A stretch of 64,000 nt of DNA from contig JAHNZQ020000308.1 of the NCBI GenBank assembly GCA_019155205.2, positions 4,281,858 to 4,345,857 of the forward strand. The letters run 5' to 3'. Both the position numbers and the translations under genes were made by a program. Source of the DNA: Gracilaria vermiculophylla. Taxonomy: Eukaryota; Rhodophyta; Florideophyceae; Gracilariales; Gracilariaceae. Of the stretch, positions 1-64,000 are shown piece by piece (position 1 is the first letter of the stretch; each line of letters begins with the position of its first letter). The notes under the pieces are model-generated. The model saw only the letters and a list, made by a program, of their open reading frames with translations. It did not search any database and was not told the DNA's origin.

Positions 1-2400
1 TATCACAGACATTTCAACTCTGCGCCGCAGAATATGAGATATATCTCTAAACATTACATATATCCATCAAAAAAGCTATCAGGAACGTGTTCATCTCTTT
101 ATACCGATGAAAACACTTGAACATTGCATCGTTGATCTTGTAAAACGTAGTGATTGGGACGACTTGCCGTCAGTAAAGCTTGTAAATGACACACGACGGC
201 TATGGAGCTGGGAGATCCGCGCGCTGATTTCCTCCTTAGCGCTCAATATCTTTGAAACCTACAAACACGGGTTGAATTCCTAGATCGCAGTAGAGCCCAC
301 CGGTTATTACACACTACGAAATCCGGTCATAATAGAAGCATCAAAATTCTACAGGTGCATCATTATGCTCCGGATTGCAAAAAGAAAAGCTCTCTCAGAT
401 TGCTCCAAGCTAGCGGGGCATTTCCGCTACGTGCTAGAGCTTGTGAAGTAACAATCCGGGGCAGCTTTGCGTTAGTCTGTTGTTCAGAGTCTGGGGGACG
501 GTGAGAGAGGAACGAGAGAGAGAGAGAAACGAAAGAAGAGAAAGATCGACCACGCCGTCTCGGTACTCGATTGGTACACCCAAGCATCGGGCTTTGGCGG
601 CTGGAGGGCGCCCCTGCTCGAGAAGAGCGACTACGGCCAAAAGGCCAGGCTGACTGTCAGGTCAGCGCTCGCGCGAGCAATTTTTCTTTTTTGCGTTTCC
701 TGGAAAGCTCAGTAAAATGTAGTCTGCATTTTGCTTTATCATGTTGATGCCCTGATCAGAAATTCAGTTCGCATTCTCTCGCGAGCCGCAGCTAAAAAAG
801 AGTCGCTCTCGCTTAGCATTACGACCATTCCATTTGATCACACCGCAACCATAATGTACAAGTGGCTCAGGTAGAGAGGTCTCTGATTGAAGATGTTCAG
901 TACCAGTTTGCATCAGACTAGAGTATATTGCAGAAGCTGTATTTCGTATCTTATTTAAACTCTCTCGATAATATATAACATTTTTAGTATGACGAGAACT
1001 AATCAATTTCTGCACACTATTGCAAAAAAGGGAAAAAGTTAAAGAAAAAACTGATCACGTATTACGCGGTCATTTGTTTGGCCATCTTGTTCATTTTTAC
1101 TTCTCATCAGCCATGACTGTCTCATGGTTCTAAAAGAGTTAAGGAAAAAATAAAAAATGAAAGACAAATAAAAAGAAGCGTAAAAAATGAATGGCAGTCA
1201 ATCGAAACCATCTTGAAAATACACGAATATAGAATGAAGTCAATCCTATCTGCAAAAAACAAAATACAACTTATCCGGTTGCTTGCACTCTTGTTGTAAG
1301 ACGTTTAGGCCTTAGCAATGGAGATCATATAAGCCAATATTTTTTAAGCAGAAAAATATCATCAACAGTGCGTACATTTTCTAAAGAGGATATATAATAA
1401 TAAATACATATTATGACCCGTTGAGGAAGAGATTTTATTCCTATTGGTTTTTGCAATAGAGAATTGAACAATTTGCAATTGTATTGAAGCCAGCCAAAAT
1501 CACCCGAATGGCACGAATATTCTACACCACGTGTAATATCAAGCGCTGAAAGGCGAGGAGGAACGCAGATCGAATTGTTTTCTGGCTTAGTCATACGTTT
1601 CTGTAGAATTAATGTGGTGATGCCCGTTAGTTTGTTGGACTCGCAAGAAGGCAAAGCCGAACACAGACAACCTTTTAGCATGTCAAACTGTGGCCGATTA
1701 AAATTGTAAATACCACAAGATTACGTGTAAAATAGACGACAAAGATATTGATACAAATTTACAAACGTGTGATGAATTTCTATCATCGGTATTCCGCCAA
1801 GCTGCTGGCGATCCTCGATGAAGGAGAAAGCAATTCATCGCGCGCATCACATCGTATCCAAAGCTCGAGAACTTTCCGAAGCCAAAAAGGCTTCCACGCC
1901 CCAGCGAGCTGTCACTGTCTCCCATGAAACGGAGACAGTGAAGTCGCAGGCAAGTAATGGCGACACTCGTCCGAGAGACCGCTTGTGGAAGGAAGGCACA
2001 GAAATTCCAACGCTTACTATTCGGGAGCCGAACCTGCCTCTTTGTCACGGTGAGGAACTTTGGACTGCGCTCTCTTGACGCAACGATCAGTAATGGGAAA
2101 GATAAGGTCTCTTAAAACTACCTTGATACAACCGTTCCATGTATTGCGAAGAATTGAATATATCTCTATGTACAGGGAATATTCCCTTGTATATCTTCAC
2201 GATATTCTTGAAGGTTACCAAGTGCGTTATTATCACCGTCGAGCTCTACTACTTTCACAAGAAGTCCATTGCATTCACCGATATGTCTTCACTAGTTTTC
2301 GCCAATTCTATATCGACCCATGCTGATTATAATCTCATAATATCACCATGGCCACTGAGAAGTCGCTTTCCCCTGAACGTATTCTTTCTCAAACTGAGTC
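1..2400. other. gene-poor stretch
   Basis: No supported gene is seen. The open frames present are short, lack ATG starts or family motifs, and overlap each other on both strands. The stretch is AT-rich between about 960 and 1320 and 1320 and 1500. It ends at the 3' end of the zinc-finger gene on the minus strand. Confidence 0.5.
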
Positions 2401-3987
2401 TTACGTTTCTTTATCCACTTCCTTTGCATGCTTAAGCTTGTGAACGGCAAGATTACTAGGAGAATTAAATCTCTTTGGGCAAGCATCGCAGAAAAAAGGT
2501 CGAAGATCCAGGTGGACCGCCTTAACATGTCGTGATATGTTTCCTTTCCATCTCGACACATAATCGCAGACTGTACATTTGTGCAGATTGGTCTTTGATG
2601 TTCGTGGTGCGCGCTTTTTTCGCTTTTTCTTGGAGACCGTCTGATTGACAGAGAGAGCACTAGACTTTGAATGAATTCGCACCATATGGAGTGCGCGCAC
2701 TCGTTTTGAGGAAAAGGATGCAGAGCATTGTGGGCATGTAAGCGGCTCTGCAACACTTTCATGAGCCGTTTTCAAGTGCCTCAGCAAATTCTCGTCATTC
2801 CGAAACTCCAAAGAACATATTTCACAGCAAATCTTTGTCGCAGATGCAATGCGATGTACTCTTGTAGCGTGGCGTTTCCAAGAGGCCATGTTTCCAAACT
2901 CTTTCGTACATTGACTGCATTGAATACGACCATCATTGGATTGGAAAGCTGTGGCAGTCAAGTCTACGGGAAAGTACTCCTTCAAACTGCCGTTTACTGG
3001 CATGCTGAAGCTTGGATGCACATTTCCATCTGCTCTGCCCTCATTCCGCCCCCCCGAGTTTGAAAAGTGAAGAAGGTTGTATCCATGATGTACTTGTTCA
3101 TCATATGCAACCGTTGTTGGATGATCTGGGAGTGTGATTCCGCAGAACGTCTTCAGCATTTCTTCGTTTGTCAGAGGAATGGAACAATTTCCTTGACCAT
3201 CCGGAAAAGACCCATTTTGCGGTTCCCTTGTTTGAGTGGGGTATGCACTATTTATGTTTTCATAAATGTTATTTCTGAGGATCTGTTGTGTTGAGGAAAC
3301 ATCGGGAAAATTATTTTGAACCACCGGTGTTTCTTCTCCCAGGACTTGCGTGGAAGGCCTCATGTGGCAAGGAGCAAACAGTTGTCCGACAGATGAATGC
3401 ATAGGGACGCCATGGTCTTTGTAGTATGCAGGCGTGGGTTCTTTTGTCATACTCTGAGACACATAGACTTGATCTGTAGGCAATTGGGAAAGGTCAAGCG
3501 TTGCTGCCGACATATAAGGCGCCGAAGAGAGATCTTTTTGCCCATGATGTCCAACGTCCAAATTACCAACATGTTCATCTGTGGGTCCCGGTACTGAAAC
3601 GGTAGGTACGCGAGAAAACGTCGTGTTCAAGGAATACGGTTCTTTTTGCGGTTCAACAAACGCACTTTCATTGTATACTGGTATTTCATGCGAAACGGGT
3701 AATTGTTCTGCGCCACCTGAACAATTATTTTGGTGTAAGGAAATACCATCGTGGCCATGAAGCGTTGAAATCTGAGACCCTGGCGGAGGGTTTTCACGGC
3801 ATACGGATCTCGAGTAGACATTGCAGTCAAACAGAAGTGATGACTGTGGCGGAAGTTGGGTGGCTAAATGTACACCACGAGCGGTGAACGGAGAAAAAGG
3901 AGCATCAAGAAGCCCATTGGAAGCAATGATTGTCGCGGGCGCCATTGTCAAAGTTGGGTTATTCATAAAGTTCATATTATGGTTCAT
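2401..3987 (-). CDS. C2H2 zinc-finger protein with five fingers
   Basis: A single-exon nuclear protein, probably DNA-binding. The first in-frame ATG is at 3987 (528 aa). The frame is open up to 4101 but has no earlier ATG, so that extension is not used here. The first ~350 residues are low-complexity, rich in Ser, Pro, Asn and Gln, with no recognisable domain. The C-terminal ~170 residues carry five C-x2-C ... H-x3/4-H fingers: CSQC..H..H, CEIC..H..H, CPQC..H..H, CTVC..H..H and CDAC..H..H. Between fingers 3 and 4 a basic cluster (KKKRKKRAPR) looks like a nuclear localisation signal. Fingers 4 and 5 are closely linked, as in tandem DNA-binding arrays; the others are spaced irregularly. A transcription factor is the likely role; the target is unknown. 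Confidence 0.85.
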   Translation of the reverse strand: MNHNMNFMNNPTLTMAPATIIASNGLLDAPFSPFTARGVHLATQLPPQSSLLFDCNVYSRSVCRENPPPGSQISTLHGHDGISLHQNNCSGGAEQLPVSHEIPVYNESAFVEPQKEPYSLNTTFSRVPTVSVPGPTDEHVGNLDVGHHGQKDLSSAPYMSAATLDLSQLPTDQVYVSQSMTKEPTPAYYKDHGVPMHSSVGQLFAPCHMRPSTQVLGEETPVVQNNFPDVSSTQQILRNNIYENINSAYPTQTREPQNGSFPDGQGNCSIPLTNEEMLKTFCGITLPDHPTTVAYDEQVHHGYNLLHFSNSGGRNEGRADGNVHPSFSMPVNGSLKEYFPVDLTATAFQSNDGRIQCSQCTKEFGNMASWKRHATRVHRIASATKICCEICSLEFRNDENLLRHLKTAHESVAEPLTCPQCSASFSSKRVRALHMVRIHSKSSALSVNQTVSKKKRKKRAPRTSKTNLHKCTVCDYVSRWKGNISRHVKAVHLDLRPFFCDACPKRFNSPSNLAVHKLKHAKEVDKET

Positions 3988-6073
3988 ATATTCTGTGCTA
4001 TGACAGAAGCAGGGAAATGTATGGAAAAGGTAATGAGACCCCAAGCTATGAAGAAAGGTCTTTGTCGAATTCAGATTTAAGTAATGAGGATAGTGGAGCA
4101 CAAGATGAGGGGACCTAACGATGGGGCTCGAGGTTGCTTCTCAGCGAGAGAATTTAAACGCTAGAAAGCAAGTATCCAGTCAGCGTAGTGCTGCTGGCTG
4201 GAAAGAACGCAAGAGTTCAGGCACGAGGGAAGACTCCACTGGGAACAAGCAGACAATGTATGGTGAGCGTGGAGGCATCATCGAAAGTGAACGTGGAAGC
4301 GTAGACAAATCTCGTTCAAATGCATGGAACGGAGCCTTGAAGATTGTCCCAAAACTCTGTGGAATCATGCCACCGACACTTAGGCTCTGCTCAAGCGTAC
4401 AGAAAGTTCAGAACGAAAAACAATTTGTTGCTTAACTCGACGTGAACACCATAGCCTCATTTTGAGTGGCTACCAAGGTCTTTTCGCTTCCATTTGTGAA
4501 CTGGAATCGTGTCACTGTACGTTGATAGCCTAAATGCGTCAAAGAAGGAATTATTTGCATTCAACTAGTGATTGCTGGAAAGTCGTTTGTATGTCGCACA
4601 AGAGTTCGGTAGCTTTGAGACTCCGTCGGCGTTCGCATAACAGAAATCCAAAAATAGTTATGATGTCGCATGCGGGGACTACATTATAGCTAAAAGGCTG
4701 GAACCTTTTCGTGCGCGCTTCGTCGTAGCTCGTACGTTGTTCCCTCTTATTACATTATATCAGAGCCAATCGAGAAACGCATGTAGGGTTTTTGTGAAGT
4801 TTGGAAGTTGGGTGGATGGCAATTTCGTTTACTTTATACAGATGTAAAATCGGGTTTATGTCAGATTTCTGGAACTTTGTTTTAACGTTGAGACAGTTTC
4901 ATGCGAGGCGGAAATAGAATCTTTCACTTGTTACTGCTGTGGAGTAGCGTGGATAGTTTGGTACAACATCAAGCTTCAATCTCGCCAAGACTTACTTCCC
5001 AGCTTTGTGTTTTACCCATAAGGGTTCAGTTGAATGCAGGATCACGTTTCCTTCATTGCGGAACCCCGAATTTTATTTACCTCTCTCTATAGTACCAGGT
5101 TTGATACGCTCTCTAGCAATCCAACGCAGAGAACAGAATGCTAATCCTTTTCTGTCGAGAAGAAGCCATTCTGGTGATTGATCAAGATTTGAAAATCATT
5201 CACGGACTGTCCTATTCTCTCAGCTTTGGAAGTCTCAAAATTGCTCATGTTGAAACAGTCCAACGCTCCCAATATTTTCGTATACATTTTCATTGCCAGA
5301 ATGTCGCTTGAAAGTCTTTTCATTCTTTGTGTTCTTTAACTTCGTAGACTTCTTAACACAAGAAATGATGCCGTAAAACTCCGGTGCATCATTGAATAGG
5401 TTGTTTGAATATATCTCACGTATCTCTGCAAACAAAGTAAAACCCTGAAAACTTCTGGAGTAATGAAGGAGGACACCATTGAAAAGCCGTTGTGTGGAAA
5501 TGTGTCCAAGAAGATTTTGATACACAAATCGTTTTTGATGCTGTGAAACACATCCTGAAATATGAAATATTACTGTCCTGAAGTGTAGAAGAGAACAGCA
5601 TTTCACGGTTCGGCTCCTCACAATTCGGCTCTTTATGATTCAGCTTTTCACAATTCTGTTTTTCACGAGAAGTTTCATGGGTTGAATTTTGACTTGTGGA
5701 ATTCTTCTTGCTAGTTCACAACCGTTCCGAGCTTTTGTCGGGATTCACTTTCACGGGTTCAAGATAACCAGAAAAATGAATGCATTTCTCGTTCTAGACA
5801 TGACGGTAGAAAAAAACCGGAGGCGGAGAGAAAACAAAAGAACGCCATCGCGGATGATTCTTTCAGCCGCTGTAGCAAATTGAAAGCGCCAAACAGTGAA
5901 TCTCGGGTGAAGAGAAAAAGAAAAGAGAAAAAGAAAACCAAAATGGAAGACAACTTAGGCTCGTGGGGTGACAAAAACTGTAGAAGAAAGCTCGGGCCGA
6001 ATGATGTCTTACTATCATGCAACACAACAGAAATATCTCTGTGTTGCGCAGATCGTTCCGTGAGCTGGTAGTT

Positions 6074-6390
6074 TAGGCATTTCGAGTGGCAAACGAGCTC
6101 ATTGGGAGTCTTTCTGCCAGAAATTCCCCGTATCTGCGCTCAGATTTGTCTGATGAGCAACTGAGAGGGTTGGCACTTGATTGAAAAGGAACGTTGTTCC
6201 GTCGATGCTGGCCAAAATTGCGGACGCACAAAAAGACTCGCAAACGCCCTTGGTCGTGAAAGCAGCGCCCGAAGGGATCAGGAATTTCGCAGTTCACCGA
6301 GAAAGACGGACGGCCCTGATTCGCCATCGAGACGTGGAATGCGCGAGCATCTTCAGACTCACGCAATTGCTGCCGGTTTCAAATAAATGA
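6074..6390 (+). pseudogene. possible frameshifted coding remnant
   Basis: Two adjoining frames give protein-like sequence that would be continuous only after a one-base shift. The first, following a possible acceptor (TTTAG), reads through RVANELIGSLSARNS to LRGLALD and then a TGA at about 6180. The second starts just after it and reads VPSMLAKIADAQKD, then RNFAVHRERRTALIRHRD, to a TGA at 6388-6390. The family is not recognised. A decayed gene copy is one reading; two chance frames are another. Confidence 0.25.
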
Positions 6391-7194
6391 GCAAAAAACA
6401 AATCCCCCACTGAAGGTAAACTGTAATTCTGGAAAGCCATTGCAGTTTGTGGTCGCGTGGAATGTGAATTGTTTTCTCGCACAGAGTGCTGGCAGCTTGC
6501 GCACCAGCGCTTTTGCTCCACTGTGCACATTTCGGTTGCTTCGAACCATGAATGGTTTGCCTCACAACTCTACGCCCATGAAGAACAACATTGCGCAATC
6601 ACCGATACTTAGCATCTTTCTCTTTCGGACATGCTGGTTCAATGAGTCAAACAAAAGTAATCGCCGAGTTTTTTCCCCCTGCAACTGCTTCTAACGATGT
6701 CAAAAGGCCAGCTCGTAATTTTGTTTTTGTCAATACTCTTGAACTAGTGTATTTATTTTTACAATTGCTGAAACCATCGACTGAATTGAATACAGAATGC
6801 TGGATGAGTATATACTGCTTACAAGAGGGGAATGAATGTTCGATTTAAAGAAAGTATTGAAAAGACAACACCAAAAGAAATTTGGCTCTTTTCTGGTTAA
6901 TAGAGCAGAAAAACGAATCTTGGCGTTTATTTCACTCGAGAAATATCCGTGTACTCAGGTTCATTTTATCGGCAAACAAAAAAAAACGCATTGACATTAA
7001 TTCAGTTTCGTATGGTTTGAACTTGTTCTACGATCTAGACCATGCATTCTGCTGTTTTGCATACGATCACAAAAAAGAAAAAAAACGTTTACCGCCATAA
7101 AGTCAAAAACAAAATTCTTTCCAATGGCCATAGTAAAGCCCACGTCGTCCATTGTTACGGATGTATTGCATTCCTCGTTGCTGCAGAAACTGCA

Positions 7195-7329
7195 TTCACC
7201 AAAGATTTTGGAATCTTCACTGATACAAATTTATCGGACTCACGACACGTTCTATCTGCTGATGAGGTAGATGATATTGATGACAATGTAGGAGCCTATA
7301 ACCCTCTAACGATTCTGCAGCTACGTGAA
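7195..7329 (+). other. exon-like fragment, unknown
   Basis: An open segment between a CTGCAG acceptor-like sequence and a GTGAGT donor-like sequence reads ETAFTKDFGIFTDTNLS, then RHVLSADEVDDIDDNVG and YNPLTILQLRE. The composition looks coding. No neighbouring exon could be joined to it with confidence, so it may be a gene relic. Confidence 0.2.
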
Positions 7330-7930
7330 GTGAGTAAGATAGATCAACCATGATATTTTTAATGAAAAGAAAACAACAATTTACCATGCGCTCACTGCAT
7401 CGAGACCTACGCCAGATCAAGAACTGTTAAAAAAGCAGGCGATAAGGCTGTTATTTGTTCGAAAACATATCAGCCATTCATAGTTACGTGCCTCTCTAGA
7501 GATAGAAGGCGGAGGCGCTTCAAAGCGATAAATAAAAAAATATTTACAGGATTGGGCCAATTAAAACCTCTTTGGAGTATCTTCTTCAGCGTTTTTTCAT
7601 TCTTCTCTGAGTTACATTTCTACGGTGACAGCAAGATAACGAAAATTGTTTGTAAGCATTCCAGTGAATTTTCACCACCTTAAAGATTTTGAAGGAAAAT
7701 TATCGCAATTGGTCGACACAAAGCCACTGTTATTCACTCTGCGAACTTGCGTTTTTCTTGTTTTTGTACACGATGTGGGTATCTTTTACAAGCCAGAAAA
7801 GTGAATCCTTTGCAGTTTTCCTTTTGAAATTTCTTCTCTAGGAAGATCAAAATTGCTAATCGATTATTTTGCGAATAACGAGGTCAGTTGTAACACACGG
7901 CGAGGGAAATGGTTAAGGAAAGAGTGCGAT

Positions 7931-8060
7931 GATTTGCAGCCGGGGACGAGGACTTGTCGGCCACACGGAAGGGGGTGTCCACTTCAGCAACAGACACTGT
8001 CGCTGTGTCAACGATTACACGTGGACACACGAAAAACTGACATGTGGCACAGGTGTTCGT
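7931..8060 (+). other. exon-like fragment with EGF-like cysteine spacing
   Basis: The frame starting ATGATTTGCAG gives a short glycine- and cysteine-containing segment ending CRCVNDYTWTHEKLTCGTG, close to a GTAAGT at 8065. The C-x-C...C pattern resembles the end of an EGF-like module. No full gene model could be built. Confidence 0.18.
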
Positions 8061-8893
8061 TTGTGTAAGTTTTGCGTCTGGTGTTCGTGGCTTACAGAAT
8101 CTGCTCAGAATATCTCATCTTCGTTCATCACGGTATTTATGCATGATGCAGTTCTTCCTTCCACGTACCGTGATCGAAGCTTGACCAAGACCTGAGCGGC
8201 ATGTGGAAAAGCTCTCGACGAGCTTCTTCTCTTCTTCTTGGCATTTTCGTTTTCTTCTTGGGGTGAATTACTATTATTGATCGGTATCAATTATGTTTGG
8301 TAAAGAACTCTCTCCACTGGCGACGCAATTCGTGGGAAGGAGAATAACTAGTACACGAACACTGGACAGAGCGCAATTCACAATCCCGCGCTATTTGCAG
8401 AAAAGATCTTCGTTTTTCATGCAAGTGATTAGTCTATGGAACATGAAGATCAGATGATCAGGTGCGAAGTTTGGGAAGACAAAACTTGCGAACAAGTCGG
8501 AACAGATCCTTGACGAACCATCACACGGGAATCAGCACTCCAATCAGCGCTTGTGCCACTTTTGGGAGATCAATAGCCATCTAGTTGATGAGAAGTGTCG
8601 TCGGAATGATTCCCAATGTGTTGAATGCACGGACAACTTCCGGGAGAGATCGCTTGTGGAGCACAGACATCAAGACTTGGCACGAGAACCATCTCGCTTG
8701 GGGCACACTGCTCGTGGAGGACTGGGCACATCTGGCGCACCCGTTGTTCCACACGAGGGCAAAGAAGTTTCCATGGCCATTGTTTACAACAATTATCTAC
8801 AATGTTAAATCGAAATGGCCATGGTCAAAGTTGAGGAGGAAGCTCAAGTTAGAGAGAAAAAAATGCTTCTACTCCTCACTAACAAACTAATGG

Positions 8894-10354
8894 TTACCAA
8901 CTTCTTATCGGACAAAAGTCCATGAAGTGTGAGGTAGACCATATGCCCGACGGGTTGTACGACTCCGTATGAGCCGCCGTCACCCTACTTGGCCGCAGAG
9001 CAAACAAATCCGCAAAGCGCGAAGTGTTGCATCTTCTCGGCCGCGTCGCCCGGGCAATGGACGAGCCGCCTGCTGGAGCGTGGTTGGTGTGGACGGGTAA
9101 AACCGTCAGGGTGGATGTCACCAACCCGCCGGGCGGACATAGACTGCCCCCCTCCTCTGTCACTGGTGGTGGACTTGGTTTCGGAGAGGGCACAAGTCTA
9201 GGCCCCGGCGAGTCCACACGCTCCAGCGGCGGCATAACCAGGTCGTCCAGTTCCTGGTATCTCGCTACGAGCTGCAGCTTGGCGTAGCGGAATATGCCGT
9301 CTTCGGCAAAGCCGCGCTGCAGCTCGGTCACGAACGACTCAGCCGACACGCGCGGAAAATCGTGACTTATCTGCGCGCGTGCCAGCTGAGCGACCACCTT
9401 CCTCCCCTTCCTCTCGCACGGAGAGCGCTCCAGAGTTGAAAACTCGAGCGACTCAATCTCGTGCTCGTCCTCGAGCCCGTCGTCGTGCCCCTCCGTGTCG
9501 CACGCCAGTCCAGCCGCCATCGACCACAACGTCGCCGGAGTTCCCACGTCCGGAAACTTGCCCCATGTTTTCGTTGCGTCAAACGCCTTGGGCACGTCTG
9601 CAACACGTGCCTTCACAAGGGTTTGGAAAACATTGAGGCCGGACATGGAATCCAGCGCTTCCGTCATGAGCGCAAGCTGCGCGTCGTGGAACTGTTCGGT
9701 GGTGACGAACAGGTTGAAGTCGATGGCGGCCGTGAAGGCGCTCTCCAGCTCGTTGAGTAGCTGGAGAGACATTCCAAACAGGTCCGCGAATTGGACCGAG
9801 GAGTAGTTATAGTCCTCGTGCCACTTCGCGGCCAGCATGAAGGCGACGCCGAAGAGCCTTTGCACGTTGCTCTCGGTGACGAACAAGTGCGGGGCAGCGA
9901 CGGTGAGGCGGTCCACGTAGATGCAGGCGAGGACGATCGCCGATCGCGACACGCCCGTGTTGTCGAGGACGTGGTCGACGACTGCATCCAGGGTCGGGGC
10001 GGTGTCCGGGAGGTCGAACACGGACAACTCACGCCGCAGAGCTGCGGCGTAGAGCTCGCGCAGCTGGGCTGGAGTGTGCTTGCCCAGCCACGGAGTCGGC
10101 ACGGCCGGAAGAAGCGTGGCCATGTCGAACGAGTCGGTGCCGCTCGCCGACGCAGAGGCACGGTGGAGCCAATACTGACCCTTCTCGGCGCGGCTGTTCA
10201 TCGCGGCCTTGACCACCATGACCATCGCACCCGTGCAGTTGGCGAGTGGGTAGCGTGGCATGCCTCGGCCCGGGATAATCGTGGGGGCCGTCGGCGGCAG
10301 GGTGACGTTCTGCGCGCCGTTGGTGTTGTTCCTAAGGTGGTGAACGTTGGCCAT
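8894..10354 (-). CDS. PHO80-type (P/U-type) cyclin
   Basis: The protein is 486 aa from the ATG at 10354. The open frame runs further upstream to 11836, but that part translates as proline/serine low-complexity from a GC-rich leader, so the internal ATG (MANVHHLRNN) is chosen. Residues ~90-240 carry a cyclin box of the PHO80 class. It has a helix of the LRELYAAALRRELSVF type, then SRSAIVLACIYVDRL, the hallmark NVQRLFGVAFMLAAKWHED, and LLNELESAFTAAIDFNLFVT. Members of this family bind a cyclin-dependent kinase such as PHO85 or CDKA and often link nutrient or phosphate state to division. The C-terminal ~200 residues are unlike known domains and end proline-rich. The coding strand upstream is strongly pyrimidine-rich. 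Confidence 0.85.
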   Translation of the reverse strand: MANVHHLRNNTNGAQNVTLPPTAPTIIPGRGMPRYPLANCTGAMVMVVKAAMNSRAEKGQYWLHRASASASGTDSFDMATLLPAVPTPWLGKHTPAQLRELYAAALRRELSVFDLPDTAPTLDAVVDHVLDNTGVSRSAIVLACIYVDRLTVAAPHLFVTESNVQRLFGVAFMLAAKWHEDYNYSSVQFADLFGMSLQLLNELESAFTAAIDFNLFVTTEQFHDAQLALMTEALDSMSGLNVFQTLVKARVADVPKAFDATKTWGKFPDVGTPATLWSMAAGLACDTEGHDDGLEDEHEIESLEFSTLERSPCERKGRKVVAQLARAQISHDFPRVSAESFVTELQRGFAEDGIFRYAKLQLVARYQELDDLVMPPLERVDSPGPRLVPSPKPSPPPVTEEGGSLCPPGGLVTSTLTVLPVHTNHAPAGGSSIARATRPRRCNTSRFADLFALRPSRVTAAHTESYNPSGIWSTSHFMDFCPIRSW

Positions 10355-11844
10355 CACGATTTGTTTCGGAGCGTGAGGTTGTGCCGGTGAGGGTGGTAGA
10401 GGGAAAGGGTGGGGGTGGTGAGGGGGGGAAGATGTGGTGTTGAAGAAGAGGAGGGTGTGGGGAGAGGAGGGGGGTGTGGGTAGAGAAGGGGAGTAGCGGC
10501 GAGGGGGAGCCTGGGGTGGGGGTGTGGGGGTTGGGGTTGGGGGTTGGGGTCGGTGCCAAATCGCAGCGGCGATGTGGCGTTGGTTGGAGCAGCTGCGGGT
10601 GGGTGAGCAGCAGTGCGGTGAGTGGGGTGGTTGGTGCCGACAACGGGGAAGGCGAAAGGTGGTAGCGGCGAAGAGGTGGGTTGCAGGGGGGCAACAGGCG
10701 GGCGCTGGTGAAAAGGCCACAAGTGCGAGCGGAAGCAGGCTTTTCAGCGACAAGCGACGGCTGGCACTGCGAAGCGGCGAGGCGGGAAAGGAAGCAACGT
10801 TGAGACGTGGCCGCGCAGGGAGCAAGGGGGCGAGCTGCGGCGGGGCTGAAGGTAGCGGCGGGGAAGCGGTGCGATCAGGTTGGTATGGGCTGAAGAAATG
10901 ACTGATGGCTGAAGCAAGCTGAAGAGGGGTGAAAGTGTTAAAAGCAGGGGCGGGGGCGATGAGACGAGGATGAGAGGATGGGGAGGGCGGGGGAGAGAGA
11001 CGGCTGCATTCAGCAAGCGCGCCGCATTTGTAGTGGCGAGCGCGACATGGGCGTCGGCAAGCTGTACGGCGCGACTCAGCGGCTTGAATTGGGAGAGGCG
11101 AGTGGTGGGCGCTGAATGCAGTACGAGAGCGTGGGGTGACAGACAGGGTGACGGGGTATGACAGGAGGAGCGGACGTGGCGTGGATAGCCGGAGGTTGGG
11201 AAAGAAAGAGGAGAGGACGAGGGGGATGTTGGGTGTGAGTGGGAGATGGAGCGACGTCGCGCGCGAGCGCGGCAAATGGAGGGTGTCGAGGGCTTGGGAG
11301 GGGGGGAGGGGGGCCGGCGGCGGCGTGCTTTCCACGATTTTGAGCGACGCGCGCGGCGACGGCGCGCGCGAGCGCGGGCGTGGAGGCAACGCGCAGCGCG
11401 ACTGATTTGGCGGCATTTTTTTTAGCAGAAATTGGCGCGCGCTTCGTTTTCGTAACGGTGCGCTGTGAACACGAGCCGTGCGCGAGAGCAAATTGTGTGC
11501 GAGCGGCGACGCACAACGGCGTGGCGGGCGGCGACAGGCGCTCTGCAAAACGGCGCTGCAATTCGGTTGGGCGATTGAGCGAATCTGCCGCCCGCGCGCG
11601 GCTCGCCGCCGCTGACGCGCGCGCGTGCGCCCCGCGCGCGCCCTGCTGCGTCCGAATTGCGCGCTGACAGACAGCGCGCCCCCGCCCGCGCGTGCTCGCC
11701 GCTCGTTCCTGCCGTCGTCGCCGCGTCGCTCTGACGCCCTCCACCTCGCCGCTGCCGCCTCCAACGCGTCACTCGCCCTGCCGCCCCCCTCCTCCTCCGT
11801 GGTAGATAACACGTGAACCGCGTCCCCGCTCCGCACCCCACGCC
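10355..11844. promoter_or_regulatory. GC-rich leader/promoter of the cyclin gene with a G-rich tract
   Basis: On the plus strand this is a purine- and G-rich stretch, so the cyclin mRNA strand is C/T-rich. From 10513 to 10549 there are consecutive runs of four to five G separated by one to three bases, a classical G-quadruplex-type pattern on the non-mRNA strand. From 11330 to 11720 the sequence turns to GCGC-rich simple sequence. The long frames here translate as Pro/Ser/Arg low complexity and are not called as genes. Confidence 0.5.
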
Positions 11845-12270
11845 TCAGCTGTCAGTTGTCAGCATCCTCCTACGCACCTCACCCAGTAGCTCCCTCGCCT
11901 TCACCCTCAACACCTGCGCCTCCCGAACCACCCTCTCCCCGAATCGCAACGCGCCCGCCACGGCCGCCCGCCGATCAAATGCAGCCACGTACCGCTCAAG
12001 TCTCGCCAAGCGCGGCGTGTAGAAGAAGCTCACCGGCCGCCCCCGCGTGAGATATCCCGTTCCGATCGCCGCCACCGCTCCCGCGCCAAACCCCACACCG
12101 CAGTACGCGCCCACCCCAAATCCGGCCCCGAACTGCACGCCCGCGTTCGCCGCCACCCCCAGCCCGAAGAACGGGCCGGCGCCGCAACCCACGCCGAACG
12201 CCCAGCCCGCCCCGCCGAGCAGAAGCGTCTTTGGCGGCGGCGGAAGCGCGTACTCGGAGTGTGCCGCCAT
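11845..12270 (-). CDS. glycine-rich hydrophobic small protein
   Basis: A 141-aa protein starting at a good ATG (12270). Residues ~18-75 form a long Gly/Ala/Phe-rich hydrophobic stretch with GxGxG-type spacing (GFGVGAYCGVGFGAGAV). It could pack as glycine-zipper membrane helices. The C-terminal half is basic and helical (ARLERYVAAFDRRAA, REAQVLRVKARELLG). The pattern resembles small organelle-associated glycine-rich proteins of plants and algae, such as the cadmium-induced AS8-like group; that similarity is from memory of the pattern only. It is divergent from the phycobiliprotein-like gene, with about 200 bp between the two start codons. Confidence 0.6.
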   Translation of the reverse strand: MAAHSEYALPPPPKTLLLGGAGWAFGVGCGAGPFFGLGVAANAGVQFGAGFGVGAYCGVGFGAGAVAAIGTGYLTRGRPVSFFYTPRLARLERYVAAFDRRAAVAGALRFGERVVREAQVLRVKARELLGEVRRRMLTTDS

Positions 12271-12467
12271 GGCGCGCTTGATGCCGCACCGCGCTGTTGC
12301 CTGTGCACGCCGTGGTCCTCACCTAGCCGCCCCCAATTCCCCCGTCGGCGGAGATGCGCTGCGGCTTGCTCGTGCACACGGCCGTGCGCCGGCCGGCCGC
12401 CGTGCAGTGAACTGATCACACCGGCTCTGTGATCCGCTTGATCTGGTTGCCTGACGCGAGATAGCCC
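12271..12467. promoter_or_regulatory. bidirectional promoter region
   Basis: Only 197 bp separate the ATG of the glycine-rich protein (minus) from the first ATG of the phycobiliprotein-like gene (plus), so the two genes must share control sequence. No clear TATA box is visible. If the second ATG (12549) of the plus gene is used, the interval is 278 bp. Confidence 0.5.
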
Positions 12468-13271
12468 ATGCACATCCTCGAAGTGCAGAGCGTAAAGCAC
12501 ACAGCGACACCTATCTCGCAGCGCTGCGTGTCCATCCCGCAACACACCATGGTTCCACCTCTCGTCATCGCTTTCACCCCCTCTATTTCGCTACAGCTTC
12601 GCTGTCCGCCGCCATTACAATACATCCCAAACAACCGTGCCGTCTGCTTGGTGAGAAGCGTGGCGTCCAACACACGGGTACCACGCCCCGCCCCTCCGGT
12701 CGCCGCCCAACCCATCACGCCGCGTGCAAAGCAGTTGATCGAACTACAGAGTCAAAACCCAGTCTTCGATCCACACTTGCTGAATGAACCCCTTGGCCCT
12801 ATTTTTTCCCAACTTCAGGCTCAGTCGCCCCCAGCCTTTGTGCGCTCCTGGCACGTCGCAGACACCGCGTCTGTGGCCTGCTGCATTGCAATCGACACAA
12901 TTGCCGAAGACGCGGACCAAGCGATTGAAAAGGCCCGCGCCTATATACTGCGCCTCTATCCGGGAATTGACCGCCCCGGAGGCGCTCTGTGGCCGTCGCA
13001 GAGAGCCGTCGCGTGTTGGCGCGACCTCTCCGCCTTCGCCCGCGTAGCAGCGTATTTAGTCATATGTGAAACTGGCCTTTCTCCTCGCGGTTTGCACATC
13101 ATGCAGCAGATATATTACGAAATGAATGTCCCTCTGGAAGCGGTACGAACCGGAGTGCATTGTGTGTGTGAACAGCTCGCCGACCGTGCCGCACACAACT
13201 ATGATTCCAAGGCATCCAGAGTCGTCCGCGCCGCCTTCGACCAGTTGCTAGTGTACCTCTCCGCTTTCTAA
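12468..13271 (+). CDS. nuclear phycobiliprotein-like protein
   Basis: The protein is 267 aa from 12468; the second ATG (12549, residue 28) is also possible. Residues ~120-267 follow the phycobiliprotein alpha/beta fold. An A-x-x-x-x-LYPGIDRPGG segment (residues ~158-172) precedes VACWRDLSAFARVAAYLV, matching the family's C-x-R-D chromophore site: Cys183, Arg185, Asp186. YYEMNVPLEAVRTGV follows, matching the allophycocyanin-type Y-x-x-x-x-x-P-x-E-A-V-x-x-G-V helix. The methylated-Asn position of beta subunits is replaced (PGGA). The first ~90 residues are basic and hydroxyl/proline-rich, with AFTP near residue 36, like a red-algal plastid transit peptide. Standard phycobiliprotein alpha and beta subunits are plastid-encoded in red algae, so a nuclear gene is unusual. 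It may be an assembly factor, a minor core subunit or a sensor. Confidence 0.8.
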   Translation: MHILEVQSVKHTATPISQRCVSIPQHTMVPPLVIAFTPSISLQLRCPPPLQYIPNNRAVCLVRSVASNTRVPRPAPPVAAQPITPRAKQLIELQSQNPVFDPHLLNEPLGPIFSQLQAQSPPAFVRSWHVADTASVACCIAIDTIAEDADQAIEKARAYILRLYPGIDRPGGALWPSQRAVACWRDLSAFARVAAYLVICETGLSPRGLHIMQQIYYEMNVPLEAVRTGVHCVCEQLADRAAHNYDSKASRVVRAAFDQLLVYLSAF

Positions 13272-13537
13272 ACGGCCTTTTTGCGCCGCGCTTTCCACGT
13301 CCCTCCCCGCACCCTTTTCTGCTGCTTGCTTAGGCTCAGCCATAGCTACGCCGCGCTTGGCCCGTCCACGTATCGTTCTTCGTGACGGTCACGCAAACCT
13401 GCACGCCTTGCTCCCGTGTAACGCCCACCCCTCATCTCCTCAACCGTAGTACGAAGGGTACATGCGTCTGGTCGCTGTACCGGATTGAGAATTGTGCATG
13501 TCTTTTGCCGGCGCCGTCATCTTATACAACCTGCCGC

Positions 13538-15643
13538 ATGCACGTCAGAGAGCTTGCTGCGCGCTTTGAGCGCCCCGTTCCCACGCAAACAACCTCCTCC
13601 TCCAACGTCGTTCCGGTGCATCAGCTGTCAGGCTCGTCCGTATCAGAATTATGCGAACGTTTTGAGCAAACCGTTATTCACCAACAAAAAGATGTTCATC
13701 GCAATGACTCCATTCCTATACCAAATTCGGATAAGCTACAACTCTCGTCACACCCATCTGCTGTGAGCAACGAAGCGCCTCTTCTTTCTGCCCCTACCAT
13801 TGCCACAACTCCGGTGACTCCGTTGGCATCACAGACCGCAGACGAAATTTCTGCCATCTTGCCAGTTTTTGACGCCCCATCCCATGAAGACGACCAACAT
13901 CATTCTGCACCAATCAGTGATGCATTTCCAATCGCAAATATGCAAACCGCGCTTCCTCCTCAAAAGCCAATCGAAGAGACTCGGGACCAGGTCAGAGCAG
14001 AGCAGCAGCACAGCGAACTGAAGCAATCACAACGCATACCCTCTGAGTTTACTGAAGCTTCCTCGACACACTCGCAATCAACATCATCGGGCAGCACCGT
14101 TCCTCCAATCTCAGACTTTGTCCCTCAATCAATTGATGATGTAGGAATCATTCCGGATGTTAGCGAAGGCGAATTGGACGATATTGACGGCATTGAACGA
14201 GTGGAAGATTATGACTCACAAGACGAAAATCAATCCTCCCACACCTCTTCTGACAATCAAAATGATACGTTTCAACGTGCGGAGACTCTAAGCGATCCAC
14301 ATGTATCATATCGGACCGAAGGAGGGGAGTCATTGCACATAATTGATGGTTCATACTCACATCATGAGAGCGATGGTACAAATAGTAATAGTAGCGATTA
14401 CGAAGGCGACAAGAATAGCGAGGAAGCCGACAACATCATTTTCTCAGACCGTGCAAGTACTTTGATAAGACAGGATCAATCGCACCAAACGTACAGCGGC
14501 TATTCTTGTAGTCCTGACACCGCTCCTATGTCTTCGTTTCACACTTCTACTATACATTCACAAGTACTGTTTTCGAGGGCAACTACATACTCCGCGAGTG
14601 AAGAATATAAGAGCACTAACAACGATTTTATACCTGCTTCGAAACATGGGTCACCTATGGTTCAAAACAACTCTAATGCGCGAAAAACTTTACAAGCAGA
14701 AATGAACGCATCATCCAACCCAAGTAGTGGCTTTCCTCTAGGGGCCAGTGTACCCCCGGCACCATCCCCTCCGTCGTCAGTGCTCGCGCTCGAGGACAGC
14801 ACCTCTTCGGTGAGACCAAATCATGTTCTGGACGAAGTTGCTTCTGAACCGGAAGCGGAATCTGAAGTATACAGTCAAAACCGCATTTGTCCACAGGGTT
14901 CTATCAAACGCCTTCCGAAAGCAAAAGTATTGATAGCAAGGAAAAGGGGTCAGAGTGTCAATTTAGACACAAGAACTACAAGTGGTGATTCAGACCGGCC
15001 AGAAAGGAATGCGGCGGCCTCAGCGGACGAAATTGGACGACGGCGGCTGGTCCGCGAGATTTCGAACCCTGGAGATTTCTTCGCAGGTCAAGTGAGCATG
15101 GTACAGCGAACATCGGATGCGTATTTCCGGGAGCCAGAAGAGGCAGCGGAAGAATGTGACTCACCTCCTTCCCCTAGACGGAAGCCGTTTGGAGACTTGA
15201 GCACATTTCATCGAAAACAGTTGGAGCAAAACCCTTTTCGGAAGCGGTACGATGAATACATCGATGCTGAAGATTTTGACCGAACGCCGGAGTCTCAAGA
15301 GTCCAGTACCTCTGAGTCTAATCTGCTTGGGGAGAACGGAGCAAGCAAAATGAAGTATCGCCCTCGAATGAAATTATTTGGGAGGAAAAACGCTGTTGTC
15401 AGCAAACTGGAGAAGGATCGGTTACGAGCAAAGCGCCACGAGAAACGAAAGGAGGATATTGCACGTCGGAGCACTATTCTGAGTGGGGCTATAGATCGGG
15501 TTTCGATGGCTGCTGACCCTTGGATCGACTTCATAACTGACGCAAAGGCCATGCCTGTTCCTGAAAAGACACGAGGCTCGCTGAGGCGCGCTGTGAAGAG
15601 ATTATTTGGGGGTAAGGGAAAGCAAAGCTTAATCAAAGAGTAA
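13538..15643 (+). CDS. long disordered acidic/serine-rich protein, unknown
   Basis: The protein is 701 aa from the first in-frame ATG at 13538; the frame is open from 13382 without an earlier ATG. The N-terminus has two similar short motifs, VRELAARFERP and VSELCERFEQT, about 35 residues apart, which may be a repeated peptide ligand. The middle ~400 residues are Ser/Asp/Glu/Gln-rich and probably unstructured (EGELDDIDGIE and similar acidic runs). The last ~150 residues are basic and more ordered, with KPFGDLSTFHRKQLEQNPF, a cluster of Arg/Lys (RLRAKRHEKRKEDIARR) and a final RRAVKRLFGGKGKQ. The family is not recognised. A scaffold or cytoskeletal/nuclear adaptor is possible. Confidence 0.7.
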   Translation: MHVRELAARFERPVPTQTTSSSNVVPVHQLSGSSVSELCERFEQTVIHQQKDVHRNDSIPIPNSDKLQLSSHPSAVSNEAPLLSAPTIATTPVTPLASQTADEISAILPVFDAPSHEDDQHHSAPISDAFPIANMQTALPPQKPIEETRDQVRAEQQHSELKQSQRIPSEFTEASSTHSQSTSSGSTVPPISDFVPQSIDDVGIIPDVSEGELDDIDGIERVEDYDSQDENQSSHTSSDNQNDTFQRAETLSDPHVSYRTEGGESLHIIDGSYSHHESDGTNSNSSDYEGDKNSEEADNIIFSDRASTLIRQDQSHQTYSGYSCSPDTAPMSSFHTSTIHSQVLFSRATTYSASEEYKSTNNDFIPASKHGSPMVQNNSNARKTLQAEMNASSNPSSGFPLGASVPPAPSPPSSVLALEDSTSSVRPNHVLDEVASEPEAESEVYSQNRICPQGSIKRLPKAKVLIARKRGQSVNLDTRTTSGDSDRPERNAAASADEIGRRRLVREISNPGDFFAGQVSMVQRTSDAYFREPEEAAEECDSPPSPRRKPFGDLSTFHRKQLEQNPFRKRYDEYIDAEDFDRTPESQESSTSESNLLGENGASKMKYRPRMKLFGRKNAVVSKLEKDRLRAKRHEKRKEDIARRSTILSGAIDRVSMAADPWIDFITDAKAMPVPEKTRGSLRRAVKRLFGGKGKQSLIKE

Positions 15644-16542
15644 ATGCAAAGCTGGTTCTTGACAAAGTTCAGAACCTTTTCTTGTTTCAGACAAAAGAGG
15701 TGCAACTGAAACAAATAATGACACTCACTGGAATGGTTGGCTCCGGCCAGTGTACCAAGGTTTCCATGACTTTAATTGTGTCAAATTGAACATCGAACAG
15801 TCAAGGGTTGAAGATTTTTGTCTGGTATAGAACTGCATCAACGCAGCTTTATTATGAAGTGCCCTAACCAGCCACTTCCCCGAGAAAAGATACATACGAG
15901 GGCCTACGTTCTGCTTCACCTTAAACGTAGAACGCTTCATCGTCATCGAATGCAAGCAAGAGAAATACGGATATCGTTGCTCTCCCTACAAGCTTTGTTT
16001 GGTTTTGGTATTGACGCACTGAGTTTCACACCCGTGTAGATTCGTTCCTTCGATTTAGGAGCTATACTGTCTGTCACATGATTCTAATTCAAGTTTCTGG
16101 TATGTTAGCAGGCGTTGTCCCAAAGCTTTGGGTCCAAAATACCACTGAACGGGTTATTCACTTATGCCCCGGTGGAATACCTTTCTCCAGAACAGAGGGC
16201 TTCTGCCGGCCACATCCGATATGCATCAAAGATGCAACAAAGAAAGGCACGCTGTTCTATAACATGAGCAATTCACAGCAAGGCACGTTTGAAGCTAAAT
16301 GTTGTGTCTTACTTGCCACTCTAAATGCTCTGACGTGGAAGTAAAGATTTCCAGACAGAAACACAGCAAAGGCGGCTTCAACGCATGGCATTGAAAACAA
16401 GACAGGACTCTCGAAGCCACACTGGGGAAACAGGCACGTTGGATGAGGGGTAAGGAAGGTACGTTTTTAGCTTTCCTTCGCCAGCAAGTATTCCATAAGA
16501 TGCTCAAACCGCAGAGCTAATCACGCGGTAACCATGATAGTC
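15644..16542. other. intergenic, convergent 3' ends
   Basis: Lies between the 3' end of the disordered-protein gene and the 3' end of the small coiled-coil gene. No supported gene is present; the short frames are unconvincing. Confidence 0.45.
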
Positions 16543-16962
16543 TCAGGTGGCTTGTAGGGTGCGGATCAAATCATCGATGGCATTGGCAACATGGTCTTTG
16601 TCGACGTTCTGTTGCATGGCAGTGCGCACAAGGCGTTCGCTTTCCCGAAGGGCAGTTGCGAACTGCGGGTCTTCTGCCTGATGGGACAGATTCGCAATCC
16701 GAGATGCTTCGGCCCACAGCGCGTTCTCATCTGGGATGCTGTTGATTAGCGACGCGGATGCAGCAAGCTGGAGGTGAATCGGGTCCGTTTTCGCAGCAAG
16801 CTGTTTAGCAAGGTCAGCATTCAATATGCTCTGCATTTGGAACTCACGCTCGAAACGCCACTTCGAAACTTTAACCTTTTCTTCTAGATTCAGAATTTCA
16901 TCGTAGGCCTTCTGGAGGGTCTGCGTCGAGAGCGTCTGTGGTTCGTTTTCGACAGCCTTCAT
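16543..16962 (-). CDS. small coiled-coil protein, unknown
   Basis: The protein is 139 aa from the first ATG at 16962 (MKAVENEPQTL). The frame is open upstream to 17046 but without an ATG, and that part (SRTAFFCQICFEHNQG) could be an upstream exon. Residues ~10-60 are predicted helical and coiled (LQKAYDEILNLEEKVKVSKW), followed by more helical sequence (ALWAEASRIANLSHQ and ANAIDDLIRTLQAT). There is no signal peptide or catalytic motif. The family is not recognised. Confidence 0.5.
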   Translation of the reverse strand: MKAVENEPQTLSTQTLQKAYDEILNLEEKVKVSKWRFEREFQMQSILNADLAKQLAAKTDPIHLQLAASASLINSIPDENALWAEASRIANLSHQAEDPQFATALRESERLVRTAMQQNVDKDHVANAIDDLIRTLQAT

Positions 16963-17655
16963 TCCCAGCGTCAACCCCTGATTGTGCTCAAAGCAGATTT
17001 GACAGAAAAAAGCTGTTCGAGACTCGAACGGCACCGATAGGAACAAGGCTATTCGTCCATGGACGGTGGCATCTTACTACGTTTCACCATCCATTTTGAT
17101 CAGCATCGCTTTCATCCAAACATCACGTTGCGGACTTGTCGACGTATACAACGGCGCGAGAGGATATGTCCTGAGGTCCAAAGCCAGGACTCAAAATTGA
17201 CCATCCTTGGGTCCTCTGTAAGGCTGATGCGTACAGGTCCATAACAAGCCAATATGCGGGTGCCACGTCCTGATAGCTTGTTTCAAAGAGATGCGGAACA
17301 AAGGATTTTCGTGCCTTGGCGTCTAGCAAATCAATGGCCCACGTCGTCCCGCCTTAATCCAATCAACGTGCCTTGCGGTCAACGAACAGGGACGGGTCCA
17401 GAGTTATGAACGTAGCTGTGTAAGCATGGGCCACAGAGTGCTCAAAAATTGCACAACTTTCCCGTGGGAGCCCCCTTCGCCCCGGCACAACGAGCCAGCG
17501 TTCACCTCCATTTTGCACACGTCTCGCCGCAGAGCCTAGATCCGAGTCTTGTTTGCCACATATACGGACCAGACGACGACGGTCTAGAGCAACTGCTGAC
17601 TCCGTCGCCCATCCGGGGAAACATCGTTTTCAAAATTTCACAACATCAACTACAA

Positions 17656-19392
17656 ATGGCATCTTCAAGTTCTGCGCATACCATGCAGCTTCCGAAGAAG
17701 GAAGGTTTCGAGAAGCCTAACGGTCCTGTCGCCCTCATTGTCATGGACGGTGTGGGTCAGGCGCCAGATGCCGAATGGAACGCGGTCACTACCTCACGCA
17801 CTCCGTTTCTAGACAAGCTCATGGCCGGTGAAGGCCCCAACGGCTCAAAGTCTTTGTTCTGCGAATTAGACGCGTCTGGTAAATCTGTCGGCTTGCCGAG
17901 CATGGGTGATATGGGCAACTCCGAAGTTGGTCACAACGCCCTCGGTGCTGGTCGCGTCTTCGACCAGGGCGCGAAGCTCGTTAACAATGCTTTTCGCTCC
18001 GGTGACTTTAAGAGCGAGGTCTGGCAATGGCTCGTTGAAAAACCAGTTGCGAGTGACACGAGTACCTTTCACATGATTGGTCTGTACTCGGACGGAAATG
18101 TGCATGCCCATGTCAATCACGTTTTCCAGCTTATTGATGCAGCAGTGGATGATGGCGTGAAGAGAATTCGACTTCATGTGCTAGCCGATGGGCGTGATGT
18201 ACTGGACAGATCCGCGATCGACTACTTTGGTCCACTCGAAAAGCGTCTTGCCGTCTTGCGGAAAGAAGGAATCGATATTTGGGTTGCTAGTGGTGGTGGT
18301 CGGATGGTTACCACCATGGATCGCTATGAGGCAGATTGGGGTATTGTTGAAAACGGCTGGAGAGCGCACTGTCTCGGCGACACTACTCTGGATACTTTCA
18401 AGACATGCATTTCTGCCGTAGAGCATTACTACGAGGATGACACTATGGTTGATCAGTATATGCCTCCTTTCGTTATCGTTGACGACGATGATAATCCGAG
18501 AGGGTCAATGCAAGACGGTGATTCTGTTCTTTTCTGGAACTTCCGAGGAGATCGTGCCATTGAGATTTCAGCGGCGTTTGAAGCAGAAGAGGGAGAATTC
18601 AGCCATTTTGATCGCAAGCGTGTACCGGATATTCGCTACGCTGGTATGATGCAATACGACGGTGATGCCGGTATCCCTAAACGGTTTTTGGTTTCGCCTC
18701 CACAAATAGATAACACTGTTGGTGAATATGTGGTCAAGAATGGGATGAAACGCTTTTCCGTGTCTGAAACGCAAAAGTACGGACATGTTACATATTTCTA
18801 CAATGGGAACCGTGCTGCGAAATTTGACGAAGAAAAGGAGAAGTACGTTTGCATTCCGTCCTACAAACAGAGAGAACATTCGAGGCCGTGGATGAGGGCT
18901 GCGGAAATCTCGGATAGTATTCTGGAAGAAATGGACAGTTTTAATCCAGACCTCATGGTTGTCAACTATGCCAATGGCGACATGGTAGGTCATACTGGAC
19001 ACATGGTTGCTTCCCGTCTTGCCATGGAATGTGTTGATCTTTGTCTAGCTCGCGTTCTTCCAGAAATCATTAAGCGAGACGGAGTAGTTATTCTCACAGC
19101 TGACCATGGGAATTGCGACATCATGGCTGAGGTCGGCAAAGATGGCAAACCGAAGGAAGGCAATCAACCTGAAGGATGGAAAGCAAAAGTTTCACATACG
19201 AAGCAGCGCGTGCCTTGCATGATCATTGGAAAAGAAATGCACAAGTACGAAATTGACACCTCGGTCAGGTGGGGAGATGATCCTGCCTGCAAGCATCCTG
19301 GCATTGCAAACCTTGGGGCAACAGTTCTTAATTTGCTTGGACTTAAGGAACCGGCTAACTTTTTGCCGTCAATCCTGGTCCCGAAAACCTAG
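17656..19392 (+). CDS. gpmI: 2,3-bisphosphoglycerate-independent phosphoglycerate mutase
   Basis: Interconverts 3- and 2-phosphoglycerate in glycolysis and gluconeogenesis without a phospho-cofactor, using two metal ions. The protein is 578 aa from the ATG at 17656, the usual length for this plant/bacterial-type enzyme. The frame stays open upstream to 17449, but there is no ATG there. The alkaline-phosphatase-superfamily motifs are all visible: VMDGVGQAP with metal ligand Asp31, MGNSEVGHNALGAGRV with catalytic Ser89, DGRDV, NFRGDRA, and the C-terminal TADHGNCDIM with Asp483 and His484. No plastid transit peptide is obvious from this start, so a cytosolic location is likely. It converges with the SRPBCC gene, 200 bp apart. 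Confidence 0.95.
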   Translation: MASSSSAHTMQLPKKEGFEKPNGPVALIVMDGVGQAPDAEWNAVTTSRTPFLDKLMAGEGPNGSKSLFCELDASGKSVGLPSMGDMGNSEVGHNALGAGRVFDQGAKLVNNAFRSGDFKSEVWQWLVEKPVASDTSTFHMIGLYSDGNVHAHVNHVFQLIDAAVDDGVKRIRLHVLADGRDVLDRSAIDYFGPLEKRLAVLRKEGIDIWVASGGGRMVTTMDRYEADWGIVENGWRAHCLGDTTLDTFKTCISAVEHYYEDDTMVDQYMPPFVIVDDDDNPRGSMQDGDSVLFWNFRGDRAIEISAAFEAEEGEFSHFDRKRVPDIRYAGMMQYDGDAGIPKRFLVSPPQIDNTVGEYVVKNGMKRFSVSETQKYGHVTYFYNGNRAAKFDEEKEKYVCIPSYKQREHSRPWMRAAEISDSILEEMDSFNPDLMVVNYANGDMVGHTGHMVASRLAMECVDLCLARVLPEIIKRDGVVILTADHGNCDIMAEVGKDGKPKEGNQPEGWKAKVSHTKQRVPCMIIGKEMHKYEIDTSVRWGDDPACKHPGIANLGATVLNLLGLKEPANFLPSILVPKT

Positions 19393-19593
19393 ACTCTGTG
19401 TCATGAAATTGTAGTTTTGGGTTAATAATGCACATATGGCTGAACGTGCTTTTAGTAGGAATAGTCATAGATGTGGTTCACCACTTATCAAGTCTGCAAC
19501 TATCAGTAACATAGCCCGTGGGGTAAAATTGAATTAAGGTGGGCGGCATTAAAGGATATGATTTCGCAGACAGCTAATGATGTGATGCAGTTA

Positions 19594-20325
19594 TCATTCC
19601 GATATAGGCACGTAGTGCCCCTTAATGGCCTCTTCCCGAATCGCTGCCAGCATTTTTGGAATTTCCTTTAACGTCTTACGTTCGACCATCCACATGGGAA
19701 ACAAGGGGAACGGCTGTGCAACAAGATCATATTCGACGATGACATGGTCTGGACCTTCCTTCAAGACATAGCGACCTTCAAACTCTGGAAACTCGCGACC
19801 TTCAACTCGGGAGAAGGTCACGCTTCTTTGTGAGAAGTCCTCAGAAATACGAAGCAGCAACCTTGAGGTAAGAGATAGTTTCCGAGAAATGAGACCCGTC
19901 TGATCAAGATACAAATGCTCACCCCGCTTTTCGAGGTGGCTAGTTAGTATATTTGGCATGTATAGATGGATTTTATCATAAGCGGTGATTACTTTCCACA
20001 CTCGTTCCATTGGTGTTTCAACCTTTACTGATCCCGAGACACGGCGACGGCGACCTCCCATGTTCTCCGCTTTGATTGAGACAAGCACTTCTCTGGCTTT
20101 GTCATCCGAAGTGTTAGAGTCGATGCGTACTTGCCTTTCGAGGATTTTCACAGATTTTGTTGGCGTATCGCTCGCAGTGCAGTAGACAGCGAGGCGTGGT
20201 CGACGTGACAATCGGTGGACGACTAGACGGTTTGATGTGCAACAGATAATCTTGTTGAAACATTGTGCCTGAGATGTGTAGATGGCAGAGGAAGCAAAAG
20301 CTGTGGAATTGCGTACTATAGACAT
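19594..20325 (-). CDS. SRPBCC/START-like (polyketide cyclase/Coq10-type) protein, probably plastid
   Basis: A 243-aa protein. Residues ~1-65 are poor in acidic residues and rich in Ser, Arg and Cys, like a transit peptide. Residues ~75-230 fit the helix-grip SRPBCC fold: VSGSVKVETPMERVWKVITA, YMPNILTSHLEKRG, a beta-rich middle (RSVTFSRVEGREFPEFEGRY) and VEYDLVAQPFPLFPMWMVER. The C-terminal helix is KTLKEIPKMLAAIREEAIK. Family members bind lipids or isoprenoid quinones and several algal and plant ones are thylakoid-associated. The ligand is unknown. Confidence 0.8.
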   Translation of the reverse strand: MSIVRNSTAFASSAIYTSQAQCFNKIICCTSNRLVVHRLSRRPRLAVYCTASDTPTKSVKILERQVRIDSNTSDDKAREVLVSIKAENMGGRRRRVSGSVKVETPMERVWKVITAYDKIHLYMPNILTSHLEKRGEHLYLDQTGLISRKLSLTSRLLLRISEDFSQRSVTFSRVEGREFPEFEGRYVLKEGPDHVIVEYDLVAQPFPLFPMWMVERKTLKEIPKMLAAIREEAIKGHYVPISE

Positions 20326-20957
20326 GCTTGTAGAACGGATCGGTAAGGCAGTTGCAACGTTGAGACAAAAGTTCTCAATGACACAACCCGAGCTAAATTA
20401 CCTATCCGACCGGCGACGGGTTTGATGATGTAGGTGACGGGGAAGGTTTAAACGCAGGCTGGCGCACGCGAATGTCGCAGGAGGAGGACCGGTCTTGCTA
20501 TCTCTTACCTATGCGATGTGCGCTTTCATCAGATGTGTGGATGGTAGCCGAGGATAACCCTGTATCTAAATTCCGCGCGTGCCTTGGGCGCCACAGAATG
20601 ACGGCCTCCATGTTGATATGCAACGCCTTCGAAGTCGAACTTTTCATGAAAACTTTCCTGAAATATATGACAAAAAGCATGAAACATTTTTGTGTTTCAT
20701 CAAAACAAAATCTTTTTCAGCATTTTCTCTTTTCATGATTTTTGTTGCGCGCCGCCGGCGTCGTACATGTCATTGCATCGTGGTACCATGAAGCTGAAAA
20801 TACTTCAGTTGATCGTATAGCAGAACAAATCATTCCGCTGTCCTCCGATCGTATAGGTTTCGCTGCATATCTTCTACACCAGTTTTCTCCACCGTCTGTC
20901 CGCCCCGGCACCTTTAGGTGCGAATATTTCACTTGGTACTATTATTTGTTTGACAGA
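20326..20957. promoter_or_regulatory. divergent promoter region of SRPBCC and eL31 genes
   Basis: About 630 bp separate the start of the SRPBCC gene (minus) from the eL31 start codon (plus). Frames here are short and unconvincing. The 5' untranslated region of eL31 must lie in its right part. Confidence 0.4.
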
Positions 20958-21432
20958 ATGGTAAGTTATTGGCGATCACAACCCCAGCTCTCTCCTGTTG
21001 AGAGAAGTGCTTCCCAACTAGCCGCTGTCCTGAAACGCAACATCACGTCTAACCACGAGCACCTGCCACTATGCATAGGCAAAAGACCGAAAGCCACGCG
21101 GATCTGAGGTAGTCACACGGGACTACACTATCCACCTACACAAGCGACTGTATCGATATGGTTTCAAGAGGAAGGCTCCGCGCGCCATCAAAGTCATTCG
21201 CGAGTTTGCCACTAGGACGATGGGAACCACTGATGTGCGCGTCGATCCGAAGCTGAACAAGGAAGTCTGGAGGACGGGTGTTCGGAACGTGCCGTACCGC
21301 ATCCGCGTTCGTCTGTCCCGGAAGCGCAACGACGACGAGGATGCGAAGGAGCCTCTTTACACACTGGCCTCCTTTGTGCCCGTTTCCAACCCGCACTGCA
21401 AGGGTTTGCAGACTACGACTATCGAGGAGTAA
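20958..21432 (+). CDS. RPL31: 60S ribosomal protein eL31, start codon isolated by an intron
   Basis: A component of the large cytosolic ribosomal subunit near the tunnel exit. The conserved body is unmistakable: [49 protein letters not shown] and [16 protein letters not shown]. The frame upstream of the body closes at a TAG (21076-21078) that is also an acceptor. Reading the ATG at 20958-20960, followed immediately by GTAAGT, an intron of 118 bp (20961-21078, ending TGCATAG with a CTAAC branch site) gives [17 protein letters not shown], a normal eL31 N-terminus. The product is 118 aa. The gene converges with the long coiled-coil gene, with 73 bp between stop codons. Confidence 0.92.
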
Positions 21433-21505
21433 ACGCGACCAGTACGGTTCTGTTCACGCTTCATTTAGTATGAATCTATGTTACCTTTTCATGTTACATT
21501 GTATG

Positions 21506-23893
21506 TCATATGTTGAGTATTCCAGTGATTGTGTCTAATTCGTTTCGCAAGGAGGCCAATTCCTGAAACAAATCTGTCGCACCGTCCTCGGCATGACGCG
21601 ATCTAGGCACTCCTAGACTACGGGGCTCAACTGCTATTCTTCTCCTTGTGCGTCTTGTGTGTCCTTCATCTCTCGCTTGCAAAGCCATACTTCCATTTTG
21701 GCTTCCGCGAGCTTGGCGACGACTACCGATGCCCTGGAACAAGGATGGAACTGCCCGAACTTCTTTCTTTTGACCCCGCAGGTTATCCTTCAGTTCCACA
21801 GTTGTGGTAACATCCAGAGTGGCCTCCACCGAGCTTTCCTGTTCCAAGCTACCAGCGCTCCTTATGCCGCTATTTACCTCGCCTGCACTACTTGATTCGT
21901 CGCTCGCGACGCCTGATTGCGCAATATCCTCTTGCTTGTTAAGTCCAATCAGCATACCAGTTTGAACCTCTCTAACGGCGTCCAACTGCTCTCGCATAAT
22001 AGAGCCCCAGCGCACCTGTAAACCTTGCTCCGCTGCGTAGTCGCGCTTTGAACTTCCAGCTGAATGTTGCAATGGTGCCGACTCAATTTCTTTCCTCACA
22101 GCCCCGAGTCTTTCTGCTACCGCGTGAAGAACAGGTTGCACATGGGCCTTCAATCCCCATGTATTCTCGCGCATGTTACGCACCACCACCTCTAGTCTCA
22201 AGATGCGCTCCTTCCACAAAGCCCTAGCACTTACAAGTTCTGGCAGCAGCTGTTCGGCCGCCACTTCACTCTCATTGTCATTATCATCACGATCTTCTCG
22301 TCGTATATCGTTTTGGCTCACATTAGGAACACTTCTTTTGATTGTTTCAAACTCTAATTGGCGTCGTACTGTGCGCGGTGGCAGTTGCTTTCGAGATAGT
22401 GGCACGTCCGCTTTGTCATCTGTGCCTCCTTCTTCACTTACAGAGTGCTCTTTTGTGACCTCCTCACCGATCGGGTCTTGAAGTTCTTGTATACCAGACT
22501 GCGTATCATGTTGAAGACCCTGAGACCGTTGCTTGATCTTCGCAGAGTTGTCAGAGAGAAACGGACGTGAATTGTTTGGTACCGACGCCTCTCTAGCCAC
22601 AAGCTCAAGTTCTTTAGTCTCCAACATCACCTCACGGAGATCAATAGAACGTTTCATATTGTTGAACTTGGCGCGTTCGGTTTCGACTTCGCGTTCACGC
22701 TGATCGATGAGCTTTTCTCGTTCTGCGACAGCAGCATGAGCCCGTCGGATTGAACGCTCTCTTCTAGCCAGAGTTTTTTCGGACTGGGTGATAGCCGTTT
22801 CACGATTGTGTAATTTGGACTCTCTCTGCATCAGTTCACGTTCTTTTTTGTGAGCAGCCTCTTCTCGTCGGTCGATATCTGCACGGGTATCATCAAGAGA
22901 ACGCATTCCATCCTTCAATTGATTGCTCTGCATAGATAATTTGTCTTGTTCATTGGATACTTTTGCTTCGGTAACATCCAAATTGTGTTCTCTCTGTCTT
23001 AAGGAAAGTTCTCTTTCTCTCAAACTATTTTCCCTTTGCTCCAGAGTAGCTTGCAATGAATCCAACTGGGCGCGCGTGTCTTTCAAGGAGCGCAATTTGG
23101 AATGCATTTCACGTAAGGCCAAAAGAGCGAGTTGTACGCCCTCTGCGACATCGTCACGTATCGAAACTGCTTCCCTTTGTTCCAAGGCACAAAACTCATC
23201 AACAAATGTCTGCAGCGGTGCTACAACACGCTCAAAGTTCTCCAGAGATGCCAGGCGTTCCGATTTAAGGGTGACAGCAGCCTCAGTGGCGTCCACGTCG
23301 CGCTCTCGCTTTCTGACAGCACCCTCAAGCATTTCAAGGCGGTTGGCGAGCGTTTCCAGACGAATCTTCTCATCCGAAATACGTCTGGCTTCCGTGGCTA
23401 GTCGACTGAGCTCTGTCTTTGCAGCCTCAATCTGAGAGGTAACTGTATCGCGAGACTGAGCCAAGGCGGCATACTCCTTCTCCACAAGCTGAAGCTGAGC
23501 GTTCTTATGCTCAAGCGCTGTTTTAGTTGTTTTCAGCTGCTCCTTGTTGTTGGTGATAGACGCAACAAGCTTTCTGCCCTTTTCGGCACGCTGTTCCCAC
23601 CGCGAGAGTTGCCTCTGTCTCGCAGCAACATCGCGCAGAAAGGCAGTCATCTCTGACCTCATCCGGCGCTCGAGAGAGGCCAGAGCCCTTTCATGAGCTC
23701 TAAGCGCGCTGCCGCGGCTCTCAAGCCGCGCTTCGGCGGTACGCAATGCGTGCGCGCGCGTATCGAGCGCGGCGGAAAGACTCTTCATATGGGCGGCGTA
23801 CGAGTTAAGCAGATTGCTGTGGGGGGGAGTGGATGGCGGGGAGGGTGCTGCGGACATGGGGGGCGTGAGCGGCGGCGTGAGAGGCAGGAGCAT
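21506..23893 (-). CDS. long coiled-coil protein
   Basis: The protein is 795 aa from the first ATG at 23893; the frame is open further to 24064 with no ATG. It opens with a short Pro-rich segment (MLLPLTPPLTPP). Residues ~30-480 are almost continuous heptad-type coiled coil rich in Glu, Arg, Leu and Gln, with near-repeats such as LRERELSLRQREHNLD and RREEAAHKKERELMQRE. The remaining ~300 residues are mixed, partly acidic, with a helical EERLGAVRKEIE-like section and a basic RRTRRR patch. There is no motor or ATPase motif. Structural roles at centrosome-like, cytoskeletal or nuclear structures are possible; the family is not assigned. Confidence 0.75.
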   Translation of the reverse strand: MLLPLTPPLTPPMSAAPSPPSTPPHSNLLNSYAAHMKSLSAALDTRAHALRTAEARLESRGSALRAHERALASLERRMRSEMTAFLRDVAARQRQLSRWEQRAEKGRKLVASITNNKEQLKTTKTALEHKNAQLQLVEKEYAALAQSRDTVTSQIEAAKTELSRLATEARRISDEKIRLETLANRLEMLEGAVRKRERDVDATEAAVTLKSERLASLENFERVVAPLQTFVDEFCALEQREAVSIRDDVAEGVQLALLALREMHSKLRSLKDTRAQLDSLQATLEQRENSLRERELSLRQREHNLDVTEAKVSNEQDKLSMQSNQLKDGMRSLDDTRADIDRREEAAHKKERELMQRESKLHNRETAITQSEKTLARRERSIRRAHAAVAEREKLIDQREREVETERAKFNNMKRSIDLREVMLETKELELVAREASVPNNSRPFLSDNSAKIKQRSQGLQHDTQSGIQELQDPIGEEVTKEHSVSEEGGTDDKADVPLSRKQLPPRTVRRQLEFETIKRSVPNVSQNDIRREDRDDNDNESEVAAEQLLPELVSARALWKERILRLEVVVRNMRENTWGLKAHVQPVLHAVAERLGAVRKEIESAPLQHSAGSSKRDYAAEQGLQVRWGSIMREQLDAVREVQTGMLIGLNKQEDIAQSGVASDESSSAGEVNSGIRSAGSLEQESSVEATLDVTTTVELKDNLRGQKKEVRAVPSLFQGIGSRRQARGSQNGSMALQARDEGHTRRTRRRIAVEPRSLGVPRSRHAEDGATDLFQELASLRNELDTITGILNI

Positions 23894-24295
23894 GGCGATG
23901 GCGGGGAAGACGGCGGTGGACGGGGCGGAGGGAGTCAATGGGCGGAGCGGGGATGGGGAGGGTGGGGGGTGGGGGTGCTGCTGTGACGTAACGGTCGCAG
24001 TAGTGGGTGGGAGGCTATGATTGGTGAAGCGTAACACTTGGCGCACTGCGCTTCGGGGACACACGTCATAGCGTGCCGCGCTTTACGTCGAGCCGCTGGG
24101 ACGCAGGTGCCGTATCCGCCGTGCTCGCCATCGCCTCACCACAGAGAAACGTACCGCGCCGCACGTCTGATCCCCAAGGAAGCGAACACGCGTTTCCGTT
24201 CCATCAAATCACTCGTCGCCCATCCTTCGGCTCTTCTTCTTCGGCTGGCGCGTTCTCAGGCTCTGGTGACACCAATTTACCGCAATTTGCGCGCC

Positions 24296-24308
24296 TTTGG
24301 CGCCAAAA
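24296..24308. promoter_or_regulatory. palindromic E2F-like site
   Basis: TTTGGCGCCAAAA contains the E2F/DP consensus TTTSSCGC on both strands. It lies about 400 bp upstream of the coiled-coil gene start. Cell-cycle control is inference. The same 13-mer recurs at 38764-38776 and its core is tandemly repeated near 55.3 kb. Confidence 0.4.
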
Positions 24309-24780
24309 TCCCAACTGTAGCACCTTCGGCATCAAAAACTATCCTTCTGTGACGCCTGCCCCTTGAACGCGCCTCCCACTTCTGTTCGCTGCTCACAACT
24401 ATCCACACCCATATACGCTTTCTGAACCGGGCGAAACCCTCGACCTATTAGTTAATCCAGTGTCTTACATCATCTTAACTGGACTCATGTACCTGACATG
24501 GAGGATGTAAACAAGCACATCACGTCCCTTTCGCTACAAACATTCGCGCACAACCTGTGAATACTTTGCCGAAAAGTAGCACAAGCCGTGTATTAGCTTT
24601 ACAACCATGTTGCGACCACCCCTATTTATCCTTGTTTTGAAACTCATTATACCCGCCAGCCCACTTCGTATCGCAGACCCTCCCGCCCCCCTTCCCTCCT
24701 AACCCCCGCCTATCTCTGGTACTCCTTCATCCCCCGCCATACTCTTTTGGCTTTTATTTCGTCCCCATTAACGTTTCTTA

Positions 24781-26035
24781 ATGGCTAATCTCCGATCCAG
24801 AGCCCGGCGAACTCAAAACACATCGCAAGAACCTGGCATTGTCAAGTTGGCAAAATGTCTGCTCGCCATCGACGATGGTCGTCCAGCTTCTCTAGGTACT
24901 ATCTTTCCGGTTTCAGATGATGTCCCGGAACATTTTGACGCTCAGAACCCTCCTCATGGTATAGAAAAGGACTCTAGAGAGGCTAGGTTGTTAAAACGGC
25001 TGTACGACAGTAAGACTAAAGTCAAATGCCACATTGAGAGTTGCAAACAGACATTTACTGGGTTCGGACAGATTCTGGTATGTCCATTCAACTGCATATT
25101 ATTACGCCTACATTTAGCAACAAAAAGGGCTAACTTTCTTCTACATGGCTCGTCTAGAATCACAAGAGAGCCGAGAGAGATCTCGTTGCTGTACGTTTAT
25201 ACCGTATCGATACCTTGATGGTCTCATATCAGACACTCTTTAGGTCATCGTATCATATTCTAACCACTCTGTCCGCTGTTTTCCGAAAAAGGAGGCAAAA
25301 TACAAATGTCGGTCGAGAAGGAACAACTACGAAGGTCACAGAATATCAGTATGTGTGTGATCACCCGCTCTTTGATTCTCTGTGACATCTGAGACATCTA
25401 ACTGTTTTTTTTTTCTCTTCGTTTGTTTTGCTGTAGAAGAGAAAAATGAGGCGACAAAGGTCACCGCGAATTCATATTTGCCTCGATAGAAACTGCCTAG
25501 CTTCGTTCAACAAGGGCTTCAATGCCAATCGACATTTTTTTACGTACGTACATCATTTGGAGAATGGAAGCAAGAGAAACCCGTGAGGAGCGAGCATACT
25601 AACGCAATATTCATTAATAATATGTATAACAGTCAACATAACAAAGCACGACGTCGAACTCAAGGAGGAAAAGAGATTGTTGATGACAGTGTAGAGTCAA
25701 AAAGCACAACGTCATCGCACGGTTCGTCAGATTGCATCGAGTTTCTTGACGACGAAAACTGCATATCAGGGGGGAAATCTGAATCCACACCATGCAGCGA
25801 AGCAGAAGAACGCAATGACAAGGGGGAAGTGCCTGACCAAAGCAGTCACACCACTGTCACTCATTCATTTCGTGAAGACGGTTCAGCTGGTGACGCTAGA
25901 CGTGAAATAAGCAGTGAGATCCGAGAAGGAGCTTTATCTTTGATGAAACTCCGATATCATGGTCAGACTCTACCGGACGCGTGGCAAGCAGAACCGAATG
26001 GGGGGAGATATGCAAGATACGCAGGGCAAAACTGA
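24781..26035 (+). CDS. spliced zinc-finger-like protein, unknown
   Basis: Proposed four exons: 24781-25077, 25244-25348, 25437-25582 and 25633-26035, all GT-AG with phases that fit (0, 0, 2). Intron 3 is only 50 bp and carries a perfect TACTAAC branch site. The joined protein is about 316 aa. Exon 1 ends in CHIESCKQTFTGFGQIL, one C-x4-C half-finger. Exon 3 encodes ICLDRNCLASFNKGFNANRH followed by FFTYVHH, a C-x4-C-x12-H-x5-H finger. The last exon is acidic and Ser-rich. A nucleic-acid-binding role is plausible; the family is not recognised and the exon joins need RNA evidence. Confidence 0.6.
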
Positions 26036-27150
26036 AGAATTGCAAACAGCAAGAAACCCCTTTAGCGCAGTTATGGCATGTATCGGTACTGTATGATTAG
26101 AGTTTGTAGAGCTTGATGCTTTGACAGACGGAGTAAACTGAAGTTTGTACAAAGTGCCGTTGGCACATCATGTGATTCTCATTGAAACGCTTCTTAAGCC
26201 GCGTGCTCTTTGGAACACTTGCATCTCCCCAATTCAAGCACTTTCTCAAGGCCATGATAACTACAACTCAGGCAGTTCTGTTTTGCATGGTACAAATTTA
26301 TCTCGTTTCATGTGTTTTTAGTCGACACTCAAAATTGGCGCATGGGAACACGGATCTTGAAACGCTGATGGCCACGGTTGCTCAGAACACGATATAATAA
26401 TCCGCCGTGATCGTCTTGTTGACTATGTTACAAGAGGATTCACTATATTTCATGCATCGAATGCGAAATTGATCCCTGTAATTCTGCGACATGCACGAGT
26501 GTCTCGTGGTTCTGCTTGATGTAAATTCTTCACGTAGAGCAATGAAGGGCACAGTTTCAATCAGTCAAATTGCTAGTTATGAAGATGACTAGGATTCCGG
26601 CTTTGCCAAGGGTGGACGTACCCTTTCTGTTCGAAAAGTCCAGGACTAGAGAGAAAAGTGTGAATAACTTTCCCTGTTCGACTCGAAGAGTTGCGCCTTC
26701 ACAAACACCGTTCCTCCCGGCTCCGAGATTTTGACCATCGGGGAATTTCGCACTCTCTCAACATCTGCTGTGTACCCTGGTCACAGGGCGATTGGGGCGA
26801 TCGGATCTTTCTGGACGCCGTGTTCTTGTTCCTGGAGATAAATGCACAGTACTGTTCTGAACGTGGACTTTCGCGCTGGGAACGTTCTCATTGTGAGGAT
26901 CATATGCGTTCGTGCAACAATTGCACGGTATCAAGTGAGACAAGACCATTTCTTGTTTTCAAAACAGATGGTGACAATGATTTAGATCGAAAACAAGGAG
27001 CTTCGCGACTGAAACGTCTATCTATGAGCATTGTTGCTTTTCGCGAACACCGGTGAACAGATTAAATAAACGCCTCTAGGATCTGCCAACACTGTGGCGC
27101 AGAAGTGCAGGTGGAAGAGCGAAACTACTGGACCGTACTCATTTTCCGGA
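26036..27150. other. intergenic
   Basis: No supported gene; several short frames without motifs. It separates two plus-strand spliced genes and should contain the ABC transporter promoter. Confidence 0.4.
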
Positions 27151-29695
27151 ATGAGCTCCACCGTAACTTTCATAGCCTCAGTACCATTTCGTTTCACCCG
27201 TGAGACTAACACCGCCCTGGAATCTAGATTTCCAGTGCGAGCGAGCAATATTCGAATGTCTTCATCACAGCAAAATATGGAGAGAATGTCTCTTATCTCA
27301 CCTGCAACCGCACCTCTATACCATGTTGATGTTGATACCACCTACTGTTCCATTTCGGATGAAGACGAACCAGACGAGAGATCCTTTGATTCTTCGGTAA
27401 ATTGGCAGACCACCATGAGACTTATGCAACCTTATCTACGACCAGCAACAACCTATTTTACGTTCCTTACAATCACATCACTGAGCTCTCTCTTCATCTC
27501 CCGTGGGTTAAACCTATTACAGCCGTACATCACAAAGCTTATCCTAGACACCCTGGCAGGTTCCCGCGTCGTCCCGTACAGATTGTTGTTCCACCTATTT
27601 CTCACAGCCTGTTTCTCTCATGTGTTCAACTTCATTTGCACTTTTACATACTCTATTATTGAATGTGACGCCACCAGAAGATTTGGCATAGATCTGTACG
27701 AGCATCTCCATATGTTATGTGCCTCATTTCATGCAACCAGACGTGTCGGACAGATATCGAAAATCGTCGACAGAGGAACGGATGCTTTGGACACAATCGT
27801 CGACCTCTTGTTATTTACTCTCTTGCCAACGTGAGTTTTCAGATGCGGTGGATATTTTATATTTGAAGGACTTCATGACCTAACTTGTTCTTAGTTTGCT
27901 CGAGGCTGTCTTCGTCATTGCAGTATTCATGAAGCTGAATCTTCCATTTATCGCTTTGTGCAATGCTATTTGCGTTTGTCTCTTTTTTATCGTGACACTC
28001 CGCACCACCACATTCACGTAAGTTCTGGATTTCAGCGTTTTCGCACATAGTACAGGGACATGATCTAACTAATATACAGTATTGTATCGAGAAAGCGCGT
28101 AAACAATGTAGACAATCAACTCGGAGGTAAGTCGTGCTATGTAGTTTTCCAGGGGACTCCTTCACTGCATACATCCTGATTGCTTACTTCCATTGAACCT
28201 CGAAGATCGGGTACGTTTTTTCCATCTATCTATCCCATGAAAGTCATATGAGACCTCTAACCCAACACTAGGTGGTTGACACATTGCTCAATCACGAAAC
28301 TGTCAAGTCTTTTGCCATGGAATCGCACGAAGTCCGTGTTTATTCGTGGTTTGAATCCTTGTTTCAAGCATTGTATACCCGATTTCGACTTGCTGTAGAT
28401 TCGCAACAACTCTTTCAACGACTTATACAATCGATGGCCATGGTAATATCTCTACTGTTTGCTGCACATGCAATATCAGACGATACACTAACGCCCGGCG
28501 ACTTCCTTCTTATTTCTGCATATGTTATGCAACTCTTTGGGCCACTTGCGGTATGTTGCTCCTTACTTTCTTCAACCACAAATATGGCTCTGACGCTATC
28601 TATATTTTAGACCATTGCCACTTCTTACCGACTGCTAGCTCAATCAGTAATCGACCTCGAGAAGTGCGTTTCTTTACTTCAAGAAGAGCCTAGTGTGAAA
28701 GATTCACCAAATGCGCTAGAACTCCAGTTTGATCCAGATGCCGTACTCAGGAGGCATGCTGGAGAGATACTGTTTGATCGGGTTTCTTTTTCATATCCTG
28801 ACTCGCAGAATGGAAAAGGGCACAAGGGCCTCCGTGACGTCACATTCAAAGTAGCCCCTGGTAGTACTGTTGCATTAGTTGGCCCTTCTGGTGTTGGCAA
28901 AAGGTAAGTTGTGCGAACAAGACCACGAACATAGAAAGATGGCTAACATCGGACTCTTCGCAGCACAATTCTAAGACTGTTGCTTCGGTTCTATGACGTA
29001 TCAGGGGGTGGGATTTTCATTGATGGACAAGATATTCGCTCGTTTTCACAAGCATCTCTTCGACGCAACATAGGTATCGTCGCTCAAGAAACGGTATGAC
29101 CAACATAGTTCCTAAGAAACCATGAGCCAAACCGTTATCGTTGCTAACGAAGACAAAGGCTCTCTTCAACCAAACTTTGCGTGAAAATATCGTGTACGGT
29201 AAGCAATGCGCAAATGAAGATGAGATTATGGCCGCGGTTGAGGCTGCAGCGTTGACGCCACTCGTTCAAAGCTTATCGAAGGGTCTGGATTCCTTGGTGG
29301 GAGAACGGGGAGTACGATTATCTGGCGGTGAACGTCAGCGTGTGGGATGCGCACGATGCATTTTGAAATCCCCAAATATCGTGCTTCTCGACGAAGCATC
29401 TTCAGCATTGGTACGTTATGTTTCATACCATAGTATCGCTTCTTGGACTAACTCTCCGTAGGACACGCAAACGGAACGCGAGATTCAAGCGCAATTGCGG
29501 CATGTTTGTAGAAATCGGTCTACGATAGTAGTGGCGCACCGTTTGTCCACCATTATGATGGCGGATGAGATTGTAGTATTGGGAGAAGATAAGCGAGACA
29601 ACTACGCGACAATTGTAGAACGAGGCTCTCACAAAGAGCTGTTGGCCAAACAAGGCTTGTATGCAAGATTGTGGACAGCCCAGACCATGAGTTGA
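27151..29695 (+). CDS. half-size ABC transporter, HMT1/ATM/ABCB6 type, nine exons
   Basis: An ATP-driven exporter half-molecule that would dimerise in a membrane. Proposed exons: 27151-27830, 27895-28017, 28080-28126, 28206-28210, 28272-28550, 28611-28903, 28964-29093, 29159-29410 and 29462-29695. All introns are GT-AG, 60-80 bp, and all phases fit, giving 680 aa. Exons 1-6 encode a six-helix transmembrane domain, including the family's [12 protein letters not shown]...[14 protein letters not shown] segment. The nucleotide-binding domain has Walker A GPSGVGKS (split by an intron), the Q-loop AQET, signature LSGGERQR, Walker [12 protein letters not shown] and H-loop VVAHRLSTI. Members export glutathione conjugates, phytochelatins or porphyrins from mitochondria or vacuoles. 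Exon 4 is just 5 nt; without it the frame breaks. Confidence 0.88.
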
Positions 29696-30680
29696 GTCGC
29701 TCGTGATTTCGGGCTTCTGGACAAGGAAAAGTGAAGTATTATTGAATTCGGTTCTCACAGAAACCTTTGCATGCTGATAGAGAATTCAACTCACGATGGG
29801 CAGAAATATACTTTGTGATTCTTTGCCATAATGGGCATTCTCATCCAGATCGTGTTGTAGCGTAGGTTCATGCGACGGATATCTATTCAAGTACACATCA
29901 TGATAAATTATGTTGTATGCAACAGAGCATGGTGCTTGTTGTTACTCTTCATTCTAAGCTTAGGGTTGTGAGCATATATTCCGATTCCGCAGGAAAGATA
30001 AATTGCGCTCAGTCATCGTGTAGAAGACTACCTGAAAATTCAACTGTTGGAACAATCCTCTGGCATCATGGCAAACTGATCGTGGTACACTCATCATTCT
30101 TTTTGCCCAAACCGCAAATTTTCCGGAACAGCAAGGGTGTTCTTGACTGTGGCGAACAAGTTCTCAAATGACATCCAATGACAGTGAAAAACAATGAAAC
30201 AGCAGCTCTGTTTCTTTCCATTCAATCGAAGATAAATGAATATGTATTCTGCACGAGTCTGGACCTGATGAATGATATGCTACCTTGATACCTTGCCTTT
30301 GAAAAATGTGATGGGGCCCTCCAATTGGAGGACATTCACAAATATGAGTTGCCGGAAACAAGGAACGGAAGATCTCCGTGTCTTCACAACGGGTGAATTC
30401 AACCATGCAGACGTAGGGAGAACGAGATTGATAAATATCACATTTATTCATGCAGATGGAAAGGCTAAGCATTGGAGGTTTATTTTTGTTTCCTGAACCA
30501 GGAAACCTTAATGCCATACAACTGTACCACATCTTGGTTTCATGATTTTCCAGACTATAAGAGAACCGAGTCCTTAACTTGGGTTTGCCGTGGCACTGCA
30601 CTGGAGATAGAAGTATCCCACAACTGCGTCGCTCAAGAATATCGTTTACAACTTCCGCAGAAGTCGAAACTCTGATCAGA
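29696..30680. other. intergenic
   Basis: No supported gene. A TATAAG sequence at about 30556 lies ~125 bp before the Kazal-like gene start and could be its core promoter. Confidence 0.35.
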
Positions 30681-31667
30681 ATGCACTCGATATTACTCTT
30701 CGTTGTCTCACTACTCTTCACAAGAGTTTTTGCTCGAAGAAACCCGATAAGCGTTCCAACCCCATCCCCTCTACCTGAAGGTGAACAATGCTTTATCGGA
30801 GGTTTGTTTCCTCCAGCAGAATGCGAAGAAGGATTAACTTGTGTCATTAACGACTTTGGCAATATCCCTGTAGACTTGCCAGCATCTGGAGTGTGCACGT
30901 TGCTGAAATCCCCATCTCCTGCATGCTCTGTGGCGGTATGCAGCGCTACTGGGGCCGATACAATCTGCGTTATTGACTCGTTTGTTGCCACATGTGGGGC
31001 TTGGGCTACCCGCCAAGATGGTGGTACAAGTCCTGCTTGCCCAGAAATCTGTACATTGGAATGCGTTGAACCTATGCTTGTTGCAAGTAACGGACAGGAG
31101 TTCTGCAATCTTTGTCTACTTCAAGGAGCCAGCTGTGACTCGGACTTTGACATATTTGGCCCTGTTGAGAACGATCCATGCACACCACCGATCAGCATTC
31201 TAGACAAACCGATGTGCTGCAGGACAAAAGGAATCGGCTGCATTCCATTAGGCGAACGCTGCTCAACGGCAGGTTCATTCTTCCCCACTGTGCCCTGTGA
31301 AGAGGGCTTGACTTGTGTGATAGAAGATTTCGGGTTCCCCGCTGCTGATAGACCAAATTCCGGCACTTGCCGCATCCTGGATGTGGAGAAAACGTGTTCA
31401 GTTAAACTGTGCGCTTCGAGAGGGGCAGACTTCGCCTGCAAAGTGCCTCTTCCGGTCAACAGCGGCATTGTCAGTACTTGCAAAGCGTGGGCTACGCGCA
31501 CCGATGGAAACCCGAAACCAAATTGCAATTTAAGATGTCCAGAATTCTGTCTGATTAATTTCAAACCTGTGGCCAGCAATGGAAAAAAGTTCTGCAGCGT
31601 CTGTGCGTTATTTGAAGCCAGTTGCAAGGCCAACTTCATGTTCTTCGGGCCTGTGAGGAGGCACTGA
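30681..31667 (+). CDS. secreted cysteine-rich protein with two Kazal-like modules
   Basis: The protein is 328 aa from the ATG at 30681, beginning with a signal peptide (SILLFVVSLLFTRVFA). Two homologous modules follow, at residues ~34-170 and ~191-325. Each has a GE-x-C...C-EEGLTCVI-x-DFG...C section similar to IGFBP/WAP-type motifs, a central C-S-V-x-x-C pair, and a C-terminal VASNG-x-x-FC-x-x-C-x-L-x-x-ASC section of Kazal type. Kazal domains usually inhibit serine proteases; several cysteines here deviate from the classic spacing, so inhibition is inference. The modules end with the same FGPV motif, which supports an internal duplication. A single exon. Confidence 0.75.
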   Translation: MHSILLFVVSLLFTRVFARRNPISVPTPSPLPEGEQCFIGGLFPPAECEEGLTCVINDFGNIPVDLPASGVCTLLKSPSPACSVAVCSATGADTICVIDSFVATCGAWATRQDGGTSPACPEICTLECVEPMLVASNGQEFCNLCLLQGASCDSDFDIFGPVENDPCTPPISILDKPMCCRTKGIGCIPLGERCSTAGSFFPTVPCEEGLTCVIEDFGFPAADRPNSGTCRILDVEKTCSVKLCASRGADFACKVPLPVNSGIVSTCKAWATRTDGNPKPNCNLRCPEFCLINFKPVASNGKKFCSVCALFEASCKANFMFFGPVRRH

Positions 31668-32047
31668 GAGGGGGTGTATGAATACGGGCGATTGAGGATG
31701 AAGCACATTGAATGAATAGATTTGTCAAAACGAACGCACTGCACTTCCTTATGTCATACTTCTTCTGAACTATGAGTTCATTACACAATCCATTCGTAAC
31801 GCGTGGGGCTTGCGAAATGTTCCCAACAACTTATTATGCTTCCTAAGGAAAATGAAATCACTAGCAAGCCGCAACCGTGTTACGCTCACTTTATGACATC
31901 AAAAATGGTTAAAGAAAACATACGTACGGTTACAGCGACCTTCTACAAAGGGAACGGGGAATGAGAACCTTATTGTACCTGTATCTTGTACCTCAAGTTA
32001 GTAAACGAATTTTTACGTGTGTTAAAAGGTTTACTGGGTTTTGGGCT
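31668..32047. other. intergenic, convergent 3' ends
   Basis: About 380 bp between the 3' ends of the Kazal-like gene (plus) and the FG-GAP gene (minus). Nothing else is seen. Confidence 0.4.
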
Positions 32048-33586
32048 TTAGAATCGCCCAACTCGTACTGTCTCTCCAGCACGGCGATTGTGGATCTTCT
32101 GCTTGTAGCCACTCGTATATTGAACTGTTATGGATTCCACCTTCCTTTGATTTCCTAAACCGAAATGAACGGTTTCTAGGTACGAACGAGATACCGTGGC
32201 TCCGGGCGATCCGACGCGTCTAATCATCCTTAGAGGACCAGCAATCACAGTGACGACGGCATGAAGGGGCGTAGCACTTCGATTCATGGCGTTGCCTACT
32301 CTAACTGATATGAATTTCTGGTTCTGTCCCTTGGGAGTGATATTCTTAAACATGCGGTATTGCCCACCCCACCGCTTCTCATGTTGATCACCCTGGCTCG
32401 ATACAATGTCCACGAGCCCGTCAGAATTGTAATCAACAGCTATCGCACTGTCACCTCGAACGTTTCCAGGTCTGAAAATCGGACCTCGTACTGTACGAAA
32501 TGTACCATCACCGCGATTGAGAAGAAGTATGTCCTTTTCCACATATTGTGTTACAAGTATGTCGATATATCCGTCGTTGTTAAAATCGGCTACAGTTACT
32601 CCTCGGGACATCATGCGCCGCGGCAGCTTAGCTCTTCTGGAAACGTCCACATACTTCCCGTTGCGGTTTTCTAACAGTATATCCTCTATGTTATCTCCAG
32701 GTGTCCAGCGCAGATCTCCGGACTTTGTCCGAGCGACGTACAAATCAAAATCGCCGTCATTGTCATAATCTAATTCTGCTATTGAGACGACACCCTCACG
32801 CGGGATTCCCTTTGGCAACACGGAACCGGTGATGTCAGTAAAAGTGAAAGGCGATGTTAATTTCCAGACAGTAATCTGACCCCAATAAGTCACAACTTCC
32901 ATCTTCAAATCACCATCAATGTCCGTGGCCATGGCATACCAGTTTCTATTCTTTGTCAAGCCCTTAACTTTTCGGGGTTTGTATTTTCCGTTCGAATTCT
33001 CGTAGGCAAATGCTACGGAGGACTGCCTAGCGTTCTTAAAGGGGGCATTCATGTACAGAAGATCAGGAAACGCTGCACGATCTTTTCTTCCTGATAGATT
33101 CATGAGCAGAGCCGTTCGACCTCGGCCTTTGATTTCGTCTAGGCCGGCTGACTTTGAGATGTCCTTAATCTTTCGATTCGGGTTTACTTCAAAGGAAACG
33201 GGTGCAGCTGGTTTACTTCCCCTATTTCCCCCAATCGACATTGTGAAGAGAATGGATTTTGTAAAGGGCGACATAGGACCAGCCACTATTCCATGTGTAT
33301 CGTGCCATTGTCTCCAGTTTGATTTCTTGAAAATTCCATTCCCTTTGTTGAAAAACAGCTCAGCGGTATTGTCATCGTGGTGGGAGAAAATCATGTCAGG
33401 ATGTCCGTCTCTGTCGAGATCAACAATAGTGGGACCTCCATACTTCTTGCGTCGTCTTCGTTCAGAATTAAGACCAACACGTGCGCTTTCTTCCGCAAAG
33501 AATGGGATCCGCTGTCCACAAACTGAGCAGAGGAGAAGGAAAATGATAATGAAGAAGACGCTGGGAAGGTTAGGGAAAATATGCAT
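32048..33586 (-). CDS. secreted FG-GAP/VCBS repeat protein with ASPIC/UnbV domain (CRTAC1-like)
   Basis: The protein is 512 aa from the ATG at 33586. This start gives a clear signal peptide (SVFFIIIFLLLCSVCG); the frame is open upstream but not needed. The body has beta-propeller repeats with calcium-type D-x-D-x-D loops: DLDRDGHPDMIFSHHDD, TDIDGDLKMEVV, LDYDNDGDFDLYVARTK, ADFNNDGYIDILVTQ and VDYNSDGLVDIVSSQ. The last ~110 residues match the ASPIC/UnbV domain (VGNAMNRSATPLHAVVTV, GSPGATVSRSYLETVHFGLG, ESITVQYTSG). Homologues such as CRTAC1 are extracellular calcium-binding proteins in animals, bacteria and algae; a cell-wall or adhesion role is inference. Confidence 0.88.
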   Translation of the reverse strand: MHIFPNLPSVFFIIIFLLLCSVCGQRIPFFAEESARVGLNSERRRRKKYGGPTIVDLDRDGHPDMIFSHHDDNTAELFFNKGNGIFKKSNWRQWHDTHGIVAGPMSPFTKSILFTMSIGGNRGSKPAAPVSFEVNPNRKIKDISKSAGLDEIKGRGRTALLMNLSGRKDRAAFPDLLYMNAPFKNARQSSVAFAYENSNGKYKPRKVKGLTKNRNWYAMATDIDGDLKMEVVTYWGQITVWKLTSPFTFTDITGSVLPKGIPREGVVSIAELDYDNDGDFDLYVARTKSGDLRWTPGDNIEDILLENRNGKYVDVSRRAKLPRRMMSRGVTVADFNNDGYIDILVTQYVEKDILLLNRGDGTFRTVRGPIFRPGNVRGDSAIAVDYNSDGLVDIVSSQGDQHEKRWGGQYRMFKNITPKGQNQKFISVRVGNAMNRSATPLHAVVTVIAGPLRMIRRVGSPGATVSRSYLETVHFGLGNQRKVESITVQYTSGYKQKIHNRRAGETVRVGRF

Positions 33587-35214
33587 TTCCCTGAAGCAAT
33601 TGAGCACCTCCCTCTCTTCGTTTGAGGGACGGGAGTAAATAAACCTCCGTGCACAGCCTTGAGTAAGAAAATCCGAAGACGTTAATTGTACATTCTTGTG
33701 TTGTTCAAGATACAACAAGTCTCAGAACCAACATATGCCCGGATATTGTTTGCACTGTTGTGAAATTGCCTGAGAAGTCCCTGTCATTTAACGTTCTAAA
33801 TTGCTTCATAGTAGCTCTTCGTTGAAGATGTACTACGAATATTACAGTTGGGCCGTAGATATTTGATAAAAGCGAAGTGCATTGCGCAACTATCGACAAC
33901 GCGACAACAACGGAAATTTTCATACGCCAGGAACGCAGGGATTTGTTGCTGATACTCGTATTGCTGCTGGGGGTAAATCAGGGGCCAGTTTAAACAGTGG
34001 CAATTTTGTCTGCAAAGAAGTAGATGTACAAAGCGTAGGTATGAAAGGGCACTTCATGTACTTCTTGAACTTGCAATAGAATTCCTGCTCATTACAGTGG
34101 GAAATATTTTAAAACGTTTACTGAACCTGGTTCACATGTCTAGAAAAGAATTGCAAAGTCCGGTTAGATAGAACTTATACTAAGCAAAAAAGAAGGATCA
34201 TTATTCTGCTCGACGAGCACACAGATCTGTTCAAGCGAGTTTTTCCGAGCGGAATAAGGATAGGCACTGCTTCGTGAGCGAGCTGTCGGATAGCTTCTAC
34301 AGAGCGTTTCATAAGTATTAGACACCCATAAGGCTTGCCAAATGCGCAGTTTTATCAAGTGTAGCCGTCCCTTTCCCTAAAATTGAGTAAAACTGTGATT
34401 TAGATGAACCACAGTGCTTTCCATAATGCTATAATAAATAAAAAAAACAAACGAAAGTTGAATATAGTACAATTCTATTAAAAATTATAATACGGTGTGG
34501 ACTGGATTTCCGATAAAAAGAACTACAGATAAAGTCTTTTTGGTAAGCTTTATAGACTCAAAAAGACTTTCAAATCCTTTCACACAACTTTTTATTAAAT
34601 TTCACATTTGCATATTAGAATTGTCACATGGTTTTCCATCAAAACAGCGCGACAGTTTATTAGTCTACAGTAATGAAAAACTTAATTTGTCACCTAGAAA
34701 GTAATGCCACGCAGTTACTTGCGCGTTTTGTAAACTGTAACCCTTTTGAAAGTGAATATAATGCACTCGTGAGAATGAGTTATTGGCATTACAGGCCATT
34801 CTAAACAGGTTTTGATTTAAAAAATGTATTGAAAATAGCGCGAAAGCCATGAATAATTATAACATACGATGTTGGAGATACGCGATGGTCCTTTTAAAGT
34901 GTTGAAATAGTATAATTTAGTACACAGAAGCGAAAACCAACTACTGAAGAAGGCAAAATGACGTTTTTCAGTGAAATATATTATGATTTTGAAACGGTTT
35001 TCTAACTTGTAACGAAGTTTTTTGAAAACAGATTTCGGTAGTACTGCACTAATAAAAACGATGATTTGCCTGAAAATGCCAAGTGTCCTTTACTTTTGAA
35101 ACAGACTTTATATACCGATGGTGAATTCATCATTAGCGAGACGCACAGTTGATTCAAACGGGTGCCAAAAGACAAGGACAGGCAGACCTTTTGCCGAATC
35201 TGAATTTCTGAATT
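33587..35214. other. AT-rich intergenic
   Basis: No supported gene. From about 34380 to 35110 the sequence is notably AT-rich with many stops in all frames. It separates the FG-GAP gene start from the uS7 gene. Confidence 0.45.
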
Positions 35215-35377
35215 ATGAAGTATTTAGAACTGCAAAACGCCGGCGGCACTATTCGCAGCGTGAGGTTCAGGAATGCGCCTACGCAGAGCTTTTCGTCAGC
35301 ACTGTTCCGACTCACTCCTGTGCCAGCGTCCTCTTTATTAAACTGCTGCAGCATTCTATACGGCAACAACAGGATCG
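35215..35377 (+). other. possible 5' exon of uS7m with mitochondrial presequence
   Basis: An ATG at 35215 opens the same frame as the uS7 body but meets a TGA (35497-35499) nine codons before its ATG. A donor-like GTATTA at 35378 and an acceptor AATAG at 35501-35503 would remove that stop (126-bp intron) with matching phase. The join adds an Arg/Ser-rich leader (TIRSVRFRNAPTQSFSSALF) typical of mitochondrial import signals. RNA evidence is needed. Confidence 0.4.
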
Positions 35378-35523
35378 GTATTATTAATCCTTCGTTGCTT
35401 AAATCGCAAGACAAGATCTTAACAACAACGCTCGCGATTCGGCGCAATATCGACAATAACTTTCCAGCGTTTCCCACTAAATCTCGTCTTTTGTGCTGAA
35501 TAGAAAACCCTCCGTCCCGAAGC

Positions 35524-36022
35524 ATGTCACTACATCTTTCCGATCCAATCGTGCACAAACTTGTGCGCGTTATCATGAAAGACGGAAAGAAGCACTCCGC
35601 GTTACGAATCGTTGACGAAGCATTTCACATCCTTCGCACGCAGCAGGACGTTAACTCTCCAGTGTCTCTTCTACACCGAGCTGTTGCAAACGCTGCTCCA
35701 GTGGTCGAAACACGGCGCTATAAGGTCGGAGGAAGGGCTTTACAAGTTCCGTTACCATGCGCCCCTAAACGTTCCCAGAGTTTGGCAATGCGCTTCATAA
35801 GGTAAGGCGTTCACTGCCTTTTTGTACAAAGACTCAGCATCGCTGACGAAATCTTTGTTCCTCAGAGACGCTTTCCGGGAAAGAAAAGAACACGGAGGTG
35901 GACTGAGACTAGCGAATGAGCTGGCAGCATTAGATAAGAGACAGGGTGGCGCTTTCGCACGCAGGGAAGAGTTGCATAAAAGAGCGGAGACCAATCGAGC
36001 CTTTGCACATTATGCTAGGTAA
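35524..36022 (+). CDS. mitochondrial-type small ribosomal subunit protein uS7
   Basis: Binds the 3' domain of small-subunit rRNA. Exons 35524-35801 and 35866-36022 are joined through a 64-bp GT-AG intron in phase 2. The product is 144 aa from the ATG at 35524, or 205 aa with the possible 5' exon. Family landmarks are DPIVHKLVRVIMKDGKKHSA, VETRRYKVGGRALQVPLP, SLAMRFIRDAFRER, LRLANELAALDKRQGGAFAR and the C-terminal ETNRAFAHYAR. The bacterial-type sequence and nuclear location point to mitochondria; a plastid version is normally plastid-encoded in red algae. The N-terminus from 35524 is short for an imported protein. Confidence 0.88.
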
Positions 36023-36479
36023 TCGTTTCACGTCATGAACGATTCCTGCGATGCTTAGAAGTCTAATGAATGACCACCTCTTTCAAGGGAAGCACTGTTG
36101 AATAGCAATCTTCTCCCGGTCCACATGATGTTCCTTTAATTTTTGCGACAGTTCGACTGGAACCGAGCGGAGTATTATAGAGATCTGCGATTGAATGACG
36201 TGTGCCCATCAGGGCTTTGTAAACACCTTGCAAGTGCTTATCTTTCAGTATCATGTCAAAGATGCTCTGTGGTCTAGTTTGCGATGAATTCCTTCTTGTC
36301 CCCCACACGCATTTTGGCTGTACGAGTTGCTTTATTCAGGGACGAGATCTTATCGGGAATGGGCATTACAGGATGTGATTCCTGTGTGTTAGATCTATCC
36401 TGTCTCGCTACGTCCACCGCCTGAAACTAATCAAGCTACTTCTGCTTTTGGATCACAAATAGAAAACAACTGACGATGA

Positions 36480-36850
36480 TTAGGTTTCATTCTCGCCTTT
36501 GGATTCCAAAACGTTGGTCACCCAAACTGCTCCGTCACCGTCATCGAAAGAAAATTTCACCTCGGCCTTATCTCCTTCTGAGAGTTGAAAAACATGTATC
36601 ACCAGTTCATTATGTTCACGGAAATTTGTTCCTCATAACGGCCCCGATTACCCCACTTCTGCCTCTTCACAAGATGTACATTGATGTTTTTTTCGACATT
36701 CTCTCTTCTGTGTTGGCTGTCCGCCTGTGTGTCTCGGAGCTGTTCTAGGTCCTCTTGACGGTCAATATTTCTCGTACGTCTGTGAGTCTGCAGATGTGAA
36801 TCACTGGAAGAACTTCGCTGTTGAGCTTCTCGATTGTTTCCACGTCTTCG
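36480..36850 (-). CDS. partial spliced gene model, unknown product
   Basis: Three pieces on the minus strand read as protein only if two short introns are removed. The exons are 36850-36778, 36724-36652 and 36577-36480, with GT-AG introns of 53 and 74 bp and fitting phases (0, 1). The sequence runs EDVETIEKLNSEVLPVIHIC, then RRENVEKNINVHLVKRQKW, then EGDKAEVKFSFDDGDGAVW, then VTNVLESKGENET and a TAA at 36482-36480. Upstream exons are not resolved; an ATG with basic sequence near 37086 could begin the gene. The family is not recognised. A decayed copy is possible. Confidence 0.4.
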
Positions 36851-38053
36851 CTGCCTCAACTCCGAGTTGGCGATTCGGACTGGTCTCCGTTGCAAATCTT
36901 GAAGACGGCGAGATAAGCTATCCTGTCTGTGCTTTCCACGACGTCGGTGACGTCTTCTGAATTTCTTCCAAAACGGACAGCAAGTCAAGGTTTCTCTATC
37001 ATTGCGCGGTCGGTGAGGATTTTGCCTGTACATTAAGCCATTACGACGCCTCTCTGTTGTTCTTATGGCTGCTCTGTCCGACATTGATAGGCGAATAGTA
37101 ATAAACCTTCCGGTGCTTCTCAGTTTTGATTGTGGTCTGCAAGCAGGGCTGTTCACTTGTATGTCAAATCCAGGTAGAGGCGCAACGAACGACAAGGGAT
37201 CAAGCTTTTTTTGCGTTGTGTCGAAGTGTTTCATTGTGAGGGGACATTACTTCTCTGATATTGTTTGATTCGAGGGACGGTTGTGTAACAGAGGCAGCTT
37301 CAGAGTGGCGGAAAATCAAGCATAACCTCCGTGGAACTCTGTTATTGGAGTTGCAACTATTTCGATGTTCATATTGCTCACAGCTGTAAAACATGGTCCA
37401 TTAATTTGGTCACGAGTGCCAAACATACGAGCGGGATAAAATATGCCCCGCGTTGGGGTTCAAAGTACACCTCCAGGACCAGCGTGTAAAGGAGAACGCT
37501 ACAAGGCAGGAAGAGGAAATCGAAACATGCCTGCTCAGTAACATGGATCAAGAAAAAGTAGATAAGAGCGAAGTGTAGATATGTAGGGCCCACGTGATCC
37601 AGAGACACTGAATTCGCATGCCGTTCGACCAGAGTGGGGGATAAAATCAATTTGATTTTGACTTTTCAAACCAAATACATAACACGTATGGTGCTGGGAA
37701 CCACTTCACCTCTTTCACATAACCACCCTCCTTCTCTCATATCTGATGTACCGGGTTTGTGCTCTACGGTGTGAGAATACGCGATAAGTCGCAAATGGGC
37801 GTGTCGAAGGCAGAACTTTTTTTGCGTGGCCCTCCTTGAAGATCGCCTCCTTCGTCATTGAACTGTGGGAACCAGCTTCAAGAAACAGTAGTATCTGTCC
37901 CAGCTGTGTTCCGGACGTGGCACCGTTTTCTTTACTCGTCATCAAGGGCACTGATTAATTGCGCTTATGCCTCTACGCACATCATTAATTTTCAAACTCG
38001 AAAGTTCCAACTTCACGGTGCTTTCGTTCTGAGGCTTCGTCAATATATCTGAT
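36851..38053. other. mostly unassigned, may hold 5' exons of the minus-strand gene
   Basis: No complete gene is supported. Minus-strand sequence at about 36960-36870 reads DVVESTDRIAYLAVFKICNG and could be another exon of the gene ending at 36480, but I could not place consensus splice sites. Confidence 0.3.
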
Positions 38054-38506
38054 ATGGCTCAAAACCTAACCGGCGAAAAATTTGAAGGCGATGGATCACC
38101 ACCAACCGAACCCGCTCAGAGAGTTGAGCATTCAATCACAGCTGAAGATGACTATAGGAATACAACGCCTGCGACACGCCGAAAGATTTTCTCAAACCTA
38201 CAAGCAGAGAAAGCTCGGCTTGAAACCCAAAAAGCAGACCTCAGCAGACAGCTTGATCTTGCAAAAAGGAGATTAGAAGCCTACAATCTTATGGAGTCTG
38301 CGCCAAACCCACCTCCTTCAGATCCGTGTTCTTGGCTTTCACGCCCCAAAGACATTGCAAAAATGCGCGACAGGCTGAAGGAAGCCTCCGAAAATGAACA
38401 GCTCATTCTTCCTATAGTTCAAGAAGTACGAGATGTTCGTGAACGTCTTTTGGAACAAGCCTTGATGATCTATCGAGACCTCGGAGGTGATAGTGAAAGA
38501 AAGTGA
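38054..38506 (+). CDS. small coiled-coil protein, unknown
   Basis: A 150-aa single-exon protein. The first ~45 residues are polar and probably disordered. A strong helix follows (RRKIFSNLQAEKARLETQKA, DLSRQLDLAKRRLEAYNLM), then a Pro/Ser linker with a CSWLSRPKDIAKMRDRL motif and a second helix (LPIVQEVRDVRERLLEQALM). The layout of two helical pieces with a tryptophan motif between them suggests a subunit of a larger complex. The family is not recognised. Confidence 0.6.
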   Translation: MAQNLTGEKFEGDGSPPTEPAQRVEHSITAEDDYRNTTPATRRKIFSNLQAEKARLETQKADLSRQLDLAKRRLEAYNLMESAPNPPPSDPCSWLSRPKDIAKMRDRLKEASENEQLILPIVQEVRDVRERLLEQALMIYRDLGGDSERK

Positions 38507-40899
38507 ACTCGAATGTAACTCTTTTGGCAATCGGATTGTTGTAGAATTGGCATAAAAACTCGGAATTGTAAGATTTAGAGCAACAATATGCAGCGTATGG
38601 TCTGGGAAAGGTGCACGTGGTCCCGTGATCGAAATCATCGTTTTCACAACTTTTTACTTCCACAAGCGACAATTGCCTTCCCCGTAATAGACTTTATCTC
38701 AAGAACCACCTTGATAGCCTTCTGAGACAAAAAGGCCTTGTTTCTCAAACTCAAGCACCCAAATTTGGCGCCAAAAGCAACGTTATGCTTATAATGCAGC
38801 ATTGTTCTCGTGTAGGTTAAGCAGTGAAGTACTCAGTGCACATGAAAAGCTGTTTCTTCATCGTTCCCGTTACTTGAAACCAACCTCTTGGGAACAATGG
38901 AACTTTGATATGGTTGGGAAACGCCCTTTCTGAGGCAAAAGGATTTTGTATCGAAGAAGGGACTTGGGCAACTCTTGTTTTCGGGACTTTAGAATGACCT
39001 CTGGTAGCATACTTTCCATGTCTGCTTCGTGTTGCAGAGAATGTTCAATGGAGTTTTCATGTTGTGCCAGCAGTTTCTAATCGATTGAAAATGTTGGTTT
39101 TACTGGTTGAAATGGAGATATTTGGTGTTGATCAAGACTTAAACGTTCTCCCTATGGAAGGTGGAGGGTCTGCAAGCTTGGTCCTCAAAGCTTTTATAAA
39201 TTTTAATCTGCTGCGGGGGAAAAAAGAAAAGCATCTGGACCAGTCTTTTTTTGGAGTCATATCATGGCGCCAAAGTATTCATTGCTTTTCATCGCGCACT
39301 GCTCAAAGAGTTTTGGATGTTACTGAAACAGAAGCCGAGCAAAGATCCGCGATCTCTTTCGAAATTGACCTGTCAAAGTCCTACTCCTTGAGGTTCTCGC
39401 CTTGAAAAAAGAAGGGAAACTTGCTTCCCAATGCAGCTTCTTGAAAAACAAATCTCGGCTTCGTTTTAATCGAACTGTCTCTTTGCTGAATGACGAGATG
39501 TTGAAATCATACGTTGGCAGAATTCTTTTATACCAAGGCGGAGAATCGAACAAAGAAACAAAAAACCGACAATGGCGACCATTTCCTCTCGATATGAGGA
39601 GGGTTCTTTGTTGAATGTGTCAGAGACGTGAAAACCCAGATCACTTGTTTCCTATCATAGATATTGAAGGTTTCGATCACCGAATGTCAAAGGCATTTTT
39701 GTCACAAGAGGTATGAATTGCATTGCATTCGTGGTGTCCACATCAAGTTTATTGAGCACATTTACAGTTTCGAAATTCTTCTCTTCTCAAATTCAACAAT
39801 CACGCCATAAACGCTTTGCGAATACCATTCTGTCTGTATTCAGTAGAAAAACAACAAAAGAGTCATCGCAGACTACAATACCTGACCCTAAATGTGCGTG
39901 ACTTCTGTGAGTCAATCCCAAACACTAATTCGCTGGTCATCCCATCGTTCGCTGTAACCGACAAAAGTGATGAACGAACAGGTGCCTCGAGTGATATTCA
40001 TTTCTTCTTCCTGTCAACTAGAAACAACTGCCACGTGTTACTCGACATTTTCTGTATTTAAGGGAACAAGACGTCACAAATTAGGGAGTACAGGTAGAAC
40101 GGTAACCACGACACACAGGATGAAATTGTGTGAAATGAAAGAGACCCCTTCCCATACCTCCTTGTCTTTGTGATGACCGCATTGCCTTGGTCTTCTATAT
40201 CGCTTCAGAAATACCCTACCGGAAAGAATGAAGAGAAGCAAATAACCTTGGCATATGATTTCAAGAACCCGTGTAACACATCTGCATCAATAAATGTAAG
40301 GCTTCAGCACTGCCTCGCGAAGAAATACCTCGCTTTTGCTTCCGTTCACGACATAGAACTCAGCCCCAGTTTAAATCGACAAGCGGCGTCCGTTCACATC
40401 ATTCTCGAGCACAAATCGCTTGCCCACATGCATGGGTACTGAACTGGATGGGCACATCAGGTATGTCGCCTGTCATTGATGATATGCCTTGAAATAAGCC
40501 CGCAGAGGCAGTTGAGGTGCACAATCCTTGAAACCGACCGCACTAAGTACAGATCTTGGAGAACTAGAGCGAAATACGCTCACTTTTGATAGGCATAATA
40601 GTCAGCAACCTCTAGATGTGCAGCCTCACCCCCAGGGCGGAGGCGCGACGAAGAAGCGCAGAGCAAAAGCGCCGGATCCGCGAAGTGGCGACCATGAGCA
40701 AAAGTGCCCACCCGAACGGTAAGCAAAGCTCGTCGCGAGGCCTTGGAAGTCCTTGAGGCGTGCGAGGCAAAGCTGAATGAACTTGGCACTCATGCTGTGC
40801 ATGTAGTGGGAGCACATGGTGTGTGAGAGTTTATGCCTCTCAATCCCTTCCGCTGATGTCAAGGGGTTGCAGTCCCTTTTTGAACGCAGAAACAGCTTT
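38507..40899. other. intergenic
   Basis: No supported gene. It holds a palindromic E2F-like 13-mer at 38764-38776. A GC-rich patch at about 40610-40760, unlike its AT-rich surroundings, directly precedes the retrotransposon fragment and may belong to the same element. Confidence 0.4.
38764..38776. promoter_or_regulatory. palindromic E2F-like site
   Basis: TTTGGCGCCAAAA, identical over 13 bases to the site at 24296-24308. No gene start is recognised close by, so its role is unclear. Confidence 0.25.
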
Positions 40900-41284
40900 A
40901 ACGCTTAAGCGGAGTTTAAAACCACTTTTACTCGATCATGGATTCGGCACCGACAACGAAATCTCCTCACGGACAGCGGAGGTGACACTCTTCCAGTTTT
41001 TCATTGGACATGTTAACTCCCTTCATCCTGTAGCAACAGATATTGGCAACCCCCGTGACCCGCGCTGCACTTGCGCAACAAATGCCAAAAGAACAGTGGA
41101 TCACGTAGTACTGCGTTGTGTAGTCATGAAAGCCTATCGAAAAGAGCTGATGAAAAATGGTCCAGAAAACTTCAACAAATCCGTTTGCAACCTGATGATA
41201 AACGATCTACTAAAGTTCATGGCTTTGCTGCAGAGAGGGGACCTGATTTGCAAGTCTTCGTGCCGTTTCGAAATAAGAAATTGA
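40900..41284 (+). mobile_element. non-LTR retrotransposon C-terminal fragment
   Basis: The translation includes SRTAEVTLFQFFIGHVNSLH followed by DPRCTCATNAKRTVDHVVLR and CVV. The C-x-C...VDH-x-x-x-x-C pattern is typical of the zinc-binding tail of LINE-type reverse transcriptase proteins. There is no upstream reverse transcriptase domain, so this is a truncated relic. It is paralogous to the minus-strand fragment at 42254-42607. Confidence 0.6.
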
Positions 41285-42253
41285 TCTCCACAATACAGAA
41301 AGAAGAAAGAAGAATGGCAGAAACGAAAGCCTTGCCAGAGGATGCCCCATGGGTTGTTCGATGGAAATTTTTGATACGAATAAAAACTCTTGCGTTGATT
41401 GAAATTGTTTGTGTTTTCATGTGCTTATGCCAGCCCTCATTTCAATGGTGTTCCGTCAGTCGCAAGCACTCGTTAGTGCGAGTGTGGGACGCAGCATAGT
41501 GGTGAGATAGAAGTTAGGACTGAACGCAGTCACACTCTTGTGACCTTTTTGTGTCGCAATGGGTACGAGTAACGTGTTGGGAAGCGTGTGGATGAAGTAT
41601 TGCGTTCCGTTTGCGAGCAAACACAAATCAGATACACATGGCGACCAAACAACATTGTGGATTTTTAATAAAGCCATGAACGAGTCAAAGGAGAGAGAGG
41701 TTCGAGACGGCGGCCGCGTCATGATGAGGAAGGTTAAAGCCATGAACTATTTCCAGCGCGGAAAAATGCCCCCGAACGTGCGCTTAACAACAATGAACTC
41801 TGTACTGAAGATCATCTTTTTAGGGGCAAAAGCCGTGCCAACGCATCAGGCATCACCGTCAAAGTTCTCAGAATGTGAAGCAAGTGAACATACGTGGGTC
41901 CTTGCATCAGTACATACAGGGGGACTCTATGATCCATAGAAGGGGTTTCCTCTTCGCTTCAAGACGACAGAATCATTCGCTCTTTATGCAACAACTGACA
42001 TATAATTTACAAGAACTATACTTCTGAGTAGTGGATATTCCCTTCACCTTTACAAGTAGCGAGACACACTCGTTGATAAATCGAATAAATTGTCCCAAGT
42101 CAACCGAACAGACGCCGCAATGCAGAGCTAAACATGTGAAAATCCAGAATACGTTGCCTTGACCACGGTTTCTTCTTCTTCTTCTTTAGTATGGTCTATC
42201 GCTCCTGATTTCGAAGCGGTAGGAGATCTATATGATTACAGGTATTTCTCTCT

Positions 42254-42607
42254 CTAAAGGAAGGCCAAAAACGTTGACAGCCATTTTCTAATCATTTCTA
42301 AAAGCGATTTGTCTTCTCCTTCTCTGGCGGCGGGGAGTTCATTGAGACGGGATCCGTTAGTCAACGGACACCGGAACAGAACGTGATCTACATCTTTCTT
42401 GGCTGCTGTGCCGCACTTGCAGCGAACTACTTTCTTATTCAGATAGGAACCCACTGGGTGTAGAGAGGGGACATGCTTCGTCGCGAACTGGGCGAGCGTT
42501 ACTTCTGCTGTTCTTGCCTCTCTTGCCTCGTATTCCGCTTGACTCCTCAAGACACTTTTGGTCTTGTTCTTCTTTTTTAGCTGCAGTCGTCGCGATGTCT
42601 GTTTCAT
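42254..42607 (-). mobile_element. non-LTR retrotransposon C-terminal fragment
   Basis: It reads EARTAEVTLAQFATKHVPSL, HPVG, then VVRCKCGTAAKKDVDHVLFR and CPLTNGSRLNELP. The C-x-C...DH-x-x-x-x-C(P) motif is the LINE-type tail. It aligns with the plus-strand copy (TAEVTL-x-QF, H-V-x-SLHPV, VDHV-x-x-RC). The two copies face each other about 1 kb apart; reverse transcriptase is absent here too. Confidence 0.6.
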
Positions 42608-44361
42608 TCTACTTTCCGTGAGTCCGACTTCTTGCTACGGCTCCCTGGCAGCCCAACTGCTACACTGTAGGCCCTGAAAAGTTGGAGGTTACGACACGGC
42701 GGGACGTGCATTTCCAGCTAGTCATTCATACTCGCACAGAGCTTTCAAGAAAACCCTGCAGGGGGGTTGTTTTCGAAATGTACCCGTGATCGTCAGGCTA
42801 TGGTAACAAAAGTAGAACTTACAGAGTTCTTACCACCGGCTCTCGTGTCCGATTGCCTCAAACCGCATCCCCAGGTCGGTGCGAAGATTTCTTCACGCTT
42901 GATATCCGCCGGCAATCAAGGCTGATTGATAGTGGGTGCAACTTGACTTTATGAAGTAGCCGTATACTTATCACAGATGGCTACGATTTTTATGCTGGTC
43001 GTGACATTACGCAACGATTCTATCCGACGAGGGAGCCTCGTCGGAGCAACTGTGGCAACAGCGTGAACAAACGCCTTTGTATCGCAGTTGCTCTCTTTGT
43101 GAATATCACTTTCGCTTCGGGCCGACTCTTCGGAGCTTTCGCTGTGGCGAGTTTGTGCTTCAGGGTGAACGGCAATGTTCATAACACGAACAAAAGGTAG
43201 CCTCACCTTTAAACTGAACAATACACTTATATTGCTTCTGGCGGCCCCTCACGTATTCAGATTATGTGGTGAAATTCAACCGCAGAAAAACAAAGTGAGT
43301 TTATGGGGTTTGTGCTTTTCAGATTGCACCCAGTTGCGCTCATAAACACAGCCATATATCCGTCAAAGACGCACTCCTTCATAATACTTAGCTTGTTGTC
43401 TTATCTGTTTGAATTCAACTCTAGAAAACAAGAGAGGACATGAACTGCAGATCATCTAAAAGAAAAACCAATCGTCGAAGGCACCGGTTCGTGTTTTTCA
43501 TACCCCCAGATGAATCATGTTTCCAGTATCAAAATCCTTCCCAAATCGGCTTTGCTAACAACCTACCGTATATTAGCACAGAAGTTGAAGTCTCCATCCC
43601 GGTCGTAAAACAACCTTGTTGCCATCTGTGTGACACCCCCACCCTTCACTTAAGCCCATGTTTTCCTGACCTGCACCACATTTCTCATTGGCATTCGATA
43701 AATAATATAACTTATTGTCGACAACTCTCTAACTTCGTGTGTCAATTGCCCTTGCAATCTTGCTGACCTCGAGTCATCGCATCACAGATTCTTGCTTTCT
43801 TTATTTACGTCGTAGCGATCTCGAAAAAAATACGATCAATTAGGAAAGCCATTCGTCTCTTTTTGCTCCAATGTCTATAGTTTCCTCATCAGTCGAAACC
43901 CTTGACAACATCTCTTCCTGAAGATGTTTTCTTTACTTTCATGAACTCAGAAAAGGGATATAATAGCGGCAGCAAGAGTCTATGCACAAGCAGATGGAAA
44001 AGTACTCAAATACATAGTTTCTTTAATTCGGTGAAATGGTAGATATTGAATCGATAGTTGGCCTTTCTTAAAAGAGAGAACTGCTTTTATTGGAAACTTT
44101 CCTAACATCTCGTAATCATGAATGGTAGACCGTAACAAAGTAGAAGAAGAATAATCGAGAAAGAGAGATAAGTCGTGGGGCTGGAGAGAGGGGAAGGGAG
44201 AGAGAGAGGGAGAGGATTAGGGAGAGAAATAGGGAGGGGGAGAAAGAGTGGGACAGAAAGAGGGAAAGAAAGAAGGAGGTCCTCATTCATCGCTGAAAGA
44301 ACTCTACAAGGTAAGATTAGTCATCGTTGTCCGAACAACCCATCACACTTCTAGGTTGTTG
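42608..44361. other. intergenic
   Basis: No supported gene apart from the polypurine tract at its right side. Short frames on both strands lack motifs. Confidence 0.4.
44140..44285. repeat. GA-rich polypurine tract
   Basis: About 145 bp almost purely purine on the plus strand, built of GAGAGG, GGAGAGA and GAAAGA units. It lies just past the 3' end of the minus-strand CAP gene. Such tracts can form triplex DNA and are simple-sequence repeats. Confidence 0.7.
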
Positions 44362-45455
44362 TTAGTAAACCAAAAGTTTTTGATTAAATCGACGACTGTT
44401 GAACAATACAACTAGCACTATTCGGTCCTCATTTCCGTAGATTGCTAGACCTACATGACTGCACTTCCTCATTTGGCGAAAAATGTCCCTTGAACGAGTA
44501 AGTTGCCCGAGCAGTGACTCTGCGTATCGCCCTTCATTTTCTGCTGTTACTTTAACCTCAAAAAGCATTGGGCTATACTTTTCTCCTTCAATATGCGCCC
44601 CGAGCTCAATTGTATCTCGGCAATAGCTTTCTGATATTCGAACCAGATCTCTGTCCCACGTCATGATATTCAAACCATTTTGCCATTGAAATTTAGCCAT
44701 TCTTCTAAACATGTAAGCTGCAATCTGTTTGAAATATTGTGGATCATTTCTATTTGGAAGTTGTGTGCAAAATTCTAAAGGATTACGCTCTTTCGTCCAT
44801 TCGTTCGATTTTAACGGCTGTCTCCAACTAGGATATGGGTGGTGACTTCTGGAAACACGAGTGAAATCACGCAGTCGGGTAAGATTGGGAGTGTGATCTG
44901 TTTTGTCTCGTTTTCGCTTTCTTGTTGCTATAACTTGAGTGAGCATGATGTTGCTCTCAGATTCTCGAAAACAAATAGCAGATGACGTACCTTGAAATAA
45001 AAGCCTTTCTGAACGACTCTTATCGGAAACCCATGCCTGAGACAGAAGACTCGCACGATCTACCGCGTGTTTTCGAAGAATACTGCATAAAAAAGAAGTC
45101 ACAGTTAGCCCTTCTGAGACATGTAACATATACTAAACTTGCGAAAAAAGAATATTACATACCCATTAATGACAACGATGAAGTATTTTTCTGTCTCGAA
45201 TCCAGAAGCGTACTTAAATTGACCAGTCCGCAAAATTCGATCGCTCGCCTTTGCTGCCATTCGATGAAGTTCTAAATTCCAATCAAGCTTTTTCACTCTT
45301 TTTGAAGCCCGAAAGTTATTGATGCTTTTAAGCAGAAAAATTTCCATCTGGTGACGATGATATTCACATCTTTGGTTGGAAAATCCACAACATAACGCTC
45401 GTAAAAGAGAATCTGCTAGTCTACCGATGCCTTTCAACAAGAGTACTGGTTCCAT
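44362..45455 (-). CDS. double CAP-domain protein, minus-strand copy
   Basis: Exons 45455-45163 and 45082-44362 are joined through an 80-bp GT-AG intron in phase 2, giving 337 aa. The first CAP (SCP/YkwD-like) domain has KSINNFRASKRVKKLDWNLE, LHRMAAKASDRI, VVING, then LLSQAWVSDKSRSERLLFQG and NIMLTQVIATRK. This parallels the L-x-W-x-x-x-L-x-x-A-A, W-x-x-S-x-x-H-R and Y-x-x-Q signatures. A basic linker follows, then a second, degenerate CAP-like unit (MTWDRDLVRISESYCRDTIE, HVGLAIYGNEDRIVLVVLFN). No convincing signal peptide is seen. It is the paralogue of the head-to-head gene at 46194-47199, with the intron at the same place. Function unknown. Confidence 0.72.
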
Positions 45456-46193
45456 TCAGAAAAGAACAAAAAGAACAAACCCAAAATTCTTGAGTTGTCG
45501 TCTTTCTGGAACCACACTGGTTTTCTTTTGTGCCGCCGCCACTGCTTTTATTTTGTCTTTGAAGCGGATACGAAGAAACAATAATTATATCTTCGAACCC
45601 TCTTGGGAAACATTCCACGACCCTTTCGAGGTATTGTACCATTGGATAATTATTGAAGCTCTAATATTTGAGGAAATCGCCATGACAGCCGTTCTTTCCC
45701 CGCTTCAGATTGTTTTTGGAAACATACCTAGTGCGTATTCAAGCTTCATTTGTCACAATCGCGGATGTTTATCTAAAATCTTCACGAGTAGATTCTAAGG
45801 GCACTATGAAATCCGCTAAGAATGCACCTTTTCTTGCTGACGCTTCATTACTGAATACGAATGATTCTGAATACGTGTGCAATTCTCTTTAGAGACGAAA
45901 CCCAAATCTAGTCATTATAATGTAGGAGAGGTCGTTGCATTTTGTGTTACATTTCCCTGAGTTCGAGAAATAATCGAATTTTAGATTTCCAGTCCGACAA
46001 TTACTCAATTGTTGCAATTTTGAGCTATATCCGAAAAACTGTACATTCAAGAGAAGAACAGATTCCCGCGGTGAGGAATATATAAGCAGCTTGGGTGGCG
46101 AGAAGCGCGGGTGTCTCTCTCTGAATAATAAGCGACATCGCATTTTAGCATACTTCAAAAGATAACCCTGAGTATTCAGATTAGGACTAAACA
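45456..46193. promoter_or_regulatory. shared region between head-to-head CAP genes
   Basis: About 740 bp between the start codons of two divergent paralogues. A plus-strand frame here (45376-45798) overlaps the antisense of the first gene and shows no family motif. The region presumably holds both promoters. Confidence 0.4.
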
Positions 46194-47199
46194 ATGTGCT
46201 GCAATAACCCGACTCAAATATGTGCATTTCATCGTCAAAATCTCGGGGACTTTATTTTCGAAAAAGTCAACAAATTTCGAGTTGCACATGGAGCAAAGAG
46301 TCTTCAATGGTTGAAAAGTCTCCACTATCTTGCCAAAAGGGAAATAGAGCTCATTACGGACACACATGAAGTAGATGTCAGCCGTTGCATTCAATTAGAA
46401 GACCATAACGTGACTATTGTTAACGGGTAAGTTACATTTTAACAAGTCTCAAGCTAATGATATAAGTTGATTTTCTAACTCTCCATCGAATTACAGAATT
46501 CTCAAAAAGTCAAGTACTAAATCAAATTCAGAGCTCCTCAAAAACTGGGTGAGTGATAAAGAAAGAACATCAATTCTTATCTCAGAGATGGATTTCACCG
46601 CAGTTTCAATCGGCGAAATAAAGAATCATTTGGTCTTGTCGCAAGTGATGGCAAAAAGGAAGAACAAAAAGCGCAAAAGTAGGGCAAGCTCCTCGCTCAA
46701 AGATTATGGCGCTCTCGATACTATAAATTATGAATGTATGACGGAAACAAGTGAGGATGAAAATATTTCTGCTACGAAGCGAAGGCGGTTTCAACCATGT
46801 TCAGATATTTTGTCAGACCGCATTACCACGAATGTTGTCACAGAAAGTGTTTCAGAGGAGCTTATTGAAATATGGAGTCGTGTACGAAGGGAGCTTAATT
46901 TACAAGAGCTCGTTTGGGACTTCAATCTTGCTCGAATTGCAAAACACTACTGTCTTGATGTAGTTGAAAATAACGCTGATCTGGAGGGAAGTAAATTCTC
47001 CCCTGTGATACTTAATCTAGAGTGTGGAGAAGACGAGATCCAGTGTGCAAAACTCGCTTTTAACCAGCTCTGCAAAAATGGAATTGCCTACCTTCCACTG
47101 TCAACGATCAACCATATCGGAATATCTTGCGTGAAGAGCCAGCAAGGTTTTGTTTTTGTTTTGCTTTTCAATGGGCGATCCTTTAATGATAAATATTAA
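46194..47199 (+). CDS. double CAP-domain protein, plus-strand copy
   Basis: Exons 46194-46426 and 46497-47199 are joined through a 70-bp GT-AG intron in phase 2, giving 311 aa. CAP unit 1 has VNKFRVAHGAKSLQWLKSLH, YLAKREIEL, VTIVNG, LLKNWVSDKERTSIL and HLVLSQVMAKRK. A basic linker (KNKKRKSR) and an acidic stretch follow. Unit 2 reads QELVWDFNLARIAKHYCLDV, HIGISCVKSQQGFVFVLLFN and GRSF. It differs from its neighbour at most positions but keeps domain order, linker type and intron position. No signal peptide is obvious, which is odd for a CAP protein, as most are secreted. Confidence 0.72.
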
Positions 47200-48711
47200 T
47201 AGTATATTAATAAAATTGAATCAGCTCCTCTTGTACTTGATGTTGTCCGGACTTATCTTCCACGGGTCTCGCCAACTAAGTTGAATTCTTATTGAAATGT
47301 CAATATTTGAAATTTTCTGTGGCCTTGCTTTCAATGTGTGCCAAAATCGCGCTGAGACGGCAAATGAAATAGGCCTCAAAGGAGTCTGCGCTCCTACGTA
47401 CTTCTACTTCTTTCAAAATCAAGATCTACAAGCCTAAATTGTCTGCATAATGTTCTAATTCTAGGTTTTAGTTTAGCACTGTCATTGATGCAGGATTAAA
47501 GTTTGAATGCCTCCAAGATGTGGTACATAATGAAGTCCGTGTACAGTGTGGTGCATAAATTATTTATGAATTGAGTTTTTAAAATGTGTCTGTCCTCAAT
47601 CGAGTCGTCTGCATTGAATAAGGGAGTAAAAAACGCGACTCGGACATTTGCAATCTGCTACAGAAAACGTACGAGATTGAAAATTTCGACGATGAATGAT
47701 TCGAAAAAGTGAAGAATAATGTTGTCATGGAAGAGTTGTCGACAACACACTCCATACTTTTACGTCTCACTCTATGACCTGCTGTTTTATATTCCTATAT
47801 CGATTAAAATGTTCTCTTTGAAGGAGACGAAATGAATCTGAAAGGCAAATGGACAACGTCATGGCCTTTTACTTCATCATAAACACTTGTACTTTACCTT
47901 CACGGGCAGCGGGGCTCACAACAATGCGGCGGGTTCAAAAGTGCGGGACAAACTTAAGGCAACAAGATGCGCAACTGAATTCTGGTGCCATCAAGACATA
48001 TATACATCTTGATATTTCAAGAGCCTGTTTTCGTACTTATTGTCCGAACGAAGAAAACATGAGTGAAAGATGATATTAAAAATGAAAGATACAGAATTTG
48101 TCGTCAAATGTCCCAGTTGTGCATTCGTACTCTTTCCGTGGTGGTGGGCCAAAAGATCTCTCGGCAGTCAACAGCAGTTGTTAAAGGTATAGGAAGGATT
48201 GGCAAGCATTTTAGAACAAGAACTCGGCCGGGAGTGGTCTTCACAGCTGGATCAACGTTCTGGTATGATCAAAATGACGTTCCACTGGGACGCAAATGTG
48301 CAGCTAGTAATCAGGCTAACATCACTTACGCGTACAACCGCAACAGCACCAAGGGATGTAACTGTAAACTCACAAAATAAACAGACATGCGGACGCCGTG
48401 CACGGCAACGAGGAGCGCGTTGGGAATCACGCTGCCGAATGATGTCAAGTTGACGAGATGCGGGCTCACAGCTGCCACGCTGATCACGCCAGCGCACGCC
48501 GCCCAGCCTCTTCACTCTGGGCCCTGGGTGGCACCCTGGGGCCAGCCCTGAGACTGAAGCGCTCGGAGCCTATAACGCACCTGAGCCATGTGACCAGCCT
48601 TGCTGCACGCTAAGCCATGCAGTGCTGCGGGTCTCGAAGCTTTAAACTTTTGGTAATCCCGTCTTCGTCGCCGAGTTTGTCTTCGACGTTCTGCAATATT
48701 TGGCCGCCGCC
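47200..48711. other. intergenic
   Basis: AT-rich to about 48100, then increasingly GC-rich toward the next gene. No supported gene. Confidence 0.4.
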
Positions 48712-50748
48712 ATGTATTTCTTGCTGCTTTCTGTTCTCGTTCTTTTCCGTCATGTTTCGTCAGTCGTGGCTCAGTTAACGTGCCCACGCGGCACGTTTAG
48801 ATCACTACCATCCTTACAATGCGTATCCTGTCCACCTGGAACATTTCAACCAGCACTTAACGCAAGCTTCTGTGTTGAATGTCCATCAGGTCGATTCCAG
48901 CCATTCCCGGCCGCTCAAACTTCCGAAGCATGTCGACCGTGTCGGCCGGGAACCTTTTCGACTTCCGCCTCAGCCGCTTGCTTTTCTTGTCCTTCTGGGC
49001 TTTCCTCAGGTCCGGCTTCATCCACGTGCATAACTTGTCAACCGGGCACTTTTCTCTCTCGTGAAAATGCAACCTCTTTTCAAACACCTTGTCGCCCGTG
49101 TACCGGCGGTTTTACCGTTACACCTAACCAACTTTCATGTACCGCTTGCCCTGAAGGGTTCGTGGCCCCTGTTGCGGCTTCTTCTGCAGATCAATGCACC
49201 GTTGCATGTCCACCCGGGACACAGTCCAGTGCCAACGGCTGTGAACCATGCCCCCCAAACACATTCAGTGCGGATGGAAAACAATGTCGAACATGTTTTC
49301 CCGGCACCGTATCGAATGGTACAGGCGCTACAGCTTGTACTCCATGTGAGCCCGGAGAATATGCGGTACTGGCGACAAACTCAGAAATCAACTCTCGTTG
49401 TGCTTCATGTCCTCCTGGAACCGTTACGTTTTCATCCGGAGCTCTCATTTGCCGCCAAAGAGGCAATCCATGTCCGCGTGGGTACCTTCAACTCTCATCG
49501 GGCGATTGCATCCGTTGTCCTCTTGATCATTTTTACGATTCTGCCAGTGAGCAATGCGTGCCTTGCAGGGATGGAGAAGGGAGCGCAGGCGGTCTGTCTT
49601 TGAGTTGTGCTCCATGCTCACGAATCGTTGAGGCTCGCATTGTGAATTCTAGGTGTTTCAGTGATGCTCCAGGCGTTGTTGTCATCGGTGGAGATGGCGC
49701 TGTATGCCCACCTGGCACGAAGCGAGATGAAGAGTTGGGAGTGTGCATCGCATGTGATCAAGGAATGTTTTCTGCTGCTGGAGAGTGTGAGACATGTCCT
49801 GCGGGAAGTGTACAGCCAAATATGATGGCCACTAGCTGCATTTTTTGCGAAAATGGAACTGTGCCTGACGATGACCGTATCAAATGCGTCAATCCTCTAA
49901 CGAACTGCCCGAGTGATACGGATTTGGTTACCGCAACCAACGTACCAGCCGGAACTGTCTCTAGCCGGTTTCAATGCCGTTCTAGAGATTGCGATACACC
50001 TCCATTCACCACAGTTTCTGCAATTTCTCGTACATGCGGTAAGTGCAAACGCAGTGACTTTCTGAACGCGGACATGTCTTGCAGCCCATGCGGACCGAAT
50101 TCCATTAGTGATGGAAGGTTTTGTGTACCATGTCCACGAGGACTTGTGCGGGATGGGGACACCTGTGCTTGCCGGGGAATCCTGGCACAGAACAAGGGCC
50201 TTGTGAATGGCATTTGTCAAGAGTGCGCGCCAGGAAGTTACGGATTCGGTATTAATGCGCTTGCGGAGCACTCATGCGTACAGTGTCCAGCAGGTACATT
50301 TCGTGACGTTGCGAATGACGTCAACATTGCCTCTTGTGATCCATCTTCTAATGAGGACTGTCCAGAACCATTGCCGTGCAAGAAATGTCCTCCCAATAGC
50401 GTAACAAGAGCACCTGGAGCCACTCAGTGCCAGCCTTGTCCGCAGGGAACCTTTTCGTATGGCTTGGGGGAAACTGAATGTCTCAGAGAAGGGGCGGGAT
50501 CAGAGCCGGTCTCCTTCACTGGTCCTTTTGGCGCTATAATAGAAGAAGAAGACCCGGAGGAAACATCAACGCAACCACTTCCTGTGCTCGACGAAATCGA
50601 TGACATATTGACATCCGCTGAACCAGAAGAGTCCCAGGTGCCCGAAATTGACCTGCCCACCACAGATGAGGCGATAGCCTTTTCCGATGAGCCCGTCTCA
50701 TCAACTGGTGAGAGACCACTGGAGAGCTCTGCTCTCTTTCTTGAGTGA
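48712..50748 (+). CDS. secreted cysteine-rich protein with GCC2/GCC3 (ephrin-receptor-like) repeats
   Basis: The protein is 678 aa from the ATG at 48712, which sits in a strong GCCGCC context. A signal peptide (MYFLLLSVLVLFRHVSSVVA) precedes about a dozen repeats of the type C-P-x-G-T-F...C-x-x-C, for example CPPGTFQP, CRPGTFSTSASAACFSCPSG, CPPGTQSSANGCEPCPPNTF and CPAGTFRDV. These match the GCC2/GCC3 and TNFR-like cysteine repeats found in extracellular proteins of protists, algae and animals. The last ~90 residues are acidic and lack cysteine. No transmembrane helix is seen, so it is probably secreted or wall-bound. The ligand is unknown. Confidence 0.85.
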   Translation: MYFLLLSVLVLFRHVSSVVAQLTCPRGTFRSLPSLQCVSCPPGTFQPALNASFCVECPSGRFQPFPAAQTSEACRPCRPGTFSTSASAACFSCPSGLSSGPASSTCITCQPGTFLSRENATSFQTPCRPCTGGFTVTPNQLSCTACPEGFVAPVAASSADQCTVACPPGTQSSANGCEPCPPNTFSADGKQCRTCFPGTVSNGTGATACTPCEPGEYAVLATNSEINSRCASCPPGTVTFSSGALICRQRGNPCPRGYLQLSSGDCIRCPLDHFYDSASEQCVPCRDGEGSAGGLSLSCAPCSRIVEARIVNSRCFSDAPGVVVIGGDGAVCPPGTKRDEELGVCIACDQGMFSAAGECETCPAGSVQPNMMATSCIFCENGTVPDDDRIKCVNPLTNCPSDTDLVTATNVPAGTVSSRFQCRSRDCDTPPFTTVSAISRTCGKCKRSDFLNADMSCSPCGPNSISDGRFCVPCPRGLVRDGDTCACRGILAQNKGLVNGICQECAPGSYGFGINALAEHSCVQCPAGTFRDVANDVNIASCDPSSNEDCPEPLPCKKCPPNSVTRAPGATQCQPCPQGTFSYGLGETECLREGAGSEPVSFTGPFGAIIEEEDPEETSTQPLPVLDEIDDILTSAEPEESQVPEIDLPTTDEAIAFSDEPVSSTGERPLESSALFLE

Positions 50749-53686
50749 TGGTGAGATCCCAGAACAATCTGACTACCACCGGGAAAGGTGCTATCTGTTC
50801 ATCAATTTTGAAAGGCTGAACACTAGTATCTCTTTTTATTCGCTTAGAATGTACAAAGTAGTCTTTACATTAGTATGAATAACAGTCTATGCTCAATATG
50901 GCATACAAAGCGGTTCAAAAATGCTCACTCGCATTGAAGAAAACAAAGGCAAATTAGTCTCAATTGAAGATCTGCTCAGTTTACATACCTGAAAGAAAGA
51001 AAAGAAAACCTGGATCAGAAAAGATGTCTTGCAGCGCCCATCGGGATTGTTGTCATTAGATTTTGTTTGCAAGACCTGCTTGACATAAATTGAAGAGAAC
51101 TTTGCCTCATCTCTTGTCCACGAGGTCGTTGGTAATTCCATAATTCAGTCACTAACTAGAGGAAATTTGACGGTGAAGGAACTCTTACCGCAGGGGCGAT
51201 AAGCTTAGTCAAAAACTTTGGTCAAGTAATAGAAAATGCCAAGGCTTCTGTTCTCCAATGTGTCCTGTAGGGAAATCTTGCATTTGGCGACAAAGCATAT
51301 AAATAGATAGGTCGATATTTTTATATACATTACCTACATATTTATGCCATGACATTGTCACATTTTGAGCTACCATGGTGGATTTTTGCCTTATTGGTCG
51401 TAAAAGTTGACCGTGGTCGACAAAAGCCAATCACAAGCATATTTTTGATGACAAGCATTAAGCGCGAGCACCAAGCTGTTACTGGTCCTTGGTTCTGCCG
51501 CATAGCCTCGCTTCTTCGAGCGAGGGTCATCACTGGTCTTCCACATTTCTGGTACTGTATCGTCCTGGCGTTGCCAAACAGATATTGCCTCATCGCTCGC
51601 CCACATTTTGCTTACGCGCTGCAATGAATTCGATCACTACACCCAAGGGTATCTTGAGACTGATTTCAACCAATCTTTTGTCATTACGCATGAAAAACAT
51701 GTTTGTACCAAAGAGTAATTTCGGTCTTCGTCATCATGGAATATGAGCGCAGAGTGCACGCACAGGACAGAAGAAAAAAAGTGCCGCGTGGAGGCTTGTT
51801 CAGCAACCATAGCATGTAGAAGGATATCAGTCTCTATTTCTTTGTTTGAGAACACTAGCTAGAAAACGTGAAACTCATAAGAGTGTTTGCTGAAAATAAA
51901 ATGAGTTCTTCGCGGGCTAGAAAATGGGCTTCTCACCTTAAAACCTAGTGCTTTTAAGCTTGCACATATTGTGACAATGAAAATATATAATTTGTGAAGG
52001 TGACATTTGTCCTTTAAGAATTGAAAGCGCCTAGTACAGTCCTGGTCTTTCTGACGAGTGACAAGTGTCGGAGTAGATAGATCTTTGTTGTACTAGGCAA
52101 TTAGAGCACAACTTGTTTATTAAAGATGAAGAAGAATGTGGCTTTAATCTGACTAAGTGTGACTGACTTACGGAAAAAAAAAGTTCACGACTTGTTACTC
52201 CTAATACTTAGAAAGCTTTAGTCAAAAACACTCCCCTGAGATTCAGCCATTTATATATTTATCAACAATATCCATTTAACTATTGCTGAGTGAAAATATT
52301 GGCTCGCTATGCTCGGATCAAAAAAATTTAAACGTCACCAATTCTACATCAGCAAGAATTCGAAAAGGAGATCGATATGCATATATCGCAGCACATCAAT
52401 TGCTTTTGTTTTACTTTCGGCTTTTAAATTATTCATATAATTGACATATGGCAGTAATTGCTCAACTTGCACCTTTCTCTACTCGCACAGAAATTTTATC
52501 CAGAAGGTCCACTGAATGTTGGAAACGGAAGTCGGACGAAGCCGATATGCTAATTTTTGTACCCATTGCTGTTCGAGTAGGTGAGATATAACATTAAGAG
52601 AGTTGTATTGTAACGTTTGTTAATCATTGCGAACATCGCAAAAATGCAGTTTATGGTAGGCTCAGGTTTCGTAAATGTCAATGTTTGGAGACTTGTGTAC
52701 CTTCCTACCTCTCAAACCATGAATTTCGATGGTTCATGGATAAAATAAGTTACAATTTGAAAATACCTTTCGATCGCGTCGGACACAGAAAATTTAAAGA
52801 ATAACTTCATTATATATCTCGAAGTAATGGTCCGTATGACTTTTCCCTGAAAGTTAGACATGACTCCCATGAAGAACACGTTATCGAAAAGTAACGAAGG
52901 ACACATTCTTTCTAAAAAAAGCTGGTTTCTAGTTGCTTAATGATTGACATCTGTGCAAGCTAAGAAATTGGAGGAAAGTGAAAGGCAGTGCATGTAAAAA
53001 TTTCAAATTCTCCGGTGTCTGTACACAGAAGCGAAGTAGAGGTACTTTATTAAAGGTATCAGTGAGTAGGCATTGAGAGTGAACCAATGTATTTGAATTA
53101 ATTTTGAAAGAATTCAAATTTGGATTGGTAGTAAAATGCTTGTTTTAAGCTAAACAATGCGTAAGATGCAGAACGGATACAGTGATTTGAACCAAGCGGA
53201 CCAAACTAGAGCACCGTGTGTGGCAATGGGGGAGAACATAAGCATGTAGCACGCAAGACAGAATGTTCAAAATGTGGCATGTGGCCATTGATGAAATGTC
53301 TCATCCCACTCACTGCTGTCGCCAGAACTGAGCCAAAACACCAATAGCGAAAATCAACAGAGCTATGCACGCAAATCGTGTAGAAACCAGAGGCGAACAA
53401 AAAACGGCAGGAAATAGAGATCGCGTGCGTGTAGAGCAGGGTTGTCAGACAAGTGATTGCGGAACTCGATCATTTCACAAATTTTTTGGAGGAAGCTTGG
53501 CTTGCGGGTTCCAAACAGACTGGTGAAAGAAGACAATTGAAAAAAAAAATGTGGCAGCCGATTTCGTTCGGAAAAGGACACGTCTCCCTTGCGCAATACG
53601 CTTGCAATTTTCATCGCCAAGAATACAGTTTGAAACACTCTCATCGCCAAGGTGACCTCGACGATGACACTGAAAAGATAACGGTC
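50749..53686. other. long gene-free stretch
   Basis: Nearly 3 kb of AT-rich sequence without a supported gene. Frames at about 51350-51750 occur on both strands and lack motifs. No RNA gene was recognised. Confidence 0.45.
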
Positions 53687-53836
53687 GGTTCGAAGAAAAA
53701 TCTTCAAACTTGTGATAATCTCACCGGTGGTTGGTTCGAAGAACATGATCTCAAGTTTGATTCACTGAAGTTTTCTATTTTCACTAAAAGTAATATCTCA
53801 CCGATACCGCGAAGATGACAACAGACGGTTCGAAGA
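53687..53836. promoter_or_regulatory. three GGTTCGAAGA repeats upstream of the YcnI-like gene
   Basis: GGTTCGAAGA occurs at 53687, 53733 and 53827, each with the palindromic core TTCGAA. They lie 115-265 bp before the YcnI-like start codon. A regulatory role is inference. Confidence 0.35.
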
Positions 53837-53847
53837 TTCCGTGATAG

Positions 53848-53854
53848 TATAAAA
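53848..53854 (+). promoter_or_regulatory. TATA box
   Basis: TATAAAA about 100 bp upstream of the YcnI-like ATG, just after the third GGTTCGAAGA repeat. The spacing suits a core promoter with a short leader. Confidence 0.5.
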
Positions 53855-53950
53855 CGAACACACTACTATGGAACGCAGATTAGCGCTCCACGTATCTTAA
53901 CCGCTGCGATCAACCCACAGGAAACAAACTCTATCCAACCCGCAAGCACG

Positions 53951-54451
53951 ATGGTTACGAAACTAGTTGTCGCTCAGCTCCTGCTATGTTCAGTGCTCGT
54001 ATTAGCACACGTAACAATCACACCAGAGCGAATCCCAGCTGGAAAGTCGTCAATCATTCAGATAAGAGTATCACACGACTGCGGGGATGACACGATTGGC
54101 ACAACGAATTTCACTGTGGTGATGCCAATGAAAATGGGGGTAACCGTGGAGCAGGACGCATCGTGGACGGTGATCTTGAACAAAGATCCCGAAGACAAAG
54201 ATCATATAACGTCGATCACTTATCTTGGGTTTTTACCCGACGGTTTTTATAAGCTGTTTGGACTTCGTATACGTGTTGCAAAGGAGCAGGCTGGAAGTCA
54301 ATTATTCTTCCCGAGCTATCAGGACTGCCACAATCAAGGAACTTCCATTGCTTGGGATATGATCCCTTCGTGCGATGCGCATGGTGGTGGTGAGCTTAGG
54401 TACCCCGCGCCACATGTGAATGTGACAGCGCACGAAGGCTCCGGTCACTGA
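53951..54451 (+). CDS. YcnI-like (DUF1775) secreted protein
   Basis: A 166-aa protein. A signal peptide (VVAQLLLCSVLVLA) is followed at the predicted cleavage site by His20, giving a mature N-terminus HVTITPERIPAGKSS. The rest matches the YcnI fold: IQIRVSHDCGDDTIGTTNFT, VVMPMKMGVTVEQDASWTV and LRIRVAKEQAGSQLFFPSYQ, with a C-terminal His-containing tail. In bacterial YcnI the new N-terminal histidine and a tryptophan (here within ASWTV) bind copper(II); both are present. This suggests a copper-binding or copper-delivery role outside the cell. YcnI is mainly bacterial, so horizontal origin is possible. A single exon. Confidence 0.8.
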   Translation: MVTKLVVAQLLLCSVLVLAHVTITPERIPAGKSSIIQIRVSHDCGDDTIGTTNFTVVMPMKMGVTVEQDASWTVILNKDPEDKDHITSITYLGFLPDGFYKLFGLRIRVAKEQAGSQLFFPSYQDCHNQGTSIAWDMIPSCDAHGGGELRYPAPHVNVTAHEGSGH

Positions 54452-54836
54452 CTTCAGGGGCTGTGGTTGTTTTCATCGACAAGCTGCAGCGCTCTCCGCG
54501 CCACACGAAGGCAGGTGACGGGAGGAATCAAGTGTGTAATCTGGATGTGTATCCGCATTTACCGATAGGCCCCCCCAAACGTGGTGAATTTGACGTATGC
54601 CATAGGTGTTCAGGGAAGCGCTCGTAGACACGAGCACATCTACACTTCAGCTCGTGAAGTTCCATGTGGATTGCAACTGAGTTGGTGCTCAGTTGATTTC
54701 AGCTCACCCGCGTCATGATGAGGTCCGCGAGGAAATCTTTGAGTACAGTAAATATTTTGATGGCATTTGTTCGATATTTCAGTTTTGAAGTGTAAGTTAA
54801 GAATAATAATAATGCTCCATGCTCTCCTCCGTCAGC
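54452..54836. other. intergenic before the permuted tRNA gene
   Basis: No coding gene. An AT-rich TAAGAATAATAATAATG sequence at about 54798-54814 lies ~35-50 bp before the tRNA gene and could help RNA polymerase III start. Confidence 0.35.
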
Positions 54837-54848
54837 GAAGATGATGTC

Positions 54849-54927
54849 AGCTGAGGTTCCGGGTTCGATTCCCGGCGGGCGTACTCATGAGCGCCTGTAG
54901 TCAAATGGTATGATATCAGCCTTCCAA
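54849..54927 (+). tRNA. circularly permuted tRNA-Gly (anticodon UCC)
   Basis: The 3' half lies upstream of the 5' half. 3' half: GCTGA (54850-54854, anticodon stem 3' strand), GGTT variable loop, CCGGG-TTCGATT-CCCGG T arm (54859-54875), CGGGCGT (54876-54882) and discriminator A (54883). After seven bases (CTCATGA) comes the 5' half: GCGCCTG (54891-54897), TA, D arm GTCA-AATGGTA-TGAT (54900-54914), A, TCAGC (54916-54920) and loop CTTCCAA with anticodon TCC (54923-54925). All stems close: acceptor 7 bp with two G-U pairs, D 4 bp, anticodon 5 bp, T 5 bp. The A-box and B-box are intact but in reversed order. The leader TGAT (54842-54845) pairs with the trailer ATCA (54928-54931), as expected for a relaxed bulge-helix-bulge splice structure. 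Confidence 0.88.
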
Positions 54928-54934
54928 ATCAAAC

Positions 54935-54939
54935 TTTTT
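54935..54939 (+). terminator. RNA polymerase III terminator
   Basis: TTTTT eight bases after the end of the 5' half of the permuted tRNA. Its position after the 5' half, not after the 3' half, supports transcription of the permuted order. Confidence 0.7.
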
Positions 54940-55230
54940 AGATTTGGGGCCCCTGATAAGGGGCAAAGCCAGCAATGCTTCACGCAACAGATTAGGATCT
55001 CCCGCTGTGACATTACGAACAGTCTGCGGGGCGGGTTTTTCCATGTGACGTTCTGCCGTAGGCGACAGCGTATGGACGTGTACAGCGAGTCGAGTGTATA
55101 CACATGCAGCATTACGTTTCGGAGCGTTCGTATGACACGCGACGAGGGCTGCGGGCTGCACTGCCGGGGGCGTTTGAATTTGCGCACTGTAAACGGGCAG
55201 CGGCGATCGAGCGCCACAGCTTGGCGTCGA

Positions 55231-55364
55231 GATGCGTTTGGCGCATGTTGCGTTTGGCGCATGTTGCGTTTGGCGCCAAGTTGCGTTTGGCGCCAAGTTG
55301 CGTTTGGCGCCAAGTTGCGTTTGGCGCCAAGTTGCGTTTGGCGCCAAGTTGCGTTTGGCGCCAC
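55231..55364. repeat. tandem array of palindromic E2F-like sites
   Basis: Eight copies of GCGTTTGGCGC. The first two have a 16-bp period and the following six a 17-bp unit, TTGCGTTTGGCGCCAAG. The core TTGGCGCCAA is a perfect palindrome and contains the E2F/DP consensus TTTSSCGC. The array lies about 0.9 kb upstream of the Argonaute ATG. Long minus-strand frames here translate as a repeated AKRNLAPNATWRQTQ-like peptide and are taken as a by-product of the repeat. Confidence 0.75.
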
Positions 55365-56288
55365 GCGCGTACATAGCGCTCAGCCTCTCCGCGAACTCAC
55401 GCTCCGCTGGAGACCGTCCGTACCTTCGCGTGCCGAAAACGAGTATCGCGGCGGCACTGCAAAGCGTCGCCGCCGCTGTGTGAATTTCGGCTGCGGCGCA
55501 GAATCCACCTTCACGCACGCCTCGCTGCTGCGGTTTTCCGCGCAGCCACCGCCGCTCGCCCGAGCGCGCGCTTTTTCTGCAATGTGACGCAACAAACATC
55601 ACTCGCGTCCACTTGGCACGCCGCCGCGTGCACCGCGGCCGCCCCGCCCTCTTACACAGCGCCGCCGCCGCCGCCGCCGCACACTGCGGCGCGCGCCCCT
55701 TATTTTCGCCTCTGCCTCTGCCACCGCAGCCGCCGCCCATGGCGCGCTCCCCACAGCGCGCCACGCGTGCCAGCGCGCGGCGGTGCCGCTGCCGAATCTT
55801 GCGCTCATCCATGCCTCGGCATTTGTCACCGCCATCTCTCCCGCTCACGCGCCGCGATCGCATGCATTCCCCGCCGCATAGCCCCCACTCTGCGTATCAC
55901 ATCACGTCACTGCGCTTTCGCTGTCTGCTACATCGCCACCCCCCTTCCCTCCCTTCGCGCCTGCCCCACGCTCTCGCCTTTTCTGGCTCTTGATCCCGTT
56001 TCGTTGTTGATCCGCCCCTTTTAGTCGATCCCCCGTCCCCCACCCTCCCTCCTGCCCGCCTCGTTTGAGAATTTTTCTCGTTCGTTCATTTGCGTAAACT
56101 CTACTTCCGTTTGCCCTTGTGTCAACCGATCACGTCGTTCTAGTTCAAATTTTCGACTTGTTTCTCAGTCTTTTTCAGCCTTCGTTGTTCCACCAGTCCA
56201 CTCTTCTCAGTCCCTCAGCCCTCTCAGCCCAACCTAATCCACCTTCAGCACCCTCCGCATAGTCACCTAGTCCGTCGCGCTAGTCATC
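55365..56288 (+). promoter_or_regulatory. GC-rich promoter and pyrimidine-rich leader of the Argonaute gene
   Basis: The left part is GC-rich with GCCGCC simple sequence (about 55640-55690). The right part, about 55930-56288, is C/T-rich on the coding strand, like the leader of the cyclin gene. No intron or upstream ATG frame with coding character was recognised. Confidence 0.45.
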
Positions 56289-59054
56289 ATGTCGTACGGT
56301 GCTCCTCCTCGTGGCGGGTTCCACTCGCGCGGCGATCCTCGTTCCGCCCAGCCGCCTGCCCCTGTTCCGCGTCCAACGCAGGCCGAGGTTCTTCGCGATC
56401 TTCGCAACATTGGTGCCGCCACCAGGGCAGGTCGTTTCGGTAAGGAAGGTCGCCCCGTTGATGTCAAAGTCAACTGCTTCCCTGTTGACATCTCAGCCCT
56501 CACCCCTCTAATCACTCACTACGACCTCGTCTTCGAGGAGATCGAGGACGAGTCTTCCTTCGGCGGTCGTGGCGGACGCGGCGGCCGCGGTCGTGGTAGG
56601 GGTCGCGGCCGTGGTCGTGGCCGAGGCGATCGCTCCGGCTCCCAGCCAGAAAGACTGCTCCCCATCGGTATTGCCACCAAGCTCGTCCGCAGCATCGAAC
56701 GAAATTACGCCTTTGATTTCGGCAACTCCAAGATTGCCCACGATGGCCGCAAGAATGCCTACACCGCCTTCAACCCCAGCTGGGACGGCGGCCGGAAGGA
56801 TTTCCACGCCGAGTGGGAGGGAAAGCGCTACAAGGTCATTTTTACCATCGCCAATCAGGTCAACATGAGTGAGCTTTCCGAGTTCATCAATAAGAATGTC
56901 ACCCTCGTTCCACAAGAAGCCATCACCGTCCTGGATATCGCCCTGCGTACCTGTCCGCTCCGTGAGTGGATATACACCGGCAAGACTTTTGCAGTGCAGC
57001 CGCCGTCTGCAGATGTCCAGAATCGTATCGGCAGCGGGTGTGAGGCTTGGGTGTGTTACTATCAGTGCTTCCGTCCGAAAGAAAATGGCATGTTCCTGTC
57101 TTTTGATGTCAACTACAGTGCGTTTTACACTTCCCAGACCGTGTATGACTATGCTATCGAGATTCTTTCTTCAGAAGCACCATTGCAAACTCCATTAAAC
57201 AGACAGAAGATTGCTCAGCTGGAGAACGAGCTTCGTGGGGTTAAAGTCGAGCAGCTCTATATACAAGAATCAGAGCGTAAGCCTCACGTGGTGAAGAGGC
57301 TCACTCAGCAGCCGGCCTCAGAATTAGAGTTTGAGGGTCAGGCATCTCGTGTATCTGTGGCACAGCACTTTGCGGATCTTGGCAGGCCCTTGGATCATGC
57401 AGATATGCCCTGTATAGACATATCAGCGGGTAAGAGCCACACGTACATTCCGCTGGAACTGGCTCGTATCATTCCAGGACAGCGCCGGCGTGCAACGCTC
57501 ACTCGAGAAATGAAGGAACGCATGGCTCACATGGCGGCCCAGGCCCCCATATCTCGTATGGGTCGAATCGCAGACATCCTCAAAGACGTGAATACTGCCA
57601 CGCAAGAATATTTAAATGCCTTTGGCGTTAAGGTCAACATGAATAAGCTAGCTGTCCGTGCCCGAGTCCTGGATCCCCCAAAGGTTATTCTCGGACAAGA
57701 TATTGCCTTGGACCTTTCTACTAACGGGGAGAACGAGTATTCGTGGAGCATGAAAGATCGACAGGTGTTTCAGACTGGAGAGCCGTTACTCGCGTGGGGT
57801 GTTCTGGTCTTGGCCGACGTCCAAAGGTATGACGTTAAGCAATTTGTCTTCGCCGTAATGCACGTGCTTCGTGGATACGGAATGGATGTGAGAGAGCCGA
57901 GAATCAACTACAGCCACACGCCGATGTTAGTCAAGGATATGATTGCTTTGAAACAAGAGGTTGACAATGACGCCAGCACACCGGGTACTTGCCAATTGAT
58001 GATGGTAATCAAGGAGACCACCGCCACCCGAGATTACAACAAGATTAAGAACGTGAGTGATACTTATCTCGGAATACCGTCTCAGTGCGTTGTCTCGAGT
58101 CAAGTGAGACAACCGACATTGCTGTACTGCCTTAATCTCTGCATGAAGATCAATGCAAAACTTGGGGGTGTCACCGCGCGAATTCCCGGAGACAATTTTG
58201 CGTCCCTCGGTGATCGTTTTCTGGTAGTGGGCGCAACTGTTTCACACCCGTCTCACATGGAACAGCCGGGCGATGCGCCATCCGTTGCATCCATGGTCGG
58301 GAGCCTGGACAAAAGATGTGGGCGATTCGGAGGTGCCATCAAACTGCAAGCGCCAACTGCCGAAGGAATCCAGGAATTCGGCTCGTTGCTCACGTCCATC
58401 CTAACACTCTTCCATTCCCATGAAAAGTTTCTTCCGGAAAATATTCTTATTTATAGAAATGGCGTTGCCGATGGCCAATTTGCTCGAGTATTAAGAGTAG
58501 AGCTCGATGAAGCCCGAAAGGCGGCAATTGAATATGGGCGACATCGAGACATCCCTGATTATAACCCAAAGATTACGTTCATCGTAATGCAGCGTGGGCA
58601 TCACATGCGCTTCTTCCCAACGGATGACGGACCGAAGGATATCTCTAGCAACTGTGTCCCGGGAACTGTGATTGACACTGACGTAACGCATCCACAGCAT
58701 TATGACTTTTATCTGATAAGTCATAATGGTATTCAAGGCACGTCTCGACCCATGCGCTATACTGTATTGAAGGATGAAATCGGGTTTGAACCCGATCAAA
58801 TTCAGGGATTGACGTACCGTCTCTGTTATTTGTTCACTAGATGTTCGCGAAGTGTATCAATGGTTCCAGCAGTGTACTATGCCGACTTACTCGCAGTGAG
58901 GGGCAGAGCCTTTCTGGCAGCTCGGAGTTCTGCACGTCTCGAGCTCATTCCAGGACAGCCTTCGCTTCAAAGCGAGGATCCGCTTCCAGCTGGGTTCTCT
59001 TCAGGTGCGCCTGTGCTCCATTCGGATCTGCAGATGCGTTTCTTCTACGTGTAG
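56289..59054 (+). CDS. AGO: Argonaute, two slicer aspartates replaced
   Basis: The guide-RNA-binding core of RNA silencing complexes, 921 aa, single exon. Order: N domain, PAZ (~260-400), MID (~530-640), PIWI (~640-900), and an intact C-terminus (RFFYV). The MID pocket keeps residues for the guide 5' phosphate: YNKIKNVSDTYLG, SQCV and LCMKINAKLGG. In PIWI, GADVTHP of active enzymes is GATVSHP (Thr650 for the first Asp) and YRDG is YRNG (Asn724 for the second Asp). Glu692 and His812 (SHNGIQGTSRP) remain. Slicing is therefore unlikely; guide-directed repression or scaffold function is expected. Residues 92-113 form an RGG/RG run inside an N-domain loop, where many Argonautes carry it before the N domain. 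Confidence 0.95.
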   Translation: MSYGAPPRGGFHSRGDPRSAQPPAPVPRPTQAEVLRDLRNIGAATRAGRFGKEGRPVDVKVNCFPVDISALTPLITHYDLVFEEIEDESSFGGRGGRGGRGRGRGRGRGRGRGDRSGSQPERLLPIGIATKLVRSIERNYAFDFGNSKIAHDGRKNAYTAFNPSWDGGRKDFHAEWEGKRYKVIFTIANQVNMSELSEFINKNVTLVPQEAITVLDIALRTCPLREWIYTGKTFAVQPPSADVQNRIGSGCEAWVCYYQCFRPKENGMFLSFDVNYSAFYTSQTVYDYAIEILSSEAPLQTPLNRQKIAQLENELRGVKVEQLYIQESERKPHVVKRLTQQPASELEFEGQASRVSVAQHFADLGRPLDHADMPCIDISAGKSHTYIPLELARIIPGQRRRATLTREMKERMAHMAAQAPISRMGRIADILKDVNTATQEYLNAFGVKVNMNKLAVRARVLDPPKVILGQDIALDLSTNGENEYSWSMKDRQVFQTGEPLLAWGVLVLADVQRYDVKQFVFAVMHVLRGYGMDVREPRINYSHTPMLVKDMIALKQEVDNDASTPGTCQLMMVIKETTATRDYNKIKNVSDTYLGIPSQCVVSSQVRQPTLLYCLNLCMKINAKLGGVTARIPGDNFASLGDRFLVVGATVSHPSHMEQPGDAPSVASMVGSLDKRCGRFGGAIKLQAPTAEGIQEFGSLLTSILTLFHSHEKFLPENILIYRNGVADGQFARVLRVELDEARKAAIEYGRHRDIPDYNPKITFIVMQRGHHMRFFPTDDGPKDISSNCVPGTVIDTDVTHPQHYDFYLISHNGIQGTSRPMRYTVLKDEIGFEPDQIQGLTYRLCYLFTRCSRSVSMVPAVYYADLLAVRGRAFLAARSSARLELIPGQPSLQSEDPLPAGFSSGAPVLHSDLQMRFFYV

Positions 59055-60835
59055 ACTTTCACAAAGCATTCCGATTAACGAAAGAGATACGCACCAATCT
59101 TTTCAGCAGTTGGGCAGGATGTCATAATTTAGTAATAATGTCCTTCCTTCCTTGCTGCACTTCCCTCTAGATCAGCGAAAGCGGTGGCTTTCTCATCATG
59201 TCCACAGTTGTTCGCCTATGGAGTTCGAAGACTGGTAGGAAAACGACCCATCGTTCAGTTGTGATGCAATGTTATATTCTGACATTGTCGTGCGCTTCTG
59301 AGAAAGATGAAAGCGAGAGACGACAGACACGAGTTGGATCCCTAGACATTATTCGTCTCCCAGTTTTCACAACTTTCAAAAGCGACTGTTATGTCAACTT
59401 TCCCATCGAGAAGCGGCCCAGAAAGACGAGATACATCAAATCCGTTATCTTGTGTTTACATTTTCCATGAATACCTCAAGAAACTGCATGTATGTTCCCA
59501 CCCAGAGAATTAAGATTCAACAACTGTTTCTCATATCAAGGGGATATGCTCAGGCCGCTACATATATGGGCATTCTTCACGCGTCTCTTCCCCTCGTTTT
59601 TCCCGCGTTTGTTGTCTTAAAATGTGAGTCTCGAGCTCGAGTTTGGACATTATTAGACTTGGCCGCAAATCGACGAAGAGATTCTTGCAAAAGTATCCTC
59701 TTGTTTCTGGCCGTAAATCAAAACTCGCTCTCGTCATTTTTGCCCTCGCCTTTTCATGTTACAGTCCACAAAAGGGTTAATGCGCCGCGACTGCCCCACT
59801 CCCACGTCTTGCCATCGCCAAGCTCACCGGACCCAAGCTTTGTCGTCTCCGTTCTCAAAGGCGCACACTGAGCCACCGCGCACCCAAACACCTTTAACAC
59901 CTTACACGCTCCATGCTTAGCGATCCGCATTTGTTACCGCCTCCGTGCACGCCGTACTCTAAATATTTACATTTTTGCAGTCACATGTGGTCTGTAACTG
60001 TCTTCCACATATACACAGAGAAGAAATACTTTGTTGGCTCTGTTTTTGCCATCATTTTGCTTCTATGCAGCTGCTCACTGAACAAAGTCTCTCGTGGCAT
60101 ACTTGAAATCGCTCTTTTTGTTCATCTCTTAGTCTTCACTGGTCACAACCTCTCAAGCAATTCTTTTGTGTTGAAACCGCCCGTTCATATTGCTTTACGC
60201 ATCGATTTTGTTGTTTATATGCCTACCAAGGCGCGCTACACAACCTGAAGCATTTTTGAGCTGTATTTAAAGCGTAAAATTACTTTTGGTGATTTAAGGA
60301 CGCGCATGCAACGACATTGACGGTATCAGGTGTTCTTTTGATACTGCACCGAAAATGTCAAGCCCACAATCTAAGAGTGACAAGAATGTGCTAGTTCGCA
60401 CTGTGGAGGGGAGTGATACGCTAGGAAGTCAAAATTAGAGAGAGACTGGGAGATTGAGTGATAAAAGAAAAGAATGGTGGCGAAGATCGTCGGACGACGG
60501 TGCTGAGAATGTGGTTGGGTAGTGAAGAAGATTAGATTCCAGTAACATTTAATTGGGCGGGGTGATAGTTAGCCACAAAGCAGAAAAAGCGGAAAGTGAG
60601 AAATTGATCTTGCTGAACGAAAGAGCCAGGATGTGCATGATGTGCTAGTTAAAGGTGTCCATCAGCCTTCAGCGGAGTCTAGAGGGCCAGAACGCGCCAG
60701 TTAAACTCGTACTTTAAGACATCCATTTTCGACCTGTGTGGTATAACCAAAGCGGCTAAAAACCAAAGGGTGTTCGTGTGGACGCGTGGCTAGGGAGCGC
60801 GCGGTGGGCTCAACCTAGAAGGTGGGAAAAGGAAA
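59055..60835. other. intergenic
   Basis: No supported gene. Frames at 59450-59870 and 59910-60250 lack motifs and strong starts. Confidence 0.4.
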
Positions 60836-61240
60836 CCTGAGAGGTACGCGGTAGCACAACCNNNNNNNNNNNNNNNNNNNNNNNNNNNNNNNNNNNNNNN
60901 NNNNNNNNNNNNNNNNNNNNNNNNNNNNNNNNNNNNNNNNNNNNNNNNNNNNNNNNNNNNNTATTCCTAAAGGTGGTCTCCGGTATCCGCTGTCGCGAGC
61001 CGGGGGAATTCTGAAAGGGATCCGCAAACACCAAGCGGAGGGGGAGGTTCACTGGGCGGACAATGCTCCTACAGGCGCTGCTATGATGTGACCTGGGGAT
61101 CGGCGGCTTAGAAACCTGCGTGAATAGACAAGAGACTCCAACCGCAAAATGTAGAGGAAGACTCAAGGGTGCTTGTCTTTACTTCCCCAGAGGTGGAGCT
61201 CCACCGGCAGATTAAATATCAAGCCGGGAGCCCGCCTCGG
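60836..61240 (+). repeat. direct repeat, left copy (contains assembly gap)
   Basis: Repeated in the same orientation at 62950-63280 with high but imperfect similarity. Shared landmarks include TATTCCTAAAGGTGGTCTCC, TATCCGCTGTCGCGAGCCGG, ATCGGCGGCTTAGAAACCTG and GACAAGAGACTCCAACC. The pair flanks the inverted repeat, giving the layout of a transposable element. No transposase or reverse transcriptase was found. Confidence 0.7.
60862..60961. other. assembly gap of 100 N
   Basis: A run of exactly 100 N, the conventional unknown-length gap. In the second copy of the repeat the matching interval (62970-63004) is about 35 bp, so the true missing sequence may be short. Confidence 0.9.
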
Positions 61241-61574
61241 CAGTTCGCATTAATGTGCTAATTACCTGCATAAAATATCTAAAATAAATAATAAATTCTA
61301 CCGTACCTCAAGGATACTGTAGCGCACGCGGGCGAGATTATGCACCACGTGGCCCAGCCAATAAACTACAAACCCTCCTTAGGAATATTACACCTTAAGG
61401 CCAAACCACCATATTTCCGTAGGAGCCACTGTACTACAGCCAGGTCTAATGTTTTATAGAGCTTTGACATAATGACTTTCAATTATTATGCTATGCTCTT
61501 CTTTGAATATAGACTGCTTCAAAAATATATTTTAGTGCGACACAAAAGAGCGATTGCAGCCACGAAAAAGTTCG

Positions 61575-62130
61575 GGATTCTTCTCTTGGGAGGGGAGCCA
61601 GCGAACAGAATGCTCTCAAGGCTGACACGATTAAGCCAGGTGTAAGACCGAGTTCAACCATCACGACGGTCGTAGAGAGCTGAAGGATTAGCGATCCACG
61701 AGTGCTTGTATGTGTATCCCCTAGAGGGCGGTGGATCCACGAGAGTGGCGTGACGACCCTCGAATGCAGGCCAGCGGTGATGAGTGCCCGGGACGACACA
61801 AAGCAAAACAAAAAACCCAAAAACGAAAGGGAGTGGGACCACGTGAGTGGGTAGTGACCGACGGGGGCCCTGTGGGGAAAAATAGAAGGCGGTCCTGAGA
61901 CCGACGATGTAGGGAATAAGAGGGGACAGCGAAGAAAATATCCCAATACTGGGGCGAACACACGGCAGTGGTATGATGATATAAAAACACACCTGTGGCG
62001 GTAAAGCTCCTGTTGATACAGGGGGATAAGCGATCCGTACGGGACGTGGCCACACCTCCTTGGAGTGTGATAGCACGCGGCATCGGTAAAGCTCAGAGCC
62101 AGAAACCCGTGTTGTGGGTTGTACCCTGCT
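61575..62130 (-). repeat. inverted repeat, left arm
   Basis: Reverse complement of the arm at 62370-62935 with moderate divergence. Examples are GGATCCACGAGAGTG on this side against CACTCTCGTGGATCC on the other, and the GTGTGATAGCACGC versus GCGTGCTATCACAC pair. Long frames across both arms read as the same non-family peptide (CYHTPRRCG...LYQQEL), a by-product of the repeat. Confidence 0.7.
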
Positions 62131-62369
62131 TGAGGAAGTTGACTGTAGTACAACCCTCCTTGGAATTGGGTCCTTCTCAGGTATATTTTTGGTTTATTTA
62201 ATTGTGCACTCCATCGTGGGTTGACGCCCACTACACGTGGAGATTGGCACAGCACTGCTGGTAATTTCTATATTTTATTTACTAGTTTTGTAGGAAGGTT
62301 AGTAGTTTACTGCAACAGTCTACAGTATATAGCGGCTTGGCGATTTCGCCTTGACACTCAGTAAACTTC

Positions 62370-62935
62370 CTCAAACAGGGTACGACCTGGAACACGGGTT
62401 TCTGGCTCTGAGCGCTACCGCTGCCGCGTGCTATCACACTCCAAGGAGGTGTGGCCGCGTCACGCACGGATCGCTCCTCCCCCTGTATCAACAGGAGCTT
62501 CACCGCCGCAGGCGTGTTTTTATATTATCATATCACTGCCGTGTGCTCGCCCCAGTATTGGGATATTTTCTCCGTTGTCGCCCCTTTTCTTCTACCCCGT
62601 CGGTCTCGCGACCGCCGCCCCCTTTTACCCGCAGGGTTACCGTTGGTCACTGCTAACTTCCGTGGCCCCGCTCCCCATCTTTCGGTTTGTTGTTTTGTTG
62701 GTTGTTGTCGTCCCGTGCATGCGCCATCGCTGGCCTGCGTTCAAGGATCGTCCGATCACTCTCGTGGATCCGCCATCCTCTCGGGGATACACACACACTC
62801 ACTCGTGGATCGCTAATCTTTCAGCTCTCTACGCTCTTCGTGACGGTTGACCTCGGTCTTACACCCGACTTCGTCGTGTCGGCCTTGAGAGCGCTCTGTT
62901 CGCTGGCTGCCCTCCAAGGAGGAAGATTGTGATAC
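62370..62935 (+). repeat. inverted repeat, right arm
   Basis: Partner of 61575-62130. A spacer of about 240 bp separates the arms. A transcript across both could fold into a hairpin of roughly 550 bp. The arm runs directly into the right copy of the direct repeat. Confidence 0.7.
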
Positions 62936-62949
62936 TGTCAGCCCTCCTC

Positions 62950-63280
62950 TCGAGGTAGTAAAGCACAACGTCCGTTAGGAGTTTTTGTTGACTCCAAAGG
63001 CGCGTATTCCTAAAGGTGGTCTCCAGTATCCGCTGTCGCGAGCCGGGGGAATCCTGAAAGGGGTTCCGCAAACACCATGCGGAGCGGGAGGTTCACTTGG
63101 TGGACAATACTTCTACAAGCGCTGCTACGCTGCGACCTGGGAATCGGCGGCTTAGAAACCTGCGTTGATCGACAAGAGACTCCAACCGGAAAAGTAGAAG
63201 AAGACTCAAGGGTGCTTGCCTTTACTTCCGCGAGAGGTGGAACTGAAACGGCCAATTAAGTATCAAGCCTGGAGCGTCCC
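62950..63280 (+). repeat. direct repeat, right copy
   Basis: Same orientation as 60836-61240 and complete, with no gap. Differences from the left copy are mostly single bases, so the copies have been diverging for some time. Confidence 0.7.
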
Positions 63281-63784
63281 CTTCGGCGGCGTGCGCTTCC
63301 ACGCCCTTCAGCATATCATGCGCGGTGCAGACGCGCGACCTCCATGACCGGAACATGGGCCAGTCCAGAGCGGAGAAAGACTCCCTCAAGGCACTTGACG
63401 CTCCGATTCCTCCGAGGATTCTCCTTCGGGGAACACCCGATTCATCGTGTCCGTTCATTGCGTCCCCATGAAGGTGCATCGTCTCCTACTCTTCTCGTCT
63501 GCGCCCCCTTCGGCCTTCACTCCGGCCTTCACTAGATATGAACTTGCGCCCCGCCATGGTGCTCCATACCTCGCCTGTCTTCGGTCGTCCGTCTTCTGCG
63601 CGCATTCCACGATGGGGTCATAACGCGGCTCCCTCCGCGGGCAGGTGTACAACCGCGCGCCGCTCATCAAGTGGCGCTAGATCCCTCATCTCAGATGCTG
63701 CTGTTATGAGTCCTCGACTATGAACCCTTGGTGGAGAGCCTGGCGACCAGCGCGCCCTGTCGGTTTCCAACTCCGTCCCAGGAT
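63281..63784. other. GC-rich sequence next to the repeat complex
   Basis: No supported gene; frames on both strands are short. It may be the leader of the proline-rich frame that follows or part of a larger element. Confidence 0.3.
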
Positions 63785-64000
63785 ATGGGCGCACCTCCTG
63801 AGGTAATAACTCCGCGGCCCGCCGCAGTGCCGAGTGCTCCCAGAGTGGTAGCCGCCGTGTCTCTTATGGTGGAGGACGAGATTACTCCCACCCCGGCACC
63901 TTTTGCCCCAGTGGTGCAACCCCGATTGCGGAGCGTCCCTGCACCTCTTCTCCGGCCTCATCTGCGGAGCGTTCCAGTTCCCGCACCGTCGTCACCTCAG
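63785..64000 (+). CDS. start of a proline-rich frame, cut by window end
   Basis: From the ATG at 63785 the frame stays open to the window end (72 codons). It reads MGAPPEVITPRPAAVPSAPR, then alternating Pro/Ala/Val with RLRSVPAPLLRPHLRSVPVP. A proline-rich N-terminus next to repeats would suit a retrotransposon gag-like protein, but nothing specific is visible yet. Confidence 0.35.
   Translation, partial: MGAPPEVITPRPAAVPSAPRVVAAVSLMVEDEITPTPAPFAPVVQPRLRSVPAPLLRPHLRSVPVPAPSSPQ

Follow-up and report, generated by a model that had tools for sequence, protein, structure and literature searches.

A putative circularly permuted tRNA-Gly(UCC) gene at two nuclear loci of a Gracilaria vermiculophylla assembly

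Anatomy of the permuted gene and its second copy

The window, which is the whole 64-kb stretch of DNA that was analyzed, corresponds to bases 4281858-4345857 of contig C14 in a 44.84-Mb assembly of 27 contigs. The two halves of a tRNA-Gly(UCC) lie in swapped order on the same strand at 54850-54927, with the 3' half (54850-54883) preceding the 5' half (54891-54927) and 7 nt between them. A 3' half placed before the 5' half across a linker, which is 7 nt here and 5 nt in a second copy on contig C12, is the arrangement of a type II permuted tRNA gene and not that of an ordinary linear tRNA gene, in which the 5' half comes first. The features of the locus are as follows.

54801..54813, + strand: AT-rich, TATA-like upstream stretch GAATAATAATAAT, about -49 to -37 from the 3' half (AT-peak analysis)
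54837..54848, + strand: leader GAAGATGATGTC (comparison with the C12 copy)
54843-54846, + strand: leader end GATG, proposed strand of the central helix (3 of 4 pairs with loop bases 32-35)
54847-54848, + strand: TC, part of the proposed 3' bulge (leader comparison with the C12 copy)
54849..54883, + strand: 3' half of tRNA-Gly(UCC), comprising A38, 3' anticodon strand, variable loop, T arm, 3' acceptor strand, and A73 (identical in the C12 copy)
54849, + strand: A38, for which 54927 is the alternative source
54884..54890, + strand: linker CTCATGA (CGTAA in the C12 copy)
54891..54927, + strand: 5' half of tRNA-Gly(UCC), comprising 5' acceptor strand, D arm, 5' anticodon strand, and loop CTTCCAA (identical in the C12 copy)
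54923-54925, + strand: anticodon TCC, within the 5' half
54928..54934, + strand: trailer ATCAAAC (compared in register with the C12 copy)
54935..54939, + strand: TTTTT, RNA polymerase III-type terminator (T-run analysis)

When the halves are put in mature order, they give a canonical 71-nt tRNA-Gly(tcc), in which all four stems were recognized by ARAGORN. The conserved bases U8, A14, A15:U48, G18G19, U33, and U54U55C56 can be read directly in the joined molecule, and a canonical cloverleaf with conserved bases is what the joined halves of a type II permuted gene should yield. An earlier note, made from the sequence alone, had proposed this order of halves, their spacing, the anticodon UCC, a complete four-stem cloverleaf, and a TTTTT following the 5' half, and each of these features was recovered at the coordinates given above. 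The acceptor pair 1-72 is G.U. Both kinds of nuclear tRNA-Gly found in the assembly have U72, as A1-U72 in Gly(GCC) (L177 and L180) and as G1.U72 in Gly(UCC), which may bear on recognition by glycyl-tRNA synthetase.

The gene escapes conventional detection, as the earlier note had anticipated. In the unjoined 64-kb window, ARAGORN and Rfam at gathering scores each reported 0 tRNAs; since both missed the gene here, red algal genomes annotated in that way may seem to be without a tRNA-Gly(UCC). The locus was recovered by R1, a covariance model with permuted structure that was built from 21 tRNAs of the same assembly, none of them a glycine tRNA, permuted in silico with variable linkers. Over 67,038 bases and at E values of up to 10, R1 gave two matches, which are the window locus, at 52.8 bits (E of 8.2e-17), and the C12 copy, at 51.5 bits. 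Plain scaling to the whole assembly gives an E value of ~5e-14, the E values of the covariance tool being rough. The best R1 score elsewhere was 30.9 bits, between two adjoining linear organelle tRNAs, and nuclear T-arm loci scored at most 25.8 bits. These scores confirm that the permuted Gly(UCC) structure is beyond chance.

A DNA search of the whole assembly with the joined 71-mer (E of up to 10) found two loci, the window and C12:1221925-1222002, and both are permuted. The exons of the two copies are identical at 71/71 positions, and the linkers differ (CTCATGA, 7 nt, versus CGTAA, 5 nt). In an in-register comparison, 5 of the 6 leader bases that directly precede A38 agree (GATGTC versus GACGTC), as do 3 of the 17 leader bases upstream of GA[T/C]GTC and 2 of the initial 24 trailer bases. 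In gapped alignments of 100 nt, 247 of 300 shuffles reached the score of the downstream flanks. The upstream flanks aligned weakly better than shuffles, with the score being reached by 6 of 300 at 100 nt and by 3 of 300 at 30 nt. A recent segmental duplication was rejected as the origin of the two copies on these grounds. Because the exons are identical while linkers, leaders, and trailers differ, the pattern fits selection on the product, as judged from sequence comparison, rather than a fresh duplication, and gene conversion could also keep the exons of both copies identical. An exact scan across the permuted junction in IMG/VR viral contigs gave 0 matches.

Transcription signals and proposed processing at 37/38

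The flanks of the permuted units were compared with those of up to 22 linear nuclear tRNA genes, a few of which have short flanks. Upstream of the 3' half, the AT content over 15 nt peaks at 0.93 in both permuted copies, a value reached by 2.9% of random positions in the window. In the linear nuclear genes, the mean AT content peaks at 0.77 in the -40 to -31 bin, and since a peak as rare as that of the permuted copies occurs in 6 of the 18 with enough flank, the upstream AT-rich element is described here as variable. TTTT occurs within 40 nt downstream of all 22 linear genes and of both permuted copies, compared with 19.6% of random 40-mers in the window. After the 5' half it starts at +8 in the window copy and at +24 in the C12 copy, where the terminator is short (TTTT), and neither linker contains a T-run. 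An upstream TATA-like element, a downstream T-run, and no terminator between the halves are the signals expected around a type II permuted gene. The AT-rich stretch and the T-run enclose the permuted unit and mark it as a probable single unit of transcription, for which the upstream signal is the weaker evidence. Just downstream of the tRNA gene, at 55230-55300 and onward, the window also contains short tandem repeats around GCGTTTGGCGCATGTT and GCGTTTGGCGCCAAGTT.

These observations also bear on whether the locus is a nonfunctional remnant, in which a deletion within a tandem pair of linear tRNA-Gly genes would have spared a 3' piece with a 5' piece behind it. Permuted genes could plausibly arise when a tandem duplication loses its outer halves, which by itself gives the observed order, and R1 does weakly score linear tRNAs that stand side by side, at up to 30.9 bits. 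Such a remnant is nevertheless quite unlikely, as two loci with different flanks keep all 71 exon bases, all stems pair across the permutation at 52.8 bits, and the promoter-like and terminator-like signals lie outside the permuted unit. In addition, each locus in the DNA search of the assembly consisted of a single 3' half and a single 5' half, with the outer halves absent. A working permuted gene accounts for the two loci far better, and its product would have to be joined between positions 37 and 38.

A splice site for this junction can be proposed from the kept end of the leader. In both copies, the leader end GAYG can face loop bases 32-35 and form 3 of 4 pairs (C-G, U33 mismatched, U-A, and C-G), and a proposed 3-nt bulge at the junction, consisting of T, C, and A38, adjoins the anticodon stem. 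The outer helix h' has three pairs in the window copy and about one in the C12 copy, and the motif is graded as relaxed for this reason. The leader end and the loop can thus form a predicted splice site at 37/38 of the relaxed bulge-helix-bulge type. Among the permuted tRNAs of green algae and nucleomorphs, those joined at 37/38 as a rule have hBH motifs (PMC3978253); under the review's strict scheme (H = 4), a central helix with 3 of 4 pairs could count as "no H." The same 3-of-4 central helix with a mismatch at 33 recurs at the proposed 37/38 intron of the linear tRNA-Arg(CCG) of the same assembly, and the Ser(CGA) intron is without this pattern. The additional leader/trailer pairing suggested in the earlier note (TGAT/ATCA and GAAG/CTTT) is possible in the window copy and is not kept in the C12 copy. 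The assembly also encodes a tRNA-splicing endonuclease domain, as a type II permuted gene requires (PF01974 at C4:531249-531482, 32.4 bits, above the curated cutoff of 27).

The permuted cloverleaf is not the minimum free energy fold of the longer pre-RNA. Its constrained energy is -37.3 versus -40.3 kcal/mol in the window copy and -36.2 versus -41.3 kcal/mol in the C12 copy, so that free folding favors competing folds by 3.0 and 5.1 kcal/mol, respectively. These competing folds, the imperfect central helix (3 of 4 pairs), and the weak h' of the C12 copy would suit a permuted and expressed gene whose ends are joined without the splicing endonuclease, by exonucleolytic or RNase trimming followed by ligation. 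However, the non-exon bases that are kept between the copies are the very strand of the proposed bulge-helix-bulge, a like geometry appears at the proposed 37/38 intron of tRNA-Arg(CCG), and relaxed hBH motifs are usual at this position (PMC3978253), which makes trimming and ligation very unlikely.

Endonucleolytic splicing of a permuted transcript is the preferred reading, and it would proceed as follows. RNA polymerase III would start from the upstream AT-rich stretch, read through the 3' half, the linker, and the 5' half, and stop in the T-run. The transcript would fold with T arm, acceptor stem, D arm, and anticodon stem in permuted order, and pairing of the leader end GAYG with loop bases 32-35 would create the relaxed bulge-helix-bulge. 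The tRNA-splicing endonuclease would cut off the leader and trailer, and a ligase would join 37 to 38 to give a circular RNA, from which RNase P and tRNase Z would excise the 5- to 7-nt linker before CCA is added. The tRNA-Gly(UCC) is thus probably made usable via an RNA circle that is joined and then cut again, and the mature tRNA would serve GGA and GGG codons. This pathway is proposed by analogy: circular processing is established for the permuted tRNA genes of Cyanidioschyzon merolae and green algae, and circular intermediates of permuted pre-tRNAs have been observed in unicellular algae, both red and green, with the enzymes named as probable (PMC3978253). In light of the sequence features taken together, 54849-54927 is very probably a functional nuclear gene for tRNA-Gly(UCC), circularly permuted (type II) with its junction at 37/38, and one of two such loci.

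Host of the loci and survey for other tRNA genes

The genes neighboring both loci are of red algal type. In the window, an iPGAM is 88% identical to that of Gracilariopsis chorda, and an Argonaute encoded in one open frame at 56289-59054 (ArgoN, PAZ, and Piwi), about 1.35 kb downstream of the permuted tRNA, is 53% identical to Chondrus crispus AGO. A reading frame that starts about 130 nt after the C12 copy encodes a NEDD8-activating E1 subunit with 91% identity to that of Agarophyton chilense and 89% to that of Gracilaria domingensis. These identities place both contigs in a florideophyte close to Gracilariaceae. Together with the gene anatomy and the permuted covariance model, this supports the earlier note's claim of a permuted tRNA-Gly(UCC) in a mesophilic red alga. 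Organelle-type tRNAs occur on C2, C6, C16, C19, C20, and part of C17, and they include plastid-type Gly(UCC) genes of different sequence. C6, C16, C20, and C17:3.02-3.23 Mb are organelle-like, with tRNAs and mitochondrial genes that do not look red algal by gene content. These four contigs or stretches are likely from associated algae, and there is a possible mis-join inside C17.

A conventional nuclear tRNA-Gly(UCC) gene, the check that the earlier note had called for, was not found in the joined-tRNA search described above, in which a gene with these exons, whether linear or interrupted by an intron, would be expected to appear. When up to 3 mismatches were allowed, the D arm matched five places in the assembly, namely, the two permuted copies and three non-tRNAs. 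The 28 linear nuclear tRNA genes seen, with 16 anticodons, include Gly(GCC) in two copies and no Gly(UCC); among them, Arg(CCG) is our own reading of an intron-containing gene that ARAGORN calls Ile. As the RF00005 search of the assembly scored 63 of 1559 candidates, a strongly diverged linear nuclear Gly(UCC) could still be present. Within the searches made, the two permuted loci appear to be the only nuclear source of tRNA-Gly(UCC), and the pair may be the only nuclear reader of GGA. An assembly artifact, in which a mis-join swapped the halves of an ordinary gene, is extremely unlikely: the assembly has other oddities, such as organelle-genome-like contigs of other algae and 100 N within the window, but two loci on separate contigs, which differ in linker and flanks, both show the permuted order, and no linear copy that could have been broken was found.

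The permutation-aware covariance search, of the kind suggested in the earlier note, detected no permuted tRNA (type II) besides the two Gly copies in 166 T-arm loci and 3 D-arm loci, with none above 30.9 bits. This is a partial survey with plain T-arm words, in which a few of the 166 loci overlap and 8 lie on the organelle-like C2. All nuclear places of GGTTCGAATCC, GGTTCGATTCC, GGTTCGAGTCC, and GGTTCAAATCC were covered, as were 40 of the 51 of GGTTCAAGTCC. Coverage was 20 stretches (21 places) plus one Asp gene among the 85 nuclear places of GGTTCAATTCC, only 3 of the 52 nuclear places of GGTTCGARCCC (Lys genes), and 30 loci of the 132 matches (100 listed) of GGGTTCGANTCCC.

Several other tRNA-like elements were observed during the survey. 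A dispersed SINE-like repeat with a tRNA-like head (GTCAC...CTGGGTTCGACTCCCAG...GTGAC) has many nuclear copies (e.g., L063, L073, L089, and L163) and occurs at a 230-bp spacing at C11:1272384-1272855 and C17:2933894-2934136. This repeat explains the 10 nuclear plus-strand GGGTTCGA[C/T]TCCC loci among the matches listed and 13 of the 20 GGTTCAATTCC stretches, and Rfam (E of 0.01) found nothing in 20 of its loci. At L140 (C12:462460-462680, minus strand), a perfect minihelix has a 7-bp acceptor-like stem, GACCGTG/CACGGTC, directly around the T arm, with ACA alone replacing the D and anticodon arms. Introns were proposed by eye in three linear nuclear genes: 11 nt in the D arm of Arg(TCT) (L147, C14:4068620-4068840), 12 nt in the D loop of Asp(GTC) (L117, C14, locus 126-209), and 17 nt in the D arm plus 11 nt at 37/38 of Arg(CCG) (L139, C10:361990-362210). 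ARAGORN still named a tRNA after arbitrary deletions in 200 of 336 cases for Asp and 204 of 336 for Arg(TCT), and 9 of 20 Asp and 14 of 20 Arg(TCT) shuffles were named tRNAs after some deletion. Because this control did not discriminate, the ectopic introns rest on stems read by eye. Atypical D-arm introns have been described in C. merolae (PMC9602550).

Relation to known permuted tRNA genes

The closest known counterpart, compared by its published description, comes from C. merolae, where two permuted tRNA-Gly(CCC) genes have a junction at 37/38 and a 7-bp intervening sequence (PMC3978253, Table 1). Both systems are nuclear, red algal, and glycine specific, with two type II genes that have their junction at 37/38 and specify one and the same mature tRNA, and the window copy also shares the 7-nt spacer. 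A TATA-like element and a T-run, as at both seaweed loci, are found near most C. merolae permuted genes, and the intervening sequences of published permuted tRNA genes range from 1 to 74 bp (PMC3978253). Unlike the C. merolae genes, those of the seaweed have the anticodon UCC, linkers of 7 and 5 nt, and no T-loop intron, and their host is mesophilic and multicellular.

The type II genes of prasinophytes (Ostreococcus and Micromonas) and chlorarachniophyte nucleomorphs share the 37/38 junction and have a relaxed bulge-helix-bulge, such as is predicted for the seaweed loci, and some of them share an AT-rich upstream region (PMC3978253 and PMC4494063). In contrast, those genes specify Ser, Leu, Cys, Arg, Asn, and iMet in green lineages, with no Gly in Table 1 (PMC3978253). 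Auxenochlorella was added in 2025 to the hosts of permuted tRNA genes; its 5' and 3' halves are likewise reversed (PMC12636532), and its permuted genes were also found because the ordinary tRNA set was incomplete, although that host is a green alga and not a red seaweed. Among the matches listed in the open-licence literature, titles and the starts of abstracts mentioned no permuted tRNAs in a florideophyte or other multicellular alga. The seaweed loci thus represent a known kind of gene in a new host, the arrangement having been described mainly from single-celled algae, and permuted tRNA genes in the florideophyte lineage would surprise a specialist.

We tentatively consider, as a possibility that is more doubtful than the gene assignment itself, that a permuted tRNA-Gly(NCC) is an ancient red algal trait that predates the split between Cyanidiophyceae and Florideophyceae and has since then served as the only or principal gene for Gly(UCC/CCC); in that case, large seaweeds would depend on a circular RNA intermediate for an essential tRNA. 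The parallel with C. merolae (Gly, 37/38, a 7-nt spacer, and two copies) makes common descent versus convergence testable in red algal genomes. If the ancient trait is real, then, together with the proposed ectopic D-arm introns, the "highly disrupted tRNA" system known from C. merolae would be one of red algae at large and not of extremophile or minimal genomes. If the pair is the sole nuclear reader of GGA, the seaweed would offer a system with a potentially essential circular pathway. A permuted pair in a seaweed that is both mesophilic and multicellular would uncouple the trait from heat, acid, unicellular life, and very small genomes.
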